Positions 1 through 64,000 of a stretch of 64,000 bases of DNA are shown piece after piece (the stretch's first letter is position 1; each line of letters starts with the position of its first letter). The position numbers and the translations under genes are program-made. The stretch covers positions 1,364,001 to 1,428,000 of the forward strand of contig NZ_CP016591.1 in assembly GCF_001698205.1 (NCBI RefSeq), read 5' to 3'. Source of the stretch: Tsuneonella dongtanensis (GTDB taxonomy: Bacteria; Pseudomonadota; Alphaproteobacteria; Sphingomonadales; Sphingomonadaceae). Below the pieces are notes generated by a model. It did not search any database. It worked only from the letters and a program-made list of their open reading frames with translations, and was not told the DNA's origin.

Positions 1-192
1 GGTCGAAATCCAACCTCCAAAGAAACCTTTGCTTTGTCGAGAATTTTCGAACCACTTCGGATGATAGCTTCCCCGATCTTTTTGCCGATCGTATCTCCAA
101 TCGCAGAGCTTGCTGATGCAATTGCAGAGCTTGTAGGGGAAGGGTTCATCAAAGTTACTCGAGCTCGTTGTGTCTCTTCTCGGAGACTCTGA
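1..192 (+). CDS. 3' end of an unrecognised protein, cut by the window edge
   Basis: Frame 1 is open from the first base to a TGA at 190-192, 63 codons, with no start needed because the gene would begin outside the window. The readable tail is rich in Ile, Pro and Glu (for example SPIFLPIVSP and ELADAIAELVGEG). I recognise no domain. The stretch is clearly lower in GC and in GC3 than every gene to its right, so it is either a recently acquired gene or chance open DNA. Whether it is coding is uncertain. Confidence 0.35.
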   Translation, partial: GRNPTSKETFALSRIFEPLRMIASPIFLPIVSPIAELADAIAELVGEGFIKVTRARCVSSRRL

Positions 193-435
193 GGGAACGA
201 GGCACAAATCACAAGACCACCTTTTCCATTTTCCTACAGGCCCCCATCCCGGATACATAGCGCGGTCCAGCTCTCCATGATTGGACCGTCCCATGCATCC
301 TCTCGCACCCTCCGCCGCCGGGTCACGCCCGTCGGTCGCCGCGGCCTCTGCGCCAGACAAGTTCACCTTGGCGGGGCATCTTCCCGATCTCGTCGAGGCC
401 CACCCCGCTGCGACTAACCTCGCCTGCGGCTCGGA

Positions 436-680
436 AAGTCTCGCTCCCCTCCCGCAGGCGGGAGGGGCTGGGGGTGGGCACGAACCCGGCACCCCCTCCC
501 ATGACTGGCGCGCGCGCGGGCTCTCCTCTCCCGCGGGGCGGGGGTGGGAGCCGGTCGTTGATCCTGCGGATCAGCTACGTTTCCGACAAGCTCAGGATGA
601 GCGGGGAGAGGGGTCTCACCAGCGGGGTGTGCCCCTCCACCATCCTGCGGATGGTCCCCCTCCCCGTGCCGGGGAGGATA
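436..680. repeat. GC-rich intergenic inverted-repeat cluster (REP-like)
   Basis: This is the informative part of the gene-poor stretch 193-703. A 10-bp perfect inverted repeat (CCCCTCCCGC 446-455, GCGGGAGGGG 458-467) is followed by GGGGGTGGG at about 471 and again near 540. A second inverted repeat has CCTCCCC at 659-665 and GGGGAGG at 671-677. Repeats of this composition are scattered between genes in many sphingomonad genomes (general knowledge). The plus frame starting at TTG 281 runs open through the cluster, but its residues there look like translated repeat, not protein. I see nothing else in 193-435. Confidence 0.55.
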
Positions 681-703
681 GGCTCTCGCATTCCATCGCC
701 GCG

Positions 704-1585
704 TTGGCCGATGCGCCCGAGGACCCGCGCTCGGTCTTCACCCGCGAGCGGCAGGTGGCCTTTCTCCATGCGCTCGCGGCGAGCGGGGCGGTGCGGCCGT
801 CGGCGGCGTCGATCGGCGTGTCCTATCGCACCGTCTATCGCGAGCGGCGCGCGAATGCGGGGTTCCGGCGGGCGTGGGATGCCGCGTTGCTCTCCGCCCG
901 CGCGCTGCACGAGGACGTGCTCGCCGCCCGCGCGATCGACGGGGTGGAGGAAGTCGTCTGGTTCCGGGGCGAGGAGGTCGGCCGCCGCGTGCGCTACGAT
1001 TCCCGGCTGCTGCTCGCCCACCTCGCGCGGCTCGACCGCCTCACCGAGGACGCGCGCACCCGCGCCTTCGCCGACGACTACGAGGGCGCGCTCGAGCGGT
1101 TCGAGGCGGGGATCGACGATCCCGCGCCGGTCTGCCCCGACTGCGGCGAGGCGCTTCCGATCGCGGCCGATGCTGCTCCCGAGAACGGCGGGGAAGGGGA
1201 GGCGCCGACTTTCTCCCCTGGACTGTGTGACAGGTGTGACAGCCCCACGGCGAAAGCGGCCGCCGCACGCGCCGCGCGGCGGGCGGAGGAGGCGGCGTTC
1301 GTGCCGTGCCCCGACTGCGGCGGGCCGTGTCTCGACGAGGACGCGGTGCTGACGGCGAAGGATTGCCAGTGGCTCGGCAATCGCATCCAGCGCTTCGAGG
1401 CCGCGCGGCCGGACGACGCGCCGGGCCTGGGGGACTTCCCCGGCCACGCCCGCGACGACGTCGAGGCCGAGCAGATGTCCGCCTTCGAGGCCGGGGTGGA
1501 GCGCTGGTGGCTGGTCGTCCCCACGCCCGAGGGCGGGGACCCCGACGAATGGCACTACCACGACGAGGGGAGCGATGACTTCTGA
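704..1585 (+). CDS. HTH plus cysteine-cluster protein of unknown function
   Basis: About 293 residues, counted from TTG 704. The N-terminal third (FTRERQVAFLHALAASG, then GVSYRTVYRERR) has the look of a homeodomain-like helix-turn-helix of the kind found in small terminase subunits and resolvase-type regulators. The rest holds three cysteine pairs: CPDC at residues 144-147, CDRC at 175-178 and CPDCGGPC at 202-209, which could bind zinc. The C-terminus is acidic. Similar unnamed proteins are common in sphingomonads (family memory, not a search). The start is unsettled: the frame is open back to TTG 281 and has an in-frame GTG at 629, but upstream codons run through the repeat cluster and no ribosome site supports any of them. 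Confidence 0.65.
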   Translation: MADAPEDPRSVFTRERQVAFLHALAASGAVRPSAASIGVSYRTVYRERRANAGFRRAWDAALLSARALHEDVLAARAIDGVEEVVWFRGEEVGRRVRYDSRLLLAHLARLDRLTEDARTRAFADDYEGALERFEAGIDDPAPVCPDCGEALPIAADAAPENGGEGEAPTFSPGLCDRCDSPTAKAAAARAARRAEEAAFVPCPDCGGPCLDEDAVLTAKDCQWLGNRIQRFEAARPDDAPGLGDFPGHARDDVEAEQMSAFEAGVERWWLVVPTPEGGDPDEWHYHDEGSDDF

Positions 1586-1697
1586 CCGGCGGGCGCGGGG
1601 CAGGGTGTCACGCTGCGTTCATCGGCGGACCCTATAGCGGGGCCATCGCGGCACCTGACCCATTGGCCACGCCGCGACAGAGAGACGCCTCGTATGT

Positions 1698-1719
1698 GCT
1701 CCCGTCCGCTTCCGGGAGC
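1698..1719 (+). promoter_or_regulatory. hairpin covering the Shine-Dalgarno of the 38-residue ORF
   Basis: GCTCCCG at 1698-1704 pairs perfectly with CGGGAGC at 1713-1719 across an 8-nt loop. The right arm contains GGGAG (1714-1718), the only ribosome-binding site before the GTG at 1725. In RNA the hairpin would hide it. Whether this is regulatory is inference. Confidence 0.35.
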
Positions 1720-1724
1720 TTCCT

Positions 1725-1841
1725 GTGTCCGAAACCCTCATCGTCGCCATCGCCATCGTCACGACCCTCGCGGTCGCCTGGCCGCTGAGCGAGGGAATCG
1801 CGCGCAGGTTTGGCGCCGACGACGATCCCGGCGCGGCCTGA
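1725..1841 (+). CDS. putative 38-residue single-span membrane peptide
   Basis: A GTG start at 1725, six bases after GGGAG, opens a 38-codon frame ending in TGA at 1839-1841. The product begins SETLIVAIAIVTTLAVAWPL, one hydrophobic span of about 17 residues, followed by a short charged tail with RRFGADDDP. Codons are GC3-rich as in neighbouring genes, which favours real coding. It ends 15 bases before the convergent membrane-protein gene. I know no family for it, and it could be a chance frame. Confidence 0.45.
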   Translation: MSETLIVAIAIVTTLAVAWPLSEGIARRFGADDDPGAA

Positions 1842-1856
1842 CCGGCCGCTGCGCGG

Positions 1857-2474
1857 CTATTGCGATGCGGGCACGAGCCCTCCGGTGATCCCAGGCAGCC
1901 AGTCCATCAGCTCCAGCGTGCTGATGCCCACGACCCAGGTCAGGCATCCGGCCAGCACCGCGAGCGCCGCTGCGCTCTGGCGGCGGGTGCGGGTGAAGAC
2001 CAGCGCCGCGCAGGCGATGACGTAGGGCGCAAGCGCGGGCGGGAAGCCGCTGTAGATGCCGCTGGCGTTGTAGAGCAGCCAGAAGCCCAGGCTCGCCCCG
2101 CACAGGCACGCGCCGATCTGCGCCTTGTGCCGGTCGAACCAGTTGTCGAGGTCCGCCCAGTCCTTCGCGTCGTCGGGCCACACGAGGCTCGCGGCGATGA
2201 AGTAGAGCCCGGTCTCGATCATCCCGGCGAAGAGGACCGGCACGCTGACCTCCACCTCCTGCAGGGTGCGCCAAGCGAGGTTCCATGCGGTGACGAGGTC
2301 GACGATCACGATCGCGCCGAGGGTGGGGGTCATCCAGCCGATGCGGATCTTGCGGCGCTTGTTGGCACTTTCGGTCCGCGCCTTGAGGACCCGCACGAAC
2401 CCCGCCAGCACCTCGGCCATCGCCAGACCCAGCACCAGCCCGAACAGGCTGAACGCGAACTCGAACCCCGACAT
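1857..2474 (-). CDS. hypothetical multi-span membrane protein
   Basis: 205 residues with about six hydrophobic segments: near residues 5-25, 48-66, 78-97, about 120-138, 147-163 and 170-192. A basic stretch (KRRKIR) lies between the first two. The acidic, Trp-rich part WPDDAKDWADLDNWFDRHK lies between spans three and four. No catalytic motif is visible and I cannot name a family. It stands alone, convergent with the small ORF at 1725-1841 and separated by 92 bases from rlpA, which is transcribed in the same direction. Confidence 0.75.
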   Translation of the reverse strand: MSGFEFAFSLFGLVLGLAMAEVLAGFVRVLKARTESANKRRKIRIGWMTPTLGAIVIVDLVTAWNLAWRTLQEVEVSVPVLFAGMIETGLYFIAASLVWPDDAKDWADLDNWFDRHKAQIGACLCGASLGFWLLYNASGIYSGFPPALAPYVIACAALVFTRTRRQSAAALAVLAGCLTWVVGISTLELMDWLPGITGGLVPASQ

Positions 2475-2566
2475 CGCCCGCTCCCACCGTGGGCGCGACC
2501 CGGCGCTATCCTAGCGCGGTGGTCGGGATTGGGAAGGAGGGGTGCCCGGCGCGGTGGCCGGACGCG

Positions 2567-3094
2567 TCAGTCGACGAGGGCGAGCTCGACCCGGCCGTGG
2601 CCGCGCTGGACGATGCCGAGCTGGCTCGCCGCGGACTTGCTGAGGTCGATCACCCGGCCGCCGTGGAACGGCCCGCGATCGTTGATGCGGACCACGACCG
2701 ACTTGCCGTTGGCCGGGTTGGTCACGCGGACCTTGCTGCCGAAGGGAAGCGAACGGTGCGCCGCGGTCAACGCGCTGTTGCTGAACGCCTCGCCGCTGGC
2801 CGTCCGGCGACCGTTGAACTTGTCGGCATAGTAGCTGGCGACGCCCGCGCCGATCGGGTCGCCGAGACCCGGCGTGCCCAGCTCGTTAGCCGGATCGATC
2901 GTCGTGATGTCGACCGCGTCGGCAGCCTTGCGGTGCGCGGCGGGGGCATCCATCCCGGCAAAGCTGGCGGCGAAGGCATCAACCTCGTCGCCCGCCAGCG
3001 CCGGCGCGCTCGCCGACACGGGGAAGGCCAACGCGGCGGCGAGCACCAGGGTGCGCAGCGCCTTGCGGCCGAATGTGGTCGTGGTCCCGTCCAT
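2567..3094 (-). CDS. rlpA: RlpA-family septal ring lytic transglycosylase
   Basis: About 175 residues from the ATG at 3094. This start gives a clean Sec signal peptide (RTLVLAAALAFPVSASAPALA), while the frame extends 34 codons further upstream into Pro/Arg-rich sequence with no signal. The C-terminal half is the RlpA double-psi beta-barrel: GVASYYADKFNGRRTASGE, then LPFGSKVRVTN, VVVRINDRGPF and VIDLS. RlpA proteins cleave or bind denuded peptidoglycan at the septum. There is no SPOR domain here, so this is a short form. It probably acts in the periplasm during cell separation. Confidence 0.88.
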   Translation of the reverse strand: MDGTTTTFGRKALRTLVLAAALAFPVSASAPALAGDEVDAFAASFAGMDAPAAHRKAADAVDITTIDPANELGTPGLGDPIGAGVASYYADKFNGRRTASGEAFSNSALTAAHRSLPFGSKVRVTNPANGKSVVVRINDRGPFHGGRVIDLSKSAASQLGIVQRGHGRVELALVD

Positions 3095-3334
3095 GGCGAG
3101 CCGTTTACGCGGCGAAACCGCGCTCCGGCACCCCCTTGGGCTCGCCTCACCCCGGACTCCCCACCGTTCATCGTATGGTGCGGGAACGTTAACCATGTTT
3201 GCGGGCGGGCTGTCGAAATGCCTGTCCTACAGCGTGCGTCCGGTGGCATGGCCGCTGGACCCGAGTCGGAATGCCGGGGCAGGCTCATTGAAATCGCTGG
3301 GAAGAGGCGCTTGCCAGGCTCGGCGAACGCGGTT

Positions 3335-3359
3335 CAGAAAGCCCCAATGCAAATGGGGC
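3335..3359 (-). terminator. intrinsic terminator at the end of the candidate large RNA
   Basis: Read on the minus strand, GCCCCA and TGGGGC (3341-3346 and 3354-3359) pair over a 7-nt loop and are followed by TTTCT. The upstream arm is also the 3' arm of the adjacent 10-bp UUCG hairpin (3355-3378), so the two structures exclude each other. Confidence 0.55.
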
Positions 3360-3952
3360 CGACCCGAAGGTCGACCCCACTCTCACCAGCGCGTGGTCTT
3401 TCCGAAGAAAGCGCTTGGCGCCCAGTGTCGTTGCCGTTCTTCCCCGGTCGAGGACCGGTTCCGGCAGGCTCTGTCACCGGCGCTCGCACCGGCATCCGGT
3501 TCCGTCGGGCGGTCGGTCCGGATCCGAAGATCCTTTCCTGTTCCACCCGGCGGTTCCGAGACCGGACTTCCATTGGTCTTTCGCCTCGAACGGTTGCATC
3601 CCTTTGGCCGAAGCCTCTGCGATGCCTCCTCGGCAAGAAGACCGGATGACCGGCCGATGGTGGCTTTGTCTGGCGTTCTTCTCGAACGATCGCCTTGCGC
3701 CTGGCCGAAGCCCATTGCACTGCGATCTCGAAGACCGCGCGGACTGTCGCCGCCATCTCGGTTGGCTTTGGAAAACTTCGGACTTTCAGGCCGTTAGGCT
3801 TGTCCGTCCAGTGGCTTCCGCTCCCTTCCGATGACCTGAAGCTGCGCTTCCAGACCGAGTCGCGCAAGGGTGAACCAGGGCCACTTTTCCACGAACAAGC
3901 GTTTTGCCTGTGGACGCGAGTGGATAACTCAACGGTTCGTCGCAACGGCTGC
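3335..3952 (-). ncRNA. candidate large structured RNA, about 620 nt, family unknown
   Basis: The 909-bp gap between rlpA and argG has lower GC than its surroundings and no reading frame with a ribosome site or normal codon use. On the minus strand it contains five C(UUCG)G tetraloops, all closed by base-paired arms: loops at 3365-3368 (10-bp stem), 3403-3406 (5 bp), 3525-3528 (5 bp), 3609-3612 and 3706-3709 (3 bp each). A further 6-bp hairpin spans 3444-3458. The plus strand has only one CUUCGG, and it is unpaired. The 10-bp stem contains a G-U pair as minus RNA but a C-A mismatch as plus RNA. A promoter-like pair at 3960-3987 and a terminator at 3335-3359 bound the unit. It matches neither RNase P RNA, tmRNA, SRP RNA nor 6S RNA by their conserved segments. 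I see nothing in 3095-3334. Confidence 0.5.
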
Positions 3953-3959
3953 CAGCGAA

Positions 3960-3987
3960 ATATTATTTCGCCGACAGCGCCGCCCAA
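3960..3987 (-). promoter_or_regulatory. possible sigma-70 type promoter for the candidate large RNA
   Basis: On the minus strand TTGGGC (3982-3987) and TAATAT (3960-3965) are 16 bp apart, just past the argG stop codon. The -10 match is partial. The same AT-rich -10 lies inside an inverted repeat, GCGAAA/TTTCGC, around 3955-3971 that might instead mark the 3' end of argG mRNA. Confidence 0.3.
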
Positions 3988-4003
3988 GCAATCTCGGGCC
4001 CGG

Positions 4004-5218
4004 CTAGCGGTCCCGCTGCGCCAGAAGCCGCAGTCGCAGAGCGTTGAGCTTGATGAAGCCCTGGGCATCCGTCTGGTCGTATGCTCCGGCGTCGTCCTCG
4101 AACGTGACGTGCCGTTCCGAGTAGAGCGAGTTGGGAGACTTGCGGCCGACTACGCTGGCGCTGCCCTTGTAGAGCTTGAGCCGCACGGTCCCGCTGACCT
4201 TTTCCTGGCTGAGGTCGATGGCCGCCTGCAGCATCTCGCGCTCGGGGGCGAACCAGAAGCCGTTGTAGATGAGCTCAGCGTACTTGGGCATCAGCTCGTC
4301 CTTGAGGTGCGCCGCGCCGCGGTCGAGCGTGATCTGCTCGATCCCGCGATGCGCCCGGGCGTAGATCTCGCCGCCGGGCGTCTCGTACATCCCGCGGCTC
4401 TTCATGCCGACGAAGCGGTTCTCGACGAGATCGAGCCGGCCGATGCCGTGCTTGCGGCCGAGGTCGTTGAGCGCGGCGAGCAGGGTGGCGGGGCTCATCG
4501 CCTCGCCGTTGAGGGCTACGCCGTCGCCCTTCTCGAAATCGATCGTGATGTATTCGGGCGCATCCGGCGCGTCTTCGGGATCGTCGGTCCGGCTGTAGAC
4601 GTAGTCGGGCGTCTCCTCCCACGGATCCTCGAGCACCTTGCCTTCGGAAGAGGTGTGGAGGAGGTTCGCGTCGGTGGAGAACGGGCTCTCGCCGCGCTTG
4701 TCCTTCGGCACCGGGATCTGGTGCGCTTCGGCCCAGGCGATCAGCGCGGTGCGGGAGGTCAAGTCCCACTCGCGCCACGGGGCGATGACCTTGATGTCCG
4801 GAGCGAGGGCATAGGCCGACAGCTCGAAGCGGACCTGGTCGTTGCCTTTGCCAGTGGCACCGTGGGCGATCGCGTCGGCGCCGGTTTCGCGGGCGATCTC
4901 GATCAGGCGCTTGGAAATCAGCGGGCGGGCAATGCTTGTGCCGAGCAGGTAGTCGCCCTCGTACCGGGCATTCGCGCGCATCATCGGAAACACGAAGTCC
5001 CGCACGAACTCTTCGCGCAAGTCATCAATGTAGATGTGCTTGTCGGGCACGCCCATCAGCTTGGCCTTGGCGCGTGCGGGCTCCAGTTCCTCGCCCTGGC
5101 CGAGGTCGGCGGTGAAGGTGACCACCTCGCAGTTGTAGGTGACCTGCAGCCACTTGAGGATCACGCTGGTGTCGAGACCGCCCGAATAGGCGAGGACGAC
5201 GCGTCTGATTTCGGACAT
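4004..5218 (-). CDS. argG: argininosuccinate synthase
   Basis: 404 residues, the usual length for the family. It joins citrulline and aspartate with ATP to form argininosuccinate, the penultimate step of arginine synthesis, in the cytoplasm. The N-terminal P-loop of ATP pyrophosphatases is plain ([11 protein letters not shown], residues about 9-19). Other conserved segments are [28 protein letters not shown] and the C-terminal KLYKGSASV. The ATG at 5218 starts directly on this motif-bearing N-terminus. It is divergent from the DUF1801 gene with 67 bp between them, room for both promoters, and is followed by the candidate structured RNA region. Confidence 0.97.
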
Positions 5219-5285
5219 CTGAGGCTCCGGATTGGTATGGCGCGCCCCCTATGGCATGCTCGCACCTGCGGCAAGGGAGTGCACG

Positions 5286-5729
5286 ATGGCAGGAACCGAT
5301 CTCAAGACCACGACGACCGGCGCGGATGTCGCCGCTTTCCTCGATGCCGTGCCCGACCCCCGCCGACGGGACGAAGGCTATGAGATCGAAGCGCTGCACC
5401 GGCGGGTCACCGGCCTGGCCCCTAGAATGTGGGGGCCATCGATCGTGGGTTATGGATCGTACGACTATACTTACGAAAGCGGCCAGAGCGGGACTTGGTG
5501 CAGGGGCGGGTTCAGTCCCCGCAAGGCGGCGCTGACGGTATACCTGATGGGAAGCTTCGACGACATTGATGCCGGAGCGAAGGCCGATGCGCTGTTCGAC
5601 CGGCTCGGCCCGCACTCCACGGGGAAGTCGTGCCTCTACATCAAGCGCCTTGAGAAGGTCGATGCCGGGGTTCTGGAAGAACTGGTCACGCTCAGCTGGC
5701 AGGCGATGAACGCGCGCTGGCCTGCTTAA
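5286..5729 (+). CDS. DUF1801 domain protein
   Basis: 147 residues from the ATG at 5286, chosen because AAGGGAG lies about eight bases upstream. The frame stays open 18 codons further back without a ribosome site. The protein has the DUF1801 (YdhG-like) fold signature: a start with TTTTGADVAAFLDAVPDPRRR, the central MWGPSIVGYGSYDY and the FSPRKAALTVYL strand. Members are small cytoplasmic proteins without an agreed activity. The last four bases overlap the convergent dehalogenase gene, the two stops sharing CTTAAG. Confidence 0.85.
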   Translation: MAGTDLKTTTTGADVAAFLDAVPDPRRRDEGYEIEALHRRVTGLAPRMWGPSIVGYGSYDYTYESGQSGTWCRGGFSPRKAALTVYLMGSFDDIDAGAKADALFDRLGPHSTGKSCLYIKRLEKVDAGVLEELVTLSWQAMNARWPA

Positions 5730-6616
5730 GCTGCGGCGCGTGCGGTATCGAGGATCGCGGCCGCGAACCCTTCCGGATCGTCTTCCTGGATGAAGTGCCC
5801 GCCCTTGAGGGTGCGGTGGACACCCTTTGCCGCTCCCGGAATCCGAGAGCGAAAATTGGCGTCGCCGCCGCGGGTTATCGGATCGCCGTCCGAAAAAGCG
5901 CAGGTGAAAGGCTTGTCGAAGGTCTCGAGCACGGCCCACGCTGCCTTTTGGTCCGGCACGGCCTCGTTTGGACCCAGGGGCACGAGCGAAGGGAAGATGC
6001 GTGCTCCGGCCTTGCTCGCGCGGGTCGGGAAGGGCGCATCATAGGCCGCTACTTCGGCAGGTGAGAGTTCCCGCTTCGTCGCACGCTGGAGAATGCCGCC
6101 GATCGGAAAGACAGGACTCCACTTAGCGAACCGGCGCCACTTCGCGAACGCGGGCGGCGCCTCCTGCCCCTCTGGCAGGCCGCCGTTCGACAGGACGACC
6201 CCGGCGAACCGATCGGGCATTGCCGCGACCAGCCTCAGGCCGACCAGCGAACCCCAGTCCTGGCAGGCGAGGATCACGTCGCGCACGTCGAGCGCTTCCA
6301 GCCACTCGCGCATCCAGCCCACGTGGCGGGCATAGCTGTAGTCGTTCTTGGCGGTCAGCTTGTCGGACTTGCCGAACCCGATGAGGTCGGGAGCCAGCAC
6401 CCTGAAGCCGGCCTCGACGACCGGCGGGATCATCTTGCGGTAGAGATAGCACCAGCTCGGCTCGCCGTGCATCATCAGCACCGGCTGGCCATCGCGCGGA
6501 CCTTCGTCGAGGTAATGGACGCGGAGTCCGTCGGCGAGGCCATGATAGTGCGGAGCAAACGGAAAATCCGGTAGTCCCGCGAAGCGATCATCGGGGGTGC
6601 GATAGGCTTCGGTCAT
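5726..6616 (-). CDS. dhmA: haloalkane dehalogenase (alpha/beta hydrolase)
   Basis: 296 residues, typical for subfamily HLD-I. It would hydrolyse a carbon-halogen bond of haloalkanes to alcohol plus halide without a cofactor. The oxyanion motif HGEPSW, the nucleophile elbow CQDWGS (Asp nucleophile, with the Trp of the halide pair), the late acid in FSDGDPIT and the base in GGHFIQED give a complete Asp-Asp-His triad in HLD-I order. No signal peptide is seen, so it is probably cytoplasmic. The true substrate is unknown; epoxide hydrolases are close relatives but lack the CQDWGS/HGEPSW combination. The gene is monocistronic. Confidence 0.87.
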   Translation of the reverse strand: MTEAYRTPDDRFAGLPDFPFAPHYHGLADGLRVHYLDEGPRDGQPVLMMHGEPSWCYLYRKMIPPVVEAGFRVLAPDLIGFGKSDKLTAKNDYSYARHVGWMREWLEALDVRDVILACQDWGSLVGLRLVAAMPDRFAGVVLSNGGLPEGQEAPPAFAKWRRFAKWSPVFPIGGILQRATKRELSPAEVAAYDAPFPTRASKAGARIFPSLVPLGPNEAVPDQKAAWAVLETFDKPFTCAFSDGDPITRGGDANFRSRIPGAAKGVHRTLKGGHFIQEDDPEGFAAAILDTARAAA

Positions 6617-6642
6617 CGGCGCAGCCTACGCGCGCTAGTCGT

Positions 6643-7485
6643 TCAAGTGAAGTGCGGCCCCGGTCGCTCGTAGAGCTCCTCGAAATGGACGAGATTGGGC
6701 CGCGGGCCGAGCGGCTGCGGCTGGCCCCGCCGAAAGGCCCATTCGCCGCGATCGCAGTCCTCCGCGCGGACGTAGCCATTGATGTAGAAGCGTCGGAAAT
6801 GGTCGGCGTTGTTGGTCCCCGATCCGTGGACGAGATAGGGACTCCACATCGCTAGATCGCCCGGCTCGAGTTCGAGATCGATCAGGTGCGACGGGTCGAG
6901 ACCGGCAGCTTCGAGCGTGGCGGTCTCGACCACGCTGTTCATCACCTCGCCTTCGGTCGGCAGCTCGAGCGGCCCGCCGAGATGGCTTTCCGGCAGTATC
7001 CGCATCGCACCGCTTTGACGGGTATGCGGGTCGATCGCGATGCCGGTCTGGACATAGCTCGTGGCGAGATTGCGATAGGCGCTGTCGGGCCGGCGAAAGC
7101 GTGAATCCTGGTGGAACGCGAAGTCCCCCTTTCCGCCGGGCTTCTTCCAATGGAGCTGGTTGATGATCTGCTTGATCTCGCTTCCGATCAGTGGCGCGAG
7201 CACCCCGGCCACGCGATAATCGGTGCGGAAGCGGTCGAGGACGACATTGTGGTACGAGGGCCACTGGACCATCCGCACCTCGTCGCCGTCGACCCGGTAA
7301 TTGAGGTTGCCGTACCGGAAGCTCCTGCCGAGCGACATTCCTTCGGCGTGCACCTCGTCGATCGCTGCAGATAATTCCGCGATCTCGTCGGGCGAGAACA
7401 GCCCGCGCACGATGGCGTAACCATCGGACCGAAAACGAAGGGCCAGTTCATCGGGCGTTGCGGTTTGGCGAGACGTCGACAGCAT
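6643..7485 (-). CDS. phytanoyl-CoA dioxygenase (PhyH) family protein
   Basis: 280 residues from the ATG at 7485. A TTG twelve codons upstream also fits the frame. PhyH enzymes are Fe(II)/2-oxoglutarate oxygenases. The iron triad is visible as HQDSRF (His-x-Asp) and the distal His in LVHGSGTN, with a 2-oxoglutarate-binding Arg likely in the following FRRFYINGY. The N-terminal FRSDGYAIVRGLFSPDEI is the usual entry of the fold. The family hydroxylates varied small molecules, so no substrate can be assigned. It sits 26 bp upstream of the dehalogenase on the same strand and may be cotranscribed with it. Confidence 0.85.
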   Translation of the reverse strand: MLSTSRQTATPDELALRFRSDGYAIVRGLFSPDEIAELSAAIDEVHAEGMSLGRSFRYGNLNYRVDGDEVRMVQWPSYHNVVLDRFRTDYRVAGVLAPLIGSEIKQIINQLHWKKPGGKGDFAFHQDSRFRRPDSAYRNLATSYVQTGIAIDPHTRQSGAMRILPESHLGGPLELPTEGEVMNSVVETATLEAAGLDPSHLIDLELEPGDLAMWSPYLVHGSGTNNADHFRRFYINGYVRAEDCDRGEWAFRRGQPQPLGPRPNLVHFEELYERPGPHFT

Positions 7486-7702
7486 GCGCCTGTTTTCGCA
7501 AACGATCTCCCCGGCACCCAAGTCCGAAGCGGACCGTGCGGTATTACTTGGCGCTATGGACGCGCCCTTTGCCGAGCGCGAGATCGCGATGGAACTAGGT
7601 CGCGGATCGGGACCGTGCTAGAGTGCCCGCTCGATTGGTCGGGAACAGGCCGGCGTTAACGGGAAGCAGACAGGGCGCGCATCTTCCGGGGGGGAGGACC
7701 GT

Positions 7703-9019
7703 ATGCCCAGTTTCGCCCAAACGATCGAGTTGCCCAAAAGTCTTGAAGACATCGATGCTGCGTTCATGACGCAGGTGCTCCGCCGCAACGAAGCGATCGC
7801 GGCGACCAACGAAGTGGTCCGAATGGACGAAGAGGGAGTCGGCATGACCGCCGGCTATTTCTCGGCCATCAAGCGCGTCCATTGCACCTACAAGGAGCCG
7901 ACGGAGGCCCCGCGTTCGTTCGTGGTCAAAGCCTGGCCGGAACTGGAGATCGCGCCGAAGGAAAATATCCGGGCGATGTTCATCAAGGATATCAAGGGCT
8001 ACCAGATGCCTGCGGATCGCTTTTATCCGCGGCCGATCACCCACCTCGCGGCCTTCGACGCGGAGCGCGACCGGTGGGCGCTCGTCATGGAAGATGCCTG
8101 TGCCTATGCAGACCAGAAGCTTCACGAATCCGAGCTGACGTTCGACGAGACCATGCGGATGATCCCGGGTCTGGTCGATGTCGCGGTCGCATGGGAGGGG
8201 GCGGACAGTGACGAGCGTGCACAAGAACTCGAGGCGCTCGATGTCGGCCTGTGGGCCTCACGGGACAATCTCGACAACCTGAAGGCTCTGACCCCGGGCT
8301 CCGCCAAGTTGATGGATCACCTGTTGACGATGGATTCGGTGCTTGTCGGAAGCCCGACATGGGACAAGTGCCTTGGCCCCCGGTTTGCGGAAACGCTCGC
8401 GCGAAAGACGGATGCGTTCTTTGCCGGGGCGCACCCCGCCAACGGTGCAACCTGCACCCTGGCGCACGGTGACCTGCGCGGCGACAACCTGTTCTTTTGC
8501 GACGGGCGCTCCGAATATCCCCACGGCTGGCTGTGTATCGATTTCCAGCTTCTCTTCCGCGGGCCGATACCCTCCGACCTTGCCTATCTGATGACGAGCG
8601 GATCGGTTTTGCCCGAGGTGTATGCGCAAGAAAACCTGCACCGCATCCTGCGCGCGTTCTACGATACTTTCATGGCCAGGACCCGCCGGTACCCGGATTA
8701 CACCTACGATGCTTTCGTCGACGAGTTTGCGATGATGTCGACCGTATGCTTCCTCTACTACCTCGCTTTCGGCGGCGTCTATGCGCAGGGCGGGGCCTAC
8801 CGCAACGAACTGGGTATGCGGGTGGAAATGGGTGGAAAGGGCGCGACCGAAGCCGACCTCGCCCCGGAGGAACTTCGCCAGCGCATGTGGTGGGGCAAGA
8901 CTTATCGCAATGCGCGGGAAGTATTTCGCACCTTGAAGCTGCGCGAGCGGTTGGATGCCTTGCCGGAGAATACCTCGGGGATGGGCGAATGGGCGGAGCT
9001 TCCGCCTCACCTGCTCTGA
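7703..9019 (+). CDS. EcKinase-like phosphotransferase family protein
   Basis: 438 residues with a strong ribosome site (GGGGGGAGGA) before the ATG at 7703. The kinase-like fold is shown by the N-lobe SFVVKAWPE (ATP lysine), the Brenner loop LAHGDLRGDN near residue 255 and CIDFQLLFRGPIPSDLAYL (metal-binding Asp). The long C-terminal helices and the wording of the motifs resemble the ecdysteroid kinase-like/DUF1679 branch, not the aminoglycoside kinases proper. Bacterial members often sit near degradation genes for steroid or aromatic compounds and have no proven substrate. It is divergent from the PhyH gene and convergent with cfa. Confidence 0.82.
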   Translation: MPSFAQTIELPKSLEDIDAAFMTQVLRRNEAIAATNEVVRMDEEGVGMTAGYFSAIKRVHCTYKEPTEAPRSFVVKAWPELEIAPKENIRAMFIKDIKGYQMPADRFYPRPITHLAAFDAERDRWALVMEDACAYADQKLHESELTFDETMRMIPGLVDVAVAWEGADSDERAQELEALDVGLWASRDNLDNLKALTPGSAKLMDHLLTMDSVLVGSPTWDKCLGPRFAETLARKTDAFFAGAHPANGATCTLAHGDLRGDNLFFCDGRSEYPHGWLCIDFQLLFRGPIPSDLAYLMTSGSVLPEVYAQENLHRILRAFYDTFMARTRRYPDYTYDAFVDEFAMMSTVCFLYYLAFGGVYAQGGAYRNELGMRVEMGGKGATEADLAPEELRQRMWWGKTYRNAREVFRTLKLRERLDALPENTSGMGEWAELPPHLL

Positions 9020-9028
9020 GCGGTTGTT

Positions 9029-10285
9029 TTAGCTTTCGCGAAATTCGGCCGCGAGCAGGCGCTCTTCCGCTTCGGCAATGTAGTCCCGGGTGATCGGGAG
9101 GGCTTCGCGCCGGCTGATGTACTGGATCTGGAAGTTGCACATCCCGCCGCTTTCGAAAGATGCCGTCGCGCCGGCGAGGTAGAACGTCCACATCCGGTAG
9201 AAGCGGGCGCCGTATTCCTTCTCGATGTAGTCGCGATGCGCCGCGCAGCGTGCGTACCATTCACGCAGAGTCCTGGCGTAATGGAGGCGCAGGATCTCGA
9301 TGTCGGTCTGCATCAGGCGGACTTTCTCGCTCGCCGCCAAGGTCTCGCTGAGCGCCGGGATGTAGCCGCCGGGGAAAATGTACTTGCGGGTAAAGGCGTC
9401 GGTCTTCCCGGGCGGCCCGAAGCGACCGATCGTGTGGAGAAGCATGACCCCTTCGGGCGCGAGCATGTTCGCACAGGCGCGGAAGAAGGTCTCGTACTGC
9501 GGGACGCCAACGTGTTCGAACATCCCCACCGAAACGATCCGGTCGAAGCTGTCGCCGCGCGAGGCGAGGTCGCGGTAGTCGATCAATTCGATCGTCACCC
9601 GATCGGATACTCCGGCAGCCGAGACCCGCTCCCGGGCGAGTGCGGCCTGCTCTTCGCTGAGCGTTATGCCCGTTACCTTCACGTCCGCGTGACGCGCGAG
9701 GTAGATGGCCATTCCGCCCCACCCGCAGCCGATGTCGAGCACGCGGAGACCGGGAGCCAGCGCAAGCTTTGCGGCTATGTGCGCAAGCTTCGCCTCCTGC
9801 GCCTCGCCGAGCGACATGCCGTCGCGCGGCCAGTAGGCACACGAATACTGCATGTGCTCGGAATCCAGCATCCGCTCATAGAGATCGTTGCCGATGTCGT
9901 AGTGATGCGCGACGTTCGCTTTCGCCGAGGCCTGGCGGTTGATCGCTTCGAGCGTTGCAGCGAAGCGATTGCGTAGCCGCCGTGCAAAGGTTGGCCGGTC
10001 GATCCGGCGGCCGTGATCCCAGCGATTGTTGAGCCTTAGCAGGGCAACGAGATCCATGACCTCGCCACGCTCGATGATCAGGCGGCCATCCATGAACGCT
10101 TCGGCTGCGCCCAGCCGCGGATCGAGCAGGATGTTGCGTGCGACCTTTGCGTCCGCGAAGCGGACTCGCACTTCAGGGAAGCCAGTTTCCGTTGTGCCGT
10201 GAACCGCGACCCGTCCGTCCGGATGAACGACTTCGAGCACCCCGCGGGTGACCAGCCGTCCGAGTACCCGGTCGATGACGGCCAT
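9029..10285 (-). CDS. cfa: cyclopropane-fatty-acyl-phospholipid synthase, copy 1
   Basis: 418 residues. CFA synthases use S-adenosylmethionine to put a methylene bridge, or a methyl branch, on the double bond of membrane acyl chains. An N-terminal lipid-binding part (about 1-115) precedes the methyltransferase domain with VLDIGCGWGG and the family stretches HHYDIGNDLYERML, YSCAYW and KYIFPGGYIP. The gene lies nine bases downstream of a second CFA gene and closes a five-gene minus-strand operon. The N-terminus (VIDRVLGRLVTRGVLEVVHPDGR) agrees with that of the second copy, which supports the ATG at 10285. Confidence 0.93.
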   Translation of the reverse strand: MAVIDRVLGRLVTRGVLEVVHPDGRVAVHGTTETGFPEVRVRFADAKVARNILLDPRLGAAEAFMDGRLIIERGEVMDLVALLRLNNRWDHGRRIDRPTFARRLRNRFAATLEAINRQASAKANVAHHYDIGNDLYERMLDSEHMQYSCAYWPRDGMSLGEAQEAKLAHIAAKLALAPGLRVLDIGCGWGGMAIYLARHADVKVTGITLSEEQAALARERVSAAGVSDRVTIELIDYRDLASRGDSFDRIVSVGMFEHVGVPQYETFFRACANMLAPEGVMLLHTIGRFGPPGKTDAFTRKYIFPGGYIPALSETLAASEKVRLMQTDIEILRLHYARTLREWYARCAAHRDYIEKEYGARFYRMWTFYLAGATASFESGGMCNFQIQYISRREALPITRDYIAEAEERLLAAEFRES

Positions 10286-10294
10286 CGCGCGCTT

Positions 10295-11578
10295 TTACTC
10301 CGCTGCCTCGCGGAGCGCGGGGTCGAGGTGCCATTGAGGGGCGACATCGCCGGCGCGGAGCCGAGCGCTCTCTTCCTCGATCCACTCGCGCGTCATGGGG
10401 ATGGCGGTGCGGTCCTTCACGTAGATGAGCTGCCAGTTGACGAGGCTGCCGTTGCGAAAGGCCTGCTCGGCGCCCGCGAGGTAGAACAGCCACATGCGGT
10501 AGAACTGCTCGTCGTACAGGCCGACGATCTCGTCCCGGTGCATCACCGTGCGATTGTACCATTCCTCCAGCGTGTGGCTGTAGTGGAAGCGCATCGCCTC
10601 CACGTCCATCACCTGCCAGCCTGCCTTTTCGCTTTCCGACACGAGTTCGCTGAGGGCCGGTATGTAGCCGCCGGGGAAGATGTACTTGCGGGTGAAGGCA
10701 TCGGTGCGTCCGGGCGGGCCCGCCCGCCCGCAGCAGTGGCTGATCATCACCCCGTCCGGCTTCAGAAGCCGCGCGGTGTGGGCGTAGAACTGGGGGTAGT
10801 GAGGCGTACCGACGTGTTCGAGCAAGCCGACCGAGCTGATCCGGTCGAATTCTCCCGTCACGTCGCGGTAGTCCATCAGTTCGAACCGCACCTTGTCGGC
10901 GACGCCCTCGGCCTTGGCGCGCTCGCGGCAGAAGGCAATCTGGTCCTCGGCGAGTGCGACGCCCAGCACCTCGCAGCCATAATGCCGGTGCAGGTAAAGC
11001 GCGAAGCCGCCCCAACCGCAGCCGATATCGAGCACCTTCATGCCCGGCTCGATGTGCATCTTGGCGGCGAGGTGCGCCTTCTTGTCGAGCTGCGCCTGCT
11101 CGAGGCTCGTTGTCTCGGGATCGCTCCGATAATAGGCCATCGTGTACTGACGGTCCTCGTCGAGGAACAATTCGTAGAGGCGGCGCGTGAGGTTGTAGGT
11201 GTGCGCTGCGTTCTTGGCGGCCTTGCCGCGCGGGTTCACGCTGTCGGCCATGGCGAGCAGCCGGTCACCGACCTTGCGCAACGTGCCCTGCGCCTGGATC
11301 GCTGCGTCGCCTTGGCTCTTCGTATTGGCCGTCACGAACAGCAGGAGGTCACGGATGTCGTGCGGCGGTTCGACGACCAGCCATCCCCACATGAACGCCT
11401 CTCCCGCGCCCAGCTGCGGATAGCGCGCGATGTGATGCGCAGCGCGCTTGTCGGTCAGGCGGATGCGGATCGGCTCGGCATCGCCGGTCCCGTATTCGAA
11501 TTGCTTGCCGTCGTGGCTGGTAACGGTCAGCCGGCCGTTGCGGATTCCCTGCTTCAGAAACTTGTCGAGCAACCACAT
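10295..11578 (-). CDS. cfa: cyclopropane-fatty-acyl-phospholipid synthase, copy 2
   Basis: 427 residues from the ATG at 11578, which has AGGGGGCG about ten bases upstream. The frame stays open far upstream only because it lies antisense-like across the next gene. It has the CFA layout: a lipid-binding N-terminus, VLDIGCGWGGFALYLHRH near the middle, then YRDVTGEFDRISSVGLLEHVG and KYIFPGGYIPALSE. It is clearly a paralogue of the downstream copy but not a recent duplicate, as the two differ along their whole length. A pair of CFA enzymes in one operon may split cyclopropanation from another C1 addition to lipids; that is inference. Confidence 0.93.
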   Translation of the reverse strand: MWLLDKFLKQGIRNGRLTVTSHDGKQFEYGTGDAEPIRIRLTDKRAAHHIARYPQLGAGEAFMWGWLVVEPPHDIRDLLLFVTANTKSQGDAAIQAQGTLRKVGDRLLAMADSVNPRGKAAKNAAHTYNLTRRLYELFLDEDRQYTMAYYRSDPETTSLEQAQLDKKAHLAAKMHIEPGMKVLDIGCGWGGFALYLHRHYGCEVLGVALAEDQIAFCRERAKAEGVADKVRFELMDYRDVTGEFDRISSVGLLEHVGTPHYPQFYAHTARLLKPDGVMISHCCGRAGPPGRTDAFTRKYIFPGGYIPALSELVSESEKAGWQVMDVEAMRFHYSHTLEEWYNRTVMHRDEIVGLYDEQFYRMWLFYLAGAEQAFRNGSLVNWQLIYVKDRTAIPMTREWIEEESARLRAGDVAPQWHLDPALREAAE

Positions 11579-11592
11579 GAAATTCGCGCCCC

Positions 11593-12330
11593 CTAGATTC
11601 CCGCGTACCAATGATAACCGGCGCGATCTTCCCAATAGCCACCCTTGCCGCCCTCGATCCCTTCGAGACTGGCGACTGCTTCGATGCCCGTCAGGTACTT
11701 GGCATGCTTGTAGCCCAGTTGCCGCTCGACGCGCAGGCGCAGCGGCGCGCCGTTCCTGACCGGCAGCGGCTCTCCGTTGAGCGCATGGGCGATGATGGTC
11801 TGCGGGTGGAAGGCATCGTCGAGATCGATGCTCTCGTAGTAGCGGGCGCCGCCGAGCGTGTCGGCGCAGCGAAACACGATGAAGCGCGCTTCGGGCAGAA
11901 GCTGCGCGCCTTCGAGGATCGACGAGAGCTGCGGTCCGGTCCACTCGCCGATCGCGCTCCAGCCTTCGACGCAGTCGTGGCGAGTGATCTGCGTCCGCTG
12001 CGGGAGGCGCCTCAGGTTGTCGAGGCTGAGCGAGAGCGGATGAGTGACGAGCCCCGTCACCTCGAGCCTCCAGTCGGCAAACCCGGCTGCCTGGGCCGCG
12101 GCATACTCCGGCGTGTCGACGGTCTGCGATCCGTTGCCGCGGAAGAAAGGTGAAATCTCGCTGCGGTCGTATTCCTTGACGAGGCCACCGCCCCCCAGCA
12201 GCCGCTGCGCACCGCGGTGCCACTTCTCGGATGCGCGGAACAAGGACTGTCCGGCGCTGCTGTCGGCCACCTTGGAGCACGCGCCGAGGAACAGCGCGGC
12301 GGCTCCGGCCACGAAACCCCTACGCTGCAT
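11593..12330 (-). CDS. molybdopterin-dependent oxidoreductase, exported lipoprotein
   Basis: 245 residues. The N-terminus QRRGFVAGAAALFLGACS joins an Arg-Arg pair to a lipobox ending in Cys18, as in a Tat-exported lipoprotein; molybdenum enzymes of this type are exported folded. The core is the sulfite-oxidase fold: TRHDCVEGWSAIGEWTG provides the cysteine that ligates molybdenum, and VRNGAPLRLRVERQLGYKHAKYL is the usual second cofactor segment. It resembles MsrP (YedY), which repairs oxidised methionine, but the partner here is a cytochrome b561-type protein, not a recognised MsrQ. The start overlaps the end of that gene by 11 bases, so coupling is tight. Substrate unknown. Confidence 0.87.
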   Translation of the reverse strand: MQRRGFVAGAAALFLGACSKVADSSAGQSLFRASEKWHRGAQRLLGGGGLVKEYDRSEISPFFRGNGSQTVDTPEYAAAQAAGFADWRLEVTGLVTHPLSLSLDNLRRLPQRTQITRHDCVEGWSAIGEWTGPQLSSILEGAQLLPEARFIVFRCADTLGGARYYESIDLDDAFHPQTIIAHALNGEPLPVRNGAPLRLRVERQLGYKHAKYLTGIEAVASLEGIEGGKGGYWEDRAGYHWYAGI

Positions 12331-12988
12331 CGCGGCCTCCCGTGATCATGTCGCGCAGTTGCTTGAGCGGGTTGGACAGCAAGACGAGCGCCACGTGCAG
12401 CACGAAGAACGTGAAGATCGCCCACGCGAAGAGGAAGTGGAGCGAGCGGACCGATTGCCGCCCGCCGAGCAGATCGATCAACCAGGAAAGCTGCGGCTCC
12501 ATGCCCGGGCTGATGCCCATCCCGGTGATTACCATGCCCGGAAGCAGCACGCCCAGGACGAGGCCGTAGGCCAGCTTCTGGAGGAAGTTGAACTTCGACC
12601 CCTCATGATGGAAGTCGAGCCTCAAGTGCTTGACGATATCCGCGCGGACGGCCGACCAGCGCCATTCGTCCCGAGTCGTCACAAGGTCGCGCCGGAAGTG
12701 GCGATTGAGCAGCATCGCCGCCCACATGAAAAGAAGGCCGAGTGCAAAGGGCCAGGCCATCAGGACGTGCCACTCGCGCGCTCCGGCGAGACTGTAGTGG
12801 CCGGGAATGGTCATCCAGCCGGGGAATCGCGGGAGAATCAGCCAGGCGTCGGCGGCGGAATAGCCCCAGCCGCCCCAGTAGAGCCGGGGGTGGGCATTCG
12901 AGATATTCAGGCCCGACATGAACAGGATGACGACGCACAACAGGTTCAACCAGTGCCACAGCCGGGTCGAGAGCGCATGGCGCTTCAT
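12320..12988 (-). CDS. cytochrome b561-type membrane protein
   Basis: 222 residues with four main membrane spans. Histidines for two b hemes lie in RLWHWLNLL (span 1), REWHVLMAWPF, RSLHFLFAW and FVLHVALVL. A conserved-looking NISNAHPRLYWGGWG follows the first span. It most likely passes quinol electrons to the molybdenum lipoprotein encoded immediately downstream, or takes electrons from it. Its start overlaps the SDR stop in an ATGA, and its end overlaps the molybdenum gene, so all three are translated from one mRNA. Confidence 0.88.
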   Translation of the reverse strand: MKRHALSTRLWHWLNLLCVVILFMSGLNISNAHPRLYWGGWGYSAADAWLILPRFPGWMTIPGHYSLAGAREWHVLMAWPFALGLLFMWAAMLLNRHFRRDLVTTRDEWRWSAVRADIVKHLRLDFHHEGSKFNFLQKLAYGLVLGVLLPGMVITGMGISPGMEPQLSWLIDLLGGRQSVRSLHFLFAWAIFTFFVLHVALVLLSNPLKQLRDMITGGRDAA

Positions 12989-13764
12989 GCCGCCCCTTCG
13001 CGAGCCAGATAGATCACATCGCGCGGCTGGGCGAGCAGGTGCTGGCCGCTGTCGACGAACAGCGTTTCACCGTTCGCGAGCCATCCCTCCGCTAGGAACA
13101 GGCAGGCGTCGGCGATCTCCTGCACTTCGGTCCTCCGCTCGAGCAGGTTGAGCCGGTGGCTGACTTCCGTTTCCTCGGGCGACTGATCGTGGCTCGGCAG
13201 GATCGCGCCCGGCGCAAGATTGTAGACGCGGTCGCCGGGCCCCGCCGTGCCCATCGCGAGCATGGGGACCGTCGCCGCGAGGGCGTGCTTGCTCATCGTG
13301 TAGGTGAAGAAGTCCGGGTTCGGATTGGCGATCTTCTGGTCGGTCAGGTGAATGACCCGCCGTCCGCCTTGCGATTTCGCGCGTGTGAGAAACGCCTGCG
13401 CCATGCGCGCCGGACTGCCCGCGTTGACCCGCAGCGTGCGGCGAAACTTCTCCATGTCGATATCGCCATCGTCGTCGGGGACGAAAATCGACGCGTTGTT
13501 CACCAGCACCCGCCAGTCGGGGAGGTACGCGGCTAGCCTGTCCACCATATCCTTGGCGGCGTCGGCGTCGGACAGATTGCAGTGGATCGCGATCGCGCTC
13601 GGCAGTTCGGCGGCGAGTTTCTCGGCAGCCCCGGCCGAGTGTCCGTAGTGAATCACTACGTGCCATCCCGCCGCACCGAAAGCGCGTGCGATGGACGCGC
13701 CTATGCGCTTCGCTCCACCGGTTATCAGGACTGCGGGGAGGTTGGGCGCCGGCATCGCGTGCAT
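12985..13764 (-). CDS. short-chain dehydrogenase/reductase, pteridine-reductase-like
   Basis: About 259 residues from the ATG at 13764. A second ATG three codons on (13755) is as likely, and neither has a good ribosome site. The Rossmann motif is LITGGAKRIGASIARAF, with an Arg typical of NADPH-dependent enzymes. LVNNAS and the catalytic YTMSKHAL (Tyr-x3-Lys) follow. GGAKRIG and the layout recall FolM/pteridine reductases; in a molybdenum-enzyme operon a role in pterin metabolism is conceivable, but lipid reduction next to CFA synthases is equally possible. It is the first gene of the operon 13764-9029. Confidence 0.85.
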   Translation of the reverse strand: MHAMPAPNLPAVLITGGAKRIGASIARAFGAAGWHVVIHYGHSAGAAEKLAAELPSAIAIHCNLSDADAAKDMVDRLAAYLPDWRVLVNNASIFVPDDDGDIDMEKFRRTLRVNAGSPARMAQAFLTRAKSQGGRRVIHLTDQKIANPNPDFFTYTMSKHALAATVPMLAMGTAGPGDRVYNLAPGAILPSHDQSPEETEVSHRLNLLERRTEVQEIADACLFLAEGWLANGETLFVDSGQHLLAQPRDVIYLAREGAA

Positions 13765-13794
13765 CAAAGCACAGGAACGCACGAATGGGAAAGC

Positions 13795-13826
13795 GAAAGG
13801 CGCGCCGCCCGGTGGGACGACGCGCC
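13795..13826 (-). terminator. intrinsic terminator after the first glycine-zipper gene
   Basis: On the minus strand GGCGCG (13821-13826) pairs with CGCGCC (13799-13804) and is followed by TTTCGCTT. A second perfect inverted repeat, TTCGCTA/TAGCGAA (13832-13838 and 13841-13847), lies just before it, next to the stop codon. Confidence 0.55.
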
Positions 13827-13853
13827 TAAGCTTCGCTATTTAGCGAAATCAGA

Positions 13854-14174
13854 TCAGCGGCAGCGCGCTTCGCTGCGGCGCTTCTGGATTTCGCGACCGA
13901 TCAGCGCGCCGGCGGCGGCACCCAGGATCGTTCCCGTCGCGCGCTCGCCACGGGTGTCGATGGCACGTCCGACGAGCGCACCTGCCGCGCCGCCAACAAG
14001 AAGGCCCACCGTGCCGTTGGAACGCTTGCAGTAATAGCGGCCGTCACGGCCCTCCCAGTACTGCACGCCGTTCTCGACCCGGTGGCGGTGACTGTATCCG
14101 GTATCGTGCGCCAGGGCGGGAGCGGCGGGGATAGCAAGGCTGGTGGCGGCGGCGGCCATGAGAAGCTTGTTCAT
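13854..14174 (-). CDS. glycine-zipper envelope protein, copy 1
   Basis: 106 residues. A Sec signal peptide (LLMAAAATSLAIPAAPALA) is followed by NGVQYWEGRDGRYYCKRSNG and then a glycine-zipper double span with the pattern GLLVGGAAGALVGR and GTILGAAAGALIGREI. Proteins of this 2TM-glycine-zipper (Rick17kDa/SlyB-like) class sit in the cell envelope, and their role is unclear. AAAGGAAA precedes the ATG at 14174. It is a paralogue of the gene at 14384-14737, with near-identical central motifs; each copy has its own terminator, so they are likely separate units. Confidence 0.85.
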   Translation of the reverse strand: MNKLLMAAAATSLAIPAAPALAHDTGYSHRHRVENGVQYWEGRDGRYYCKRSNGTVGLLVGGAAGALVGRAIDTRGERATGTILGAAAGALIGREIQKRRSEARCR

Positions 14175-14327
14175 CGGGGTTTCCTTTCCCTCTTCGACTG
14201 GTTCGGGTTGTCGACGCTTGAGATCGGATGCGGGTCCACAACGTCAGATGAACGCCCCGTTGTATGCCTGTTTCTACGATGAAGTGAGCGGATTCGTCGG
14301 CAAGACGCCGGCAACGATGGGGGCCAC

Positions 14328-14361
14328 AAAAAACGCGCCGCCCCGGAGGGGGGCGGCGCGC
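14328..14361 (-). terminator. strong intrinsic terminator after the second glycine-zipper gene
   Basis: An 11-bp perfect stem (14334-14344 with 14350-14360) has a five-base loop and is followed on the minus strand by six T residues (14328-14333). It lies 23 bases past the stop of the gene at 14384. Confidence 0.85.
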
Positions 14362-14383
14362 TCAATCAAATCCAGAGTGAAGG

Positions 14384-14737
14384 TCAGCGGCAGCGAACCT
14401 CCCCGCGGGTCAGTTCGCGACCCAGTAGCGCGCCGGCGGCAGCGCCGAGGATGGTCCCCGTCGCACGATCGCCGCGGGTATCGATCGCACGGCCCGCGAG
14501 CGCGCCGGCCGCGGCGCCGACGATGAGGCCGGTCGTTCCGTTCGAGCGCTTGCAGTAATAGCGGCCGTCCTCGCCTTCCCAGTACCGGATGCCGTTGCCG
14601 CTCGTGTAGTAGCGGGGTTGGTACGCCTGCTTCGCGCGCTTGCCATGCGCCGGCGCCCACGGCGGCGGGTCTGCCATCGCGGGAGTGGCGGTCGCGGTCA
14701 TGCCGACGGCGGCGATTGCGAGGATGATCTTCTTCAT
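14384..14737 (-). CDS. glycine-zipper envelope protein, copy 2
   Basis: 117 residues with a signal peptide ending near ATPAMA. A Pro- and Tyr-rich linker (PPPWAPAHGKRAKQAYQPRYY) leads to GIRYWEGEDGRYYCKRSNG, and then to the zipper GLIVGAAAGALAGR and GTILGAAAGALLGREL. The shared block YWEG-DGRYYCKRSNGT and AGRAIDTRG-RATGTILGAAAGAL shows tandem duplication with the gene at 13854; only the linker differs. It probably lies in the periplasm or at the membrane. Upstream, 210 bp separate it from the divergent PhzF gene. Confidence 0.85.
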   Translation of the reverse strand: MKKIILAIAAVGMTATATPAMADPPPWAPAHGKRAKQAYQPRYYTSGNGIRYWEGEDGRYYCKRSNGTTGLIVGAAAGALAGRAIDTRGDRATGTILGAAAGALLGRELTRGEVRCR

Positions 14738-14947
14738 GTCCCTGTCCTTCTAGACCCGAGTTGGCAAAAACTGTTTTCGCGCCTTTCGCTTGTCCGCCCG
14801 AACGCTCGCTGAACGTAGCTCCTCGATTCCTCGATAGCGACGACACGAGCCTTCGCAGCGACAAGTTCCGGTTGGCGGACCGTAGTAATGCTTTGTCGGC
14901 CTTCTCCTCTCGCGGATTTATCCGTCGAGGCGACAAGGAGAATGGCG

Positions 14948-15793
14948 ATGCGGTTGGACCTGGTGGACGTTTTCGGCTCGGGCCCGCTTAGCGGCAATCC
15001 GCTGGCGGTCGTGCATGGGGCGGAAGACCTCGGCGATGCGGACATGCTGCGGCTGACGCAGTGGCTCGGGTTCTCGGAAACGACCTTCCTCCTGCCGCCG
15101 ACGACTCCGGCCGCAGACTACCGGGTGCGCATTTTTTACCCCGCTGGGGAATTGCCGTTTGCCGGACATCCGACGCTTGGCACATGTCACGCCTGGCTCC
15201 GCGCGGGCGGAAAGCCCCGCACCCCGGGCACTTTCGTTCAGGAATGCGGCATAGGGCTGGTCGACGTACGCGGAGACGGCGCGACATTGGCACTCGCTGC
15301 GCCCCCGTTCACGCGCTCTGGGCCGCTCGATTCCGCGGAGCGCACCGAGTGTGCGCGGTTGGCAGGCATCGATCCGGCTTCGATCATCGAAGCGGTCCAC
15401 GTCGCCAACGGACCGCAATGGATACTCCTGCGACTCGAAAGCGCCGAGCAGGTCCTGGCCGCCACCCAGGTGTCCGAGGCCCCGATCGGAACCGATGTCG
15501 GCCTCGCCGCACCGGGCAAGCCCGGGTCGGGTGTGGACTGGGAACTGCGCGCCTTCTTCGCCGATCAGCACGGCAAGCTGCGAGAGGACCCGGTGACCGG
15601 CAGTTTCAACGCAGGTGTCGCGCTTCACCTGTTCTCGTCCGGCCTCGCTTCCGGCCGCTATGTCGCCGCACAAGGGCGCATGACAGGTGCGGACGGCCGG
15701 GTCGTATGCGAACAGGACGCCGACGGTTCGGTCTGGATCGGAGGACGCTGCGAGACGGTGTCTTCCAACGGTTCGCTGGACCTGTTCAGCTAG
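14948..15793 (+). CDS. PhzF-family isomerase
   Basis: 281 residues from the ATG at 14948. AAGGAG at 14935-14940 sits seven bases before it, which rules out the ATG six bases earlier. The PhzF fold is a pseudo-symmetric pair of diaminopimelate-epimerase-like domains. [23 protein letters not shown] (the catalytic Glu of the family), [13 protein letters not shown] and the late [16 protein letters not shown] are all present. Members isomerise varied substrates, phenazine precursors among them, and no phenazine genes are nearby, so the substrate is open. Its last eight bases overlap the convergent rlmN. Confidence 0.9.
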
Positions 15794-17027
15794 GGGGCTC
15801 TGCCGCAGCTTCGTGATCGCGTTCGGCGCGGCTCTTTTTCTCGGCGGCGGTCTTCAGCTGACCGCATGCGGCGTCGATATCGCGGCCGCGCGGGGTGCGC
15901 ACCGGGGCGCTGATGCCGTGCTCGAACACGATTTCCGAAAACCGCTTCACCCGCTCGGGCGTCGAGCATTCGTAGGGCGCGCCCGGCCACGGGTTGAAGG
16001 GGATCAGGTTGACCTTGGCGGGCAGCTTGTACTGCTTGATCAGGCGGACCAGTTCGCGCGCGTCGTCGTCGCTGTCGTTCTTGTCTTTCAGCATCACGTA
16101 TTCGAACGTGATCCGCCTCGCGTTCGATGCGCCGGGGTAGGCGGCACACGCGGACAGGAGTTCGTCGATGCCGTACTTCTTGTTGAGCGGCACGATCTCG
16201 TCGCGGATTTCCTTGGTCACCGCGTGCAGCGAGACTGCGAGGTTGACCCCGATCTCCTCGCCGCACTTGTCCATCATCGGCACCACGCCGCTGGTCGAGA
16301 GGGTTATGCGGCGCTTGCTCAGCGCGAGCCCGTCGCCATCCATCACCAGCTTGAGCGCATCGCGGACGTTGTCGAAATTGTAGAGCGGCTCTCCCATGCC
16401 CATCATCACGATGTTGGTCAGCAGGCGCCCGTCGGAGGAATAGTGCCCTTCGTCCTCGGCATCGTCGAGGCCCGCCATGCTGCCCTTGGGCCATTCGCCG
16501 AGAGCGTCGCGCGCGAGCATGACCTGGCCGACAATCTCACCGGGCGTCAGGTTGCGTACGAGTTTCATCGTGCCGGTGTGGCAGAACCGGCAGTTGAGCG
16601 TGCAGCCGACCTGGCTCGATACGCAGAGCGTGCCGCGGTCCGCGTCGGGGATGAAAACCATCTCGAAGTCATGCCCGTCCGCGGTGCGGAGCAGCCACTT
16701 GCGGGTGCCGTCGGTCGAATGCTGGGCCTCCACCACCTCGGGGCGGCCGATCACGAAACGGTCCGCCAGCCACGGCCGCATGGTCTTGGCGATGTCGGTC
16801 ATCGCCGCGAAATCGGCGACGCCGCGGTGATAGATCCAGTGAAATACCTGCTTCGCCCGGAGCTTCGCGGCCTTCGCATCGAGGCCGGCGTCTTCGAACA
16901 GCGCTGTTATGCGCGCGCGGGAGAGGCCCAGCAGGTCGATCTTCCCGTCGGCGCGCGGAGTGACGTCGCGGGCGACGGGAACCGGATCGATGGAACCGGG
17001 GATGGGCATGAGGGCGGTATGGGCCAT
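15786..17027 (-). CDS. rlmN: dual-specificity RNA methyltransferase RlmN
   Basis: About 413 residues from the ATG at 17027. ATGs at 17039 and 17009 fit the frame as well, and none has a clear ribosome site; [11 protein letters not shown] looks like the usual sphingomonad N-terminus. RlmN is a radical SAM enzyme that methylates C2 of adenosine 2503 in 23S rRNA and of A37 in some tRNAs. The iron-sulfur motif is [12 protein letters not shown]. The first catalytic Cys is in LCVSSQVGC and the second in DIDAACGQL near the C-terminus. [12 protein letters not shown] and VSLHAVT are further hallmarks. Monocistronic. Confidence 0.95.
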
Positions 17028-17322
17028 GGCGTGGCGCATATAGGGCGAGCCGCGCCGGGTGGCAAAGACCATCGGCCAAGCGTGCGCTGCCGAGGTTCAG
17101 TCGAAACATTATTACGTGCGCGCGCAACGCGCGAACACGCGCAATCGGACCTTGTTCCCGTCGTTCGTCGTTCGAAGCGATCTTGTCGTCGACCGGAATG
17201 TTGCTGAAAAACCACACGTTTCTTGTTGTGTGAGGTTCATGAAACCACCGCACCGGCGCTCCGTTGAGCGGGTCCAAGGCACTGGCTGAATGCCGGGCCC
17301 GATTTGAAAACGGAGTACTGAA

Positions 17323-17994
17323 ATGAATACCAGGATCGCATCGCTCGTTGCCGCTTCGCTTGCGGCGCTGGCCACCCCGGCCATGGCCCAGTCGGCCAGC
17401 GAAGCTCCCTTCAGTGGCGTGCGTGTCGGCGGTGAAGTGGGTTACGACCACATCCGCTCGGGCAGCACCGAAGACGTCGACACCAGCCGGGACCTGAAGC
17501 AGTCGATCGACGGCGTCAGCTATGGCGCGGTGGTCGGTTACGACATCGCTGCGGGCGAAAACCTGCGCATCGGTGCCGAAGCCAGCTATGCCGGCAGCAC
17601 CGCCGAGCGTGATTTCAACAATGCCAACCCGACGGTCTTCAACCTCGGCAACGTGCAGGCGGATCGCGACATCTATGTCGGCGGCCGCGTCGGCTTCGTC
17701 ACGAGCCCGAGCACGATGGTCTACGTGAAGGGCGGTTACACCAACCAGCGCTACTCGGTGACCGGCACCGACGGTACCGTTGCTCTCGACCAGAAGCTCG
17801 ACACCGACGGCTGGCGCGTGGGCGCGGGTGCGGAGTTCGCTGTCGGCCGCAACGCGTACATCGGCGCCGAGTACCGCTATTCGATGTACTCGGAAGGCGA
17901 GATCGACTTCGAAGGCAACACGCCGGACAGCAGCCGCTTCAACCTCGATACCGATCGCCACCAGGTGGTCGCCACCGCCGGCATCCGCTTCTAA
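17323..17994 (+). CDS. outer-membrane beta-barrel protein (OmpA/Opacity-like)
   Basis: 223 residues with a signal peptide (NTRIASLVAASLAALATPAMAQ) and eight or so alternating strands: GVRVGGEVGYDHIRSG, YGAVVGYDIAAGENLRIGAEASY, YVGGRVGFV and the closing HQVVATAGIRF with the terminal Phe required for barrel insertion. It is of the size of small eight-stranded barrels. CGGAG precedes the ATG at 17323. The 295 bp between rlmN and this start hold no gene; a long leader is likely, as usual for abundant porin-like proteins. It ends at a strong terminator. The exact role is unknown. Confidence 0.85.
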   Translation: MNTRIASLVAASLAALATPAMAQSASEAPFSGVRVGGEVGYDHIRSGSTEDVDTSRDLKQSIDGVSYGAVVGYDIAAGENLRIGAEASYAGSTAERDFNNANPTVFNLGNVQADRDIYVGGRVGFVTSPSTMVYVKGGYTNQRYSVTGTDGTVALDQKLDTDGWRVGAGAEFAVGRNAYIGAEYRYSMYSEGEIDFEGNTPDSSRFNLDTDRHQVVATAGIRF

Positions 17995-18017
17995 AGCAGG
18001 GTCATCGGTGAAAGACG

Positions 18018-18048
18018 AAAGGGCGGTGCTTCGGCGCCGCCCTTTTTC
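18018..18048. terminator. bidirectional intrinsic terminator with UUCG loop
   Basis: GGGCGGTGC (18021-18029) and GCGCCGCCC (18034-18042) form a 9-bp stem around TTCG, followed by TTTTTCTT on the plus strand and TTTCGTCTTT on the minus strand. It serves the porin-like gene and the convergent secreted-protein gene whose stop lies at 18049. Confidence 0.9.
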
Positions 18049-18537
18049 TTATCGGCGACGGGCGCATCCGACGGTGGCTGCGTCGATCGCCGTGGCGGCA
18101 CCCGCCAGCGAATACCTGTCGGTGAAGCGGCGGCCCCGCGCATCCGTCGCGGAGACCGACATGGAACCTGCCGACCGCATGGCCGCGACCACGGCGGCAT
18201 CCATCGCCTTGTCCGCCGCCCAAGCGTCTCCACCGCCACCCGTCAGCCGAAAGCGTTGTCCGCCGAGCGCCAATGAGATCGCGGGAGACGCAGCCATCTT
18301 GCGTGATAGCCGGATGTGGACCTGCCCGCGCACGTTCTGCTTCGTCCAGATGCCGACACTGGCGAAAGCGCGATAGTCGCGCGCCGTGCTGTTCGACTGC
18401 GGAACGGCGATAGCATAGCAGCGACCGGCCCCCGGATCGCGAAACGCGCCCCAGTCGTCGAACACGCCTAGGTCGTCCTTGGCCGTGGCCGATGTTGCGG
18501 CCACGGTAATCGAAATGAGGAAGGCGACCATTCGCAT
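18049..18537 (-). CDS. secreted hypothetical protein, IalB-like
   Basis: 162 residues from the ATG at 18537; an ATG two codons on is equivalent. A signal peptide (MVAFLISITVAATSATA) is followed by FDDWGAFRDPGAGRCYAIAVP, a Trp-Asp-Cys pattern resembling invasion-associated locus B (IalB)-type periplasmic proteins of alphaproteobacteria. RGQVHIRLSRK and GQRFRLTGGGGDAWAADKAMDAAVVAAMRSA agree with that fold, and the last residues hold a second Cys for a possible disulfide. The assignment to IalB is tentative. The gene is followed directly by the shared terminator. Confidence 0.7.
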   Translation of the reverse strand: MRMVAFLISITVAATSATAKDDLGVFDDWGAFRDPGAGRCYAIAVPQSNSTARDYRAFASVGIWTKQNVRGQVHIRLSRKMAASPAISLALGGQRFRLTGGGGDAWAADKAMDAAVVAAMRSAGSMSVSATDARGRRFTDRYSLAGAATAIDAATVGCARRR

Positions 18538-18571
18538 GGCCGCCGTCCTAGCAACGATACCCGGCCTGTCG

Positions 18572-19156
18572 CTAGCCCGCGATAAGCGCATCGATCTCTT
18601 CGATCTGCCGCTGCAGTTCGCGCGCGGCCATCTGGTTGATCCACCATACCCCGACCGAGATCGCCAGCAGCACGCCTCCCGACAGCAGGAGCCGGAAGAA
18701 GGCTTCGCTCCCGACCGCGGGCGGATCGAGCACGATCGGCGACGCAAAGAACAGTGCCATGCCGGGAAGGAAGGGCGCGATGTACCAGCCGAACACGCCC
18801 TTCAGCGCGTCTCGCTGCCGAGCCAGCGCAGCCCGCTGGTGCACGAGGACGGGTACGGCGCCGGCTTCACAATCGTCGGGCAGGTTGCCCGCCCTGCGAT
18901 GCAATTGCCACAGAACGTAGATCGTCGCGGCGATGATCATGGCCGAAGCGATCTGCATCGGCACCAGCGGTACCGAGATCAGCGTGAAGCCGAACCCGGC
19001 AACCACGAACACGCCCGCCGCATACTCGAGCACGTTGCGCCGCGCGATCCGGCGACGGAAGCGGTCCGACCGTGCGCGCAGCGTTTCGAGGGGGGGCAGG
19101 GCAACAGCCGTGTCCGCGGATTGCCAGCTCTCACGAGCGAATTCTTCAGGGGTCAT
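18572..19156 (-). CDS. membrane protein paired with an ECF sigma factor, possible anti-sigma
   Basis: 194 residues. A hydrophilic N-terminal part (about 1-40, TPEEFARESWQSADT through SDRFRRRIARRN) is followed by two close spans (about 45-85), a soluble loop with a Gln/Arg-rich helix, two more spans (about 125-165) and a coiled-coil-like tail (ARELQRQIEEIDALIAG). Its start overlaps the sigma-factor stop by four bases (ATGA), the classic coupling of a sigma with its regulator. No zinc-binding anti-sigma motif is visible and I recognise no family, so the anti-sigma role is inferred from position only. Confidence 0.6.
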   Translation of the reverse strand: MTPEEFARESWQSADTAVALPPLETLRARSDRFRRRIARRNVLEYAAGVFVVAGFGFTLISVPLVPMQIASAMIIAATIYVLWQLHRRAGNLPDDCEAGAVPVLVHQRAALARQRDALKGVFGWYIAPFLPGMALFFASPIVLDPPAVGSEAFFRLLLSGGVLLAISVGVWWINQMAARELQRQIEEIDALIAG

Positions 19157-19689
19157 GCGTAAATCTCCTTCGGCGTTTCGAAGGCTTGCGCGAGCAAGGC
19201 TTTCAAGCGGTGGATACGAGTGGCGACGGCACCGGCGCTCAGGCCGGTCACCTCGCCGATTTCGGCGGCGGTGAGATCTTCAAGATAGAGCAGCATGACC
19301 TGTCGATCGGTCGGGGCGAGCCGATGGATGGTCGCCATGAGCCGCGCCAGAGTTCGCGTGTCATCGGTTGCCGTCTCGACATCCGCTGGTTCCGCCAGCA
19401 TGTCGATGTCGTCCAGGCTGATGAGGCCGCCGCCCCTGATCCTCCGTCTCGCCAGGATATGGCTGACGGCGACATTGTGCGCGATCCGGTAAACCCAGCT
19501 GCGCACCGAACACTGTCCCTCGAAATAGGCGAAGCTGCGCCAGAGCGCCGCATGGATCTCCTGCACGAGATCGTCAGCCAGCGAGGAGTCCGCCTCAAAG
19601 CCGCGCGCCAGTCGCGCGATCGCGCCGGAAAATTCCTGCGCGGCCTGATGATAGGCGTCGTCCTGCGATGGCAATTGTGCGCGCACCAA
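19153..19689 (-). CDS. ECF-type RNA polymerase sigma factor
   Basis: 178 residues, right for an extracytoplasmic-function sigma factor. Region 2 reads DLVQEIHAALWRSFAYFEGQCSVRSWVYRIAHNVAVSHI (the usual D-x-x-Q-E/FRSWLYRIARN pattern). Region 4 reads LAPTDRQVMLLYLEDLTAAEIGEVTGLSAGAVATRIHRLKALL, a complete helix-turn-helix. It is not of the EcfG general-stress type by context, since there is no nepR or phyR nearby. It is translated together with the membrane protein downstream. Target promoters are unknown. Confidence 0.92.
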   Translation of the reverse strand: MVRAQLPSQDDAYHQAAQEFSGAIARLARGFEADSSLADDLVQEIHAALWRSFAYFEGQCSVRSWVYRIAHNVAVSHILARRRIRGGGLISLDDIDMLAEPADVETATDDTRTLARLMATIHRLAPTDRQVMLLYLEDLTAAEIGEVTGLSAGAVATRIHRLKALLAQAFETPKEIYA

Positions 19690-19735
19690 ATGTCCCCCGT
19701 CGTTCGATAGGGTAGTCGCGCGGCCGGGCGATGTC

Positions 19736-20242
19736 TTACAGGTCGGGTGAAATTTTCTCGTTCAGCGGCGAATAGTCGATCGTCACGACCTCCCATTCCT
19801 TATGTCCGCCGGGCAAGCGAACGGTCCGCAGGTCACCCACGCCGGCACCGCGGAGCGCGCGGGCGAGCGGGCTCGACCAGCCGATCCGGCCGGCGCTCGC
19901 GTCCTGTTCGTCATCGCCGACCAGGGTCACCGTCAGGCGCGCGTCGTCCTCGTCGGCGAGCGTGAGGGTCGCGCCGAAGAACGCGCGCGATCTGTCCGGC
20001 TGATTTACAGGATCGACGACGCGTGCGGCCTTCATCCGCCGCGAAAGGTGCGCAAGCTCGCGGTCGATCTCGCGCATGCGCTTGCGGCCGTAGAGGTAAT
20101 CGCCGTTCTCGCTGCGGTCCCCGTTGCCCGCGGCCCAGCTCACGATCTCGACGATGGCCGGGCGCTCGGTGCCGAGCAGGTGGTCGTAGCGCGCCTTCAG
20201 CGCGGCAAGGCCTGCGGGAGAAATCGGATTGTCCGCCCCCAC
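19736..20242 (-). CDS. greB: GreA/GreB-family transcription elongation factor
   Basis: 168 residues from a GTG at 20242. The frame is also open to an ATG at 20305, which would overlap slt by 56 bp. I prefer the GTG because the extra codons (AGG, TCA, AGT, GCA) are unlike the rest and the segment is low-complexity. GreB rescues backtracked RNA polymerase by stimulating transcript cleavage. The N-terminal coiled coil carries the acidic tip GDRSENGDYLYGRKRMREIDREL, and the C-terminal FKBP-like domain has WSSPLARALRGAGVGD. The tip wording is GreB-like. It follows slt on the same strand. Confidence 0.85.
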   Translation of the reverse strand: MGADNPISPAGLAALKARYDHLLGTERPAIVEIVSWAAGNGDRSENGDYLYGRKRMREIDRELAHLSRRMKAARVVDPVNQPDRSRAFFGATLTLADEDDARLTVTLVGDDEQDASAGRIGWSSPLARALRGAGVGDLRTVRLPGGHKEWEVVTIDYSPLNEKISPDL

Positions 20243-20249
20243 GACCCGG

Positions 20250-22226
20250 TCAGCCGGGGGAGCGCTTGCCGATGAACTGCGTGACGCCCTTGGGCGCCGC
20301 GCCATAGCGAATGCGGTCCGGATGCAGCGCTTCGTAGACGACCGCGTTCTCGATCACGCGCTGGACGTAGTTCTTGGTCTCGAAGATCGGAATCTCCTCG
20401 ATCCAGCGGAGCCAGTCGACTGCACCGGTGCGCGGATCACCGTTGGCGCGAAGCCACTTGTTCACGTTCCCGGGACCGGCGTTGTAGGCTGCCACGGCCA
20501 GCGGATAGCTTCCGCCGTAATAGTCCATCATCCGCGCGAAGTACCCGTCGCCGAGGCGGATGTTGTACTGCGGGTCGGTCATGAGGCTGGCGCTCATGTA
20601 GCTCATGCCCATCTTGCCCGCCTGCTCCTGCGCAGTGCCGGGCATCAGCTGCATGACGCCGCGCGCACCAGCGTGGCTGATGCGGTTGATGTCGAACTCG
20701 CTTTCCTGCCGCGCGATGGCGTGAACCATCGTGTAGTCCGCGCCCGGAGGAGTCGCGATCACCGGAAAGCCGACGTGGGTAAAGCCCTCGATACCCTTTT
20801 CGGGCGCCGTACGACCGATCACGACCGCCAGTTCCTCGAGCCCGAGCTCGCGCGCCAGGTTGGCCGCGAGCTGGTATTCGGCCGCGTCCTTCGCATCGTC
20901 GGCGAGCGCGGTGAAGAAGTAGCGTTCGGTGCGCCAGTCGATCCCGGTGCGCGCAATCGTGCGGATCGCGGCGGCCAGCGGGCTCGCGTTGAAGGCTGCA
21001 GCCTGCTGCGGGCTCACTTGGGTCAGCGAGATCTGCTTGAACTGGGGCAGCGGCCGCCCGAGCCGCTCGAGCGCGAGTTGCCCGTAGAAGTACTCGGGAT
21101 ACCGCGCCGCCATCTCGAAATAGCGGTTCGCTTCCGCCTGGTTGCCCGCACGCGCAGAGGCGTTGCCGGCCCAGTAGAACCCCTTCGAGCGGGTCTGCGG
21201 CGTGCGCGCGGCGTTGCCGTAACGGAAAAACAGCGGAGCGGCCTGGTTGCCGTCGCCCATCTGCCACAGCGCCTTGCTGCCACCGAGCCACATCAGCGAG
21301 GTGTAGTCGTCGCGCAGCTTGTAGCTGAGGCCCGAGATGTCTGTGCCAGGCTCGAACAGGTCGTCGACCTTGCCCGCGATCGAGGCCGCTACGCTCGCGC
21401 CGGCACCGCGGGCCTGGACGAGCATTTCGGTGACCATGTCCTCCGCGTCGTGCGGCGGGTGGGCGAAGTTGCCCCGCGTGGCGAGCAGCTGCTGCCCGCG
21501 ATACCCTTCGCCGGTCTTCCGGTAATGCCGGGCAAGGCGATAGACGTAGCCGGGATCGCTCATCAGGTCGGCTGGAACCGAAAGGCCGACCATCTGCGGC
21601 AGGTTGCCTTGGAGCAGCGAGAGATGCGCCATGTACCGTTCGCGCCTTTCCAGCGGAACGAGCTCCATGTGACGCGCCGCCGCCTCTCCTTCACCCTGCC
21701 AGAGTAGCGCACGCATGCGTTCTTCGTGATCGGCCGAGGTAAACGCGCTGCCGAACAGGCCGGTGAGGTAGGCTTCCGAGGGGGAGCTCATCTTGCCGCC
21801 GCGCCACGCCTCGCGCGCCACATCACGCGCCTGCGGCCGGTTCAGCGTCGACAGGGCTAAAGCATATCGCGCGCGGGCCGGATTGGTCTGCGGCGGGAAA
21901 CGGTCGAAGAAAGCGGCGATCTGTTCGGGCCCGGGTGCATCGCGGTCGAGTGCGCGTTCGGCGTAGGATCGGATCAGCTCCATCCGCGGATAGGTCGGAT
22001 AGGCGAGCGCGAAACCCGCATAATCGGTGAAACCGAGCCGGTCGTTCGTCGTCAACTGCTGCCAGCGCGAAACGGCCGCGGCGGCCTGAGTGGGCTGCGA
22101 GGCGACCATCATCGCGCGTCCCGCGTCGGCCGGGGATTGGGCGATCAGCGGGCCGGGCGCCGAAGCCAGGGCGACCGCGATGATGTAGCGAAACGAATTC
22201 AGTCCTTTACCGAGCATGCTGGACAT
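20250..22226 (-). CDS. slt: soluble lytic murein transglycosylase
   Basis: 658 residues from the ATG at 22226, with TAAGGAG about ten bases upstream; another ATG lies three codons on. The open frame continues upstream but only antisense to dapA. A signal peptide (FRYIIAVALASAPGPLIAQ) precedes a long alpha-helical superhelix (about 40-470) typical of Slt70. The catalytic domain follows with AIARQESEFDINRISHAGARGVMQLMPGTA (Glu of ES), DPQYNIRLGDGYF and AVAAYNAGPGNVNKWL. It cleaves the glycan strand to 1,6-anhydromuropeptides in the periplasm; these are the cargo of AmpG, encoded at 60043. Confidence 0.93.
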   Translation of the reverse strand: MSSMLGKGLNSFRYIIAVALASAPGPLIAQSPADAGRAMMVASQPTQAAAAVSRWQQLTTNDRLGFTDYAGFALAYPTYPRMELIRSYAERALDRDAPGPEQIAAFFDRFPPQTNPARARYALALSTLNRPQARDVAREAWRGGKMSSPSEAYLTGLFGSAFTSADHEERMRALLWQGEGEAAARHMELVPLERRERYMAHLSLLQGNLPQMVGLSVPADLMSDPGYVYRLARHYRKTGEGYRGQQLLATRGNFAHPPHDAEDMVTEMLVQARGAGASVAASIAGKVDDLFEPGTDISGLSYKLRDDYTSLMWLGGSKALWQMGDGNQAAPLFFRYGNAARTPQTRSKGFYWAGNASARAGNQAEANRYFEMAARYPEYFYGQLALERLGRPLPQFKQISLTQVSPQQAAAFNASPLAAAIRTIARTGIDWRTERYFFTALADDAKDAAEYQLAANLARELGLEELAVVIGRTAPEKGIEGFTHVGFPVIATPPGADYTMVHAIARQESEFDINRISHAGARGVMQLMPGTAQEQAGKMGMSYMSASLMTDPQYNIRLGDGYFARMMDYYGGSYPLAVAAYNAGPGNVNKWLRANGDPRTGAVDWLRWIEEIPIFETKNYVQRVIENAVVYEALHPDRIRYGAAPKGVTQFIGKRSPG

Positions 22227-22328
22227 TCTGCCTATCGGCTCCTTATCACGCGATGAATATATCTGCCCCGGGCGCGACACGGCCACCCCCTTGCGTCGCG
22301 TTATGGGACCAACGAAGGCGACGCGGCA

Positions 22329-23210
22329 ATGTTCTCGGGCTCGATTCCCGCTCTTGTGACTCCTTTTCGCGACGGATCGTTCGACGAGCGCGCCTTTCGC
22401 AAGCTCGTCGACTGGCAGATCGAGCAGGGATCGAAGGCGCTCGTGCCATGCGGCACGACCGGCGAGGCGTCCACGCTGTCCAATGCCGAGCACCACCGGG
22501 TGATCGAAGTCTGCATAGAGCAGGCGGCGGGCCGGGTCCCGATCATCGCCGGTTGCGGCAGCAACGACACGATGAACGCGCTGCTGCACATGAACTTTTC
22601 GAAGAAGGCCGGAGCGGCGGCGGCGCTGTGCGTCGCGCCCTATTACAACCGGCCCAAGCAGAAGGGCCTGATCGCGCACTTCAGCTACCTGGCCGAACAT
22701 AACGACCTGCCGATCGTACTCTACAACGTGCCCGGCCGCACCGTGACCGACATCCTGCCAGAGACGGTCTGCGAACTCGCAAAGAAGTACCCGAAGCAGA
22801 TCGTGGCTATCAAGGATGCGAGCGGCGACCTGTCCCGCGTGACCGATCACCGGATGGGAATCGGCAAACACTTCTGCCAGCTTTCGGGCGACGACGAGCT
22901 GGCGCTTCCTGCCAATGCGGCGGGAGCAGTCGGGTGCATCTCGGTCACCGCCAACGTCGCTCCGGCGCTCTGCGCGGAATTCCAGGCAGCCTGCGCTGCA
23001 AACGACCTGGCCCGCGCGCGCGAGCTCAACGACCGGCTTTATCCACTGCACTACGCCATGTTCGAGGATGCGAGCCCGGCACCCGTCAAGTACGCACTCA
23101 GCCGGCTGTTTCCGGAAATCAGCCCGGCCGTCCGCCTGCCGCTCGTCGAATGCAGCGACGAAGCGAAAGCGGCGGTCGACGCCGCGCTCGAACACGCCGG
23201 GCTGGTTTGA
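22329..23210 (+). CDS. dapA: 4-hydroxy-tetrahydrodipicolinate synthase
   Basis: 293 residues, standard length. It condenses pyruvate with aspartate semialdehyde in the lysine/diaminopimelate pathway. The TIM-barrel markers are ALVTPFRDGSFDERAF, PCGTTGEASTLSNAEH, APYYNRPKQKGL, LYNVPGRT (catalytic Tyr) and AIKDASGDLSR, where the Lys forms the Schiff base with pyruvate. The stop overlaps the ATG of the next gene by one base (TGATG), so the two are translationally linked. Confidence 0.97.
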   Translation: MFSGSIPALVTPFRDGSFDERAFRKLVDWQIEQGSKALVPCGTTGEASTLSNAEHHRVIEVCIEQAAGRVPIIAGCGSNDTMNALLHMNFSKKAGAAAALCVAPYYNRPKQKGLIAHFSYLAEHNDLPIVLYNVPGRTVTDILPETVCELAKKYPKQIVAIKDASGDLSRVTDHRMGIGKHFCQLSGDDELALPANAAGAVGCISVTANVAPALCAEFQAACAANDLARARELNDRLYPLHYAMFEDASPAPVKYALSRLFPEISPAVRLPLVECSDEAKAAVDAALEHAGLV

Positions 23211-24511
23211 TGCGTACGGTAATTGGAGGCCTTCTGGCGATGACTCTTGGCGCTTGTGCCACCGTGCCGCCGGCCAGCGACAGCCTGGACGCGATCGGCC
23301 GCGACTACGTGCTGCTCCAACTCACCATCGGCGAGAAGGAAGAGGGCTACATCGACGCCTATTACGGCCCTGAGACTGCGATGGCGCAGGCGAAGGCCGA
23401 CGCGCCCGCCGCGACGCTCGATAGTCTGTCGGCGCGTGTTGCCTGGCTCGAAACCCGCGTCGCGCCTTTCACCGACGACGGGAAAGCCGCGCTGACCCTC
23501 GAGGAGCGCCGGGCCCGGTTTCTCGCCGCGCAGCTCGTCGCTGCGCGAACCCGGCTCAGGATGATGCGGGGCGAGACGCTTTCGTTTGCCGACGAGGCCG
23601 AAGGGCTATTCGGCGTACGACCCGAGTTGCCGCCTCTCGAATCGTTCGATCCGCTGGTCGACCGGATAGAGGCGCTCGTACCGGGCGAAGGTCCGATCTG
23701 GCAGCGGCTCGAGAGCTTCCGTTCTCGCTTCAACGTGCCGGCGGACAAGGTCGAACCGGTGATGGTTGCCGCGATTGCCGAGTGCAAGCGGCGCAGCGGT
23801 GCCTACATAGCGATGCCCGCGCACGAGAATTTCGAACTCGCGCTCGTCACCGACAAGCCGTGGGGCGGTTACAACTACTACCAGGGCAAGGCGCGCTCCA
23901 AGATCGAGATCAACACCGATCTGCCCATCCGGCTCGACCGCGCGATCGACCTGGGCTGCCACGAAGGCTACCCCGGGCACCACGTCTACAATGCGCTGCT
24001 GGAACGCGAGCTCGTCGACGAAAGGGGCTGGCCGGAATTCGCCGTCTATCCGCTCTATTCCCCGCAGTCGTTCATCGCCGAAGGGTCGGCCAACTACGGC
24101 ATCGAGCTGGCGTTCCCCGGCAAGGAGGCGCTCGCCTACAACCGTGATGTCCTGGCGCCGATCGCCGGTATATCGGGCGAGGGGCTCGACCGGTTCCTCG
24201 AACTCGGAGATTTGACGGGCAAGCTGCGCGGCGCGCAATATACCATCGCGGCGCGCTTTCTCGCGGGCGAGATCGACGAAGCGGCAGCGAGCGAGCTGCT
24301 CCAGCGGTACAACCTCGTTTCGCCGGAGCGGGCGAAGCAGTCGCTGCGTTTCATCAAGAGTTACCGCAGTTACATCATCAACTACGGCCTCGGACTGGAC
24401 ATGGTGCGCGGCTATGTCGAGGCGGCGGGACCGGGACAGGACGTGCGCTGGCGGCGGATGGAACAGCTCCTGAGCATGCCGATGCTGCCGAGCGACCTGA
24501 CCGTGCGCTGA
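23210..24511 (+). CDS. DUF885 family lipoprotein, putative metallopeptidase
   Basis: 433 residues, starting with the ATG at 23210 that overlaps the dapA stop. RTVIGGLLAMTLGACAT is a lipoprotein signal with the Cys after LGA. The zinc-peptidase-like signature CHEGYPGHHVYN (His-Glu...His) lies near residue 255, and a probable third ligand is in AEGSANYGIELAF. DUF885 proteins are distant relatives of M2/M3-type gluzincins, mostly uncharacterised. It probably faces the periplasm, anchored to a membrane. Its coupling to dapA is unexplained by known function. Confidence 0.85.
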   Translation: MRTVIGGLLAMTLGACATVPPASDSLDAIGRDYVLLQLTIGEKEEGYIDAYYGPETAMAQAKADAPAATLDSLSARVAWLETRVAPFTDDGKAALTLEERRARFLAAQLVAARTRLRMMRGETLSFADEAEGLFGVRPELPPLESFDPLVDRIEALVPGEGPIWQRLESFRSRFNVPADKVEPVMVAAIAECKRRSGAYIAMPAHENFELALVTDKPWGGYNYYQGKARSKIEINTDLPIRLDRAIDLGCHEGYPGHHVYNALLERELVDERGWPEFAVYPLYSPQSFIAEGSANYGIELAFPGKEALAYNRDVLAPIAGISGEGLDRFLELGDLTGKLRGAQYTIAARFLAGEIDEAAASELLQRYNLVSPERAKQSLRFIKSYRSYIINYGLGLDMVRGYVEAAGPGQDVRWRRMEQLLSMPMLPSDLTVR

Positions 24512-24556
24512 GCGGGGTTTCGCTTTGCATCGAGGCGGCCTACATGCCCCCGCCTG

Positions 24557-25039
24557 ATGGCCCGTCCCAAGCCCGAAACCTTCGACAAGCAGAAGACCGT
24601 CGCCGAAAACCGGCGCGCGCGGTTCGACTATTTCATCGATGACAAGTTCGAGGCTGGGCTGATGCTCACCGGGACCGAGGTCAAGGCCCTGCGTGCGGGC
24701 GAGGCGACGATCGCGGAAAGCTATGCCGAGGTGCGCGGCGGCGAAGTCTGGCTGGTCAATTCCAACATTCCCGAGTTCAGCCACGGCAACCGCAACAATC
24801 ACGAGCCCCGGCGCCCCCGCAAGCTGCTCCTCAATGCGCGCGAGATCGCCAAGATGACCGGCGCGGTCGAACGCAAGGGCATGACGCTCGTGCCACTCTC
24901 TATATATTTCAACGGCAAAGGCCGCGCGAAAGTCGAGCTGGCGCTCGCCAAGGGCAAGCAGGCGCAAGACAAGCGTGCGACGATCAAGGATCGCGACTGG
25001 AAACGCGACAAGGCGCGTCTCATGCGTGACCGCGGCTAG
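24557..25039 (+). CDS. smpB: SsrA-binding protein
   Basis: 160 residues. SmpB carries tmRNA to stalled ribosomes for trans-translation. The family motifs are complete: [42 protein letters not shown]-like [18 protein letters not shown], and the basic C-terminal tail [22 protein letters not shown] that enters the decoding centre. tmRNA itself is not in this window. A 17-base gap from GC-rich sequence precedes it; DUF2062 and cckA follow on the same strand. Confidence 0.97.
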
Positions 25040-25078
25040 CCGCCGCGCCCCGCAGCCTTTAAGAGACGTATCAAGACG

Positions 25079-25672
25079 ATGCTTGCCAAGACTTCCGCCT
25101 GGATCCAACGCAACATGCCGACGCGCGAGCAGATGCAGCGCAGCCGGTGGACGCGCCCGTTCGCGAACCGCATCATGCGATCCGAGCTGTGGCGATTCAC
25201 GCGCCGCTCGGTCCCGCGCGGGGTAGCCCTCGGTATGCTGGTCGGCATCATTATTCCCTTTGCGCAGATCCTGTTCTCGGCCCTGCTGTGCCTCCCGGTG
25301 CGCGCCAACGTTCCGGTCGCGGCGCTGACGACTTTCGTCACCAACCCTATCACCACCCCGCTGATCTGGATCCTGTCGTACAACGTCGGATCGTGGATGC
25401 TGCGGGTGGACGCCGCGACGGTGATAGCTCCGGTCAACAAGGCGATGGAGCATTCCGAGTTCGGCGACATGCTCCAGTGGTTGACCGGCGCGACGCTGGT
25501 CACGGCGTTCGGACTGGTCGTGGTCGCGGCAGTCGCCGCCGCGGCGAGCTATGTCGCGACGAGCTTCTCGTGGCGCTACATCGTCGCTGCCAAGCGCAGG
25601 CGCCGCCTGATGGAACGGCGCATACGCCGCGGGAGCGAGGAAGCGGAATTTCCCCCGACGGGCATCGAATGA
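25079..25672 (+). CDS. DUF2062 domain membrane protein
   Basis: 197 residues. The DUF2062 block is plain: RSVPRGVALGMLVGIIIPFAQILFSALLCLPVRANVPVAALTTFVTNPITTPLIWILSY, with two to three spans, then a further span near 140-165 and a very basic C-terminus (KRRRRLMERRIRRG). The function of the family is unknown. In alphaproteobacteria it often sits beside smpB and upstream of a PAS histidine kinase, as here. The stop overlaps the cckA start by four bases (ATGA). Confidence 0.88.
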   Translation: MLAKTSAWIQRNMPTREQMQRSRWTRPFANRIMRSELWRFTRRSVPRGVALGMLVGIIIPFAQILFSALLCLPVRANVPVAALTTFVTNPITTPLIWILSYNVGSWMLRVDAATVIAPVNKAMEHSEFGDMLQWLTGATLVTAFGLVVVAAVAAAASYVATSFSWRYIVAAKRRRRLMERRIRRGSEEAEFPPTGIE

Positions 25673-28125
25673 CCGTCACGGCGCAGCGCACTACGCCGCT
25701 TTATGCGGTGCTTGGCGTTGCCGCGCTGGTCAGTGCGGCGGTGGTCTGGCTAGCGAGCGGCGAGCTGGTGGCGGCAGCCTCGTTCCTCGGCGGCGTGGCA
25801 GTCCTCATCGTCGCCGCGAACGCCATCGCGCGCGCACAGCCGACCGATCGTGGGGAAGAGCTCGCGCCGCCCGACTGGTCGGTAACGGTCGCGGCGATCG
25901 AACGCCCGGGCGAGGCGGTGGCCATCGTCGACCGGGCCAACCGGCTCGTCTGCGCCAACCGCGCCTACTCCGACTGGTTCGGTGCCGGCAATGCGCCGCC
26001 GAACCTTCAGCTCGACCGGCCTGCGCTCGAGGCACTGGCGCGCGCCGCGCGTGAAGCCTGGCGCGAGGGCAGCGGCGAGGCGGCGGGAATCGACAGCGCC
26101 GACGGAACCCGACGATGGACGGCGCGTGCCGAACGGGCAGGTCGCGGCGAGGACTACCTTGTCTGGCGGTTCGAGGGTCAAGCCGAAGAGGATTTCGTCG
26201 CCGATCTGGGGCGCGCGCTGGCGGGGCCGCTGGGGCACTTGCTGTCGCGCAGCGGGATCGAGGCGGCACTCGTCGGGTCGGACGGGCTGGTCCGCGCGAC
26301 CGCGCCCGGCTTTGCCGTGCGCGTCGCGGGCGATGCGTCGGCGACAATGGCGGGCCAGGATTTCGCCAACCTTCTTCGATCGGATGAGCGCGACCGGATA
26401 TTCTTCGCCCGCGAAGGGCGGCGCGGAAGCCCGCAGACGCTGATCCATGTGCCCCTTGGGGAGGTCGCAGCGACGCGTGCTCCCGACGCCGATGCCGGAC
26501 CGAGCCTGATGCTGCTGGTCGATGCGGGAGTCGGTCTGGGCGGTGCAGGTGAATCGGCCGGTTCCGCTGCCACCCCGCAGCTCGAGGCCCTGCTCGGCGC
26601 CCTTCCGCTGGGCCTCGCGATGACCGACCGCGACGGGCGGTTCCTTTTCGCGAACACTCCGTTCCGCCGCGCGGCGGGTATTGCCGACAAGCCCCTGCCG
26701 CCGTTCCCCTCGGATCTGGTCGTGCGCGAGGACAAGGGCCCGGTGGTCGACGCCGTGCGCCGTTTCGGCAAGGGACCGGCGAGTGCGACCGACATGGCGA
26801 TACGCCTGCGCGGGACTCCCGACGATCCCGTATCGCTCGGCATTGCCGGTGTTCGCGGGCTGGGCGACGCGGCAGTCCTGCTGAGCCTCGTCGATTCGAC
26901 CGAGGAGACGCGGCTCAAGCGGCAGGTCGCCCAAGCGACCAAGATGCAGGCCGTTGGGCAGCTCGCCGGGGGTGTCGCGCACGATTTCAACAACGTGCTG
27001 ACCGCCGTGATCGGCACCTGCGACCTCATGCTGCTGCGCCACACCCCGGGCGACAGCGACTACGACGACATCCAGCAGATCCGCGCCAATTCCAACCGAG
27101 CGGCGGCGCTCACCCGCCAGCTGCTCGCCTTCAGTCGCCAGCAGACGTTGCGGCCCGAAGTGCTCCAGGTGCCCGATGTGGTCAGCGAGGTCAGCCAGCT
27201 GCTCAAGCGCCTGCTCGGCGAGAAGATCGAATTGAAGGTCCACCACGACCGCGAGCTCGGCCCGGTGCGGGCCGACCCGCAGCAGCTGGAGCAGGTCATC
27301 GTCAACCTCGCCGTCAACGCGCGCGACGCGATGCAGGCGAAGGGAGATGGATCGGGCAAGCTTTCGCTAGCCACCCGCAGGGTGACGGCCCGCGACGTGC
27401 GCAAGATGGGCAGCGAGATCATTCCCGAGGGCGAATACACCGTGCTCGTCGTACAGGATTCGGGCGGCGGCATCCCTCCGGAACACCTCGGCAAGATCTT
27501 CGAGCCCTTCTTCACCACCAAGCAGCAAGGCCGCGGCGGAGCCCAGTCGATGACGATGGGCGGGACCGGGCTGGGCCTGTCGACCGTCTATGGCATCGTC
27601 AAACAGTCCGGTGGCTTCATCTTTGCCGACAACATCCCGGCGACCGCGGGCTCGCGCGCCGGGGCCCGGTTCAGCGTCTACCTTCCGGTCTACAGCGGCG
27701 AGATGCCCGCTCGCGCGCCCAAAGCGGAAGCCGCGCCGACCGGCGAGTGGTCGGGCGGGGGCAAGATCCTGCTGGTCGAGGACGAGGACATGGTCCGCGC
27801 GGTCGCCGAGCGGGCGCTCACGCGCGCAGGCTATTCGGTGACCGCGTGCGCGGACGGGGAAGAGGGCCTCGCGGCGGTCGCCAATGGCGGCGAATTCGAT
27901 ATCGTCGTCTCCGATGTGGTCATGCCCGGGATGGACGGCCCGGCGATGGCGCGCGCGATCCGCAAGGCCAAACCGGCACTGCCGATCCTCTTCATGTCGG
28001 GCTACGCCGAAGAGCAGCTGCGCAACGATATCGACATCGCCGACATGCATTTCATTGCCAAACCCTTCAGCGTGCAGCAGATTTCCGACAAGGTCGGTGC
28101 CGTGCTGGGCGCCGCGCGGGGGTAG
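25669..28125 (+). CDS. cckA: cell-cycle hybrid histidine kinase CckA
   Basis: 818 residues. Two N-terminal spans (about 11-29 and 33-50) are followed by PAS-like regions (about 65-300), then the kinase core. LAGGVAHDFNNVLTAVIGTCDLMLL has the phospho-acceptor His at residue 438; the ATP-binding part carries VNLAVNARDAM and GGTGLGLSTVYGIVKQSGG. A C-terminal receiver domain has its phospho-acceptor in VVSDVVMPGMDG, Asp749. CckA passes phosphate through ChpT to CtrA and CpdR, controlling replication and the cell cycle. The frame is open upstream, but the ATG overlapping the DUF2062 stop is the obvious start. cpdR is found at 44894. Confidence 0.93.
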   Translation: MTVTAQRTTPLYAVLGVAALVSAAVVWLASGELVAAASFLGGVAVLIVAANAIARAQPTDRGEELAPPDWSVTVAAIERPGEAVAIVDRANRLVCANRAYSDWFGAGNAPPNLQLDRPALEALARAAREAWREGSGEAAGIDSADGTRRWTARAERAGRGEDYLVWRFEGQAEEDFVADLGRALAGPLGHLLSRSGIEAALVGSDGLVRATAPGFAVRVAGDASATMAGQDFANLLRSDERDRIFFAREGRRGSPQTLIHVPLGEVAATRAPDADAGPSLMLLVDAGVGLGGAGESAGSAATPQLEALLGALPLGLAMTDRDGRFLFANTPFRRAAGIADKPLPPFPSDLVVREDKGPVVDAVRRFGKGPASATDMAIRLRGTPDDPVSLGIAGVRGLGDAAVLLSLVDSTEETRLKRQVAQATKMQAVGQLAGGVAHDFNNVLTAVIGTCDLMLLRHTPGDSDYDDIQQIRANSNRAAALTRQLLAFSRQQTLRPEVLQVPDVVSEVSQLLKRLLGEKIELKVHHDRELGPVRADPQQLEQVIVNLAVNARDAMQAKGDGSGKLSLATRRVTARDVRKMGSEIIPEGEYTVLVVQDSGGGIPPEHLGKIFEPFFTTKQQGRGGAQSMTMGGTGLGLSTVYGIVKQSGGFIFADNIPATAGSRAGARFSVYLPVYSGEMPARAPKAEAAPTGEWSGGGKILLVEDEDMVRAVAERALTRAGYSVTACADGEEGLAAVANGGEFDIVVSDVVMPGMDGPAMARAIRKAKPALPILFMSGYAEEQLRNDIDIADMHFIAKPFSVQQISDKVGAVLGAARG

Positions 28126-28210
28126 TGCAAAGCCGTTCAGCTTCCCGCAAGACTGAGGATACAATGTTACATCGGTCGCTGACCGTGCGGCTGCATGAGG
28201 GGAACTGTCG

Positions 28211-29734
28211 ATGCGCTTGAAGCACCTGAGCCTGGCGGCTGCCGCCGTTTGCGCCACCGCCGCATATGCCCAGAACTCTGCAACGCCTGCCGAAATCGGA
28301 CCGACCGCTCAAGGCGATCTCGACGTCACGATCTACAACAACGGCATCGCCCTGGTGCAGGACGTTCGCCAGCTCGACATCGCGAACGGGCGCAGCCGGA
28401 TCGAGTTTCCCGACGTATCGGCGCAGATCCGGCCCGAAACCCTAAGCTTCAACGCCGCCGGGGCAGGGATCGTCGAGCAGAACTTCGATTTCGACATCCT
28501 GACCCCCACCAAGATGATGGAAAAGGCGATCGGCCAGACCGTCACGCTGATCCGCACGAACCCCGCGACCGGCGCCGAGACGCGCGAGCGCGCCACCGTG
28601 CTTTCGACCGCGGGCGGGGTGGTCGTGCGCATCGGCGACCGTATCGAGGTCCTGCGCGACGACGGCCTGCCGGTGCGGGTCATTTTCGACCGCGTCCCGC
28701 CGAACCTCCGCGCGCGCCCGACGCTGTCGGTGACCGTCGAAAGCGACCGCGGCGGCACCCGCCCCGCTTCGATCCGCTACCTGACCGGCGGCCTCGGCTG
28801 GTCGGCCGACTACGTCGCGCTCTACGACGAGGCCAAGGGCACGACCGACATGCAGGGCTGGGTCACGCTGACCAACCAGACCGGAACGACGTTCAACAAC
28901 GCCGACACCGTCCTCGTCGCGGGCAGTCCGCAGGCGAGCGGGGGCAACAGGATGGTGCGTGGCCGTCCCATGCCGCCGCCACCGCCACCGCGCCCCGGCA
29001 ATTTCGTGCCCGGCACCGAGACCGCAGACCGTGAGCGCCTTGGCGATTACTACCTCTACCCGCTGCCCGGCCGTACCACGATTGCCAACGCGCAGACCAA
29101 GCAGGTCAGCTTTCTCGACGTCCAGGCGGTGCCCGCCAGGAAGGTCTACGCCCGCAGCGTCGGCTGGCTCTCGAGCGACGACCAGCCGGTCAACGTCTCG
29201 AGCGCGATCGGGTTTTCGACCTCTCGCGAGCAGGGCCTCGGCGATGCGCTCCCGGCAGGTACGGTGCGGTTCTACCAGCGCGACCGCAACGGCACCCCGC
29301 AGTTCGTCGGCGAAAGCAGCATCGGCCACACCCCGATGGGAAGCGCACTGACACTGACCACCGGCGATGCGTTCGACGTCTTCGTTCAGGCCGAGGTGGT
29401 GAGCCGCGAGAAGATCACTTCGGGCGAGTGGGAAGCCTCGAACCGCTACCGCGTGATCAAGGACGGCGAGGTCGTCCGCGAGGTGACCAGGGAGCGCGCT
29501 GTCGAATACTGGCGCACGACGATGCGTTACACCTTCACCAACGCGAAGCCGACGCCTGTCGAAGTGGAACTGACCCAGGGCGGGCTCGACCGCGGCTGGT
29601 GGAGCCGCGACTTCCGGGTGACCAGCGAGGACGTGAAAGGCGAGCAGATCAATGCCGACACGCGCAAGTACCTCGTCACCGTTCCCGCGAACGGCAAGCG
29701 CGAGGTACGCGTCACCTACGAGACACGGTACTGA
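28211..29734 (+). CDS. DUF4139 domain protein, copy 1
   Basis: 507 residues with a signal peptide (LSLAAAAVCATAAYAQ) and GAGGGGA before the ATG at 28211. A DUF4139-type beta-rich body follows: DVTIYNNGIALVQDVRQLDI, TVTLIRTNPATGAETRERATVL, IRYLTGGLGWSADYVALYDE and WVTLTNQTGTTF. A short Pro run (PPPPPPR) sits before the second half, which closes with KREVRVTYETRY. The function is unknown and it is probably secreted to the periplasm or outer membrane. It is followed after 11 bases by a paralogue, probably in the same operon. Confidence 0.88.
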   Translation: MRLKHLSLAAAAVCATAAYAQNSATPAEIGPTAQGDLDVTIYNNGIALVQDVRQLDIANGRSRIEFPDVSAQIRPETLSFNAAGAGIVEQNFDFDILTPTKMMEKAIGQTVTLIRTNPATGAETRERATVLSTAGGVVVRIGDRIEVLRDDGLPVRVIFDRVPPNLRARPTLSVTVESDRGGTRPASIRYLTGGLGWSADYVALYDEAKGTTDMQGWVTLTNQTGTTFNNADTVLVAGSPQASGGNRMVRGRPMPPPPPPRPGNFVPGTETADRERLGDYYLYPLPGRTTIANAQTKQVSFLDVQAVPARKVYARSVGWLSSDDQPVNVSSAIGFSTSREQGLGDALPAGTVRFYQRDRNGTPQFVGESSIGHTPMGSALTLTTGDAFDVFVQAEVVSREKITSGEWEASNRYRVIKDGEVVREVTRERAVEYWRTTMRYTFTNAKPTPVEVELTQGGLDRGWWSRDFRVTSEDVKGEQINADTRKYLVTVPANGKREVRVTYETRY

Positions 29735-29745
29735 GGAGGCGCGCG

Positions 29746-31341
29746 GTGCGCCGCCTCCTGATCGGTCTGCTGCTCGCGGGCATCGCCGCGCCGCCGCTCG
29801 TGGCGCGCGAGGCGGTCGACGCGTCCGAGCCTACGAAGCTCGCGGTCACGGTCTATCGCGATCCCAACCGCGGTCCCGACGAGGCTATGCGCCGTGACTG
29901 GCCGCAGGGCTTCGCCATGATCAGCGAGACCCGTCAGGTCACCCTCCCGCCGGGCGAATCGACGATCAGGTTCGAGGGCGTCTCCGAGGGATTGGTCGCG
30001 GTGACGGCGATCGTCACCGGGCTGCCGGGCGGCACGATCGAGAAGAACCGGAACGCAGACCTGCTGAGCCCCGGCGCGCTGGTCGACGGCACGCTGGGCA
30101 ACCGCGTGACCGTTACCCGCACCAATCCCGCCACCGGAGAGGAAACCCGCGAATCGGCGATCGTGCGCACCCGCGCCGATGGCGGGCTGGTGCTCCAGAC
30201 GAGCGCGGGGTTCGAGGCGGTCGGCTGTTCGGGCGTGCCCGAGAAGCTCGCTTTCGACCGCGTCCCCGCCGGGCTGTCCGCACGGCCGGTCTATTCGATC
30301 GACACGGCGAGCCCGCAGGGCGGCACCTACACGGTGACGCTCACCTACCTTTCGTGGGGCTTCGACTGGCAGGCGCACTATGTCGCGACGCTCGATGAAG
30401 GCGGGTCGGCGGACGATGTCCGGATGCGCCTGACGAGCTGGCTGACGCTGGTCAACGACAACAACCAGACTTTCGCCGACGCCCAACTGATGGCGGTCGC
30501 AGGGCGCCTCAAGGTCGAGAGCGATTTTCGCGGACTGTCCGATCCGCCTGACGGGAAGCCGCTGCAACTGATCTGTTATCCCTTGGGTCGGACTGCGGAT
30601 GGGTCGCCGCTGCCCTACTACCGCAGCGACGGGCACTATCCGCCGCCACCACCTCCGCCGCCGCCCCCGGCTGCAGTGACGATGATGGAAGAGAGCGCCG
30701 CGATCATGGTCACGGGCTCGCGGATGTCGAAAGCGGCGATGGTGGCGCGCGAGGAGGACCTCGCCGATCTCAAGCTCTACCGCGTGCCCGAGCCGGTCAC
30801 CGTGTCCGCTCAGAGCCAGAAGCAGGTCGCCTTCCTCGAGCGCGAGAGTGTGGAGGGCAAGCTGTGGCACACGACCTACTGCGCGCCGTGGCGGGCTGAG
30901 AGCGAGCCGCAAGGGACCCGCCTCCTGCTGACGACGGTCAACGACCGGAAGCATGGCCTCGGGCTCGCCCTGCCGACCGGGGGAATCACCGTGTTCGAAT
31001 CGACGCCCGACGGCGAACTGCTGGTCGGTGAAGAGCGTCTGCGCGACTATGCCGCTGGCCAGGACGTCGAAATCGAAATGGGGACGAGCGCCCAGGTATT
31101 TGCTGCCTGTTCGGCCGAGGCCGACGCGGAGAAGCGCAAACGGGGCGACAAGGTACCGATGAAGCTGGTGGTCACCAACGCCAATCCCTCGGCCGCGAAA
31201 CTGCGGGTAACGCTCGGCGGCTCGGCGGCGCGAATCGGAGGTCTTCGCGGCGTGCGGATCAAGGATGGCGCGCGGATCTACGAAACCACCGTGCCGGCCA
31301 ACGGGACCCGCGAACTGCGCTGGACGATCGTCGACGAGTAA
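29746..31341 (+). CDS. DUF4139 domain protein, copy 2, with polyproline hinge
   Basis: 531 residues from a GTG at 29746, chosen because AGGAGG (29734-29739) is six bases upstream and a signal peptide (RRLLIGLLLAGIAAPPLVA) follows directly. It shares the DUF4139 features with its neighbour: TVTRTNPATGEETRESAIV, YLSWGFDWQAHYVATLDE, WLTLVNDNNQTFADA. A run of ten prolines near residue 300 and AAIMVTGSRMSKAAM separate the halves; the latter resembles the start of TonB-receptor plug sequences, but no barrel follows. Only an N-terminal core and hinge are shared with copy 1, so this is an old duplication. Function unknown. Confidence 0.87.
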   Translation: MRRLLIGLLLAGIAAPPLVAREAVDASEPTKLAVTVYRDPNRGPDEAMRRDWPQGFAMISETRQVTLPPGESTIRFEGVSEGLVAVTAIVTGLPGGTIEKNRNADLLSPGALVDGTLGNRVTVTRTNPATGEETRESAIVRTRADGGLVLQTSAGFEAVGCSGVPEKLAFDRVPAGLSARPVYSIDTASPQGGTYTVTLTYLSWGFDWQAHYVATLDEGGSADDVRMRLTSWLTLVNDNNQTFADAQLMAVAGRLKVESDFRGLSDPPDGKPLQLICYPLGRTADGSPLPYYRSDGHYPPPPPPPPPPAAVTMMEESAAIMVTGSRMSKAAMVAREEDLADLKLYRVPEPVTVSAQSQKQVAFLERESVEGKLWHTTYCAPWRAESEPQGTRLLLTTVNDRKHGLGLALPTGGITVFESTPDGELLVGEERLRDYAAGQDVEIEMGTSAQVFAACSAEADAEKRKRGDKVPMKLVVTNANPSAAKLRVTLGGSAARIGGLRGVRIKDGARIYETTVPANGTRELRWTIVDE

Positions 31342-31370
31342 GCCGCTGACGCGCCTGTAGGAATTTTTTC

Positions 31371-31408
31371 GTTCCACTCTTGTTCTCATGGAACAAAGCA
31401 GATACATA
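31371..31408 (+). promoter_or_regulatory. recA promoter with LexA (SOS) box
   Basis: GTTC-N7-GTTC (31371-31374, 31382-31385) is the exact LexA box known for alphaproteobacteria. It overlaps the -35 TTGTTC (31380-31385), 17 bp from the -10 TACATA (31403-31408). LexA bound here would block the polymerase. The recA start at 31475 leaves a leader of about 60 nt. Confidence 0.88.
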
Positions 31409-31474
31409 TCCCTTCGGGTGACAGGTGGCCGCCAAATCTCCGGCGGCTCTAGGCAAAGCGCGAAAGGGTGTGTC

Positions 31475-32545
31475 ATGGCGGCTTCGAATCTCAAGCTGGT
31501 GGAAGACAAGAACTTGGATACGGACCGTCAGAAGGCGCTCGACGCCGCGCTCGCACAGATCGACCGCGCATTCGGCAAGGGCTCGGCGATGAAGCTGGGC
31601 CAGAAGGAAACGATGCAGGTCGAAACGATCTCGACCGGCAGCTTGGGGCTCGACATCGCGCTTGGCGTGGGTGGCTTGCCCAAGGGCCGCGTGATCGAGG
31701 TCTACGGACCCGAGAGCTCGGGCAAGACGACACTGGCGCTGCACGTTCTGGCCGAGTGCCAGAAGAATGGTGGTACGGTCGCCTTCGTGGACGCCGAGCA
31801 CGCGCTCGATCCCGTCTATGCCAAGAAGCTTGGCGTCAATATCGACGAACTGATCGTCTCGCAGCCCGACACCGGCGAACAGGCGCTTGAGATTGTCGAC
31901 ACGCTCGTGCGTTCGAACGCGATCGACGTGCTGGTGGTGGACAGCGTCGCCGCGCTGGTCCCCCGGGCCGAGATCGAAGGCGAGATGGGCGACAGCCACG
32001 TCGGCCTCCAGGCTCGCCTGATGAGCCAGTCGCTGCGCAAGCTCACCGGCTCGATCAACCGGTCGAAGTGCATGGTGATCTTCATCAACCAGCTGCGCAT
32101 GAAGATCGGCGTGATGTACGGCAATCCCGAGACCACGACCGGCGGCAACGCGCTCAAATTCTACGCCTCGGTCCGCCTCGACATCCGCCGCACCGGCCAG
32201 ATCAAGGATCGCGACGACATCATCGGCAACACCACCCGCGTGAAGGTCGTCAAGAACAAGGTCGCTCCGCCGTTCAAGCAGGTCGAATTCGACATCATGT
32301 ACGGCGAGGGCATCTCGAAGATCGGCGAGATCCTCGACCTCGGCGTCAAGGCTGGCATCGTCGAGAAGTCGGGCTCGTGGTTCAGCTACGACAGCATCCG
32401 CATCGGCCAGGGTCGCGAGAACGCCAAGACGTACCTCAAAGAGAACCCCGAAGTTTGCGACAAGTTGGAAGCCGCGATCCGTGGCCGGACCGACGCCGTC
32501 GCCGAGGAGATGATGACGGGTCCGGACGCGGACGACGACGCCTGA
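31475..32545 (+). CDS. recA: recombinase RecA
   Basis: 356 residues from the ATG at 31475. Further upstream in-frame TTG/ATG codons lie inside the promoter and are ruled out. RecA forms the filament that pairs homologous strands and triggers LexA self-cleavage. Walker A is [13 protein letters not shown], Walker B is [12 protein letters not shown], and [34 protein letters not shown] is the L2/core signature. The acidic C-terminal tail ends DADDDA. Expression is under the LexA box at 31371 and stops at a strong terminator. Confidence 0.98.
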
Positions 32546-32592
32546 TCCTCAACCGCGGGCGCACTCCCCCCTCCCAGCGCCCGTCGAACCGG

Positions 32593-32640
32593 AAAGCCGG
32601 TGCGAGTGTCCTAGCGGCCCGCACCGGCTTTTCCGTTTCT
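32593..32640 (+). terminator. intrinsic terminator of recA
   Basis: AAAGCCGGTGCG (32593-32604) pairs perfectly with CGCACCGGCTTT (32620-32631) over a 15-nt loop, followed by a T-rich tail, TTTCCGTTTCT. Confidence 0.9.
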
Positions 32641-32703
32641 GCAATAATGGCATGTGTGTCAGATCGTCCGCGACGATTGGGCGCTTGGGCAGCAGGAGGA
32701 CGG

Positions 32704-33531
32704 ATGACGGGTCGCAGCGACTGGGAGGGCCGTACAGGCCGTAAATGGGCCGACGAATGGCGGCGCACCGACCGCAGCTTCGCGGGCGTCACCCAGCGGC
32801 TCCTCGATCGCGCCCGCCAGGCGCCCTTGCGCCAGATCCTCGATGTCGGATGCGGAGCGGGCGAGCTCTCGCTCGCGCTCGCGCGCGAGCATCCGCGTTC
32901 CCGCGTCGACGGGGTGGACGTCAGCGAACCGCTTGTCGTCGCGGCTCGTGAGCGGGCCGACACCCTAACGAACGTCCGCTTCACGCTGGCCGACGCCGCA
33001 AGCTGGAATCCCGAAGGGGCGGCGCCGGACCTGTTGATTTCCCGTCACGGCGTCATGTTCTTCGACGATCCGGCGGCCGCGTTCGCTCACTTGCGCGCGA
33101 TTGCGGCACCCTCAGCGAGGTTGCTGTTCTCGTGCTTCCGCGACCGAGCGGAGAATCCGTGGGCGAGCGGTATCGCCGACCTCTTGCCTCCAGGCGTGGC
33201 CTCGGTTCCTCCTCCCGGCGCGCCCGGGCCGTTCGCCTTTGCCGATCCCGCTCACGTCGAGGCCATCCTGGCCCAGGCCGGCTGGCGGGAGATCGCCTTC
33301 GAAAGGCTCGATTTTGCCTACGTCGCGGGTGCCGGGGGCGATCCGGTCGCCGACGCGCTGACCTATTTCCTCGCCATCGGACCCGCGGCTGCGGCGGCTG
33401 CCGAACTGGACCCCGATGCCCGAAGCCATTTCGTCGACCGCCTCGAGCGGTTCCTGACCGACCGCCGCGATGGTTCGATCGTCGCTCTTGAAGCGGCCGC
33501 ATGGATAGTGAGCGCCATGGCTCCTCTCTAG
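32704..33531 (+). CDS. class I SAM-dependent methyltransferase
   Basis: 275 residues from the ATG at 32704, four bases after AGGAGGA. Motif I is ILDVGCGAGELSLALAREH, then GVDVSEPLVVAARERA (acidic ribose-binding residue) and TLADAASWNPEGAAPDLLISRHGVMFFDDPAAAFAHL (motifs II-III), the layout of Methyltransf_11/25 enzymes. The N-terminal EGRTGRKWADEWRRTDRSFAGV is typical of a sphingomonad subgroup of unknown substrate. Open frame upstream is antisense or out-of-phase with recA. It stands alone between recA and alaS. Confidence 0.87.
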   Translation: MTGRSDWEGRTGRKWADEWRRTDRSFAGVTQRLLDRARQAPLRQILDVGCGAGELSLALAREHPRSRVDGVDVSEPLVVAARERADTLTNVRFTLADAASWNPEGAAPDLLISRHGVMFFDDPAAAFAHLRAIAAPSARLLFSCFRDRAENPWASGIADLLPPGVASVPPPGAPGPFAFADPAHVEAILAQAGWREIAFERLDFAYVAGAGGDPVADALTYFLAIGPAAAAAAELDPDARSHFVDRLERFLTDRRDGSIVALEAAAWIVSAMAPL

Positions 33532-33596
33532 AGCTGCCATGATTCGACCTTAATTCGCTTGTCGCTCGCGGTCGCAGCAATTACCTGCGGTCGGCC

Positions 33597-36266
33597 ATGA
33601 CCTCGACCAACGACATCCGCCGCAGTTTCCTCGACTACTTCGCGAGCGCGGGGCATCGCGTCGTGCCGAGCGCCCCGCTCGTGCCGTACAACGACCCGAC
33701 GCTGATGTTCGTCAACGCCGGCATGGTGCCGTTCAAGAACGTCTTCACCGGGCTCGAGACCCCGCCGAGCGCCACTGCAGCCTCGAGCCAGAAATGCGTC
33801 CGCGCAGGCGGAAAGCACAACGACCTCGACAATGTCGGCTACACCGCACGGCATCACACGTTCTTCGAGATGCTCGGTAACTTCAGCTTCGGGGATTACT
33901 TCAAGGAGCAGGCGATCACGCACGCGTGGACGCTGCTGACCAGGGAATGGGGCCTCGCGCCCGACCGCCTGACCGCCACCGTCTATCACACCGACGACGA
34001 GGCGTTCGACCTCTGGCGCAAGATCAGCGGCCTGCCCGAAGCGCGGATCATCCGCATTCCGACGAAGGACAACTTCTGGGCGATGGGCAGCGATGGTCCG
34101 TGCGGACCATGCTCGGAAATCTTCTACGACCACGGCGACCACATATTCGGCGGCCCGCCCGGAAGCCCGGATGAGGACGGCGATCGCTTCGTCGAGATCT
34201 GGAACCTCGTGTTCATGCAGTACGAGCAGGCGGCCGACGAGATCGTGGCCGACCTGCCCAAGCCGAGCATCGATACCGGCATGGGCCTCGAGCGTATCGC
34301 GGCCGTGATGCAGGGTATCCCGGACAATTACGACACCGACACGTTCAAGGCGCTCATCGGCGCGAGCGAGGGCCTGACCGGTGTCCGGGCCGAGGGCGAC
34401 CAGAAGGCGAGCCACAGGGTCATCGCCGATCACTTGCGGTCGACCAGCTTCCTTCTGGCCGATGGCGTGCTGCCGTCGAACGAGGGCCGCGGCTATGTCC
34501 TGCGGCGCATCATGCGCCGCGCGATGCGTCATGCCCACCTGCTGGGCGCGAAGGAGCCTCTGATGCACCGGCTGGTGCCCGCGCTGGTGGCGGAGATGGG
34601 GCAGGCCTATCCTGAGCTTGGCCGCGCGCAGCCGCTCATCGAAGAGACGCTGGAGCGTGAGGAAACCCAGTTCCGTCGGACGCTGGCGAACGGCCTGAAG
34701 CTCCTCGACGAAGTGACCGGTTCGATGGGCGAAGGCGGAGAACTCGACGGCGAAACCGCGTTCAAGCTCTACGACACGTACGGCTTTCCGTACGACCTGA
34801 CCGAGGACGCGCTCCGCAGCCGCGGAATCGCGGTGGAACGGGACGGCTTCGATGCGGCGATGGCCCGGCAAAAGGCCGCTGCGCGCGCGGCTTGGAAGGG
34901 GAGCGGGCAAGCCGCCGACGGCGAGCTGTGGTTCGACATCGCCGAGCGCGAAGGCGGCACCGAATTCACCGGTTACACCTCGACCGAGGGGGAAGGGCGC
35001 GTCGTGGCCTTGGTACGCGACGGTGCGGAGGTCCAGTCGGCGGGCGCGGGCGAGAGCGTGATCGTGCTCACCAACCAGACCCCGTTCTATGGCGAGAGCG
35101 GCGGGCAGTCGGGTGATGCCGGCACCATGACGACCTCGGACGGTTTGAAGATCGCGGTGACCGACACGGGCAAGCCGCTCGGCCGGCTCCATGCGCATCA
35201 CGGGACGGTCGAAGCGGGCACGATCAAGGTCGGCGACGTCGTCCACCTGTGGGTGGATGCCGACCGGCGTGATCGCATTCGCGCCAACCATTCGGCGACC
35301 CACCTCGTTCACGCGGCCTTGCGCCACCGGCTCGGCGAGCACGTGACGCAGAAGGGATCGCTGGTCGCCGACGACCGCTTCCGGTTCGACTTCTCGCATC
35401 CCAAGCCGCTTACTGATGAGGACATCGCCGCGGTCGAGGCAGAGGTGAACGCCGAAATCCGCGCCAACGAGACGGTGACCACGCGTCTGATGACTCCCGA
35501 CGATGCGGTGCAGGCGGGTGCATTGGCGCTGTTCGGCGAAAAGTACGGCGACGAGGTCCGTGTCCTCAGCATGGGCCGTGCGGGCGACGAGGGCCGGCAT
35601 TACTCGGTCGAATTGTGCGGCGGCACGCACGTGCGTGCGACCGGCGACATCGGCGTGTTCCGCATCGTTTCCGAGAGCGCAGTGTCCAGCGGAGTGCGCC
35701 GGATCGAAGCGCTGACCGGCGAAGCGGCGCGCCAATGGCTCGTTGCGCGCGAGGATGCGCTGAAGGAGGCCGCGTCCGCGATCCGTGCCGCGCCCGAAGA
35801 CGTGCCTGCACGGCTTGCAGCACTGCTCGATGACCGCAAGCGGCTGGAGCGCGAGCTTGCCGAGGCGAAGAAAGCCCTGGCGCTGGGCGGTGGCGGGGCG
35901 GGGAAGCCTGCGGTGGCAGACGAGGACGTGGGCGGGGTGAAGTTCTCCGGCCAGGTCATCGAAGGCCTGGAGGCGAAGGCCCTGCGCGGCCTGCTCGACG
36001 AAGCCAAGGCGCGGCTCGGTTCTGGGGTCGCGGCAATCGTCGCGGTCAACGACGGGAAGGGCGCGATCGCGGCGGCGGTCACCGACGACCTGACCGACCA
36101 CATCAGCGCGGTCGACCTCGTCCGCGCAGGCGTCGAGGCACTCGGGGGCAAGGGCGGCGGCGGCCGCGCTGACATGGCGCAGGGCGGTGGCCCTGACGGT
36201 TCAAAGGGAGCCGAAGCGATCGAGGCAGTCCGGCGCGCGCTTACCGGCGTCGCCGCAACCACCTGA
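33597..36266 (+). CDS. alaS: alanine-tRNA ligase
   Basis: 889 residues, full length. Class II motifs open the protein ([48 protein letters not shown]). The editing domain has [16 protein letters not shown], with [15 protein letters not shown] providing the zinc ligands. The C-Ala oligomerisation domain includes a coiled coil ([23 protein letters not shown]) and ends with [15 protein letters not shown], as in all AlaRS. It charges tRNA-Ala and clears mischarged Ser or Gly. Confidence 0.98.
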
Positions 36267-36282
36267 TCGCTTCTGCGGCCAA

Positions 36283-36447
36283 TTAGCCGCGGTGGCCGCT
36301 CGCAGCACGAGTGGCAGGGCCGCTGCCTCGAGCGGTATCCTTGACCTGCGTGACGTCGTCGGTGCGCTGGGGGCCCTTGATCGGCCCCTTTTCCTCGCCC
36401 GATTGTTCCTTGGGGGCGGCATCCGGCCGCTGCTTGAGATCGCTCAT
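36283..36447 (-). CDS. 54-residue hydrophilic protein, unknown
   Basis: A short frame on the minus strand starts at the ATG at 36447, eight bases after AAAGGAAA, and ends with TAA at 36283-36285. The 54 residues (SDLKQRPDAAPKEQSGEEK at the start, ending AASGHRG) are highly charged, Pro/Gly-rich and without hydrophobic segments, so probably disordered. It lies 16 bp past the convergent alaS and 41 bp downstream of the antiporter gene on the same strand, so it could be cotranscribed with it. The ribosome site and GC3-rich codons argue for a real gene; no family is known to me. Confidence 0.6.
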   Translation of the reverse strand: MSDLKQRPDAAPKEQSGEEKGPIKGPQRTDDVTQVKDTARGSGPATRAASGHRG

Positions 36448-36488
36448 GTGGATTTCCTTTCAACTACCCAACGAACGAGCCAGCGGTT

Positions 36489-38252
36489 CTATCCGGTCTC
36501 GGCAGAGCCGGTCCGCAGCTTGGGCGTGTGTCCGAGGTTCGCCTCGCGCCTGATCTGCTCGCGGAACTCGTCGCGCTTCTCGTGGATCGAGGCGATCACC
36601 GGCCCCATCGCGACCCCGAGGTCGACCAGCACCGCCTCGCTCAACTGAAGCGAGCTTTCGAGGGTTTCGGGCACCGCGTGGCTTGCGCCCATCCGGTAGA
36701 GGACCGTCGCGTGGTTGAGATCGCGGGCACGGGCGATGATCGGCAATTGCGGGTGCGCCTTGCGCAGCTTCGCGGTCAGCCGCTGCGCTAGTACCGGCTC
36801 ATCCATGGTCAGGATCACCGCCGGCGCTGTCTCGATGCCCAGCCGGTCCAGCGCCTTGCTTCGCGCAGCATCGCCGAAGGTCGCATTGTAGCCCTTGCGC
36901 CTGGCGCGTTCGACCATGTCGGCGTCCGTGTCGATGGCGACGTAGGGCTTGCCGTGGACGAGGAGCATGTCGGCCACCAACCGTCCCACGCGTCCCGCTC
37001 CCACTATGATCGCGGGGCTTTCGCCACCCTGGCGCTCAGAGACCTCGGGCGCAGGCTCGACCCGCCGTGCGACGGCGCGGCCGAGACGAGCGAGCAGCGG
37101 CGTGACGGTCAGCCCGATAGCGGTGACGATCTGCCAGAACTGGGCGGTCTCGCGGTCGATCAGCAGCGCGGCGGTTGCCGCCGACAGCACGATCAGGGTG
37201 GTCTCGCTGGGCGATGCCATGAGCAGGCCCGTCTCGGCCGCGGTGCTGCGGCGGGCGCCCATCAGTCGCAGCAGGATGCTGGTGACCAGCGCCTTCAGCA
37301 CGAGCACCCCGACGACCGCGACCGCAATCGCGCCGATGTCGTCCCAGACCTTCATCACGTCGATGCTCATCCCGACGGTGATCAGGAAGATGCCCAGCGC
37401 CATGCCCTTGAACGGCTCGATGATCCCCTCGACCTCGCCGTGATACTCGGTCTCCGCGATCAGCAGTCCGGCGATCAGCGCGCCGACGATGGGCGACAGG
37501 CCGACCGCTGCGGTCGCCAGACTTGCGCCGATCACGACGAGCAGGCTGGCGGCGAGGAACAGCTCGGGGCTCTTGGTCCGCGCCGCCTGCGCGAACAGGC
37601 GAGGGAGCGCCAGCCGCCCGATGACGAGCAGCGCGATGACGACCACCAGCCCCTGCCACAGCGTATCGACAAGGCCTTCCCAGCCGTCGGCCTGCGCATA
37701 GGGGGCGAGTGCGCCGAGCACGAAGATCATCGGCACGATGGCGATGTCTTCGAACAAGAGCATCGACAGCGCGGCACGGCCGACCGGACTCGATGTGCCG
37801 GAGATCGGCAGAACGATCGCGGTGGATGAGAGCGCGAGCGCAAAGCCGAGCGCCAGCGCGGCCGTGGTCCCCTGTCCGCTCACGGTGAAAACACCTGCGA
37901 GCAGCGCACCTATGATGAGCAGTTCAAGCGCGCCAAGGCCGAACACCAGTTTGCGCATGGTCCACAGGCGATTGAACGACAGTTCGAGGCCGATGGTGAA
38001 CAGCAGCAGGATGATTCCGAATTCGGCGAAGGGCACGAGCGCTTCGGGCTCTGTGATCGTCACATGGTAGAGCCACGGCGCCTGCGGCACGAGCCGGCCG
38101 AGGCCGAAGGGCCCGACAAGGATGCCGATGAGGATGAAGCCGATGACGGGCGTGATGCGGAACCGGTGGAAGACCGGGATGACGATGCCGGCCGCGCCGA
38201 GGATCACCAGCGCGTCGGACAAGGTTGTCGAATGGGTCAGGCCTTCGGTCAT
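36489..38252 (-). CDS. CPA2 monovalent cation:proton antiporter (KefB-like)
   Basis: 587 residues. Residues about 1-390 form the CPA2 exchanger with a dozen spans: GFILIGILVGPFGLG, FGIILLLFTIGLELSFNRLW, SSTAIVLPI and GLSPIVGALIAGLLIAET. A cytoplasmic RCK/TrkA-N domain follows with AIIVGAGRVGRLVADMLLVHGKPYVAIDTD (about 405-520), which binds NAD(H) or nucleotide. It resembles KefB/KefC and YbaL, K+ efflux or K+/H+ exchange proteins, but no ancillary KefG/F gene is near, and glutathione gating cannot be claimed. A short C-terminal tail ends in LRTGSAETG. Confidence 0.9.
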   Translation of the reverse strand: MTEGLTHSTTLSDALVILGAAGIVIPVFHRFRITPVIGFILIGILVGPFGLGRLVPQAPWLYHVTITEPEALVPFAEFGIILLLFTIGLELSFNRLWTMRKLVFGLGALELLIIGALLAGVFTVSGQGTTAALALGFALALSSTAIVLPISGTSSPVGRAALSMLLFEDIAIVPMIFVLGALAPYAQADGWEGLVDTLWQGLVVVIALLVIGRLALPRLFAQAARTKSPELFLAASLLVVIGASLATAAVGLSPIVGALIAGLLIAETEYHGEVEGIIEPFKGMALGIFLITVGMSIDVMKVWDDIGAIAVAVVGVLVLKALVTSILLRLMGARRSTAAETGLLMASPSETTLIVLSAATAALLIDRETAQFWQIVTAIGLTVTPLLARLGRAVARRVEPAPEVSERQGGESPAIIVGAGRVGRLVADMLLVHGKPYVAIDTDADMVERARRKGYNATFGDAARSKALDRLGIETAPAVILTMDEPVLAQRLTAKLRKAHPQLPIIARARDLNHATVLYRMGASHAVPETLESSLQLSEAVLVDLGVAMGPVIASIHEKRDEFREQIRREANLGHTPKLRTGSAETG

Positions 38253-38489
38253 CCGTGCGGCCCCGCTGTCACAGTCATCCCCATGTTTCGAAAAACTCCC
38301 GCGACCCGGATCCCATCCGTAAACCGGCAGGATCGGGCGTTGGATTCGTGACCTTCGGGGCGGGAGGCCTCCGGGGCGGGCAGTAAGAGAAACGGTGGGA
38401 TGGAGAACATGGCGACCGTGCTAGCCGCTCAGGCCCCGAGTAGGAAAATCAAATGTTCTTTGGGCGGGTAATCCGATAGTCCGGACGGC

Positions 38490-39692
38490 ATGGAATCCGA
38501 TGTCGTCGTCGTCGGGGGCGGGCCCGCCGGAATGATGGCTGCGCTGCTGCTTGCGCGCGCGGGCGTGGGCGTGACGGTGCTCGAGAAACACGGCGACTTC
38601 TTCCGCGATTTCCGTGGCGACACCGTCCATCCCTCGACCATGCAGTTGCTCGACGAAATGGGCATGCTGGACCGCTTTCTCGCGCGGCCGCACAACCGGC
38701 TCGACCATGCGGAAATCTGGTACAACGAACGCAAGCTCATGATCGGCGACCTGCGGCAGCTGGACATGCCCGCGCCGTTCATCGCGATGATGCCGCAGTG
38801 GGAGTTCCTCGACTTCCTGCGCGAGGAGCTTCGCGCCTTTCCGCGCTTCGCCCTGCGGATGGAGGCGGAAGTCACGGGCATGATCGAGGAAGGCGGGCGC
38901 ACAGTCGGCGTGCGCCTCGCCGATGGCAGCGAGATCCGCGCACGCCACCTCGTCCTGCGCTGCGACGGCCGCGATTCCAGCGTGCGGGAAGTGCTGCCGC
39001 TCGAATCGCTCGGGGCCCCGATCGACGTGTTCTGGTTCGCCGTCCCCAAGGCGGGGGCCGGGACGGCACTGCGCGGGGTAATCCGCGGATATCGCCTGTT
39101 CGTCCTGATCGACCGCGGCGATTACTGGCAATGCGCGTCGGTCATCGCCAAGGGCGGCGCGGAAGCGGTCAAGGAGCGCGGGATCGAGGCCTTTCGCGAC
39201 GACGTGCGCATGGCCCTGCCCGAAGTCGATACGATCGACGAGGCGCTGCCCGACTGGAGCGCGGTGCGCCTGCTGTCGGTAGCGCTCGACCGGCTGACCG
39301 AATGGTCGCGCCCGGGTCTGCTCGCGATCGGCGATGCGGCGCACGCGATGAGCCCCGTCGGCGGGATCGGCATCAATCTCGCGATCCAGGATGCGGTGGC
39401 CACGGCGAACCTGCTCGCCGCGCCGCTGGCGCGCGGAGAAAACGTCGATGCGCTGCTGCCGAAGGTGCAGGACCGCCGGATGTGGCCCACCAAGGTGATC
39501 CAGGGCTTCCAGCGCGCCGCGCACGAGCGCGTCCTGCAACCGCTGATCGAAGGCCGCGCCGGCGTCCCGCTCGAACCGCCGCTCCCTCTGCGCCTGCTAA
39601 ACCGGTTCCCGCTTCTGCGCCGCATTCCCGGTTACTTCATCGGCCACGGCATCCGTCAGGAACACGTGCGGTCGCCGCAACTGTCGTCTTGA
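38490..39692 (+). CDS. FAD-dependent aromatic-type monooxygenase
   Basis: 400 residues. The Rossmann motif VVVVGGGPAGMMAALLLARAG opens the protein, the DG motif is LRCDGRDSSVRE, and GDAAHAMSPVGGIGINLAIQDA binds the FAD ribityl chain. This is the p-hydroxybenzoate hydroxylase/UbiH fold. Dependence on NAD(P)H and the substrate cannot be read off; MAPFIAMMP-like MPAPFIAMMPQWEFLDFL and the lack of ubi genes nearby suggest a secondary or degradative role. It has no clear ribosome site. The inverted-repeat element with the GxxExxY gene begins right after the stop codon. Confidence 0.87.
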   Translation: MESDVVVVGGGPAGMMAALLLARAGVGVTVLEKHGDFFRDFRGDTVHPSTMQLLDEMGMLDRFLARPHNRLDHAEIWYNERKLMIGDLRQLDMPAPFIAMMPQWEFLDFLREELRAFPRFALRMEAEVTGMIEEGGRTVGVRLADGSEIRARHLVLRCDGRDSSVREVLPLESLGAPIDVFWFAVPKAGAGTALRGVIRGYRLFVLIDRGDYWQCASVIAKGGAEAVKERGIEAFRDDVRMALPEVDTIDEALPDWSAVRLLSVALDRLTEWSRPGLLAIGDAAHAMSPVGGIGINLAIQDAVATANLLAAPLARGENVDALLPKVQDRRMWPTKVIQGFQRAAHERVLQPLIEGRAGVPLEPPLPLRLLNRFPLLRRIPGYFIGHGIRQEHVRSPQLSS

Positions 39693-39694
39693 GA

Positions 39695-39733
39695 GAAATT
39701 TTCGCTCGCAGAGGCGCGGAGGCGCAGAGAGGG
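39695..39733 (+). repeat. left inverted repeat flanking the GxxExxY gene
   Basis: The arm carries GAAATTTTCG, then GCTCGCAGAGGCGC and GAGGCGCAGAG. Read in reverse complement, 40135-40177 has the same blocks, about 25 of 26 bases identical in the core. It lies two bases past the monooxygenase stop and eight before the GxxExxY start. Confidence 0.75.
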
Positions 39734-39740
39734 TTCGATT

Positions 39741-40127
39741 ATGGTCGCGGTCGACGAAATAAGCGGGAGTGTGGTCGATGAATGCATTCGCATTCACCGG
39801 GAATTGGGTCCGGGACTGCTCGAGAGCGTTTACGAAACCGTGCTGGAGGCGGCATTACGCCGCCGTGGACTTGAGGTCGCCCGGCAGGTGCCGATCGATA
39901 TCGATTACGCTGGTCTTTCCATCCCAGCCGCGTTTCGCGTCGACCTGCTTGTCGAGGGTGTCTTGATCGTCGAAGTCAAATCGGTGGAGCGTTTGAGCAA
40001 TCTTCACGCAAAGCAGCTCCTTACATATCTGCGTCTGACCGACCGCCAGGTCGGTCTCCTTCTCAATTTCTCCGGGGAAACGATGAAGGAAGGCATCCGC
40101 CGCGTCGTGAACAACCATTCGCGCTGA
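39741..40127 (+). CDS. GxxExxY protein, PD-(D/E)xK nuclease-like
   Basis: 128 residues. The defining motif GPGLLESVYE (Gly-x-x-Glu-x-x-Tyr) lies at residues about 24-33, in the sequence IRIHRELGPGLLESVYE. Then RVDLLVEGVLIVEVKSVE gives the Asp, Glu and Lys of a PD-(D/E)xK active site, and KQLLTYLRL the following helix. Family members have no settled function; the fold suggests a nuclease. The codons are less GC3-rich than in the neighbours (ATT, AAT, TTG are frequent) and the gene is closed in by inverted repeats, so transfer as a unit is likely. Confidence 0.88.
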   Translation: MVAVDEISGSVVDECIRIHRELGPGLLESVYETVLEAALRRRGLEVARQVPIDIDYAGLSIPAAFRVDLLVEGVLIVEVKSVERLSNLHAKQLLTYLRLTDRQVGLLLNFSGETMKEGIRRVVNNHSR

Positions 40128-40134
40128 AAGCAAT

Positions 40135-40177
40135 CCTCTGCGCCTCAGCGCCTCTGCGAGCGCAAATCGAAATTTTT
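40135..40177 (-). repeat. right inverted repeat flanking the GxxExxY gene
   Basis: The reverse complement of the left arm at 39695-39733: CCTCTGCGCCTC, GCGCCTCTGCGAGC and GAAATTTTT in mirrored order. Five extra bases sit between the core and the AT-rich end. The pair brackets about 400 bp with one gene, the geometry of a small element. Confidence 0.75.
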
Positions 40178-40255
40178 CAGCGGGCCCTCATTTTCCGCTC
40201 ATGCCCCTCATCGCGTGACCGTCCAGGTCGGCGTCTCCCCGCAAGGAGATGCCCG

Positions 40256-41667
40256 ATGCACGTCAAGATGATCCTCCCCGCGCTCACGGAGGCCAGGAGT
40301 CCGCTGTTCCGCCCGATCAAGTATTCGCTGTTCCCGCCGCTGGGGCTGGCGACGCTCGCCGGGTTCCTGCCGCAGGAATGGCACGTGGAACTGGTCGACG
40401 ACCACGTCGAACGGCTGCGGACCGACGATGCGCCCGACCTCGTGGTGATCCAAGTCTACATCACCAACGCCTATCGCGCCTATGCGATCGCCGACCATTA
40501 TCGCGCGAAGGGGTGTTACGTCGTGCTCGGCGGGCTGCATGTGACCTCGCTTCCGGAAGAGGCGGCCGCCCACGCCGACACGATCTTCATCGGGCCGGGC
40601 GAGCAGACATTTCCCTGCTTCCTGCGGGACTGGCGGGCCGGCCATGCCAGCGCTCGCTACATTTCCGGCGGCGGGCGGACGATCGAGGGAATACCCCGGG
40701 TACGCCGCGACCTCATCAAGCGGCAGCTCTATCTCGTGCCGAACTCGATCGTCGTCACGCGCGGCTGTCCGCAGCACTGTTCGTTCTGTTACAAGGACGC
40801 GTTCTTCGCCGGGGGTCGCGGGTTCTACACCCAGCGGATCGATGAAGCGCTGGGCGAGATTGAGCGCCTGCCGGGCAAGCACCTCTATTTCCTCGACGAC
40901 CACCTGCTCGGCGACCGGCGCTTTGCCGAAGGGCTGTTCGAGGGGATGCGCGGGATGGGCCGCCTTTTCCAGGGCGCGGCGACGGTGGACAGCGTGCTGC
41001 GCGGCGAACTCATCGAGAAGGCGGCGGAGGCTGGCCTGAGGAGCCTGTTCGTCGGTTTCGAGACCTTCAGCCCGCAGAACCTCAAGGACAGCAACAAGAA
41101 GCAGAACCTCGCGCGCGACTACGCCCAGGTGACGCGGCGCCTTTCCGATCTCGGCATCATGATCAACGGCAGTTTCGTGTTCGGGATGGACGATGACGGT
41201 CCGGACGTGTTCGACCGGACGGTCGACTGGGCGGTGCGGCATGGCGTCACCACCGCGACGTTCCACATCCAGACGCCCTATCCCGGCACCGCGCTTCATC
41301 GCGAAATGACCGCGCAGGGAAGGATCACGACGCAGGACTGGGACCTCTACGATACGCGCCACGTGGTCTATCGGCCCGCGAAGCTGTCGCCGGAGGCGCT
41401 CGAGGCGGGGTACTGGCGTGCCTACAGGACGTTCTACGGCTGGGCCAACATCGCCCGCGGCGCGCTGAGCCACGAGACCGCCAAGCACAGCCTCAAGCAC
41501 TTCGCCTACGCGGCTGGCTGGAAGAAGTTCGAGCCGCTGTGGGACGTCGTGATCAAGGCCAGGCGGCTGGGCGCGATGACGCCCGTGCTAGAAGGCGTGC
41601 TGTCGAAGGTGACGAAGAAGGGCAGGGCCGCGCCCGCTCCGCGACGGAGTGCGCAGCCAGCGCTGCG

Positions 41668-41671
<4 letters not shown>
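40256..41671 (+). CDS. B12-binding-domain radical SAM protein
   Basis: 471 residues, with AAGGAG ahead of the ATG at 40256. The N-terminal part (about 1-150) is a cobalamin-binding Rossmann region: FPPLGLATLAGFLP, VELVDDHVE, VVIQVYITNAYRAYAIADHYRAKGCYVVLGGLHVT, FIGPGEQTFPCFL. The radical SAM motif is TRGCPQHCSFCYKD (Cys-x3-Cys-x2-Cys), then LYFLDDHLLG and RSLFVGFETF. Enzymes of this design methylate unreactive carbons or build hopanoid and natural-product parts. No biosynthetic partners are adjacent, so the substrate is unknown. The stop overlaps the convergent amidohydrolase gene by four bases. Confidence 0.9.
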
Positions 41672-43305
<1,634 letters not shown>

Positions 43306-43412
43306 GGTCTTCCTTGCGTTCGAATACGAAAGGACCGGGTGCAGCCTCAGGCCGACCCGGTCCCAATGGTCATGCAATGACCCAGCGGCGCGTTGGTTTC
43401 ACCCTCGAGGCA

Positions 43413-44636
43413 TCACGCCCAGGCGGCCATTTCCTTCTCGAGGTTCTCGACGATCGCCTCGAAGAATTTCTCGGTGGTCATCCAGGGCTGTTCGGGGCCG
43501 ATGAGGAGCGCCAGGTCCTTGGTCATCTTGCCGCTCTCGACGGTCTCGATGCAGACGCGCTCGAGCGTCTCGGCGAACTTAACCACCTCGGGCGTGCCGT
43601 CGAACTTGCCGCGGTAGCTGAGCCCTTGCGTCCAGGCGAAGATGCTGGCGATCGGGTTGGTGCTGGTCGCCTTGCCCTGCTGGTGCTGGCGGTAGTGGCG
43701 GGTGACGGTGCCGTGGGCGGCCTCCGCCTCGACGGTCTTGCCGTCGGGCGCCATGAGGACCGAAGTCATCAGGCCGAGCGAGCCGAAGCCCTGCGCGACG
43801 GTATCCGACTGCACGTCGCCGTCGTAGTTCTTGCACGCCCACACGAACTTGCCCGACCACTTGAGCGCCGAGGCGACCATGTCGTCGATCAGGCGGTGCT
43901 CGTAGACGATGCCCTTCTCCTTGAACTTCGCCGCGAAGCCCTCGGTGTCGAAGACCTCCTGGAACAGGTCCTTGAAGCGCCCGTCGTAGGCCTTCATGAT
44001 CGTGTTCTTGGTCGAAAGGTATACCGGCCAGCCGAGGTTGAGACCGTAGTTGAAGCTGGCGCGGGCGAAGTCGCGGATCGAATCGTCGAGGTTGTACATT
44101 GCCATCGCAACGCCGGCGCTGGGGAAGTCGAACACGTCGAGGTCGATCTTGGTGCCGTCCTCGCCGTCGAACACCAGGCGCAGCTTGCCGGGACCGGGGA
44201 TCAGCGTGTCGGTCGCGCGGTACTGGTCGCCGAAGGCATGGCGTCCCACGACGATCGGGTCGGTCCAGCCCGGCACCAGCCGCGGCACGTTGGAAATGAC
44301 GATCGGTTCGCGGAAAACCACGCCGCCGAGGATGTTGCGGATCGTGCCGTTGGGGCTCTTCCACATCTTCTTGAGGCCGAATTCCTCGACCCGTGCCTCG
44401 TCCGGGGTGATCGTCGCGCACTTCACGCCCACGCCGCAGGCCTTGATGGCATTGGCGCAATCGACGGTGACCTTGTCGTCGGTCGCGTCGCGGTTTTCGA
44501 TCGACAGGTCGTAATACTGGAGGTCCACGTCGAGGTAGGGCAGGATCAGCCGCTCGCGGATCCATTGCCAGATGATGCGGGTCATCTCGTCGCCGTCGAT
44601 CTCGACGACCGGGTTCGCTACCTTGATTTTCGCCAT
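43413..44636 (-). CDS. icd: NADP-dependent isocitrate dehydrogenase
   Basis: 407 residues, the eukaryote-like dimeric type used by alphaproteobacteria. It oxidises isocitrate to 2-oxoglutarate in the TCA cycle, yielding NADPH. The N-terminus [29 protein letters not shown] is diagnostic, and [38 protein letters not shown] (metal Asp) and [16 protein letters not shown] are the substrate and cofactor segments. The tRNA-Val terminator ends 86 bp upstream of its start. Confidence 0.98.
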
Positions 44637-44721
44637 GTCGGTCCTGCTGTGTGAAGGTGTGCGCGCGCTTTAGCAGGGCGGGGCGGGGGTGCAAGGCCAG
44701 CCCCGATCGCACGGCGCCGAA

Positions 44722-44756
44722 ACGCAAAAGGCGCCGCTTGCGCGACGCCTTTTCGT
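44722..44756 (-). terminator. intrinsic terminator of tRNA-Val
   Basis: As minus-strand RNA, 44742-44753 and 44726-44737 form a 12-bp stem (AAAAGGCGUCGC with GCGGCGCCUUUU, one G-U pair) closed by a GCAA loop, ending in four U residues. As plus-strand RNA the same position is a C-A mismatch, so it works for the tRNA direction. Confidence 0.85.
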
Positions 44757-44766
44757 TGGGCCCCGA

Positions 44767-44841
44767 TGGTGGGCGTAGGAAGGATTGAACTTCCGACCCC
44801 TACGATGTCAACATAGTGCTCTACCACTGAGCTATACGCCC
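44767..44841 (-). tRNA. tRNA-Val (anticodon GAC)
   Basis: On the minus strand the 7-bp acceptor stem is GGGCGTA with TACGCCC (44771-44777), with an encoded A-CCA end (44767-44770). The D arm reads GCTC...GAGC. The anticodon stem is CTATG/CGTAG with loop TTGACAT, anticodon GAC at 44807-44809. The T arm is GGAAGTTCAATCCTTCC. All cloverleaf pairs hold. It would read GUC and GUU valine codons. Confidence 0.96.
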
Positions 44842-44893
44842 ACACCATCGAGCGGAGGGCCATCTAGCGACGGTCCCGCCAAGTGGCAAGTGG

Positions 44894-45283
44894 TCAGATG
44901 CGCGCGACGGCTTCCGAGTGGAACATCCGGTCGACTTCGAGCACCAGGTCCTTGAGATGGAACGGTTTCGACAGGACCTTGGCGCGCGGCTGCTCGCGGC
45001 TGGCCTTCAGCGTGACCGCGGCGAACCCGGTGATGAACATCACCTTCGTCGCCGGCGACACCTCGTTGCAGCGCTGGGCCAGCTCGATCCCGTCCATCTC
45101 GGGCATGACGATGTCCGACAGCAGCAGGTCGAAATGCGACGATTCGAGGTGCGGTATCGCCTCGGTCCCGCGATCGACGGCGACAACGGAATATCCGGCG
45201 TTCTCGAGTGCGCGCGCAAGATAGGTGCGCATCGCTTCCTCATCCTCTGCGAGCAGGATGCGAATCTGGGGCTGGTCGTTCAT
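44894..45283 (-). CDS. cpdR: single-domain response regulator CpdR
   Basis: 129 residues from the ATG at 45283; an ATG four codons upstream gives only MVLP more. It is a bare receiver domain: ILLAEDEEAMRTYLARALENAG (acidic pocket), LLLSDIVMPEMDG with the phospho-acceptor Asp57, ITGFAAVTL and KVLSKPFHLKDLV. The wording AEDEEAMRTYLARALE matches CpdR, which in its unphosphorylated form primes ClpXP for CtrA degradation. CckA, encoded at 25669, supplies the phosphate through ChpT. Monocistronic, downstream of tRNA-Val on the opposite flank. Confidence 0.9.
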   Translation of the reverse strand: MNDQPQIRILLAEDEEAMRTYLARALENAGYSVVAVDRGTEAIPHLESSHFDLLLSDIVMPEMDGIELAQRCNEVSPATKVMFITGFAAVTLKASREQPRAKVLSKPFHLKDLVLEVDRMFHSEAVARI

Positions 45284-45360
45284 GGGCAGGACCATACGCC
45301 GATGCGATTAAGAAATCTTTCGCGCGCAGCCGAGCGAGCTGCTTTGACACAGGCCTTTGC

Positions 45361-46320
45361 ATGATTACTTCTGCGGTCATGGACGGCGGCACGGCAATCG
45401 GCGGCATCGAAGGCGAGGGCGGGGGCGAAATCCCCGGCAGCGCCGTGCCGGCTTTCACGCTTCGCCGCCCCGCCGGTGCGCCGATCCCGGTGCTGATCGC
45501 TGCGCCCCACGGCGGCAAGACCTACCCCCCGCAGCTGATCGAACGGATGCGCGACGCGGAGTTTGCCGCGCTGCGGCTGGAGGACCGCCATGTCGATCGC
45601 CTGGCTGATGCAGTCGCCTCGGCGACCGGCGCCGCGCTGCTCGTCGCCAATGCGCCGCGCGCGATGCTCGACCTCAACCGTGCGACGGACGACATGGACT
45701 GGTCGATGGTCGCTGAAGGAGCGCCGAATGGCGTGCGCCATTCCGCAGCGAATCGCCGTGCGCGAAGCGGGCTGGGGCTGGTTCCGCGCCGACTGACCGG
45801 CCTGGGCGAGATCTGGAAGAACCGGCTGGACCGGGAAGAGCTGGAGGCGCGGATCGCCGGTGTTCACGCGCCCTATCACGCGGCGCTCGCCGGGGCGCTG
45901 GAGGATCTGCGCGACCGGTGGGGCGCGGTGCTGCTGATCGACCTGCATTCGATGCCCCCGCTTGCCACGCGGCCAGGCGAGCAGCGTCCGGGCGAGTTCG
46001 TGATCGGCGACCGGTTCGGGGCGAGCTGCCAGCACCGGCTGGTCCGGTCGGCCTTTGCCTTCTTCGAGCGGCACGACCGCGTGGCGCTGCACAACCGGCC
46101 CTATGCGGGTGGCTACGTTCTCGACCGCCATGCGCTTCCTGCGCGCGGTATCCATGCGCTGCAGATAGAGGTGTGCCGGACGAGCTACCTCGATGCGCGA
46201 TTCGCCGAACCGAGTGGGCGCTTCGCAGGCGTCGCCCGGACGCTGGCCGGACTGGTCCGCGCACTGGCCAGCGAAGTCGCCGACATGGGCGGCGCAAGGC
46301 TGCCGCTGGCGGCGGAGTAG
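45361..46320 (+). CDS. N-formylglutamate amidohydrolase
   Basis: 319 residues from the ATG at 45361; the ATG six codons on (45379) is an alternative, and neither has a strong ribosome site. The FGase fold is seen in VLIAAPHGGKTYPPQLIERM, RHVDRLADAVASATGAALLVANAPRAMLDLNRA and VLLIDLHSMPPLATR, with HNRPYAGGYVLDRHALPARGIHALQIEVCRTSYLD closing the active site. The enzyme releases formate from N-formylglutamate in histidine degradation, but no hut genes are nearby, so a related N-acyl amino acid is possible. It is cytoplasmic and ends just before the sRNA locus. Confidence 0.88.
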   Translation: MITSAVMDGGTAIGGIEGEGGGEIPGSAVPAFTLRRPAGAPIPVLIAAPHGGKTYPPQLIERMRDAEFAALRLEDRHVDRLADAVASATGAALLVANAPRAMLDLNRATDDMDWSMVAEGAPNGVRHSAANRRARSGLGLVPRRLTGLGEIWKNRLDREELEARIAGVHAPYHAALAGALEDLRDRWGAVLLIDLHSMPPLATRPGEQRPGEFVIGDRFGASCQHRLVRSAFAFFERHDRVALHNRPYAGGYVLDRHALPARGIHALQIEVCRTSYLDARFAEPSGRFAGVARTLAGLVRALASEVADMGGARLPLAAE

Positions 46321-46328
46321 GCACCAAG

Positions 46329-46359
46329 AAAAAACCACCTGGTGCATCGCACCAGGTGG
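46329..46359 (-). terminator. intrinsic terminator of the candidate small RNA
   Basis: CCACCTGGTGC and GCACCAGGTGG (46335-46345, 46349-46359) pair perfectly, 11 bp with a 3-nt loop, and are followed on the minus strand by six T residues, then CTT. On the plus side there is no T run, so the direction is minus. Confidence 0.85.
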
Positions 46360-46431
46360 CCAAGGTTCAGGGAGGAGGTGCACCGAAGTGCACCAAGTCC
46401 GGACCGGCCATGAGGGAAGCGCGATCCAGAT
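46329..46431 (-). ncRNA. candidate trans-acting small RNA, about 100 nt
   Basis: On the minus strand a promoter-like pair (46438-46466) is followed by a 7-bp hairpin with UUCG loop (GGUGCAC, 46388-46394 and 46377-46383), then the unpaired stretch CCUCCUCCC, exactly complementary to a Shine-Dalgarno, and last a perfect 11-bp terminator hairpin with a run of U. No reading frame fits. The pattern, a stable hairpin, an exposed CU-rich anti-SD and an intrinsic terminator, is that of alphaproteobacterial sRNAs such as the 'cuckoo' class with CCUCC motifs (family knowledge), but I cannot say it belongs to them. It would repress translation by covering ribosome sites. Confidence 0.6.
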
Positions 46432-46437
46432 GAACTG

Positions 46438-46466
46438 TAAGTAGTCTCGGGAGAGACCGGTTTCAA
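46438..46466 (-). promoter_or_regulatory. promoter of the candidate small RNA
   Basis: On the minus strand TTGAAA (46461-46466) stands 17 bp before TACTTA (46438-46443), a good spacing for a housekeeping promoter. The spacer itself holds a small hairpin (GTCTC/GAGAC). Transcription would begin near 46431. Confidence 0.5.
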
Positions 46467-46492
46467 GCCCCGTCCGACCGTGCGGACGGGGC
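46467..46492. terminator. probable terminator of the sapC-family gene
   Basis: GCCCCGTCCG (46467-46476) and CGGACGGGGC (46483-46492) form a perfect 10-bp stem with 6-nt loop, 12 bases past the stop of the minus-strand gene at 46504. The tail on that side, TTGAAAC, is not U-rich and doubles as the -35 of the next unit. Confidence 0.5.
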
Positions 46493-46503
46493 GTTTCGTC
46501 GCC

Positions 46504-47289
46504 TCAGGCGTTGGCTGACGCAGCCTGAAGAGATGCCATCTTGCCCTGGGCGACCTGGCGCCCGAAAATGATCCGCATCCGGTCGAGCGAGAACAGGTGG
46601 GCATAGATCAGCGCCAGCATCCCGTTGCCGTTCCATTCGTTGACCAGCTCGGCATCAAGCGCGCGCAGCTTTTCCTCGTTGATCATGCCGAACCCGCGAT
46701 AAACGAACGGAGCGTCGGGCTTGTCGTTCTGCGTAATCGCGATTTCTCCGTCCATGATGAGGTCGTGCTTCTTGAGCGCCTCCATGAAGGTCTGCGTTTT
46801 GGCGCCAGCCTGTTCGAATTGCTCGCAGAATTCGAGCGCGGCCTTTACCGGGTCGGCCGGCTGGCCATCGTCGGCGAACAGCGCCTCGCCATCCTTGTGC
46901 GCGCCGATTGCCTTGCAGGTCGGATCGAAACATAGAGAAAGCTCTTGCGCATCGGGCGTAAGCTTGGCCAGCATGTAGGGATAGCGGCGCGCATAAGCCG
47001 GAAGATAGAAATCGCCGACAGGCTTGCCTTCGTCGTCGATGAAGGTGTTTACGCCCTCGTTCATGCCCATGAGCGCCAGCGGCACCGGGTCATCGCCGGC
47101 GCTAAAAATGATCGGGAAGTCACGCTGCGCCTGGATGAACTCCTCGGCGGTCAGCGGCACGGCGTGCTGGTTCTTCAGCCAGTCGATCGATTCAAGCGGA
47201 CGGGCGCGCCACTTGGCGTGGTCGCGGCTGTTGAGCGGCATGAGGTCGTTGTAGAACAGGGGAAGGCTGGGCTGCGGCGCGCTGGCCAT
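46504..47289 (-). CDS. SapC family protein
   Basis: 261 residues from the ATG at 47289 with GGAGAG upstream. The SapC (PF07277-type) signature is clear: LMPLNSRDHAKWRARPLESIDWLKNQHAVPLTAEEFIQAQRDFPIIFSAGDDPVPLALMGMNEGVNTFIDDEGK, then FYLPAYARRYPYML. Such proteins are widespread in sphingomonads and Caulobacter, often next to TonB-dependent receptors, but their function is not known. The name comes from Campylobacter surface-layer genes and is misleading here. No signal peptide is evident. It stands alone, downstream of the FAD-linked dehydrogenase. Confidence 0.88.
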   Translation of the reverse strand: MASAPQPSLPLFYNDLMPLNSRDHAKWRARPLESIDWLKNQHAVPLTAEEFIQAQRDFPIIFSAGDDPVPLALMGMNEGVNTFIDDEGKPVGDFYLPAYARRYPYMLAKLTPDAQELSLCFDPTCKAIGAHKDGEALFADDGQPADPVKAALEFCEQFEQAGAKTQTFMEALKKHDLIMDGEIAITQNDKPDAPFVYRGFGMINEEKLRALDAELVNEWNGNGMLALIYAHLFSLDRMRIIFGRQVAQGKMASLQAASANA

Positions 47290-47357
47290 GATGACTCTCC
47301 GGTGAGCTGAATTTCGGTTCGCGCGAGCGCAGGGGGCCGCGCACGGAAGGGCGCGCT

Positions 47358-48809
47358 TTAGTTGGTGGCGTCCACGGGCGCAAGCGGGACGAGTTTTCCC
47401 GGGTTGAGAAGCCCTTGCGGATCGAGCGCGTCCTTGACGCGGCGCATCATCGCCAGCGCGACGGGATCGCCCAGCTTTTCCAGCGCGTCGCGCTTCAACT
47501 GCCCGATGCCGTGCTCCGCGCTGATCGATCCGTTCCATTCGGTGACGAGGGCATAGACCTGGTCGCTGATCGCCTTGCCGTCGCCGGTCTGCCACTCCAG
47601 CGGGTCGACTCCCGGCGGCGCAATGACGTGGAAGTGGATATTTCCATCGCCCAGGTGGCCGAATGCGACCGCGCGGCTGCCGGGCCACGTAGCCTCCATC
47701 AGCGGCACCGCTGTGTCGACGAAGGCCGGCATCCGCTCGACCGCGACCGAGATGTCGTGCTGGACCGCGGGCCCCTGGGCCCGCTCGGCCGGGGCGATTG
47801 AATCGCGCAAGGCCCAGAACGCTTCGGCCTGCGTCTCGCTGGCGGCGATCGCGGCATCTTCGATCAGGCCGGCCTCGAACGCGCGTCCCAGCAGGTTCTC
47901 GGCAAGATCGGGCAGCCCATCGGCGCCGGACCCGTCCGCGACAAGCTCGATCAGCGCGTGCCATTCGTGCCGGCCGCCGAGCGGGGCGCGGGCTCCGGGA
48001 AGGTGCGCCACCACGTTGTCGAGCGTGTGCTGGGGCATGACCTCGAAGCCCTCGAGCGCGTCGCCGGCAATCTCCTGGGCATGGAGGAGCAGTGCGCGTG
48101 CCCCTTCGAGAGAGGGCACGCCGGCCCACAGCACGCGCCGCTCGGCGATCGCGGGCAGGAGGCGCAGCGTCGCCGCCGTAACGATGCCGAGCGTACCTTC
48201 GGACCCGATCAGGAGCTGCTTGAGGTCGAACCCGCGGTTGTCCTTCTTGAGAGGGACGAGCGCGGAAAAGACGCTGCCGTCGGCGAGCACGGCCTCGATT
48301 CCGAGCACCTGGGCGCGCATCGATCCGTGGCGCAGGACCTGCGTCCCCCCGGCGTTGGTCGAGATCAGGCCGCCCACCGTCGCAGACCCCTTGCCGCCGA
48401 GGGTAAGGGGGAAGCGCAGTCCCTTCTTCTCGACCGCTTCGTGCAGGGTCTGAAGGACCACGCCTGCCTCGCAGACGATCTGCTTCGCCTCGGCATCGAA
48501 CGAGCGGATCGCGGCCATCCGCCGCAGCGAAAGCAACAGCGCGTCGCCTTCCGGGTCGGGCGTGGCGCCGCCGCACATCCCGCTGTTGCCGCCTTGCGGT
48601 ACGATCGGCACCCCGTGGCGGCCGCACAACCGGACCAGCGCGGCCACTTCCGCGGTCGATGCGGGGGATGCCATCGCGAGCGCGCGCCCGGTGAACCGCC
48701 CGCGCCAGTCGGTCAGCCAGGGCGCGAGAAGGTCGGGGTCTCCGGTCAGGCCCCGCGGCCCGAGCAGGTCTGCGGCTTCGGCAAGAAAGGCGGAGCGGTC
48801 GGTCGGCAT
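47358..48809 (-). CDS. FAD-binding oxidoreductase (GlcD/D2HGDH type)
   Basis: 483 residues from the ATG at 48809; the frame is open further but with non-coding-like residues. The PCMH FAD domain is given by VALVRLCGRHGVPIVPQGGNSGMCGGATPD and LGGKGSATVGGLISTNAGGTQVLRHGSMRAQVLGIEAV. The C-terminal oxidase domain carries AFGHLGDGNIHFHV (metal-binding His) and SISAEHGIGQLKRDAL. The family oxidises D-2-hydroxy acids such as D-lactate, glycolate or D-2-hydroxyglutarate; the motif pattern fits D2HGDH best, without proof. No iron-sulfur partner (glcF) is nearby. Confidence 0.87.
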   Translation of the reverse strand: MPTDRSAFLAEAADLLGPRGLTGDPDLLAPWLTDWRGRFTGRALAMASPASTAEVAALVRLCGRHGVPIVPQGGNSGMCGGATPDPEGDALLLSLRRMAAIRSFDAEAKQIVCEAGVVLQTLHEAVEKKGLRFPLTLGGKGSATVGGLISTNAGGTQVLRHGSMRAQVLGIEAVLADGSVFSALVPLKKDNRGFDLKQLLIGSEGTLGIVTAATLRLLPAIAERRVLWAGVPSLEGARALLLHAQEIAGDALEGFEVMPQHTLDNVVAHLPGARAPLGGRHEWHALIELVADGSGADGLPDLAENLLGRAFEAGLIEDAAIAASETQAEAFWALRDSIAPAERAQGPAVQHDISVAVERMPAFVDTAVPLMEATWPGSRAVAFGHLGDGNIHFHVIAPPGVDPLEWQTGDGKAISDQVYALVTEWNGSISAEHGIGQLKRDALEKLGDPVALAMMRRVKDALDPQGLLNPGKLVPLAPVDATN

Positions 48810-48926
48810 CGTCTCGCTATGACACGACGCGGCCCGGGGATGCCAGCACTTCGGAGGGTTCCGCTTGCGGATTAAGCCGCTATTCAAGCGCGTGCGCTAT
48901 CCGCACAGACGACCGCCGACCAGACA

Positions 48927-49451
48927 ATGCACCCGTCGTTCGCCCTCCTCGCCCCGCTGGCGCTCCTCGTTCCCACGCTGGGAGCCAGCGAATCAGCGCC
49001 TGAACCGGTCGCGGTCGAGCGCGAGGCCATCGAAGTCGTCGATTTTGTCGACGGTGTGAATGTCAGGCAGGTACGGATCGAGCAGCGGGTGACGATCCGC
49101 ATCGCGCCGCGCGATCCCGCGATTCGCCCGTCCATGCTGGCCGAAATGGCGCCCGATGCCGCAGCCCCGGCCAAGCTCAGCGAGCGCAAGATGGGCAAAT
49201 GCGTGCCGGTTTCGGGCATTGCCGCGGTGCAGGCCGACGCAGGCGGCAGGCTGCTGCTGTTCATGCGCGACCAGCGGCTGGTGGCGGCCAGCCTCGAAAA
49301 GGCGTGCCATGCGCGCGATTTCTATTCGGGCTTTTACCTCGAGCGGACGGGCGACGGCCTGCTCTGCATCGAGCGCGACAAGCTCCACTCGCGCGCCGGG
49401 GCAAGCTGTGCGATCAGCCGGATGCGCCAGCTCGTCGCCACCGACGACTGA
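48927..49451 (+). CDS. secreted hypothetical protein
   Basis: 174 residues with a signal peptide (FALLAPLALLVPTLGASES). It contains VNVRQVRIEQRVTIRIAPRDPAIR, a ARKMGKC-like SERKMGKCVPVSGIAAVQ and two later Cys (EKACHARDF, LLCIERDKLH) that could pair. This order of an RxxMGKC block and DKLHSRAGASCAISRMRQL recurs in hypothetical sphingomonad proteins, from memory. It is probably periplasmic. Function unknown. It stands alone between two unrelated genes. Confidence 0.78.
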   Translation: MHPSFALLAPLALLVPTLGASESAPEPVAVEREAIEVVDFVDGVNVRQVRIEQRVTIRIAPRDPAIRPSMLAEMAPDAAAPAKLSERKMGKCVPVSGIAAVQADAGGRLLLFMRDQRLVAASLEKACHARDFYSGFYLERTGDGLLCIERDKLHSRAGASCAISRMRQLVATDD

Positions 49452-49588
49452 TCGGGCCGGTCAGGTCGTCCGCCAACCTTGACTTTCGCCCCCTTTGCGC
49501 GCAGGGGCGCGCGCGGAACGTGACGGGTGTCTTATCCGTATACGCTTCGGGCGCTCGCCGCCCACACAACCCGGAAATCCTTATCAGC

Positions 49589-50959
49589 ATGACCTTCGCC
49601 GATCTCGGCCTCTCTCCCGAATTGCTCAAGGCGGTCGAAGCGGCCGGCTATACCGAGCCCACGCCTATCCAGGCGCAGGCGATCCCGCCGGTCCTGATGA
49701 TGAAGGACATCATCGGTATCGCCCAGACCGGAACCGGCAAGACCGCCAGCTTCGTGCTGCCGATGATCGACATCATGAGCCACGGCCGCCGCCGCGCGCT
49801 GATGCCGCGCAGCCTGATTCTCGAGCCGACGCGCGAGCTTGCCGCGCAGGTGGCCGAGAACTTCGAGAAGTACGGCAAGAACCACGACCTCAAGATGGCG
49901 CTGCTGATCGGCGGCGTGCAGATGGGCGACCAGCTGAAGGCGCTGAACGAAGGCGTCGACATCCTGATCGCCACGCCGGGCCGGCTGATGGACCTGTTCG
50001 AGCGCGGCAAGATCCTGCTCACCGGCTGCGAACTCCTCGTGATCGACGAGGCCGACCGGATGCTCGACATGGGGTTCATCCCCGACATCGAATTCATCTG
50101 CTCGAAGCTTCCGGAAACGCGCCAGACAATGCTGTTCTCGGCGACGATGCCCAAGCCGATCGAGAACCTGGCGAAGAAGTTCCTCACCAATCCCAAGCGG
50201 ATCGAGGTGAGCCGCGCGGCATCGACCAACGAGAACATCACCGCGTTCAAGGTGCCGGTGAAGTCCCGCGCCAAGCGCGAGACGCTGCGCTGGCTGCTGA
50301 AGAACGACCTCGTCGAAACCGCGATCATCTTCGCCAACCGCAAAACCACCGTTCGCGAGGTCAACAAGAGCCTGCAGAGCCACGGTTTCCGCTCGAGCGA
50401 GATCCACGGCGACATGGACCAGGCGAGCCGGATTAAGGAACTCGACCGGTTCAAGAGCGGCGAAGTGAACATCCTCGTCGCGTCCGATGTCGCCGCGCGC
50501 GGGCTCGACATCAAGGGGGTGAGCCACGTGTTCAACTTCGACACGCCGTGGCACCCCGACGACTACGTCCACCGCATCGGACGGACGGGCCGCGCGGGCG
50601 CCAAGGGCCGTGCCTTCACGTTCGTCGCCGAAGACGATGCCGAAGCGATCGAGAACGTCGAGAAGCTGACCAAGGCGACGATCCCGGTGTTCGGCAAGAA
50701 GGACGTGCGGGTCGAACTGAAAGCGCCCGAGCCGCAGGAAGAGCGTGAGGAGCAGGCCGAACGCGCGCCTCGCCGCGAGCGCGAAGAGCAAACGGAGCGC
50801 CCGCGCCGCGAGCGCGAACCCCGCGCCGAGCGTGCGCCCCGCGCCGAACGCCCGCGCCGCGACGATCGCCCCCGCCGCGACCACGACGACGGGCCGCCGT
50901 TGCAGCCTGGCGAATGGAACGGCCCGCGTCCGAGCTTCCTCGACGTGGGGTTCGGCTGA
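49589..50959 (+). CDS. DEAD-box RNA helicase
   Basis: 456 residues from the ATG at 49589. The Q-motif (TFADLGLSPELLKAVEAAGYTEPTPIQ) starts at once, then Walker A AQTGTGKTA, PTRELAAQ, ATPGRLMD, VIDEADRMLDMGF, FSATM, and the HRIGRTGRAG end of domain 2. A tail of about 75 residues is built of repeated PRREREE, ERPRRER and PRAER, followed by PLQPGEWNGPRPSFLDVGFG, as in RhlE-type helicases. It probably acts in ribosome assembly or RNA decay, more so in the cold. It ends six bases from the convergent ligD. Confidence 0.93.
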   Translation: MTFADLGLSPELLKAVEAAGYTEPTPIQAQAIPPVLMMKDIIGIAQTGTGKTASFVLPMIDIMSHGRRRALMPRSLILEPTRELAAQVAENFEKYGKNHDLKMALLIGGVQMGDQLKALNEGVDILIATPGRLMDLFERGKILLTGCELLVIDEADRMLDMGFIPDIEFICSKLPETRQTMLFSATMPKPIENLAKKFLTNPKRIEVSRAASTNENITAFKVPVKSRAKRETLRWLLKNDLVETAIIFANRKTTVREVNKSLQSHGFRSSEIHGDMDQASRIKELDRFKSGEVNILVASDVAARGLDIKGVSHVFNFDTPWHPDDYVHRIGRTGRAGAKGRAFTFVAEDDAEAIENVEKLTKATIPVFGKKDVRVELKAPEPQEEREEQAERAPRREREEQTERPRREREPRAERAPRAERPRRDDRPRRDHDDGPPLQPGEWNGPRPSFLDVGFG

Positions 50960-50965
50960 TCGGGC

Positions 50966-53482
50966 TCAGTACTCGGGCAGGCTCTGCTCGGCGAAGCCCC
51001 ATCCGGCCAAGGCCTTGGACCCCGCACGGTCCAGCAGGCGCTTTGCGTCGTCGATGCTGAAGGGGTGGGCGTTGTCCATCGTCTTGAGCTCGTTCCATGC
51101 GATCGGAACCGCGACCGGTGCGCCGCTGCGTGCGCGGGCCGAATAGGGCAGGACCGCGGTCGACCCGCGCTGGTTGCGCAGCCAGTCGATGAAGATCTTG
51201 CCCTTGCGCTTGGCCTTGCTCATCGTCGCGACGAACCGATCGGGCTCGGCGAGCGACAGGGCTTCGGCGAAGTGCCGCGCGAAATCCTTGTGCTCATCCC
51301 ATGAATGGCCAGTCGAAAGCGGCACGACGACGTGCACGCCCTTTCCGCCCGACAGCATCGCGAAGCTGACGAGGCCCATATCGGCGAGCCGGTCGCGGAT
51401 GTCGGTCGCTGCGGTCTTCACGTCGTCGAACCCGAGACCCTCGTCCGGGTCGAGGTCGAAGATCATCCGGTCGGGCATTTCCACTGCATCGCTGCGCGCA
51501 GCCCAGCCGTGGAATTCGATCGTGCCCATCTGCACGCATTGCAGGAGCCCGCGCAGGTCTTCGACGTAGAGGTAGTCCTCGCTCCCGCCATCCTTTTCGC
51601 GGATCGGAACGTGGTGCACCGCGTCGCCGAAACTGCCGCTGTCGTGCTTCTGGAAGAAGCATTTCTTCGCGCGGCCCTGCGGACACCGGACGAGGCTGAT
51701 GGGGCGGCGCGCTGCGAACGGCAGCATTATCGGCGCTACGGCCGCGTAGTAGTCGGCCAGATCGCCCTTGGTCTGGCCGCTGTCGGGAAATATCACGCGC
51801 TCGCGGCTGGAAATCGCGACCGGCTCGTCTTCCTCGGGCGCAGGCGCCGCCTTCTCGGGCACGACATCGGCCGACTTCTTGTCGCCCCGCAATCCCACGA
51901 AGCTGCCGTGACGCACGTTTCCGTCGGCGGTGAATTCGGCGAATGCGATCTCGGCGACGAGCTTGGGCGACACCCAGGTTACCCCGCGCGCCGAAGTCCT
52001 GTCGACCTCGACCGGCGCGGTCTTGCGTTCGAGCGGCCGCAATCTCTTCGCCAGGTCGTCCATCGTCGTCGCATCGAATCCGGTGCCGACGTTGCCTTTA
52101 TAGACGAGCTTGTCCCCTTCGTTCTGGGCGAGGAGCAGTGACGCGAACGGGCGGCCCTTCGCGCTCGACTTCTTCCAGCCGACGATAACGAACTCCTGCC
52201 GCCGGGTGCATTTCACTTTCACCCAGGATTTCGACCGGCGGCTCGCGTAAGTTCCATCGATCGTCTTGGAGATGATCCCTTCCTGTCCCGCATCGCACAT
52301 AGTGCGATAGAGCTTCTCGCCCGCTCCGATGACGTGGTCGGCGACGTGGATCGGCGCGTCGGCGGTGCCGAGCAGCGCTTCGAGACGCTCCTTCCTTTCG
52401 ATGTTGGGCAGTGCGGCAAGGTCCTCTCCGCCAAGCTCGAGCAGGTCGAACGCGTGGAATTCCAGCGCATCGCCCGCCTTCTGGGCACCGTGCCCGCGCT
52501 TGAGAACGGCCTGCAGTGCCGAGAAGCTGGGGTTCCCGTCGCCGTCGGTGGCGACGATCTCGCCATCGATCAGCGAGGGCGGAAGGTCGAGCGCGGCGAT
52601 CGCCTTCACGAGCGGGGAGAACTTGTCGGTCCAGTCCTTGCCGTTGCGGGTATAGACGCGCACGTCCTTGCCCTTGACCGCGACGAGCGCGCGGTATCCG
52701 TCGAACTTAATCTCGTGCATCCAGCGGTTTCCGGACGGCACGTCGTCGACCAGGGTGGCCAGCTGCGGCTTGCGGAACTTCGGCAAGGGCGCCGATCGAC
52801 CGGCCTTGCGCTTGCGGGACTTGCCCGCATTGTGCGCCGCCGCCTTTTCCATCTGGGCGAGGAAAGCGTCGTCCTTCTTGCCGGCGAGCGAGTACTCGCC
52901 GGCCTTGTCGGCCGCGATCTCTGCCATGGATCGCCCGGTCAGCACGCTGGTGAGCTCGCGCTCGACAAGGCCGTCGCCTTCCTGCGCGTGTTCGTCGGCG
53001 ATCTTGCGCAGCAACCAGTTCTCGCGCTTCTCGCCGGGCCGCGGCTTGAGGCGGATCAGCAGCCACTCGCCCTTCATCCGTTCTCCGTCGAGCGTGAAGT
53101 GCAGGTGCCCCTTGTCGAGGTCCTTTGCGCTTTTCCCCGCGATCGGCGCCCATGTGCCCCGGTCCCACAGCATCACCGTGCCGCCGCCGTATTCGCCCTT
53201 CGGGATCGTGCCTTCGAACTCGGCGTAGGACATCGGGTGATCCTCTGTCCGCACCGCGAGCCGCTTGATGTCAGGGTCGGGCGAGGGCCCTTTGGTGACC
53301 GCCCAGCTTTTCAGCACGCCATCGACCTCGATACGAAAGTCCCAGTGCAGGCGGGTCGCATCGTGCTTCTGGACGATGAAAAGGTCGCCGCCGGCGCTGC
53401 TCTCGGCCTTGCCCGCCGGTTCGGGCGTCTTCCCGAAGTCGCGCTTGGCGTTGTATTCGGACAGGGGGTCGCGGCGCGCCAT
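50966..53482 (-). CDS. ligD: multifunctional DNA ligase D
   Basis: 838 residues in the order nuclease, ligase, polymerase. The 3'-phosphoesterase (about 1-190) is shown by FIVQKHDATRLHWDFRIE and FEGTIPKGEYGGGTVMLWD. The ATP-dependent ligase has Lys259 in MHEIKFDGYRALV and later GIISKTIDGTY and SWVKVKC. The primase-polymerase (about 560-838) has LVRCPQGR, FDLDPDEGLGFDDVK (metal Asp pair) and MLSGGKGVHVVVPL. With Ku it forms the bacterial non-homologous end joining machine. It begins three bases after the ku stop, so they are one transcript. Confidence 0.97.
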   Translation of the reverse strand: MARRDPLSEYNAKRDFGKTPEPAGKAESSAGGDLFIVQKHDATRLHWDFRIEVDGVLKSWAVTKGPSPDPDIKRLAVRTEDHPMSYAEFEGTIPKGEYGGGTVMLWDRGTWAPIAGKSAKDLDKGHLHFTLDGERMKGEWLLIRLKPRPGEKRENWLLRKIADEHAQEGDGLVERELTSVLTGRSMAEIAADKAGEYSLAGKKDDAFLAQMEKAAAHNAGKSRKRKAGRSAPLPKFRKPQLATLVDDVPSGNRWMHEIKFDGYRALVAVKGKDVRVYTRNGKDWTDKFSPLVKAIAALDLPPSLIDGEIVATDGDGNPSFSALQAVLKRGHGAQKAGDALEFHAFDLLELGGEDLAALPNIERKERLEALLGTADAPIHVADHVIGAGEKLYRTMCDAGQEGIISKTIDGTYASRRSKSWVKVKCTRRQEFVIVGWKKSSAKGRPFASLLLAQNEGDKLVYKGNVGTGFDATTMDDLAKRLRPLERKTAPVEVDRTSARGVTWVSPKLVAEIAFAEFTADGNVRHGSFVGLRGDKKSADVVPEKAAPAPEEDEPVAISSRERVIFPDSGQTKGDLADYYAAVAPIMLPFAARRPISLVRCPQGRAKKCFFQKHDSGSFGDAVHHVPIREKDGGSEDYLYVEDLRGLLQCVQMGTIEFHGWAARSDAVEMPDRMIFDLDPDEGLGFDDVKTAATDIRDRLADMGLVSFAMLSGGKGVHVVVPLSTGHSWDEHKDFARHFAEALSLAEPDRFVATMSKAKRKGKIFIDWLRNQRGSTAVLPYSARARSGAPVAVPIAWNELKTMDNAHPFSIDDAKRLLDRAGSKALAGWGFAEQSLPEY

Positions 53483-53485
53483 GGA

Positions 53486-54340
53486 TCAGGCCGACTTGCG
53501 CCGCTTCGCCGGTTCCTTGGCCGATGCCTTCTTCGCCGGGGCCGCCTTTTCGCTGCCGACCGACTTCTTGAGCGCCGCCATCAGGTCGATCACGTTGCCC
53601 GATCCCTTGCCCGCGGGCTTCCCTGCATCCTCGATGATCTTCTTGCCCGATTTCGACTTGGCCTTCTTGTCGATCAGCTTGCGCAGGCCATCGACATAGC
53701 GATCGTGGAACTCGCTCGCGTCGAAGGGAGCCGATTTCTTGTCGATCAGCGTCGTCGCGAGATCGAGCAGCTCGGCATCGGGCTTCTTGTCGTCGATGTC
53801 GGAGAAGAACGACTGGCCCTTGCGGACCTCGTCGGCATAGCGCAGCGTTTCGAGCAGCAGTCCCTTGCCGCACGGCTTGATCGCGACGAGCTTTTCGCTG
53901 CCTCGCACTGACAGTTGGCCGAGCCCGACCTTCTTCGCCTTTCGCAGCGCCTCGCGCAGGACCACGAATGCCTCTTCCGCAAGATCGTCCTGCGGCGCGA
54001 CGTAGTAGGGCTTGTCGTAATAGAGCGGGTCGATCTCGCACGCGTCGACGAACTGGACCAGCTCCAGCGTGCGCTTGCTCTCGATCTTGACCGCCTCGAT
54101 CTCGTCGTCCTCGAGGAGGACGTAATTGCCCTTCGAGACTTCGTATCCCTTGATGATCTCGTCGCGGTCGACCGGCCCGATGCCCGGCACCACCTTTTCA
54201 TAGGCGATGCGCTTGCCGCTCGGCTCGTGGATCTGGTTGAAACTGATCTTCGCACCCGACTTGGTGGCGCTGTAGATTTCGACCGGGATCGAAACGAGCG
54301 CCAGCCGGATCTGGCCTTGCCAGAATGCCCTTGCAGCCAT
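53486..54340 (-). CDS. ku: DNA end-binding protein Ku
   Basis: 284 residues. Bacterial Ku is a homodimer that threads on double-strand ends and recruits LigD. The core is complete: FWQGQIRLALVSIPVEIYSATK, ISFNQIHEPSGKRIAYEKVVPGIGPVDRDEIIKGYEVSKGNYVLLEDDEI, and FYLAPDD-like YYVAPQDDLAEEAFVVLREAL. The Lys/Ala-rich tail (KKSVGSEKAAPAKKASAKEPAKRRKS) is the DNA-binding extension found in many bacterial Ku. The ATG at 54340 follows AAGGAGG. uvrD is 69 bp upstream on the same strand, with no terminator between. Confidence 0.97.
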   Translation of the reverse strand: MAARAFWQGQIRLALVSIPVEIYSATKSGAKISFNQIHEPSGKRIAYEKVVPGIGPVDRDEIIKGYEVSKGNYVLLEDDEIEAVKIESKRTLELVQFVDACEIDPLYYDKPYYVAPQDDLAEEAFVVLREALRKAKKVGLGQLSVRGSEKLVAIKPCGKGLLLETLRYADEVRKGQSFFSDIDDKKPDAELLDLATTLIDKKSAPFDASEFHDRYVDGLRKLIDKKAKSKSGKKIIEDAGKPAGKGSGNVIDLMAALKKSVGSEKAAPAKKASAKEPAKRRKSA

Positions 54341-54409
54341 GGGAGCCTCCTTTTCGCCCGAGTCAGCGAACGGGGGGCCGATTGGTTTCAGCCGCGCGAA
54401 ACTACGCCG

Positions 54410-56716
54410 TCACGCGGCGGTGACGAAACTGTCGATCACCCGCTTGCGGCCCGCCTGTTCGAACTCGATTTCCAGCTTGTTGCCTTCCTGGCCCAGCACC
54501 TCGCCGTAACCGAACTTGTCGTGGAACACGCGCTGGCCGATCGCGATGTCGGCCCGGGGCTTGGCGGCGAAGCTGGCGGCACTGCGGGTGTTTTCCTTCA
54601 CGCGGTGCGGCGTGGAATCGTAACCGGTGGTCAGCGCCCGCTGCCATCCGGGGCCGCGGGTCAGGGTGCGCGCGGGCTGGGCGCGGGCGAGGTGCGCGAA
54701 GGGATCGTCGTGCTCGCTCATCTGCGCGCGCCAGAGGCTGGCGCCGCCGGTCAGGGTGGTTTCCTCGGTCACGTGATCCGCCGGCAGCTCTCCGACGAAC
54801 CGGCTGGGAATGCTGCTCGTCCACTGACCGTAGATGCGGCGGTTGGCAGCATGGAGGATCGTGCAGCGGCGGCGCGCACGAGTGATCGCGACGTAGGCGA
54901 GCCGACGTTCTTCCTCCAGCGAAGCCAGCCCACCCTCGTCGAGCGCGCGTTGACTTGGGAACACGCCTTCCTCCCACCCAGGCAGGAACAGGTGGTCGAA
55001 TTCGAGCCCCTTCGCGGCGTGGATGGTCATGATCGTGACCTTCTCGCCATCGTCGGCGCGGTCGTTGTCCATCACCAGCGCGACATGCTCGAGGAAGTCC
55101 TGGAGGGTGTCGTATTCCTCCATCGCGCGCGCAAGCTCGCTGAGGTTCTCGAGACGCCCGGCGGCCTCGGCGCTCTTTTCCGCCTTGAGCATCGCTTCGT
55201 AGCCGCTCTCGGCGAGCACGGTGCGGATCAGCTCGGCCGGAACCGTCGTTTCGGCCATGTCGCGCCAGCGCAGGAACTGGCCCATCAAACCCGCGATCGT
55301 GCCGCGCGCGCGGGGCGGCAGCTCGTCGGTGTCCGCCAGTTGCAGCGAAGCGGCGGCAAGCGGCAGACCGGTGGCGCGCGCATGGCGGTGCATCTGCTCC
55401 AGCGTCTTGGCGCCGAGCCCGCGCTTCGGCTGGTTGTAGATCCGCTCGAACGCAAGGTCGTCCGCGGGCTGGGCGATGACGCGCAAGTAGGCGAGCGCGT
55501 CGCGGATTTCGGCGCGCTCGTAAAAGCGGAAGCCGCCGACGATGCGATAGTTGAGGCCGATCTGGATGAAGCGGTCCTCGAACTCGCGGGTCTGGTACTG
55601 CGCCCGCACGAGGATCGCGACCTGGTCGAGACCCGCCCCCTCGCGCTCCAGCCGCTCGATCTCCTCGCCGACGCGGCGGGCTTCCTCGGGCCCGTCCCAC
55701 ACCCCGATCACGCGGACCTTTTCGCCGGCCGGCACTTCGGTCCACAGCGTCTTGCCGAGCCGCTCGCTGTTGGCATTGATGAGGCCCGATGCGGCGGCGA
55801 GGATGTGCGGGGTCGAGCGATAGTTCTGCTCAAGCTTGATCACCGCCGCGCCGGGGAAATCCTTTTCGAATTTGAGGATGTTGGCGACCTCGGCCCCGCG
55901 CCACGAGTAGATCGACTGGTCGTCGTCCCCCACCACGCAGATGTTCTTGCGCTCCTGCGCGAGGAGCCGGAGCCAGAGGTACTGGACCTGATTGGTGTCC
56001 TGGTACTCGTCGACGAGGATGTACTTGAAGCGCTGCTGGTACTGCTGGAGCACTTCCCGGTGCGACCGGAACACATTGAGCATGTGGAGCAGCAGGTCGC
56101 CGAAATCGCAGGCGTTGAGCGCCTTCAACCGCTCCTGGTAGCGAGCGTAGAATTCCTGCCCCTTGCCGTTGGCGTAAGCCTCGTTCTCCACCGCATCGAG
56201 GTCTTGCGGGTTGAGCCCGCGGTTCTTCCAGCGGTCGATCAGGCCGGCGAGCTGGCGCGCGGGCCAGCGCTTTTCGTCGAGCCCGGCCTCAACGATCATC
56301 GCCTTCAGCAGACGCAACTGGTCGTCGGTGTCGATGATCGTGTAGTTGGCCTGCAGCCCGACAAGCTCGGCATGGCGGCGCAGCATCTTGGCCCCGATCG
56401 AGTGGAAGGTGCCTAGCCACGGCATACCCTCCACGGCTTGGCCGATATGCCGCCCCACGCGCTCGCGCATCTCGCGCGCGGCCTTGTTGGTGAAGGTGAC
56501 GCAGAGAATCTCGCTCGGCCACGCGAGCCGCATCGCGACGAGGTGTGCAAGGCGTGCGGTGAGTGCCGCAGTCTTGCCCGTACCCGCGCCGGCAAGCATC
56601 AGCACCGGGCCTTCGGTGGTCAGCACCGCTTGCTGCTGTGGCGCGTTAAGTCCTTGCGCATACGCGGGAATATCGCCTCGATCGGCGTTTGCGGGAAGGG
56701 CGGTTTCGGAATTCAT
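54410..56716 (-). CDS. uvrD: UvrD/PcrA-type DNA helicase
   Basis: 768 residues. A 3'-5' superfamily 1 helicase for repair. Motif I is LMLAGAGTGKTAALTARLAHL, II is VDEYQDTNQVQYLWL, III is VVGDDDQSIYSWRGAEV, IV EQNYRS, V VTIMTIHAAKGLEFDHLFLPGWEEG and VI AYVAITRARRR. The C-terminus has the Tudor-like polymerase-binding module IAIGQRVFHDKFGYGEVLGQEGNKLE. A perfect LexA box lies 10 bases before the ATG at 56716, so it is probably SOS-induced. In mycobacteria UvrD1 is stimulated by Ku (established), which makes the ku-ligD neighbours meaningful. Confidence 0.95.
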   Translation of the reverse strand: MNSETALPANADRGDIPAYAQGLNAPQQQAVLTTEGPVLMLAGAGTGKTAALTARLAHLVAMRLAWPSEILCVTFTNKAAREMRERVGRHIGQAVEGMPWLGTFHSIGAKMLRRHAELVGLQANYTIIDTDDQLRLLKAMIVEAGLDEKRWPARQLAGLIDRWKNRGLNPQDLDAVENEAYANGKGQEFYARYQERLKALNACDFGDLLLHMLNVFRSHREVLQQYQQRFKYILVDEYQDTNQVQYLWLRLLAQERKNICVVGDDDQSIYSWRGAEVANILKFEKDFPGAAVIKLEQNYRSTPHILAAASGLINANSERLGKTLWTEVPAGEKVRVIGVWDGPEEARRVGEEIERLEREGAGLDQVAILVRAQYQTREFEDRFIQIGLNYRIVGGFRFYERAEIRDALAYLRVIAQPADDLAFERIYNQPKRGLGAKTLEQMHRHARATGLPLAAASLQLADTDELPPRARGTIAGLMGQFLRWRDMAETTVPAELIRTVLAESGYEAMLKAEKSAEAAGRLENLSELARAMEEYDTLQDFLEHVALVMDNDRADDGEKVTIMTIHAAKGLEFDHLFLPGWEEGVFPSQRALDEGGLASLEEERRLAYVAITRARRRCTILHAANRRIYGQWTSSIPSRFVGELPADHVTEETTLTGGASLWRAQMSEHDDPFAHLARAQPARTLTRGPGWQRALTTGYDSTPHRVKENTRSAASFAAKPRADIAIGQRVFHDKFGYGEVLGQEGNKLEIEFEQAGRKRVIDSFVTAA

Positions 56717-56725
56717 GGCGGACGT

Positions 56726-56740
56726 GAACAGCTAGGGAAC
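56726..56740 (-). promoter_or_regulatory. LexA (SOS) box upstream of uvrD
   Basis: On the minus strand GTTC-N7-GTTC (56737-56740 and 56726-56729) matches the alphaproteobacterial LexA box exactly, as at recA. It lies between 10 and 25 bases before the uvrD ATG. Such a position would block both initiation and the first part of the leader. Confidence 0.8.
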
Positions 56741-56824
56741 ATCGACCCTGGGCGCAAGGGCATGGCGGAACCGGCAGCAAGACCCGTGCGTATTCAGCGC
56801 AATAGCCATCTCGGAGAGTATGAC

Positions 56825-57442
56825 ATGAAGACGTTGATTCTCGCCGGCGCTGCCGCGCTGGCCATTGCCGCCCCCGCCGCCGCGCAGGACGTTGCCGTTA
56901 CCGCCGACGGTCAGGTCTATGTCCTGACCCAGCCGCAGCAGGTCGTGTATGATGCCTGGCCGGCAGAGCGCCAGACGCTCTACACTAGCTGGCCCTATAA
57001 CTATCAGACCTACTACTGGACGCTCAGCGAGCCGCAGCAGAATGGCTGGTGGCTGCTGACCGACGAACAGCGCGCCAAGGTCTATGCGATGACGCCGGAA
57101 GAGCGTTTCGCCGCCTGGGCCGCGATCGAGAACCAGCTTGCCTCGATGCCGTCTGCCAACGCTTCGGCCACCGCAATGGCCGCGACCACAGCGGCGGCCA
57201 CCAATGCAGTCGTGGGCAGCCCGCGTTTCGTGAGCAACTCGGTGGTCCAGACCACCCCGGCGTTGACCAACGCCACTGCCAAGACCGAATATCCGCCCTG
57301 CAAGGGCGACATGCAGGACAGCTGCATCAACCCGCGCGAAGCCGGGCTGAACTACGGCAACCGCCCCCTCAATTACTGGCCGGGGAAGCCCGCCAGCGAG
57401 ATCCCGGGCAAGAAGCCGATGAAGACCTCGGCGTCGATGTAA
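56825..57442 (+). CDS. secreted Trp/Tyr-rich hypothetical protein
   Basis: 205 residues from the ATG at 56825, six bases after GGAGAG. A signal peptide (LILAGAAALAIAAPAAAQ) precedes an aromatic-rich region: YDAWPAERQTLYTSWPYNYQTYYWTLSEPQQNGWWLLTDEQRAKVYAMTPEERFAAWAAIENQL, and then a low-complexity Ala/Thr part and two Cys (PPCKGDMQDSCINPREAG). The C-terminus YGNRPLNYWPGKPASEIPG is Pro-rich. Similar proteins occur in Erythrobacter relatives, from memory, without a known role. It is divergent from uvrD. Confidence 0.8.
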   Translation: MKTLILAGAAALAIAAPAAAQDVAVTADGQVYVLTQPQQVVYDAWPAERQTLYTSWPYNYQTYYWTLSEPQQNGWWLLTDEQRAKVYAMTPEERFAAWAAIENQLASMPSANASATAMAATTAAATNAVVGSPRFVSNSVVQTTPALTNATAKTEYPPCKGDMQDSCINPREAGLNYGNRPLNYWPGKPASEIPGKKPMKTSASM

Positions 57443-57464
57443 CCGCCGCCAGGACGGCAAGCGA

Positions 57465-57500
57465 GAGGGGCGCTACCCAGGCGGGTGGCGCCCCTTTCCT
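57465..57500. terminator. intrinsic terminator between the secreted protein and rsmD
   Basis: GGGGCGC-TA-CCC (57467-57478) pairs with GGG-TG-GCGCCCC (57483-57494), followed by TTTCCT on the plus strand. It serves the secreted-protein gene; the convergent rsmD stop is at 57499, so it may work both ways. Confidence 0.75.
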
Positions 57501-58044
57501 ATTGCTCCAGACGAAGAAGCCGGATGGTCGCCTTGCCGACCTTGCGTTCGGCTTCCATGGCAAGCCCCCGGACCGCCAGATCCTCCTTCGCACCCGTTTC
57601 TACTGCGATCCATGTCGCCGGGCCGATCCAGCCGAGCCTCAGCAGCCGGTCGAGCGCGACACCCGCAGCGCCGGTACCATAGGGCGGGTCGAGAAGGAGC
57701 AAATCATGCTGCACCTTTGCCGGACCCAGGCTCATCACCGATCCTGCCGAGACCGTCGCACGCGTGCGCGCATCCAGCGCGGCGACATTCGCGCGGATCG
57801 TGTCGAGTGCCGCCTTGTCCTGCTCGACAAAAAGACACGAAGCCGCGCCGCGCGACAATGCCTCGAGCCCGAGCGCGCCCGATCCGGCGAAAAGGTCGGC
57901 GACAGTGAGCCCCTCGAAGCTTCCGACGCGGCTCACGAGCATGTTGAACATGGTTTCGCGCGTGCGATCAGCAGTCGGCCGGGTCGCCTCGCCCTTCGGT
58001 GCGACGAGCTTGCGACCGCGCCATTCCCCGGCGACGACCCTCAT
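57499..58044 (-). CDS. rsmD: 16S rRNA (guanine966-N2)-methyltransferase
   Basis: 181 residues from the ATG at 58044. RsmD modifies G966 of 16S rRNA with S-adenosylmethionine. RVVAGEWRGRKLVAPKG and ATRPTADRTRETMFNML are the diagnostic N-terminus, DLFAGSGALGLEALSRGAASCLFVE is motif I, and LLLDPPYGTG is the catalytic DPPY motif. The start overlaps the rluB stop by four bases (ATGA). The frame remains open upstream inside rluB but out of its phase, so those residues are not part of the protein. Confidence 0.95.
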   Translation of the reverse strand: MRVVAGEWRGRKLVAPKGEATRPTADRTRETMFNMLVSRVGSFEGLTVADLFAGSGALGLEALSRGAASCLFVEQDKAALDTIRANVAALDARTRATVSAGSVMSLGPAKVQHDLLLLDPPYGTGAAGVALDRLLRLGWIGPATWIAVETGAKEDLAVRGLAMEAERKVGKATIRLLRLEQ

Positions 58045-58793
58045 TTGCGAAGGCTCTTGCGCAGCCTCTCGACCTGAACCTGCGGAATCTCGGCGACAGC
58101 GCCTCGCGGCAGGTCGCCCAGGTTGAAAGGACCATAGCCCACGCGCAGCAGGCGGCTGACCTGCAGGCCAAGATATTCGAGCACCCGGCGCACCTCGCGA
58201 TTCTTGCCCTCGGTCAGCGTGAGCAGAATCCACTGGTTGCGGCCCTTTCCGCCGTCCAGGTCCGCCTCGATCTTGCCGTAGCGTACCCCGTCGATCTCGA
58301 CGCCTTCGATCAGCTCGTCGAGCTGCGACTGGCTGACATCGCCGAACGCGCGCGCGCGGTAGGTGCGCGGCACGTTGGAAGCCGGCAGTTCGAGCGCGCG
58401 CTTCAGCTCGCCATCGTTGGTGAGAAGCAGCAGCCCTTCGGTGTTGAGGTCGAGCCGGCCGACCGGCATCACCCGGGGTGCGCCTTTCGGCAATGCATTG
58501 CGCAATGCAGTGTAGATCGTCGGGCGGCCCCGCGGATCGCGCTCGGCGGTGATCAGGCCGGACGGCTTGTGAAAGGCGAAGACGCGCGCCGGCTCGGCCT
58601 GCGCCACCGGCTTGCCGTCGACGCTCACGCCCTTGAGGTTGGGGATGATCGTCGCGGGAGTATCCAGCACCTTGCCATCAATCGCCACGCGACCGTCGGC
58701 GATCATCCGCTCGACCTCGCGGCGGCTCGCGACGCCTGCGCGCGCAAGCAGCTTGGCGATGCGTTCGCCTTGCGGTTTGGTTTCGGGGGGCAT
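58041..58793 (-). CDS. rluB: 23S rRNA pseudouridine synthase (RluB type)
   Basis: 250 residues from the ATG at 58793; a TTG three codons earlier is also in frame. An S4 RNA-binding domain (ERIAKLLARAGVASRREVERMIADGRVAIDG) is followed by the RsuA/RluB/E/F catalytic domain with VMPVGRLDLNTEGLLLLTNDGEL (catalytic Asp in GRLD) and LTEGKNREVRRVLEYLG. Of the family RluB (U2605) fits the context and the length best, but RsuA/RluE specificity cannot be excluded. It is translationally coupled to rsmD, and both modify ribosomal RNA. Confidence 0.9.
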   Translation of the reverse strand: MPPETKPQGERIAKLLARAGVASRREVERMIADGRVAIDGKVLDTPATIIPNLKGVSVDGKPVAQAEPARVFAFHKPSGLITAERDPRGRPTIYTALRNALPKGAPRVMPVGRLDLNTEGLLLLTNDGELKRALELPASNVPRTYRARAFGDVSQSQLDELIEGVEIDGVRYGKIEADLDGGKGRNQWILLTLTEGKNREVRRVLEYLGLQVSRLLRVGYGPFNLGDLPRGAVAEIPQVQVERLRKSLRK

Positions 58794-58810
58794 GGCGCGC
58801 AACTAGGCGC

Positions 58811-59968
58811 TCAATTGGCCGCGCGCAACGCCTCGCTGACGGTCTCGTGGAAGCGGGAAATGCCGCCCTCCAGCGTGCCGATGGTGAGGTGCGGTACCAC
58901 GCCGGTCGAAAGGCCCTGTTGGCCGAGCTCTGCGGCGCGGAAGTCCTCGCCCGCGAAGACCCCGCCGTCGAGCAGCGCCCACGAGCGTTCCCAATGGTCG
59001 CGCGCCTTGTCGGTCGCGGGCGGCTCGGGGATCAGCATGAAATCCTCGACCAGCGTCCCGTCGACCGCCTGCGGCCACAGCGCCATCACGTTGATGTAGT
59101 CGGGGCTGGCGATCACGATAGTCGCGGGGAGAAGCTGGTAGGCATAGGTCACCCGGCGGCGCAGCGCGGTCATGTCGGTCAGGTCGACCCCGTCGAGTTC
59201 GTCGACCCTGCCCACGGCACTGCGCGCATGCGGGCCGATCATGTCGCCGCTCGTCACTCCGTCCTTGAAGAACGGTCCGATCGTCTTCGCGTGCAGGCGG
59301 GTGACGTGGTAGCTTTCGAGGAATGCGTCCATGATCAGCTTCCAGTTTCCCGCGACGCTGTGCGTCTTGCGGCGGAACAGGAAGTGTTCGGGCGTGCCGA
59401 ACGCCGCCATGTCCGCGCCGAGCGTGTCGGCGAGCGCGAAATCGGCGTGCTCGACCGGCGAATACCAGATGAGGCCCCCGGCCTCGCGGCTCGGCAATTC
59501 GACGAGGTGGTAATCGCTTTTGTCGAGTCCCGGGAAGCTGTCGGGGCGGGGCAGGGCGAGCAAGGCCCCGTCGAGCCGGTAGGTCCATGCATGGTAGGGA
59601 CACACCAACCGCGCGGTGCACTCCGCCTCGCCGCCTTCGACCAGCCGGGTGCCGCGGTGGCGGCAGACGTTCAGGAAAACGTGAATCGCGCCTGCCTTGT
59701 CGCGCGTCACCAGCAAGGGTCGCCCGGTGAGGTCGTGCGGCACCGCCATGCCCGGTTCGGGCAGGAGTGCGCTCGGCATGAGAACGCTCGGCACGCGATC
59801 GAACAGCGCGGACTTCTCGCGCGCGAAGTGATCGGGGTCGGTGTAGACCGACGCAGGCACAGTCGTGATCCCGCTCGAAGGGCGCTCCTCGCCGCGCGCG
59901 AGAGCCTCGGCCAGCGCAAGTTGCCCGTCGGTCGGGCGTTTTCCACGGAGCGTTACGGCCTCGTTCAT
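58811..59968 (-). CDS. Rieske aromatic ring-hydroxylating oxygenase, alpha subunit
   Basis: 385 residues. The Rieske 2Fe-2S ligands are CRHRGTRLVEGG and CPYHAWTY (Cys-x-His...Cys-x2-His, about residues 105-130). The mononuclear iron site is in DAFLESYHVTRLHA, with a further Asp expected in the C-terminal part. The family also includes non-aromatic demethylases and carnitine/choline-type oxygenases. No beta subunit, ferredoxin or reductase gene is adjacent, so electron delivery is from elsewhere and the substrate is unknown. It lies 17 bp upstream of rluB on the same strand, probably by chance. Confidence 0.88.
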   Translation of the reverse strand: MNEAVTLRGKRPTDGQLALAEALARGEERPSSGITTVPASVYTDPDHFAREKSALFDRVPSVLMPSALLPEPGMAVPHDLTGRPLLVTRDKAGAIHVFLNVCRHRGTRLVEGGEAECTARLVCPYHAWTYRLDGALLALPRPDSFPGLDKSDYHLVELPSREAGGLIWYSPVEHADFALADTLGADMAAFGTPEHFLFRRKTHSVAGNWKLIMDAFLESYHVTRLHAKTIGPFFKDGVTSGDMIGPHARSAVGRVDELDGVDLTDMTALRRRVTYAYQLLPATIVIASPDYINVMALWPQAVDGTLVEDFMLIPEPPATDKARDHWERSWALLDGGVFAGEDFRAAELGQQGLSTGVVPHLTIGTLEGGISRFHETVSEALRAAN

Positions 59969-60042
59969 GGCGACGCTTCCTTATTCCTCTTCCCGCGCTA
60001 AGTGTCGCACGAAACGAGGGTCACGGGAAGGACGCACAGGGA

Positions 60043-61761
60043 ATGGCGGAAGAGGCAGTCGCGAAGAAGCCGTCGAGCTGGCGTATCCTGGGGCGTGCGC
60101 TGAACAACCGCAAGACCGGCTTCATGCTGCTCTTCGGGTTCGCCAGCGGACTGCCCTTCGCTCTGTTCCTGGGCACGCTCTATGCCTGGCTGACCGAGGC
60201 CGAGGTCGATCTCGAGACGATGGGCGTCTTCAGCCTCATCGGGCTGGCCTATGCCTTCCAGTTCCTCTGGTCGCCGCTGATCGACAAGGTCGACATCCCG
60301 GGCTTCCGCAAGCTTGGCAAGCGCAAGCAGTGGATCGTGCCGGCGCAGCTCATTCTGGGCGCGATCCTCGTGACGATGAGCCTGCTCGACCCGCGTTCCG
60401 CGCTCGGCATGTTCTCTCTGCTTGCCGGGATCGGCGCGTTCGCTTCGGCGACGCAGGACATCGCGATCAACGCCTGGCGCATCGACGTGGCGGACGAGGA
60501 AGCGACGCTCGATATCCTCTCGACGATCTACCAGATGGGTTACCGCCTTTCATCGCTCGTCGGCGGCGCGCTGGGCCTCGTCATCGCGGCACGGATCGGC
60601 TGGCCCCAGACATATGCCTTGATGGGGGTGATCCTGCTCGCGATCGGCTTCGTCGGCCTGTGGGCGCCCGATTCCGGGATGCGCACCGCGGCCGAACAGG
60701 ATGCCTACGACGAGACACTGGCCGAGCTGAACCGCGCAGGCGAGATCGCGCCGGGAGTGCGCGCGAAGGCGCTCGCGGTGGTCGCGGCGCTGTGGGCCGG
60801 AGCGATCGGCGTGGTTCTGGTATTCATGGTCCAGTCGCTGACCAGCGCGCCCGAGGACCGGCCCAATCCCACCGACTTCACGCTCAACTTCGGACCGTGG
60901 ATCATCGTCGCGACCGTCGTCCTTCCCGCGCTCGTCGCCGGGTGGCTGGCAGGCCAGAAGAGGAAGGGTGTCAACGTGCTCGCCGAGGATCTCGACGGGC
61001 GCAGCGGCTTCGTGGTCGACCACCTTTATCGCGCGCTGCTGTTGCCGCTCGTAGAGTTCGTCGGGCGGCTGGGTTGGTCGCTCGTGCTGATCATGGCGGT
61101 GGTGCTCACCTATCGCATCTGCGACGCGATCTGGGGCACCTTCGCCTACCCGTTCTACCTCGGCGAACTGCAGTACACCAACGACCAGGTGGCCTTCGCC
61201 TCGAAGTTCTTCGGGGTCGGCGCGATCGTGCTGGGCCTTGCGCTGGGCGGGTGGATGCTGACCGTGATCGGGCGCATGGCGACGCTGCTGATCGGCGGGA
61301 TTCTCGCTGCACTCACCAACCTGCTCTACGCCGACATGGCGGTGGGTGGTCTCCGGATGGAGGCGGTAAGCAACGCGATCGGCCTCACCAATCTCGTCGC
61401 GGGCGCGGGAGCGGACCCGAAGCTCGCCAAGCTGATGGTGACGATCGGCGGCGAGAACCTCGCCATCGGCATCGCCGGCGCCGCCTACATCGCCTGGCTC
61501 TCGTCGATCGTGTCGAAGCAGTACGCCGCGGTGCAGTATGCCTTGCTGTCGTCGCTGACCCTGCTGATCGGCACGATCGGCCGCGGCGCCTTGGGCGAGA
61601 TGATCGAGGATCGCGGGTTCTACGACGTCTTCATCCTCACCACCTGGATCGGCCTTGGCGCGGTGGTCCTCGTCGTGCTGGAGTGGTGGCGCCAGAAGCG
61701 CATGGGCCGCGACGCCGGCGTGGTCGCTCCCGAGGCAGGGCAGCCGGTTCCAGCCGAATAG
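60043..61761 (+). CDS. ampG: AmpG-type muropeptide permease (MFS)
   Basis: 572 residues with about 14 spans. The AmpG hallmarks are LLFGFASGLPFALFLGTLYAWLTE, LWSPLIDKV, ASATQDIAINAWRIDV and IYQMGYRLSSLVGGALGLVIA. It imports 1,6-anhydro-muropeptides, the products of lytic transglycosylases like the slt at 20250, for recycling; in some bacteria this also signals beta-lactamase induction. A longer central loop (about 215-260) separates the halves. No ampR or ampC gene is near. It is divergent from the Rieske gene and abuts folC, convergent with no gap. Confidence 0.92.
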   Translation: MAEEAVAKKPSSWRILGRALNNRKTGFMLLFGFASGLPFALFLGTLYAWLTEAEVDLETMGVFSLIGLAYAFQFLWSPLIDKVDIPGFRKLGKRKQWIVPAQLILGAILVTMSLLDPRSALGMFSLLAGIGAFASATQDIAINAWRIDVADEEATLDILSTIYQMGYRLSSLVGGALGLVIAARIGWPQTYALMGVILLAIGFVGLWAPDSGMRTAAEQDAYDETLAELNRAGEIAPGVRAKALAVVAALWAGAIGVVLVFMVQSLTSAPEDRPNPTDFTLNFGPWIIVATVVLPALVAGWLAGQKRKGVNVLAEDLDGRSGFVVDHLYRALLLPLVEFVGRLGWSLVLIMAVVLTYRICDAIWGTFAYPFYLGELQYTNDQVAFASKFFGVGAIVLGLALGGWMLTVIGRMATLLIGGILAALTNLLYADMAVGGLRMEAVSNAIGLTNLVAGAGADPKLAKLMVTIGGENLAIGIAGAAYIAWLSSIVSKQYAAVQYALLSSLTLLIGTIGRGALGEMIEDRGFYDVFILTTWIGLGAVVLVVLEWWRQKRMGRDAGVVAPEAGQPVPAE

Positions 61762-63054
61762 TCAGTCGGGAAGTTCGCCGTTCGCGCGCAGGACCTCGCC
61801 CGCGAGGTAGAGCGAACCGGCGATCAGCACCGGAAGGCCATCGTCCGGCAAGGCCGCGAGTGCTGCCGCCACGTCGGGCGCCTCGGCAACCCCGTCACCG
61901 AACGCTGCGGCCGAGTGATGGTCGTGACCGGGGACCGGCACGACAGTGATGCTGGCCAGGCTGGGTCCCAGCGGACCGGTCAGCGCCGCCGGGTTCTTGT
62001 TGGCCAGCATCCCGATGACAAGATGGATCCGCCTCCCGGCGAAATGCCACGCCAGCATCTCCCCGGCATCCGGGTTGTGCCCGCCATCGAGCCAGACCTC
62101 GCGCGTGCCGGACAGCGGGCCCGCGGCGACGCGGTGCATCCGGCCCGGCCACACCGCATGCGTGGCGCCCCGCTCCATCGCGGAGGGCGACACGGTCAGC
62201 ACTTCTTGGTGCCGCAGCATGGCGACCGCCAGCGCGCAATTCGCGTACTGATGCTCCCCACGAAGCGCCGGGCGCGGAAGGCTCAGTTCGCCCTGCGTGT
62301 CGCGATAGGACAGCCGATCCCCGGTGCCGTGGCCGAAATGCCACCAGCGCCCTGCATCGCGTAGCGGCGCGCCCACCCGCTCGGCCTGCTCGGCGATCGT
62401 TTCGTGCACGAGGTCGTCGTAGTTGAGGGTGACCAGGGGGACGCCGGGCTTGGAGATGCCGGCCTTCTCGAACGCGATGCGGGCGATCGGAACGTCCGGG
62501 GTGCCTTGCTCGGGCGCAAGCAGGAAACGCTCGTGGTCGATACCCAGGCTGGCGATCCCGCACACCGCGGGGCGCGGTATCACGTTCGTCGCATCGAACC
62601 GCCCGCCGAGCCCGACTTCGACCACGCAGGCGTCGGCCGGAACCCGCGCGAACTCGGTGAAGGCGGCGGCGATGGTGACCTCGAAGAAGCTCGGCTGGAG
62701 GTCGGCGCCCGCATCGAGCACTTCGCCGAGTACCGCCGCGAGGCGCGCGTCGGAGATCAGCTCGCCCGCGACACGGATGCGTTCGTTGTAGCGCACCAGG
62801 TGCGGGCTGGTGGTGACATGAACCTTATACCCTTCCGCCTCCAGCATCGCGCGCAGGTAGGCGCAGGTCGATCCCTTGCCGTTGGTCCCGGCGACGTGGA
62901 ACACCGGCGGCAGGCTAAGGTGCGGATCGCCGAGGCGGGCGAGCAGCGCGCGGATCGTATCCAGCCCGAGCCGGCCCTGCGGCACCGACAGCTCTGCCAA
63001 CCGGTCGAGCTGCGCCTGGACCGCCGGGTCGGAGGAGGTCGCGAAGTCTTTCAC
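61762..63054 (-). CDS. folC: bifunctional dihydrofolate/folylpolyglutamate synthase
   Basis: 430 residues. It adds glutamate to dihydropteroate and to folates in the cytoplasm. The Mur-ligase fold is shown by FHVAGTNGKGSTCAYLRAMLEAEGYKVHVTTSPHLVRYNERI (P-loop and substrate part), VEVGLGGRFDATNV, and VWLDGGHNPDAGEML late in the protein. The order accD-folC is common in alphaproteobacteria. The 160 bp between the two genes hold no ORF, so folC may have its own promoter. Confidence 0.95.
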   Translation of the reverse strand: MKDFATSSDPAVQAQLDRLAELSVPQGRLGLDTIRALLARLGDPHLSLPPVFHVAGTNGKGSTCAYLRAMLEAEGYKVHVTTSPHLVRYNERIRVAGELISDARLAAVLGEVLDAGADLQPSFFEVTIAAAFTEFARVPADACVVEVGLGGRFDATNVIPRPAVCGIASLGIDHERFLLAPEQGTPDVPIARIAFEKAGISKPGVPLVTLNYDDLVHETIAEQAERVGAPLRDAGRWWHFGHGTGDRLSYRDTQGELSLPRPALRGEHQYANCALAVAMLRHQEVLTVSPSAMERGATHAVWPGRMHRVAAGPLSGTREVWLDGGHNPDAGEMLAWHFAGRRIHLVIGMLANKNPAALTGPLGPSLASITVVPVPGHDHHSAAAFGDGVAEAPDVAAALAALPDDGLPVLIAGSLYLAGEVLRANGELPD

Positions 63055-63214
63055 GTCATGCTCCGTGCAGATCGAAAGGCGACACTAAAGCGACACCAAA
63101 ACCGAACCGCAACTTGTTGTAATCCAACGACATGCCGAAAATGCAGGGTGCGATGACGGCCGGTCTCCCAAGCACGAGGCACACCCTGTAGGAAAGCGAA
63201 TTCTCCTGGCGCGG
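63055..63214. other. 160-bp accD-folC intergenic region
   Basis: It contains a tandem pair, GCGACACTAAA and GCGACACCAAA (about 63079-63100), and the short palindrome GTTG-N5-CAAC around 63116. A loose inverted repeat CAGGGTG/CACCCTG follows towards accD. A promoter for folC in the minus direction is likely here, but I cannot place -35 and -10 boxes with confidence. Confidence 0.35.
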
Positions 63215-64000
63215 TTACGCCGCCTTCTTCGGCGCGAGGTAGTCAATCAGCGTCGCCAGCGTCGCCTTCAGGTCCTTCCGCTCGACCACCATGTCGACCA
63301 TGCCGTGCTTGTGCAGGTATTCGGCGCGCTGGAAGCCTTCGGGGAGCTGTTCGCGGATCGTGTCCTGGATCACGCGCTGTCCGGCAAAGCCGATGAGCGC
63401 GCCGGGCTCGGCGATGTGCACGTCGCCCAGCATGGCGTAGCTCGCGGTGACGCCGCCGGTCGTTGGGTCGGTCAGGACGACGATGTAGGGCAGGCCCGCG
63501 GCCCTGAGGCGCCGGGTCATGACGGTCGCCTTGGGCATCTGCATCAGGCTGAGGATGCCTTCCTGCATCCGCGCGCCGCCTGCGGCTGTGACGACGATGT
63601 AGGGGCACTTGCGGGTGAGCGCGCGCTCGGCGCCCGCACAGAACGCCGTGCCCACGGCCATCCCCATGCTGCCGCCCATGAAGGTGAAGTCCTGCACCCC
63701 GACCACCGCGGGGCGACCGTCGATCACGCCCGAGCCGACGCTGAATGCGTCCTGATGCGCGTTGGACGCACGCGCCTTCTTGAGACGGTCGGTGTACTTC
63801 GAAGTGTCCTTGAACTTGAGCGGATCTTCCTTGACCTCTGGCTGGGGCAGCAGGTCGAATCCTGCGTCGAGCAGCAACGCCAGCCGGGTATCGGCGTTGA
63901 TCCGCCCGTGATGGTCGCAGCGCGGGCAGACGTGGAGGTTCTCTTCGTACTCCTTGACGAAGAGCATTTCCTGGCAACTCGGACACTTGATCCAAAGGTT
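63215..64000 (-). CDS. accD: acetyl-CoA carboxylase carboxyltransferase beta subunit, start cut off
   Basis: 262 residues are visible; the N-terminus lies beyond the window. The frame is open through the edge, so the ATG at 63967 is internal. AccD with AccA transfers the carboxyl group from carboxybiotin to acetyl-CoA, making malonyl-CoA. The zinc ribbon is complete, CPSC near the edge and CPRCDHHGR just after it. The crotonase-like body has [35 protein letters not shown] and [32 protein letters not shown]. The C-terminus ends LAPKKAA. Confidence 0.96.

Follow-up and report, generated by a model that had tools for sequence, protein, structure and literature searches.

A previously unnamed structured noncoding RNA downstream of argG in Erythrobacteraceae, with a conserved promoter that carries DnaA-box-like sites and GANTC

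The minus strand between argG and rlpA of Tsuneonella dongtanensis, whose genus belongs to the Erythrobacteraceae, encodes a real structured RNA, a conclusion that is well supported by the comparative evidence laid out below. Its predicted transcript occupies positions 3351..3835 (minus strand, ∼485 nt, 5′ end accurate to a few nucleotides) of the 64,000-nucleotide stretch of DNA that we analysed, referred to here as the window. The RNA is previously unnamed and is described nowhere among the sources searched. The gene is best explained as independent, single-copy and vertically inherited within its family. Our main reading, to which we assign a probability a little under 0.6, is that it is an independent structured RNA gene whose transcription may be timed by DnaA and GcrA/CcrM and whose product may act in trans. 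A sequence-only reading of the same region had proposed an undescribed structured RNA of ∼620 nt at 3335-3952, with a promoter at 3960-3987 and a terminator at 3335-3359. We inferred the transcript ends (start ∼3835, stop 3351) from conservation of the promoter and terminator, and the positions of these two signals imply a transcript of ∼485 nt, not ∼620. The promoter suggested earlier lies outside the conserved block, in which the conserved promoter consists of TTGCGC (3867-3862) and CAGCTT (3844-3839). The terminator suggested earlier does overlap the conserved stem-loop in part, the latter being located at 3382-3351. A consensus scan for promoters and terminators called neither the conserved promoter nor the conserved terminator.

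The first indication of a folded RNA was the presence of five CUUCGG motifs on the minus strand of 3335-3952, which we located as plus-strand CCGAAG at 3364, 3402, 3524, 3608 and 3705; the lone plus-strand CTTCGG is likewise present, at 3776. All five minus-strand motifs form hairpin loops in our consensus structure, as had been claimed, at RNA positions 124-133, 221-230, 303-316, 422-441 and 463-476. In 110 homologues CUUCGG exceeded its frequency in dinucleotide shuffles 12.7-fold (275 vs 21.7). The minus strand of 3330-3965 folded better than all of 20 shuffles (z −4.94); the plus strand of this segment also beat its shuffles, less strongly (z −3.10).

For the comparative analysis, 17 sequences supplied a consensus structure, which we then tested on 94 further homologues aligned by sequence only, using as null 300 simulations that kept the tree and the changes in each column. 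The samples were nested as follows. Removal of L064 and L111, where argG was out of reach, from 124 loci (L052-L174 and L179) left 122 promoters; 12 of these, in which the pattern missed the terminator, were set aside to give 110 sequences for structure work; and removal of 16 training genomes gave the 94 test sequences, which include other species of genera that supplied training sequences. Two genomes with strong matches to the model R1 (described below), G153 and G024, lie outside the 122; G024 was used for training, as L024. The base pairs predicted from the 17 sequences hold and covary in the 94 others. Ten of the 19 helices were paired more often than in any of the 300 tree-based nulls and 16 of the 19 covaried above all 300 simulations, while three (213-215, 343-351 and 367-369) had little or no support in this test. 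Mean pairing in the test sequences was 0.775, compared with 0.32-0.41 when partners were slid by 1-3 columns, and the same displacement lowered G from 29.7 to 10.7-13.5. Random real column pairs scored G of about 10.0, so the null is somewhat lenient. An unguided test of all column pairs was weak (two pairs at E<0.05, both inside the structure), and we therefore used helix tests with a structure taken from other sequences. The covariation shows that the RNA has a multi-domain fold.

Following the RNA from 5′ to 3′ (all features on the minus strand), the domain at 3656..3757 is closed by GAUGGCGGC/GCCACCAUC and contains inner helices and a UUCG hairpin (3712-3703); all four of its helices were paired above all 300 nulls. 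The domain at 3560..3655 has two long helices, 181-189/268-276 and 194-204/251-261, both of which exceeded all 300 nulls. Its inner UUCG hairpin (3615-3606) was recovered through covariation only, and its helix 213-215/237-239 had no support in the 94-sequence test. A GGAUC-UUCG-GAUCC hairpin follows at 3520..3533, with pairing of 0.70 against a null of 0.47 (0/300 simulations). The most conserved part of the RNA is the 3′ domain at 3385..3493 (GAUGCCGGYGCGAGCRCCGGUGACAG ... CCACGCGCYGGUGAGAG), which formed the basis of R1 and whose helix 343-351/443-451 had weak covariation support. The intrinsic terminator at 3351..3382 has a 14 bp stem, GAGUGGGGUCGACC-UUCG-GGUCGGCCCCAUUU, which was paired at 1.00 (rounded) in the test set with G of 211 against a null of 9; in the alignment, its UUCG loop is swapped for GGCAGCAAUGCC in other homologues. 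We also observed two copies of GCGCYGGUGA between 3493 and 3385, one midway through the 3′ domain and one immediately ahead of the terminator. As either copy could pair with CAYYGGGCGC, a two-state fold beside the terminator is conceivable.

Which strand is the RNA had been argued previously from the paired arms of the minus-strand hairpins and from a G-U pair in the longest stem. In the 94 test sequences we counted 1431 G-U against 673 A-C cells when the minus strand was read as RNA, and 88 of the 94 lean to G-U, an excess that fits the minus strand. Since the pairs were chosen on that strand, this is support and not independent proof. Relative to shuffles, folding was also better for the RNA strand than for its complement in 11 of 12 homologues, L151 giving about equal values for both. 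Among 12 distant relatives with a terminator found (see below), 10 favour the RNA strand and two (L376 and L337) the opposite one.

A DNA search identified the element in 11/11 genomes of the genus and in 17 of 60 genomes sampled as relatives, the window's own genome being counted in both cases. It is preceded by argG in all 17 and followed by rlpA in 15; rlpA was not found near the element in G001 and G004. To extend the survey we used R1, a covariance model of the 3′ domain built from 17 sequences, which gave matches in 139 of the 397 GTDB-family genomes, with 125 reaching E≤2.3e-6. We examined 123 of these 125 strong loci (30 + 93), and argG was in the locus in 121; the two exceptions were L064 and a contig-end piece, L111. 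In L064 (G240) the RNA and promoter are present and argG is absent from the 1.5 kb upstream of the match, which may represent another move or an insertion. Fourteen genomes had weak matches only (E between 1e-5 and 1e-3). Of seven such loci examined, six lacked argG (L175-L178, L180 and L181), and the weak alignments that we inspected match best at the terminator, so we treated these matches as noise. The seventh, L179 (G347), adjoins argG and has the promoter.

Scanning named genomes for the promoter pattern returned at least 80 loci. Among the 80 listed, argG lies no more than 400 nt upstream in 76, and the 3′ domain is present in 73; five of the remaining seven are truncated by the end of the locus. 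Named genera among the matches listed nearly always belong to the Erythrobacteraceae or the Erythrobacter/Porphyrobacter group and include Altererythrobacter, Qipengyuania, Aurantiacibacter, Croceibacterium, Croceicoccus, Pontixanthobacter and others. Exact promoter-pattern matches were also observed in Quadrisphaera sp. INWT6 (L273) and in a Eubacteriales MAG (L254), without argG and without the 3′ domain, and are probably due to chance or contamination. Plasmid and phage records gave no match, and a mobile element was rejected.

The conserved promoter (3867-3839, minus strand) has a −35 hexamer, TTGCGC (3862..3867), a 17-nt spacer and a −10 hexamer, CAGCTT (3839..3844). Across the 122 aligned promoters TTG is present in 121, the −10 consensus CANNNT in 121 and the 17-nt spacer in 118. 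The spacer of the window's promoter contains a GANTC site (GACTC, 3857..3861). In 113/122 promoters a GANTC falls inside the core promoter, no more than 26 nt from the start of the −35; it occupies one fixed place in 89 and is missing from nine. In 109/122 the site conforms on either strand to YGAKTCK, which the available part of PMC7987155 gives as the extended GcrA motif. GcrA itself is encoded in the genome (PF07750, 84.4 bits).

Upstream of the −35 we found three DnaA-box-like sites, a cluster that the sequence-only reading had missed along with the GANTC site. Site 1, TTATCCAC (3920..3927, minus strand), is present with at most one mismatch in 120/122 promoters. Site 2, GCGTCCAC (3910..3917, minus strand), follows 10 bp after site 1, and its TCCAC is more than 90% conserved; in some relatives, such as L165, site 2 is TTATCCAC itself. 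The search for this box fell back on box 1 in 34/122 promoters, and that box-2 count was left out. Site 3 (3885..3892, plus strand) points in the opposite direction, reading GTGGAAAA on the RNA strand and TTTTCCAC on the other, and matches GTGGATAA with at most one mismatch in 121/122. Compared with the DnaA-box consensus TT[A/T]TNCACA, as stated in the portion of PMC8682772 consulted, the three sites are putative DnaA boxes. Their geometry is tightly kept. Sites 1 and 3 are 35 bp apart in 114/122 promoters, and the interval between box 3 and the −35 measures 24 bp in 108, 13 bp in nine, 25 bp in four (25 bp upstream being also the distance in the window) and 20 bp in one. The nine 13-bp promoters fall in two separate genera, g94 and g58. 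Eleven base pairs correspond to about one helical turn, so the shortening keeps the phase, as expected if DnaA touches the polymerase. Genome-wide, TTATCCAC is scarce (11 sites, the reversed pattern having 29), an indication that stray DnaA boxes may be avoided.

The boxes also served as a query. The three-box pattern with up to three mismatches was found in 115 of 396 genomes of the order (reversed control, 2); all true-pattern matches were in the window's own family, in a sample where only about 83 of the 396 genomes came from other families. A stricter pattern, box2-box3-TTGNNNGANTC with zero mismatches, was found in 78 of 397 family genomes (control, 0). Among 385 genomes of the class it was found in two, both among the five drawn from the window's family, and in none of the 380 outside that family. 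Because this pattern fails to match even the window's own genome, its absence from other genomes is a test of limited power.

We further examined the ∼300 nt that follow argG in 30 genomes lacking a strong R1 match, comprising 24 of the family and six of other families on which R1 was not run. A like promoter was present in four, namely G144, G204 and G347 of genus g117 and G033 of genus g24, and was not found in 25; G017 (L362) was left unjudged, its argG frame being broken and the examined stretch lying inside argG. The stricter box pattern matched seven g117 genomes and six g89 genomes. In none of the six g89 genomes was argG in the examined locus, and in four of them a long open reading frame, presumably PurL, lies next to the element. 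In the g89 loci, too, a terminator of the same type comes after the promoter, its loop being AGCAAU or AGCGAU. The predicted RNA measures 336-340 nt in the five g89 loci where the pattern located a terminator, 523-625 nt in six loci of g117 and 622 nt in G033; L369 and L333 ended in default cuts, so we excluded their lengths and fold scores. Since promoter, RNA and terminator occur together at another locus in g89, they behave as one gene that is independent of its neighbours. Given the shared ends, the middle parts of these distant RNAs are probably homologous to that of the window. Two Rfam matches of the mmgR/suhB families were observed within ∼2.5 kb of the moved RNA in two g89 genomes (L368:941-1017, minus strand; L369:4289-4366, plus strand). 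As a separate observation, a GC-rich inverted repeat, CTCCCCTCCCGC..GCGGGAGGGGCTGGGGGTGGG, is present at ∼395-480 of the window, inside the long open reading frame 281-1585, and was seen by eye again, with similar flanks, downstream of the RNA in the distant relative L374. It looks like a dispersed repeat element.

Taking the promoter and the RNA together, our main reading would have the gene work as follows. RNA polymerase would start near 3835 from the TTGNNC-17-CANNNT promoter and stop at the intrinsic terminator at 3351. DnaA, bound at the three boxes on a fixed helical face, could contact polymerase and either activate or repress. GcrA acts at GANTC sites between −35 and −10, and the GANTC site in this position may make the promoter sensitive to CcrM methylation and GcrA. 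Passage of the replication fork would leave the site hemimethylated and change promoter output, so that the RNA might pulse with replication. Timing by DnaA, GcrA and CcrM is thus a conjecture drawn from promoter architecture. As to function, our guess is that action in trans is most probable, with the RNA serving as a base-pairing regulator or in an RNA-protein particle in the replication and division programme. We dropped a sponge for CsrA or another GGA-type partner: ANGGA is near expectation in the RNA (ratios 1.26 and 1.01), and GGAA and CGGAA, although enriched 1.7-3 fold, are not unusually unpaired, so that these motifs gave no lead to a partner. A more specific form of the proposal, which we put forward tentatively and with doubt, is that of an RNA reporting on replication: DnaA and the methylation state of a single GANTC would time a ∼485-nt RNA that acts in trans on replication, division or growth programmes in Erythrobacteraceae and some neighbouring genera.

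The alternatives differ in which part of the locus they take as primary. A structured housekeeping or stress RNA-protein particle, in which DnaA and GANTC sites only tune expression to growth rate, would account for the conservation being mostly of structure and for the gene being mostly single copy in one place, as other large structured RNAs are. We regard it as unlikely, because the arrangement of the boxes and of the spacer GANTC is preserved even in relatives whose RNA has diverged beyond the reach of R1.

It is also rather improbable that the locus is primarily a DNA element that handles DnaA, of the DARS or datA kind, with a secondary transcript. One box facing two tandem boxes is the orientation set of the E. 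coli DARS1 and DARS2 cores, as depicted in the accessible parts of PMC5742627 and PMC8682772. However, spacing is 24 and 10 bp here and 14 and 12 bp in E. coli (box offsets 0/−24/−34 vs 0/−14/−26, with box I of DARS2, at more than two mismatches, read by eye), and the boxes here sit in the promoter of a structured RNA. A DnaA-handling role would moreover leave unexplained why the RNA covaries, why the distance to the −35 is phased and why there is a terminator. The position of the element away from both turning points of GC skew would suit such a role: sampled in 20 stretches, the skew changes sign near 0.83 and 2.2 Mb and the element is at 1.37 Mb, a reading that sets aside one low-GC stretch at 0.15 Mb. 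The same sampling led us to reject a replication origin or terminus. The stretch set aside, 20 kb at 150001 of the genome (L033), has a GC content of 0.589 and a skew opposite to that of its neighbours, and resembles a foreign island.

A cis-acting element, either a 3′ untranslated part of argG or a leader of rlpA, would fit the location between these genes and on their strand in most genomes examined, but the RNA possesses a promoter and a terminator of its own. Its distance from rlpA differs greatly between genomes, rlpA is reversed in L152 (G125), and it was not found near the RNA in five loci (L057, L058, L112, L168 and L179), some of which may end too early. With the g89 unit standing at a locus without argG and the distance to rlpA variable, we rejected an argG tail or rlpA leader, and this explanation is close to refuted.

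A protein gene has very little left to recommend it. Long open frames do exist, including one of 244 codons at 4068-3334 of the minus strand, and the plus strand has few stops (median longest stop-free run 153.5 codons, vs 108 for the RNA strand and 86.5 for shuffles). Substitutions between L054 and five relatives are nevertheless even over codon phases (21/19/19 for L066, then 18/20/19, 31/34/31, 38/40/36 and 26/24/21), and 54 of 58 indels have lengths not divisible by three; both results argue against a reading frame on the plus or the minus strand. Just one start-like codon reaches 85% conservation across the sequences, and the 9-10 codons that it opens lie within the terminator, which also speaks against a short conserved peptide. 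A protein product was therefore rejected, in agreement with the earlier statement that the region has no credible protein; codon phase and indels, used in place of dN/dS, revealed no conserved frame.

A diverged RNase P, tmRNA, SRP or 6S RNA, for which only the size in the RNase P range could be cited, is scarcely credible, given that Rfam found no match in the window's RNA or that of relatives and that the RNase P of this genome lies elsewhere (G000:C1:2427855-2428241, 300.6 bits). At gathering scores, the 4227 Rfam families gave only a tRNA in the window (44770-44841), and down to E 5 the segment 2800-4400 gave three matches, all far below cut-offs. The RNA of 16 relatives had no match at gathering scores, mmgR/suhB being seen elsewhere in L368 and L369 only, and that of eight relatives had none with relaxed limits. 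Known Rfam RNAs were thus rejected as an identity for this element. No description of it was found in the open-licence literature, the coverage of which falls short of all print. With covarying pairs in homologues, no Rfam family and no conserved frame, the original interpretation of an undescribed structured RNA is supported.

This RNA adds a large family without a match in Rfam 15. OLE, ROOL, GOLLD and raiA are large structured bacterial noncoding RNAs whose roles are unknown or were found late. The RNA described here resembles them in its length of hundreds of nucleotides and its conserved multi-domain fold, and differs in having no Rfam match, in being found, in this survey, in one GTDB family only and in its promoter with DnaA-box-like sites and GANTC. 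To our knowledge, few bacterial noncoding RNAs are tied to the replication cycle. The combination of a well-defined structure and a promoter with separately testable parts makes the question of whether DnaA and CcrM/GcrA time a noncoding RNA answerable in cultured bacteria. Its promoter is like those controlled by GcrA and CcrM in having GANTC in the core promoter and GcrA in the genome; the promoters treated in the available part of PMC7987155 serve protein genes, whereas here the product is a noncoding RNA and three phased putative DnaA boxes are present. Sites for DnaA, CtrA and CcrM in front of Caulobacter noncoding RNAs were sought in a computational survey, according to the part of PMC5988900 consulted. 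The closest parallel that we found is CcnA of Caulobacter crescentus, also an alphaproteobacterial noncoding RNA linked through its promoter to the replication and cell-cycle circuit. According to the accessible text of PMC8959179, CcnA is located in the replication origin, is presumably driven by CtrA and acts on the 5′ untranslated regions of ctrA and gcrA. In comparison with CcnA as described there, the element reported here showed no Rfam link, lies away from the GC-skew turning points and carries DnaA-box-like sites and GANTC. Were the tentative replication-reporting proposal true, a whole RNA family would replace or complement CtrA-type timing, unlike CcnA in both place and promoter.
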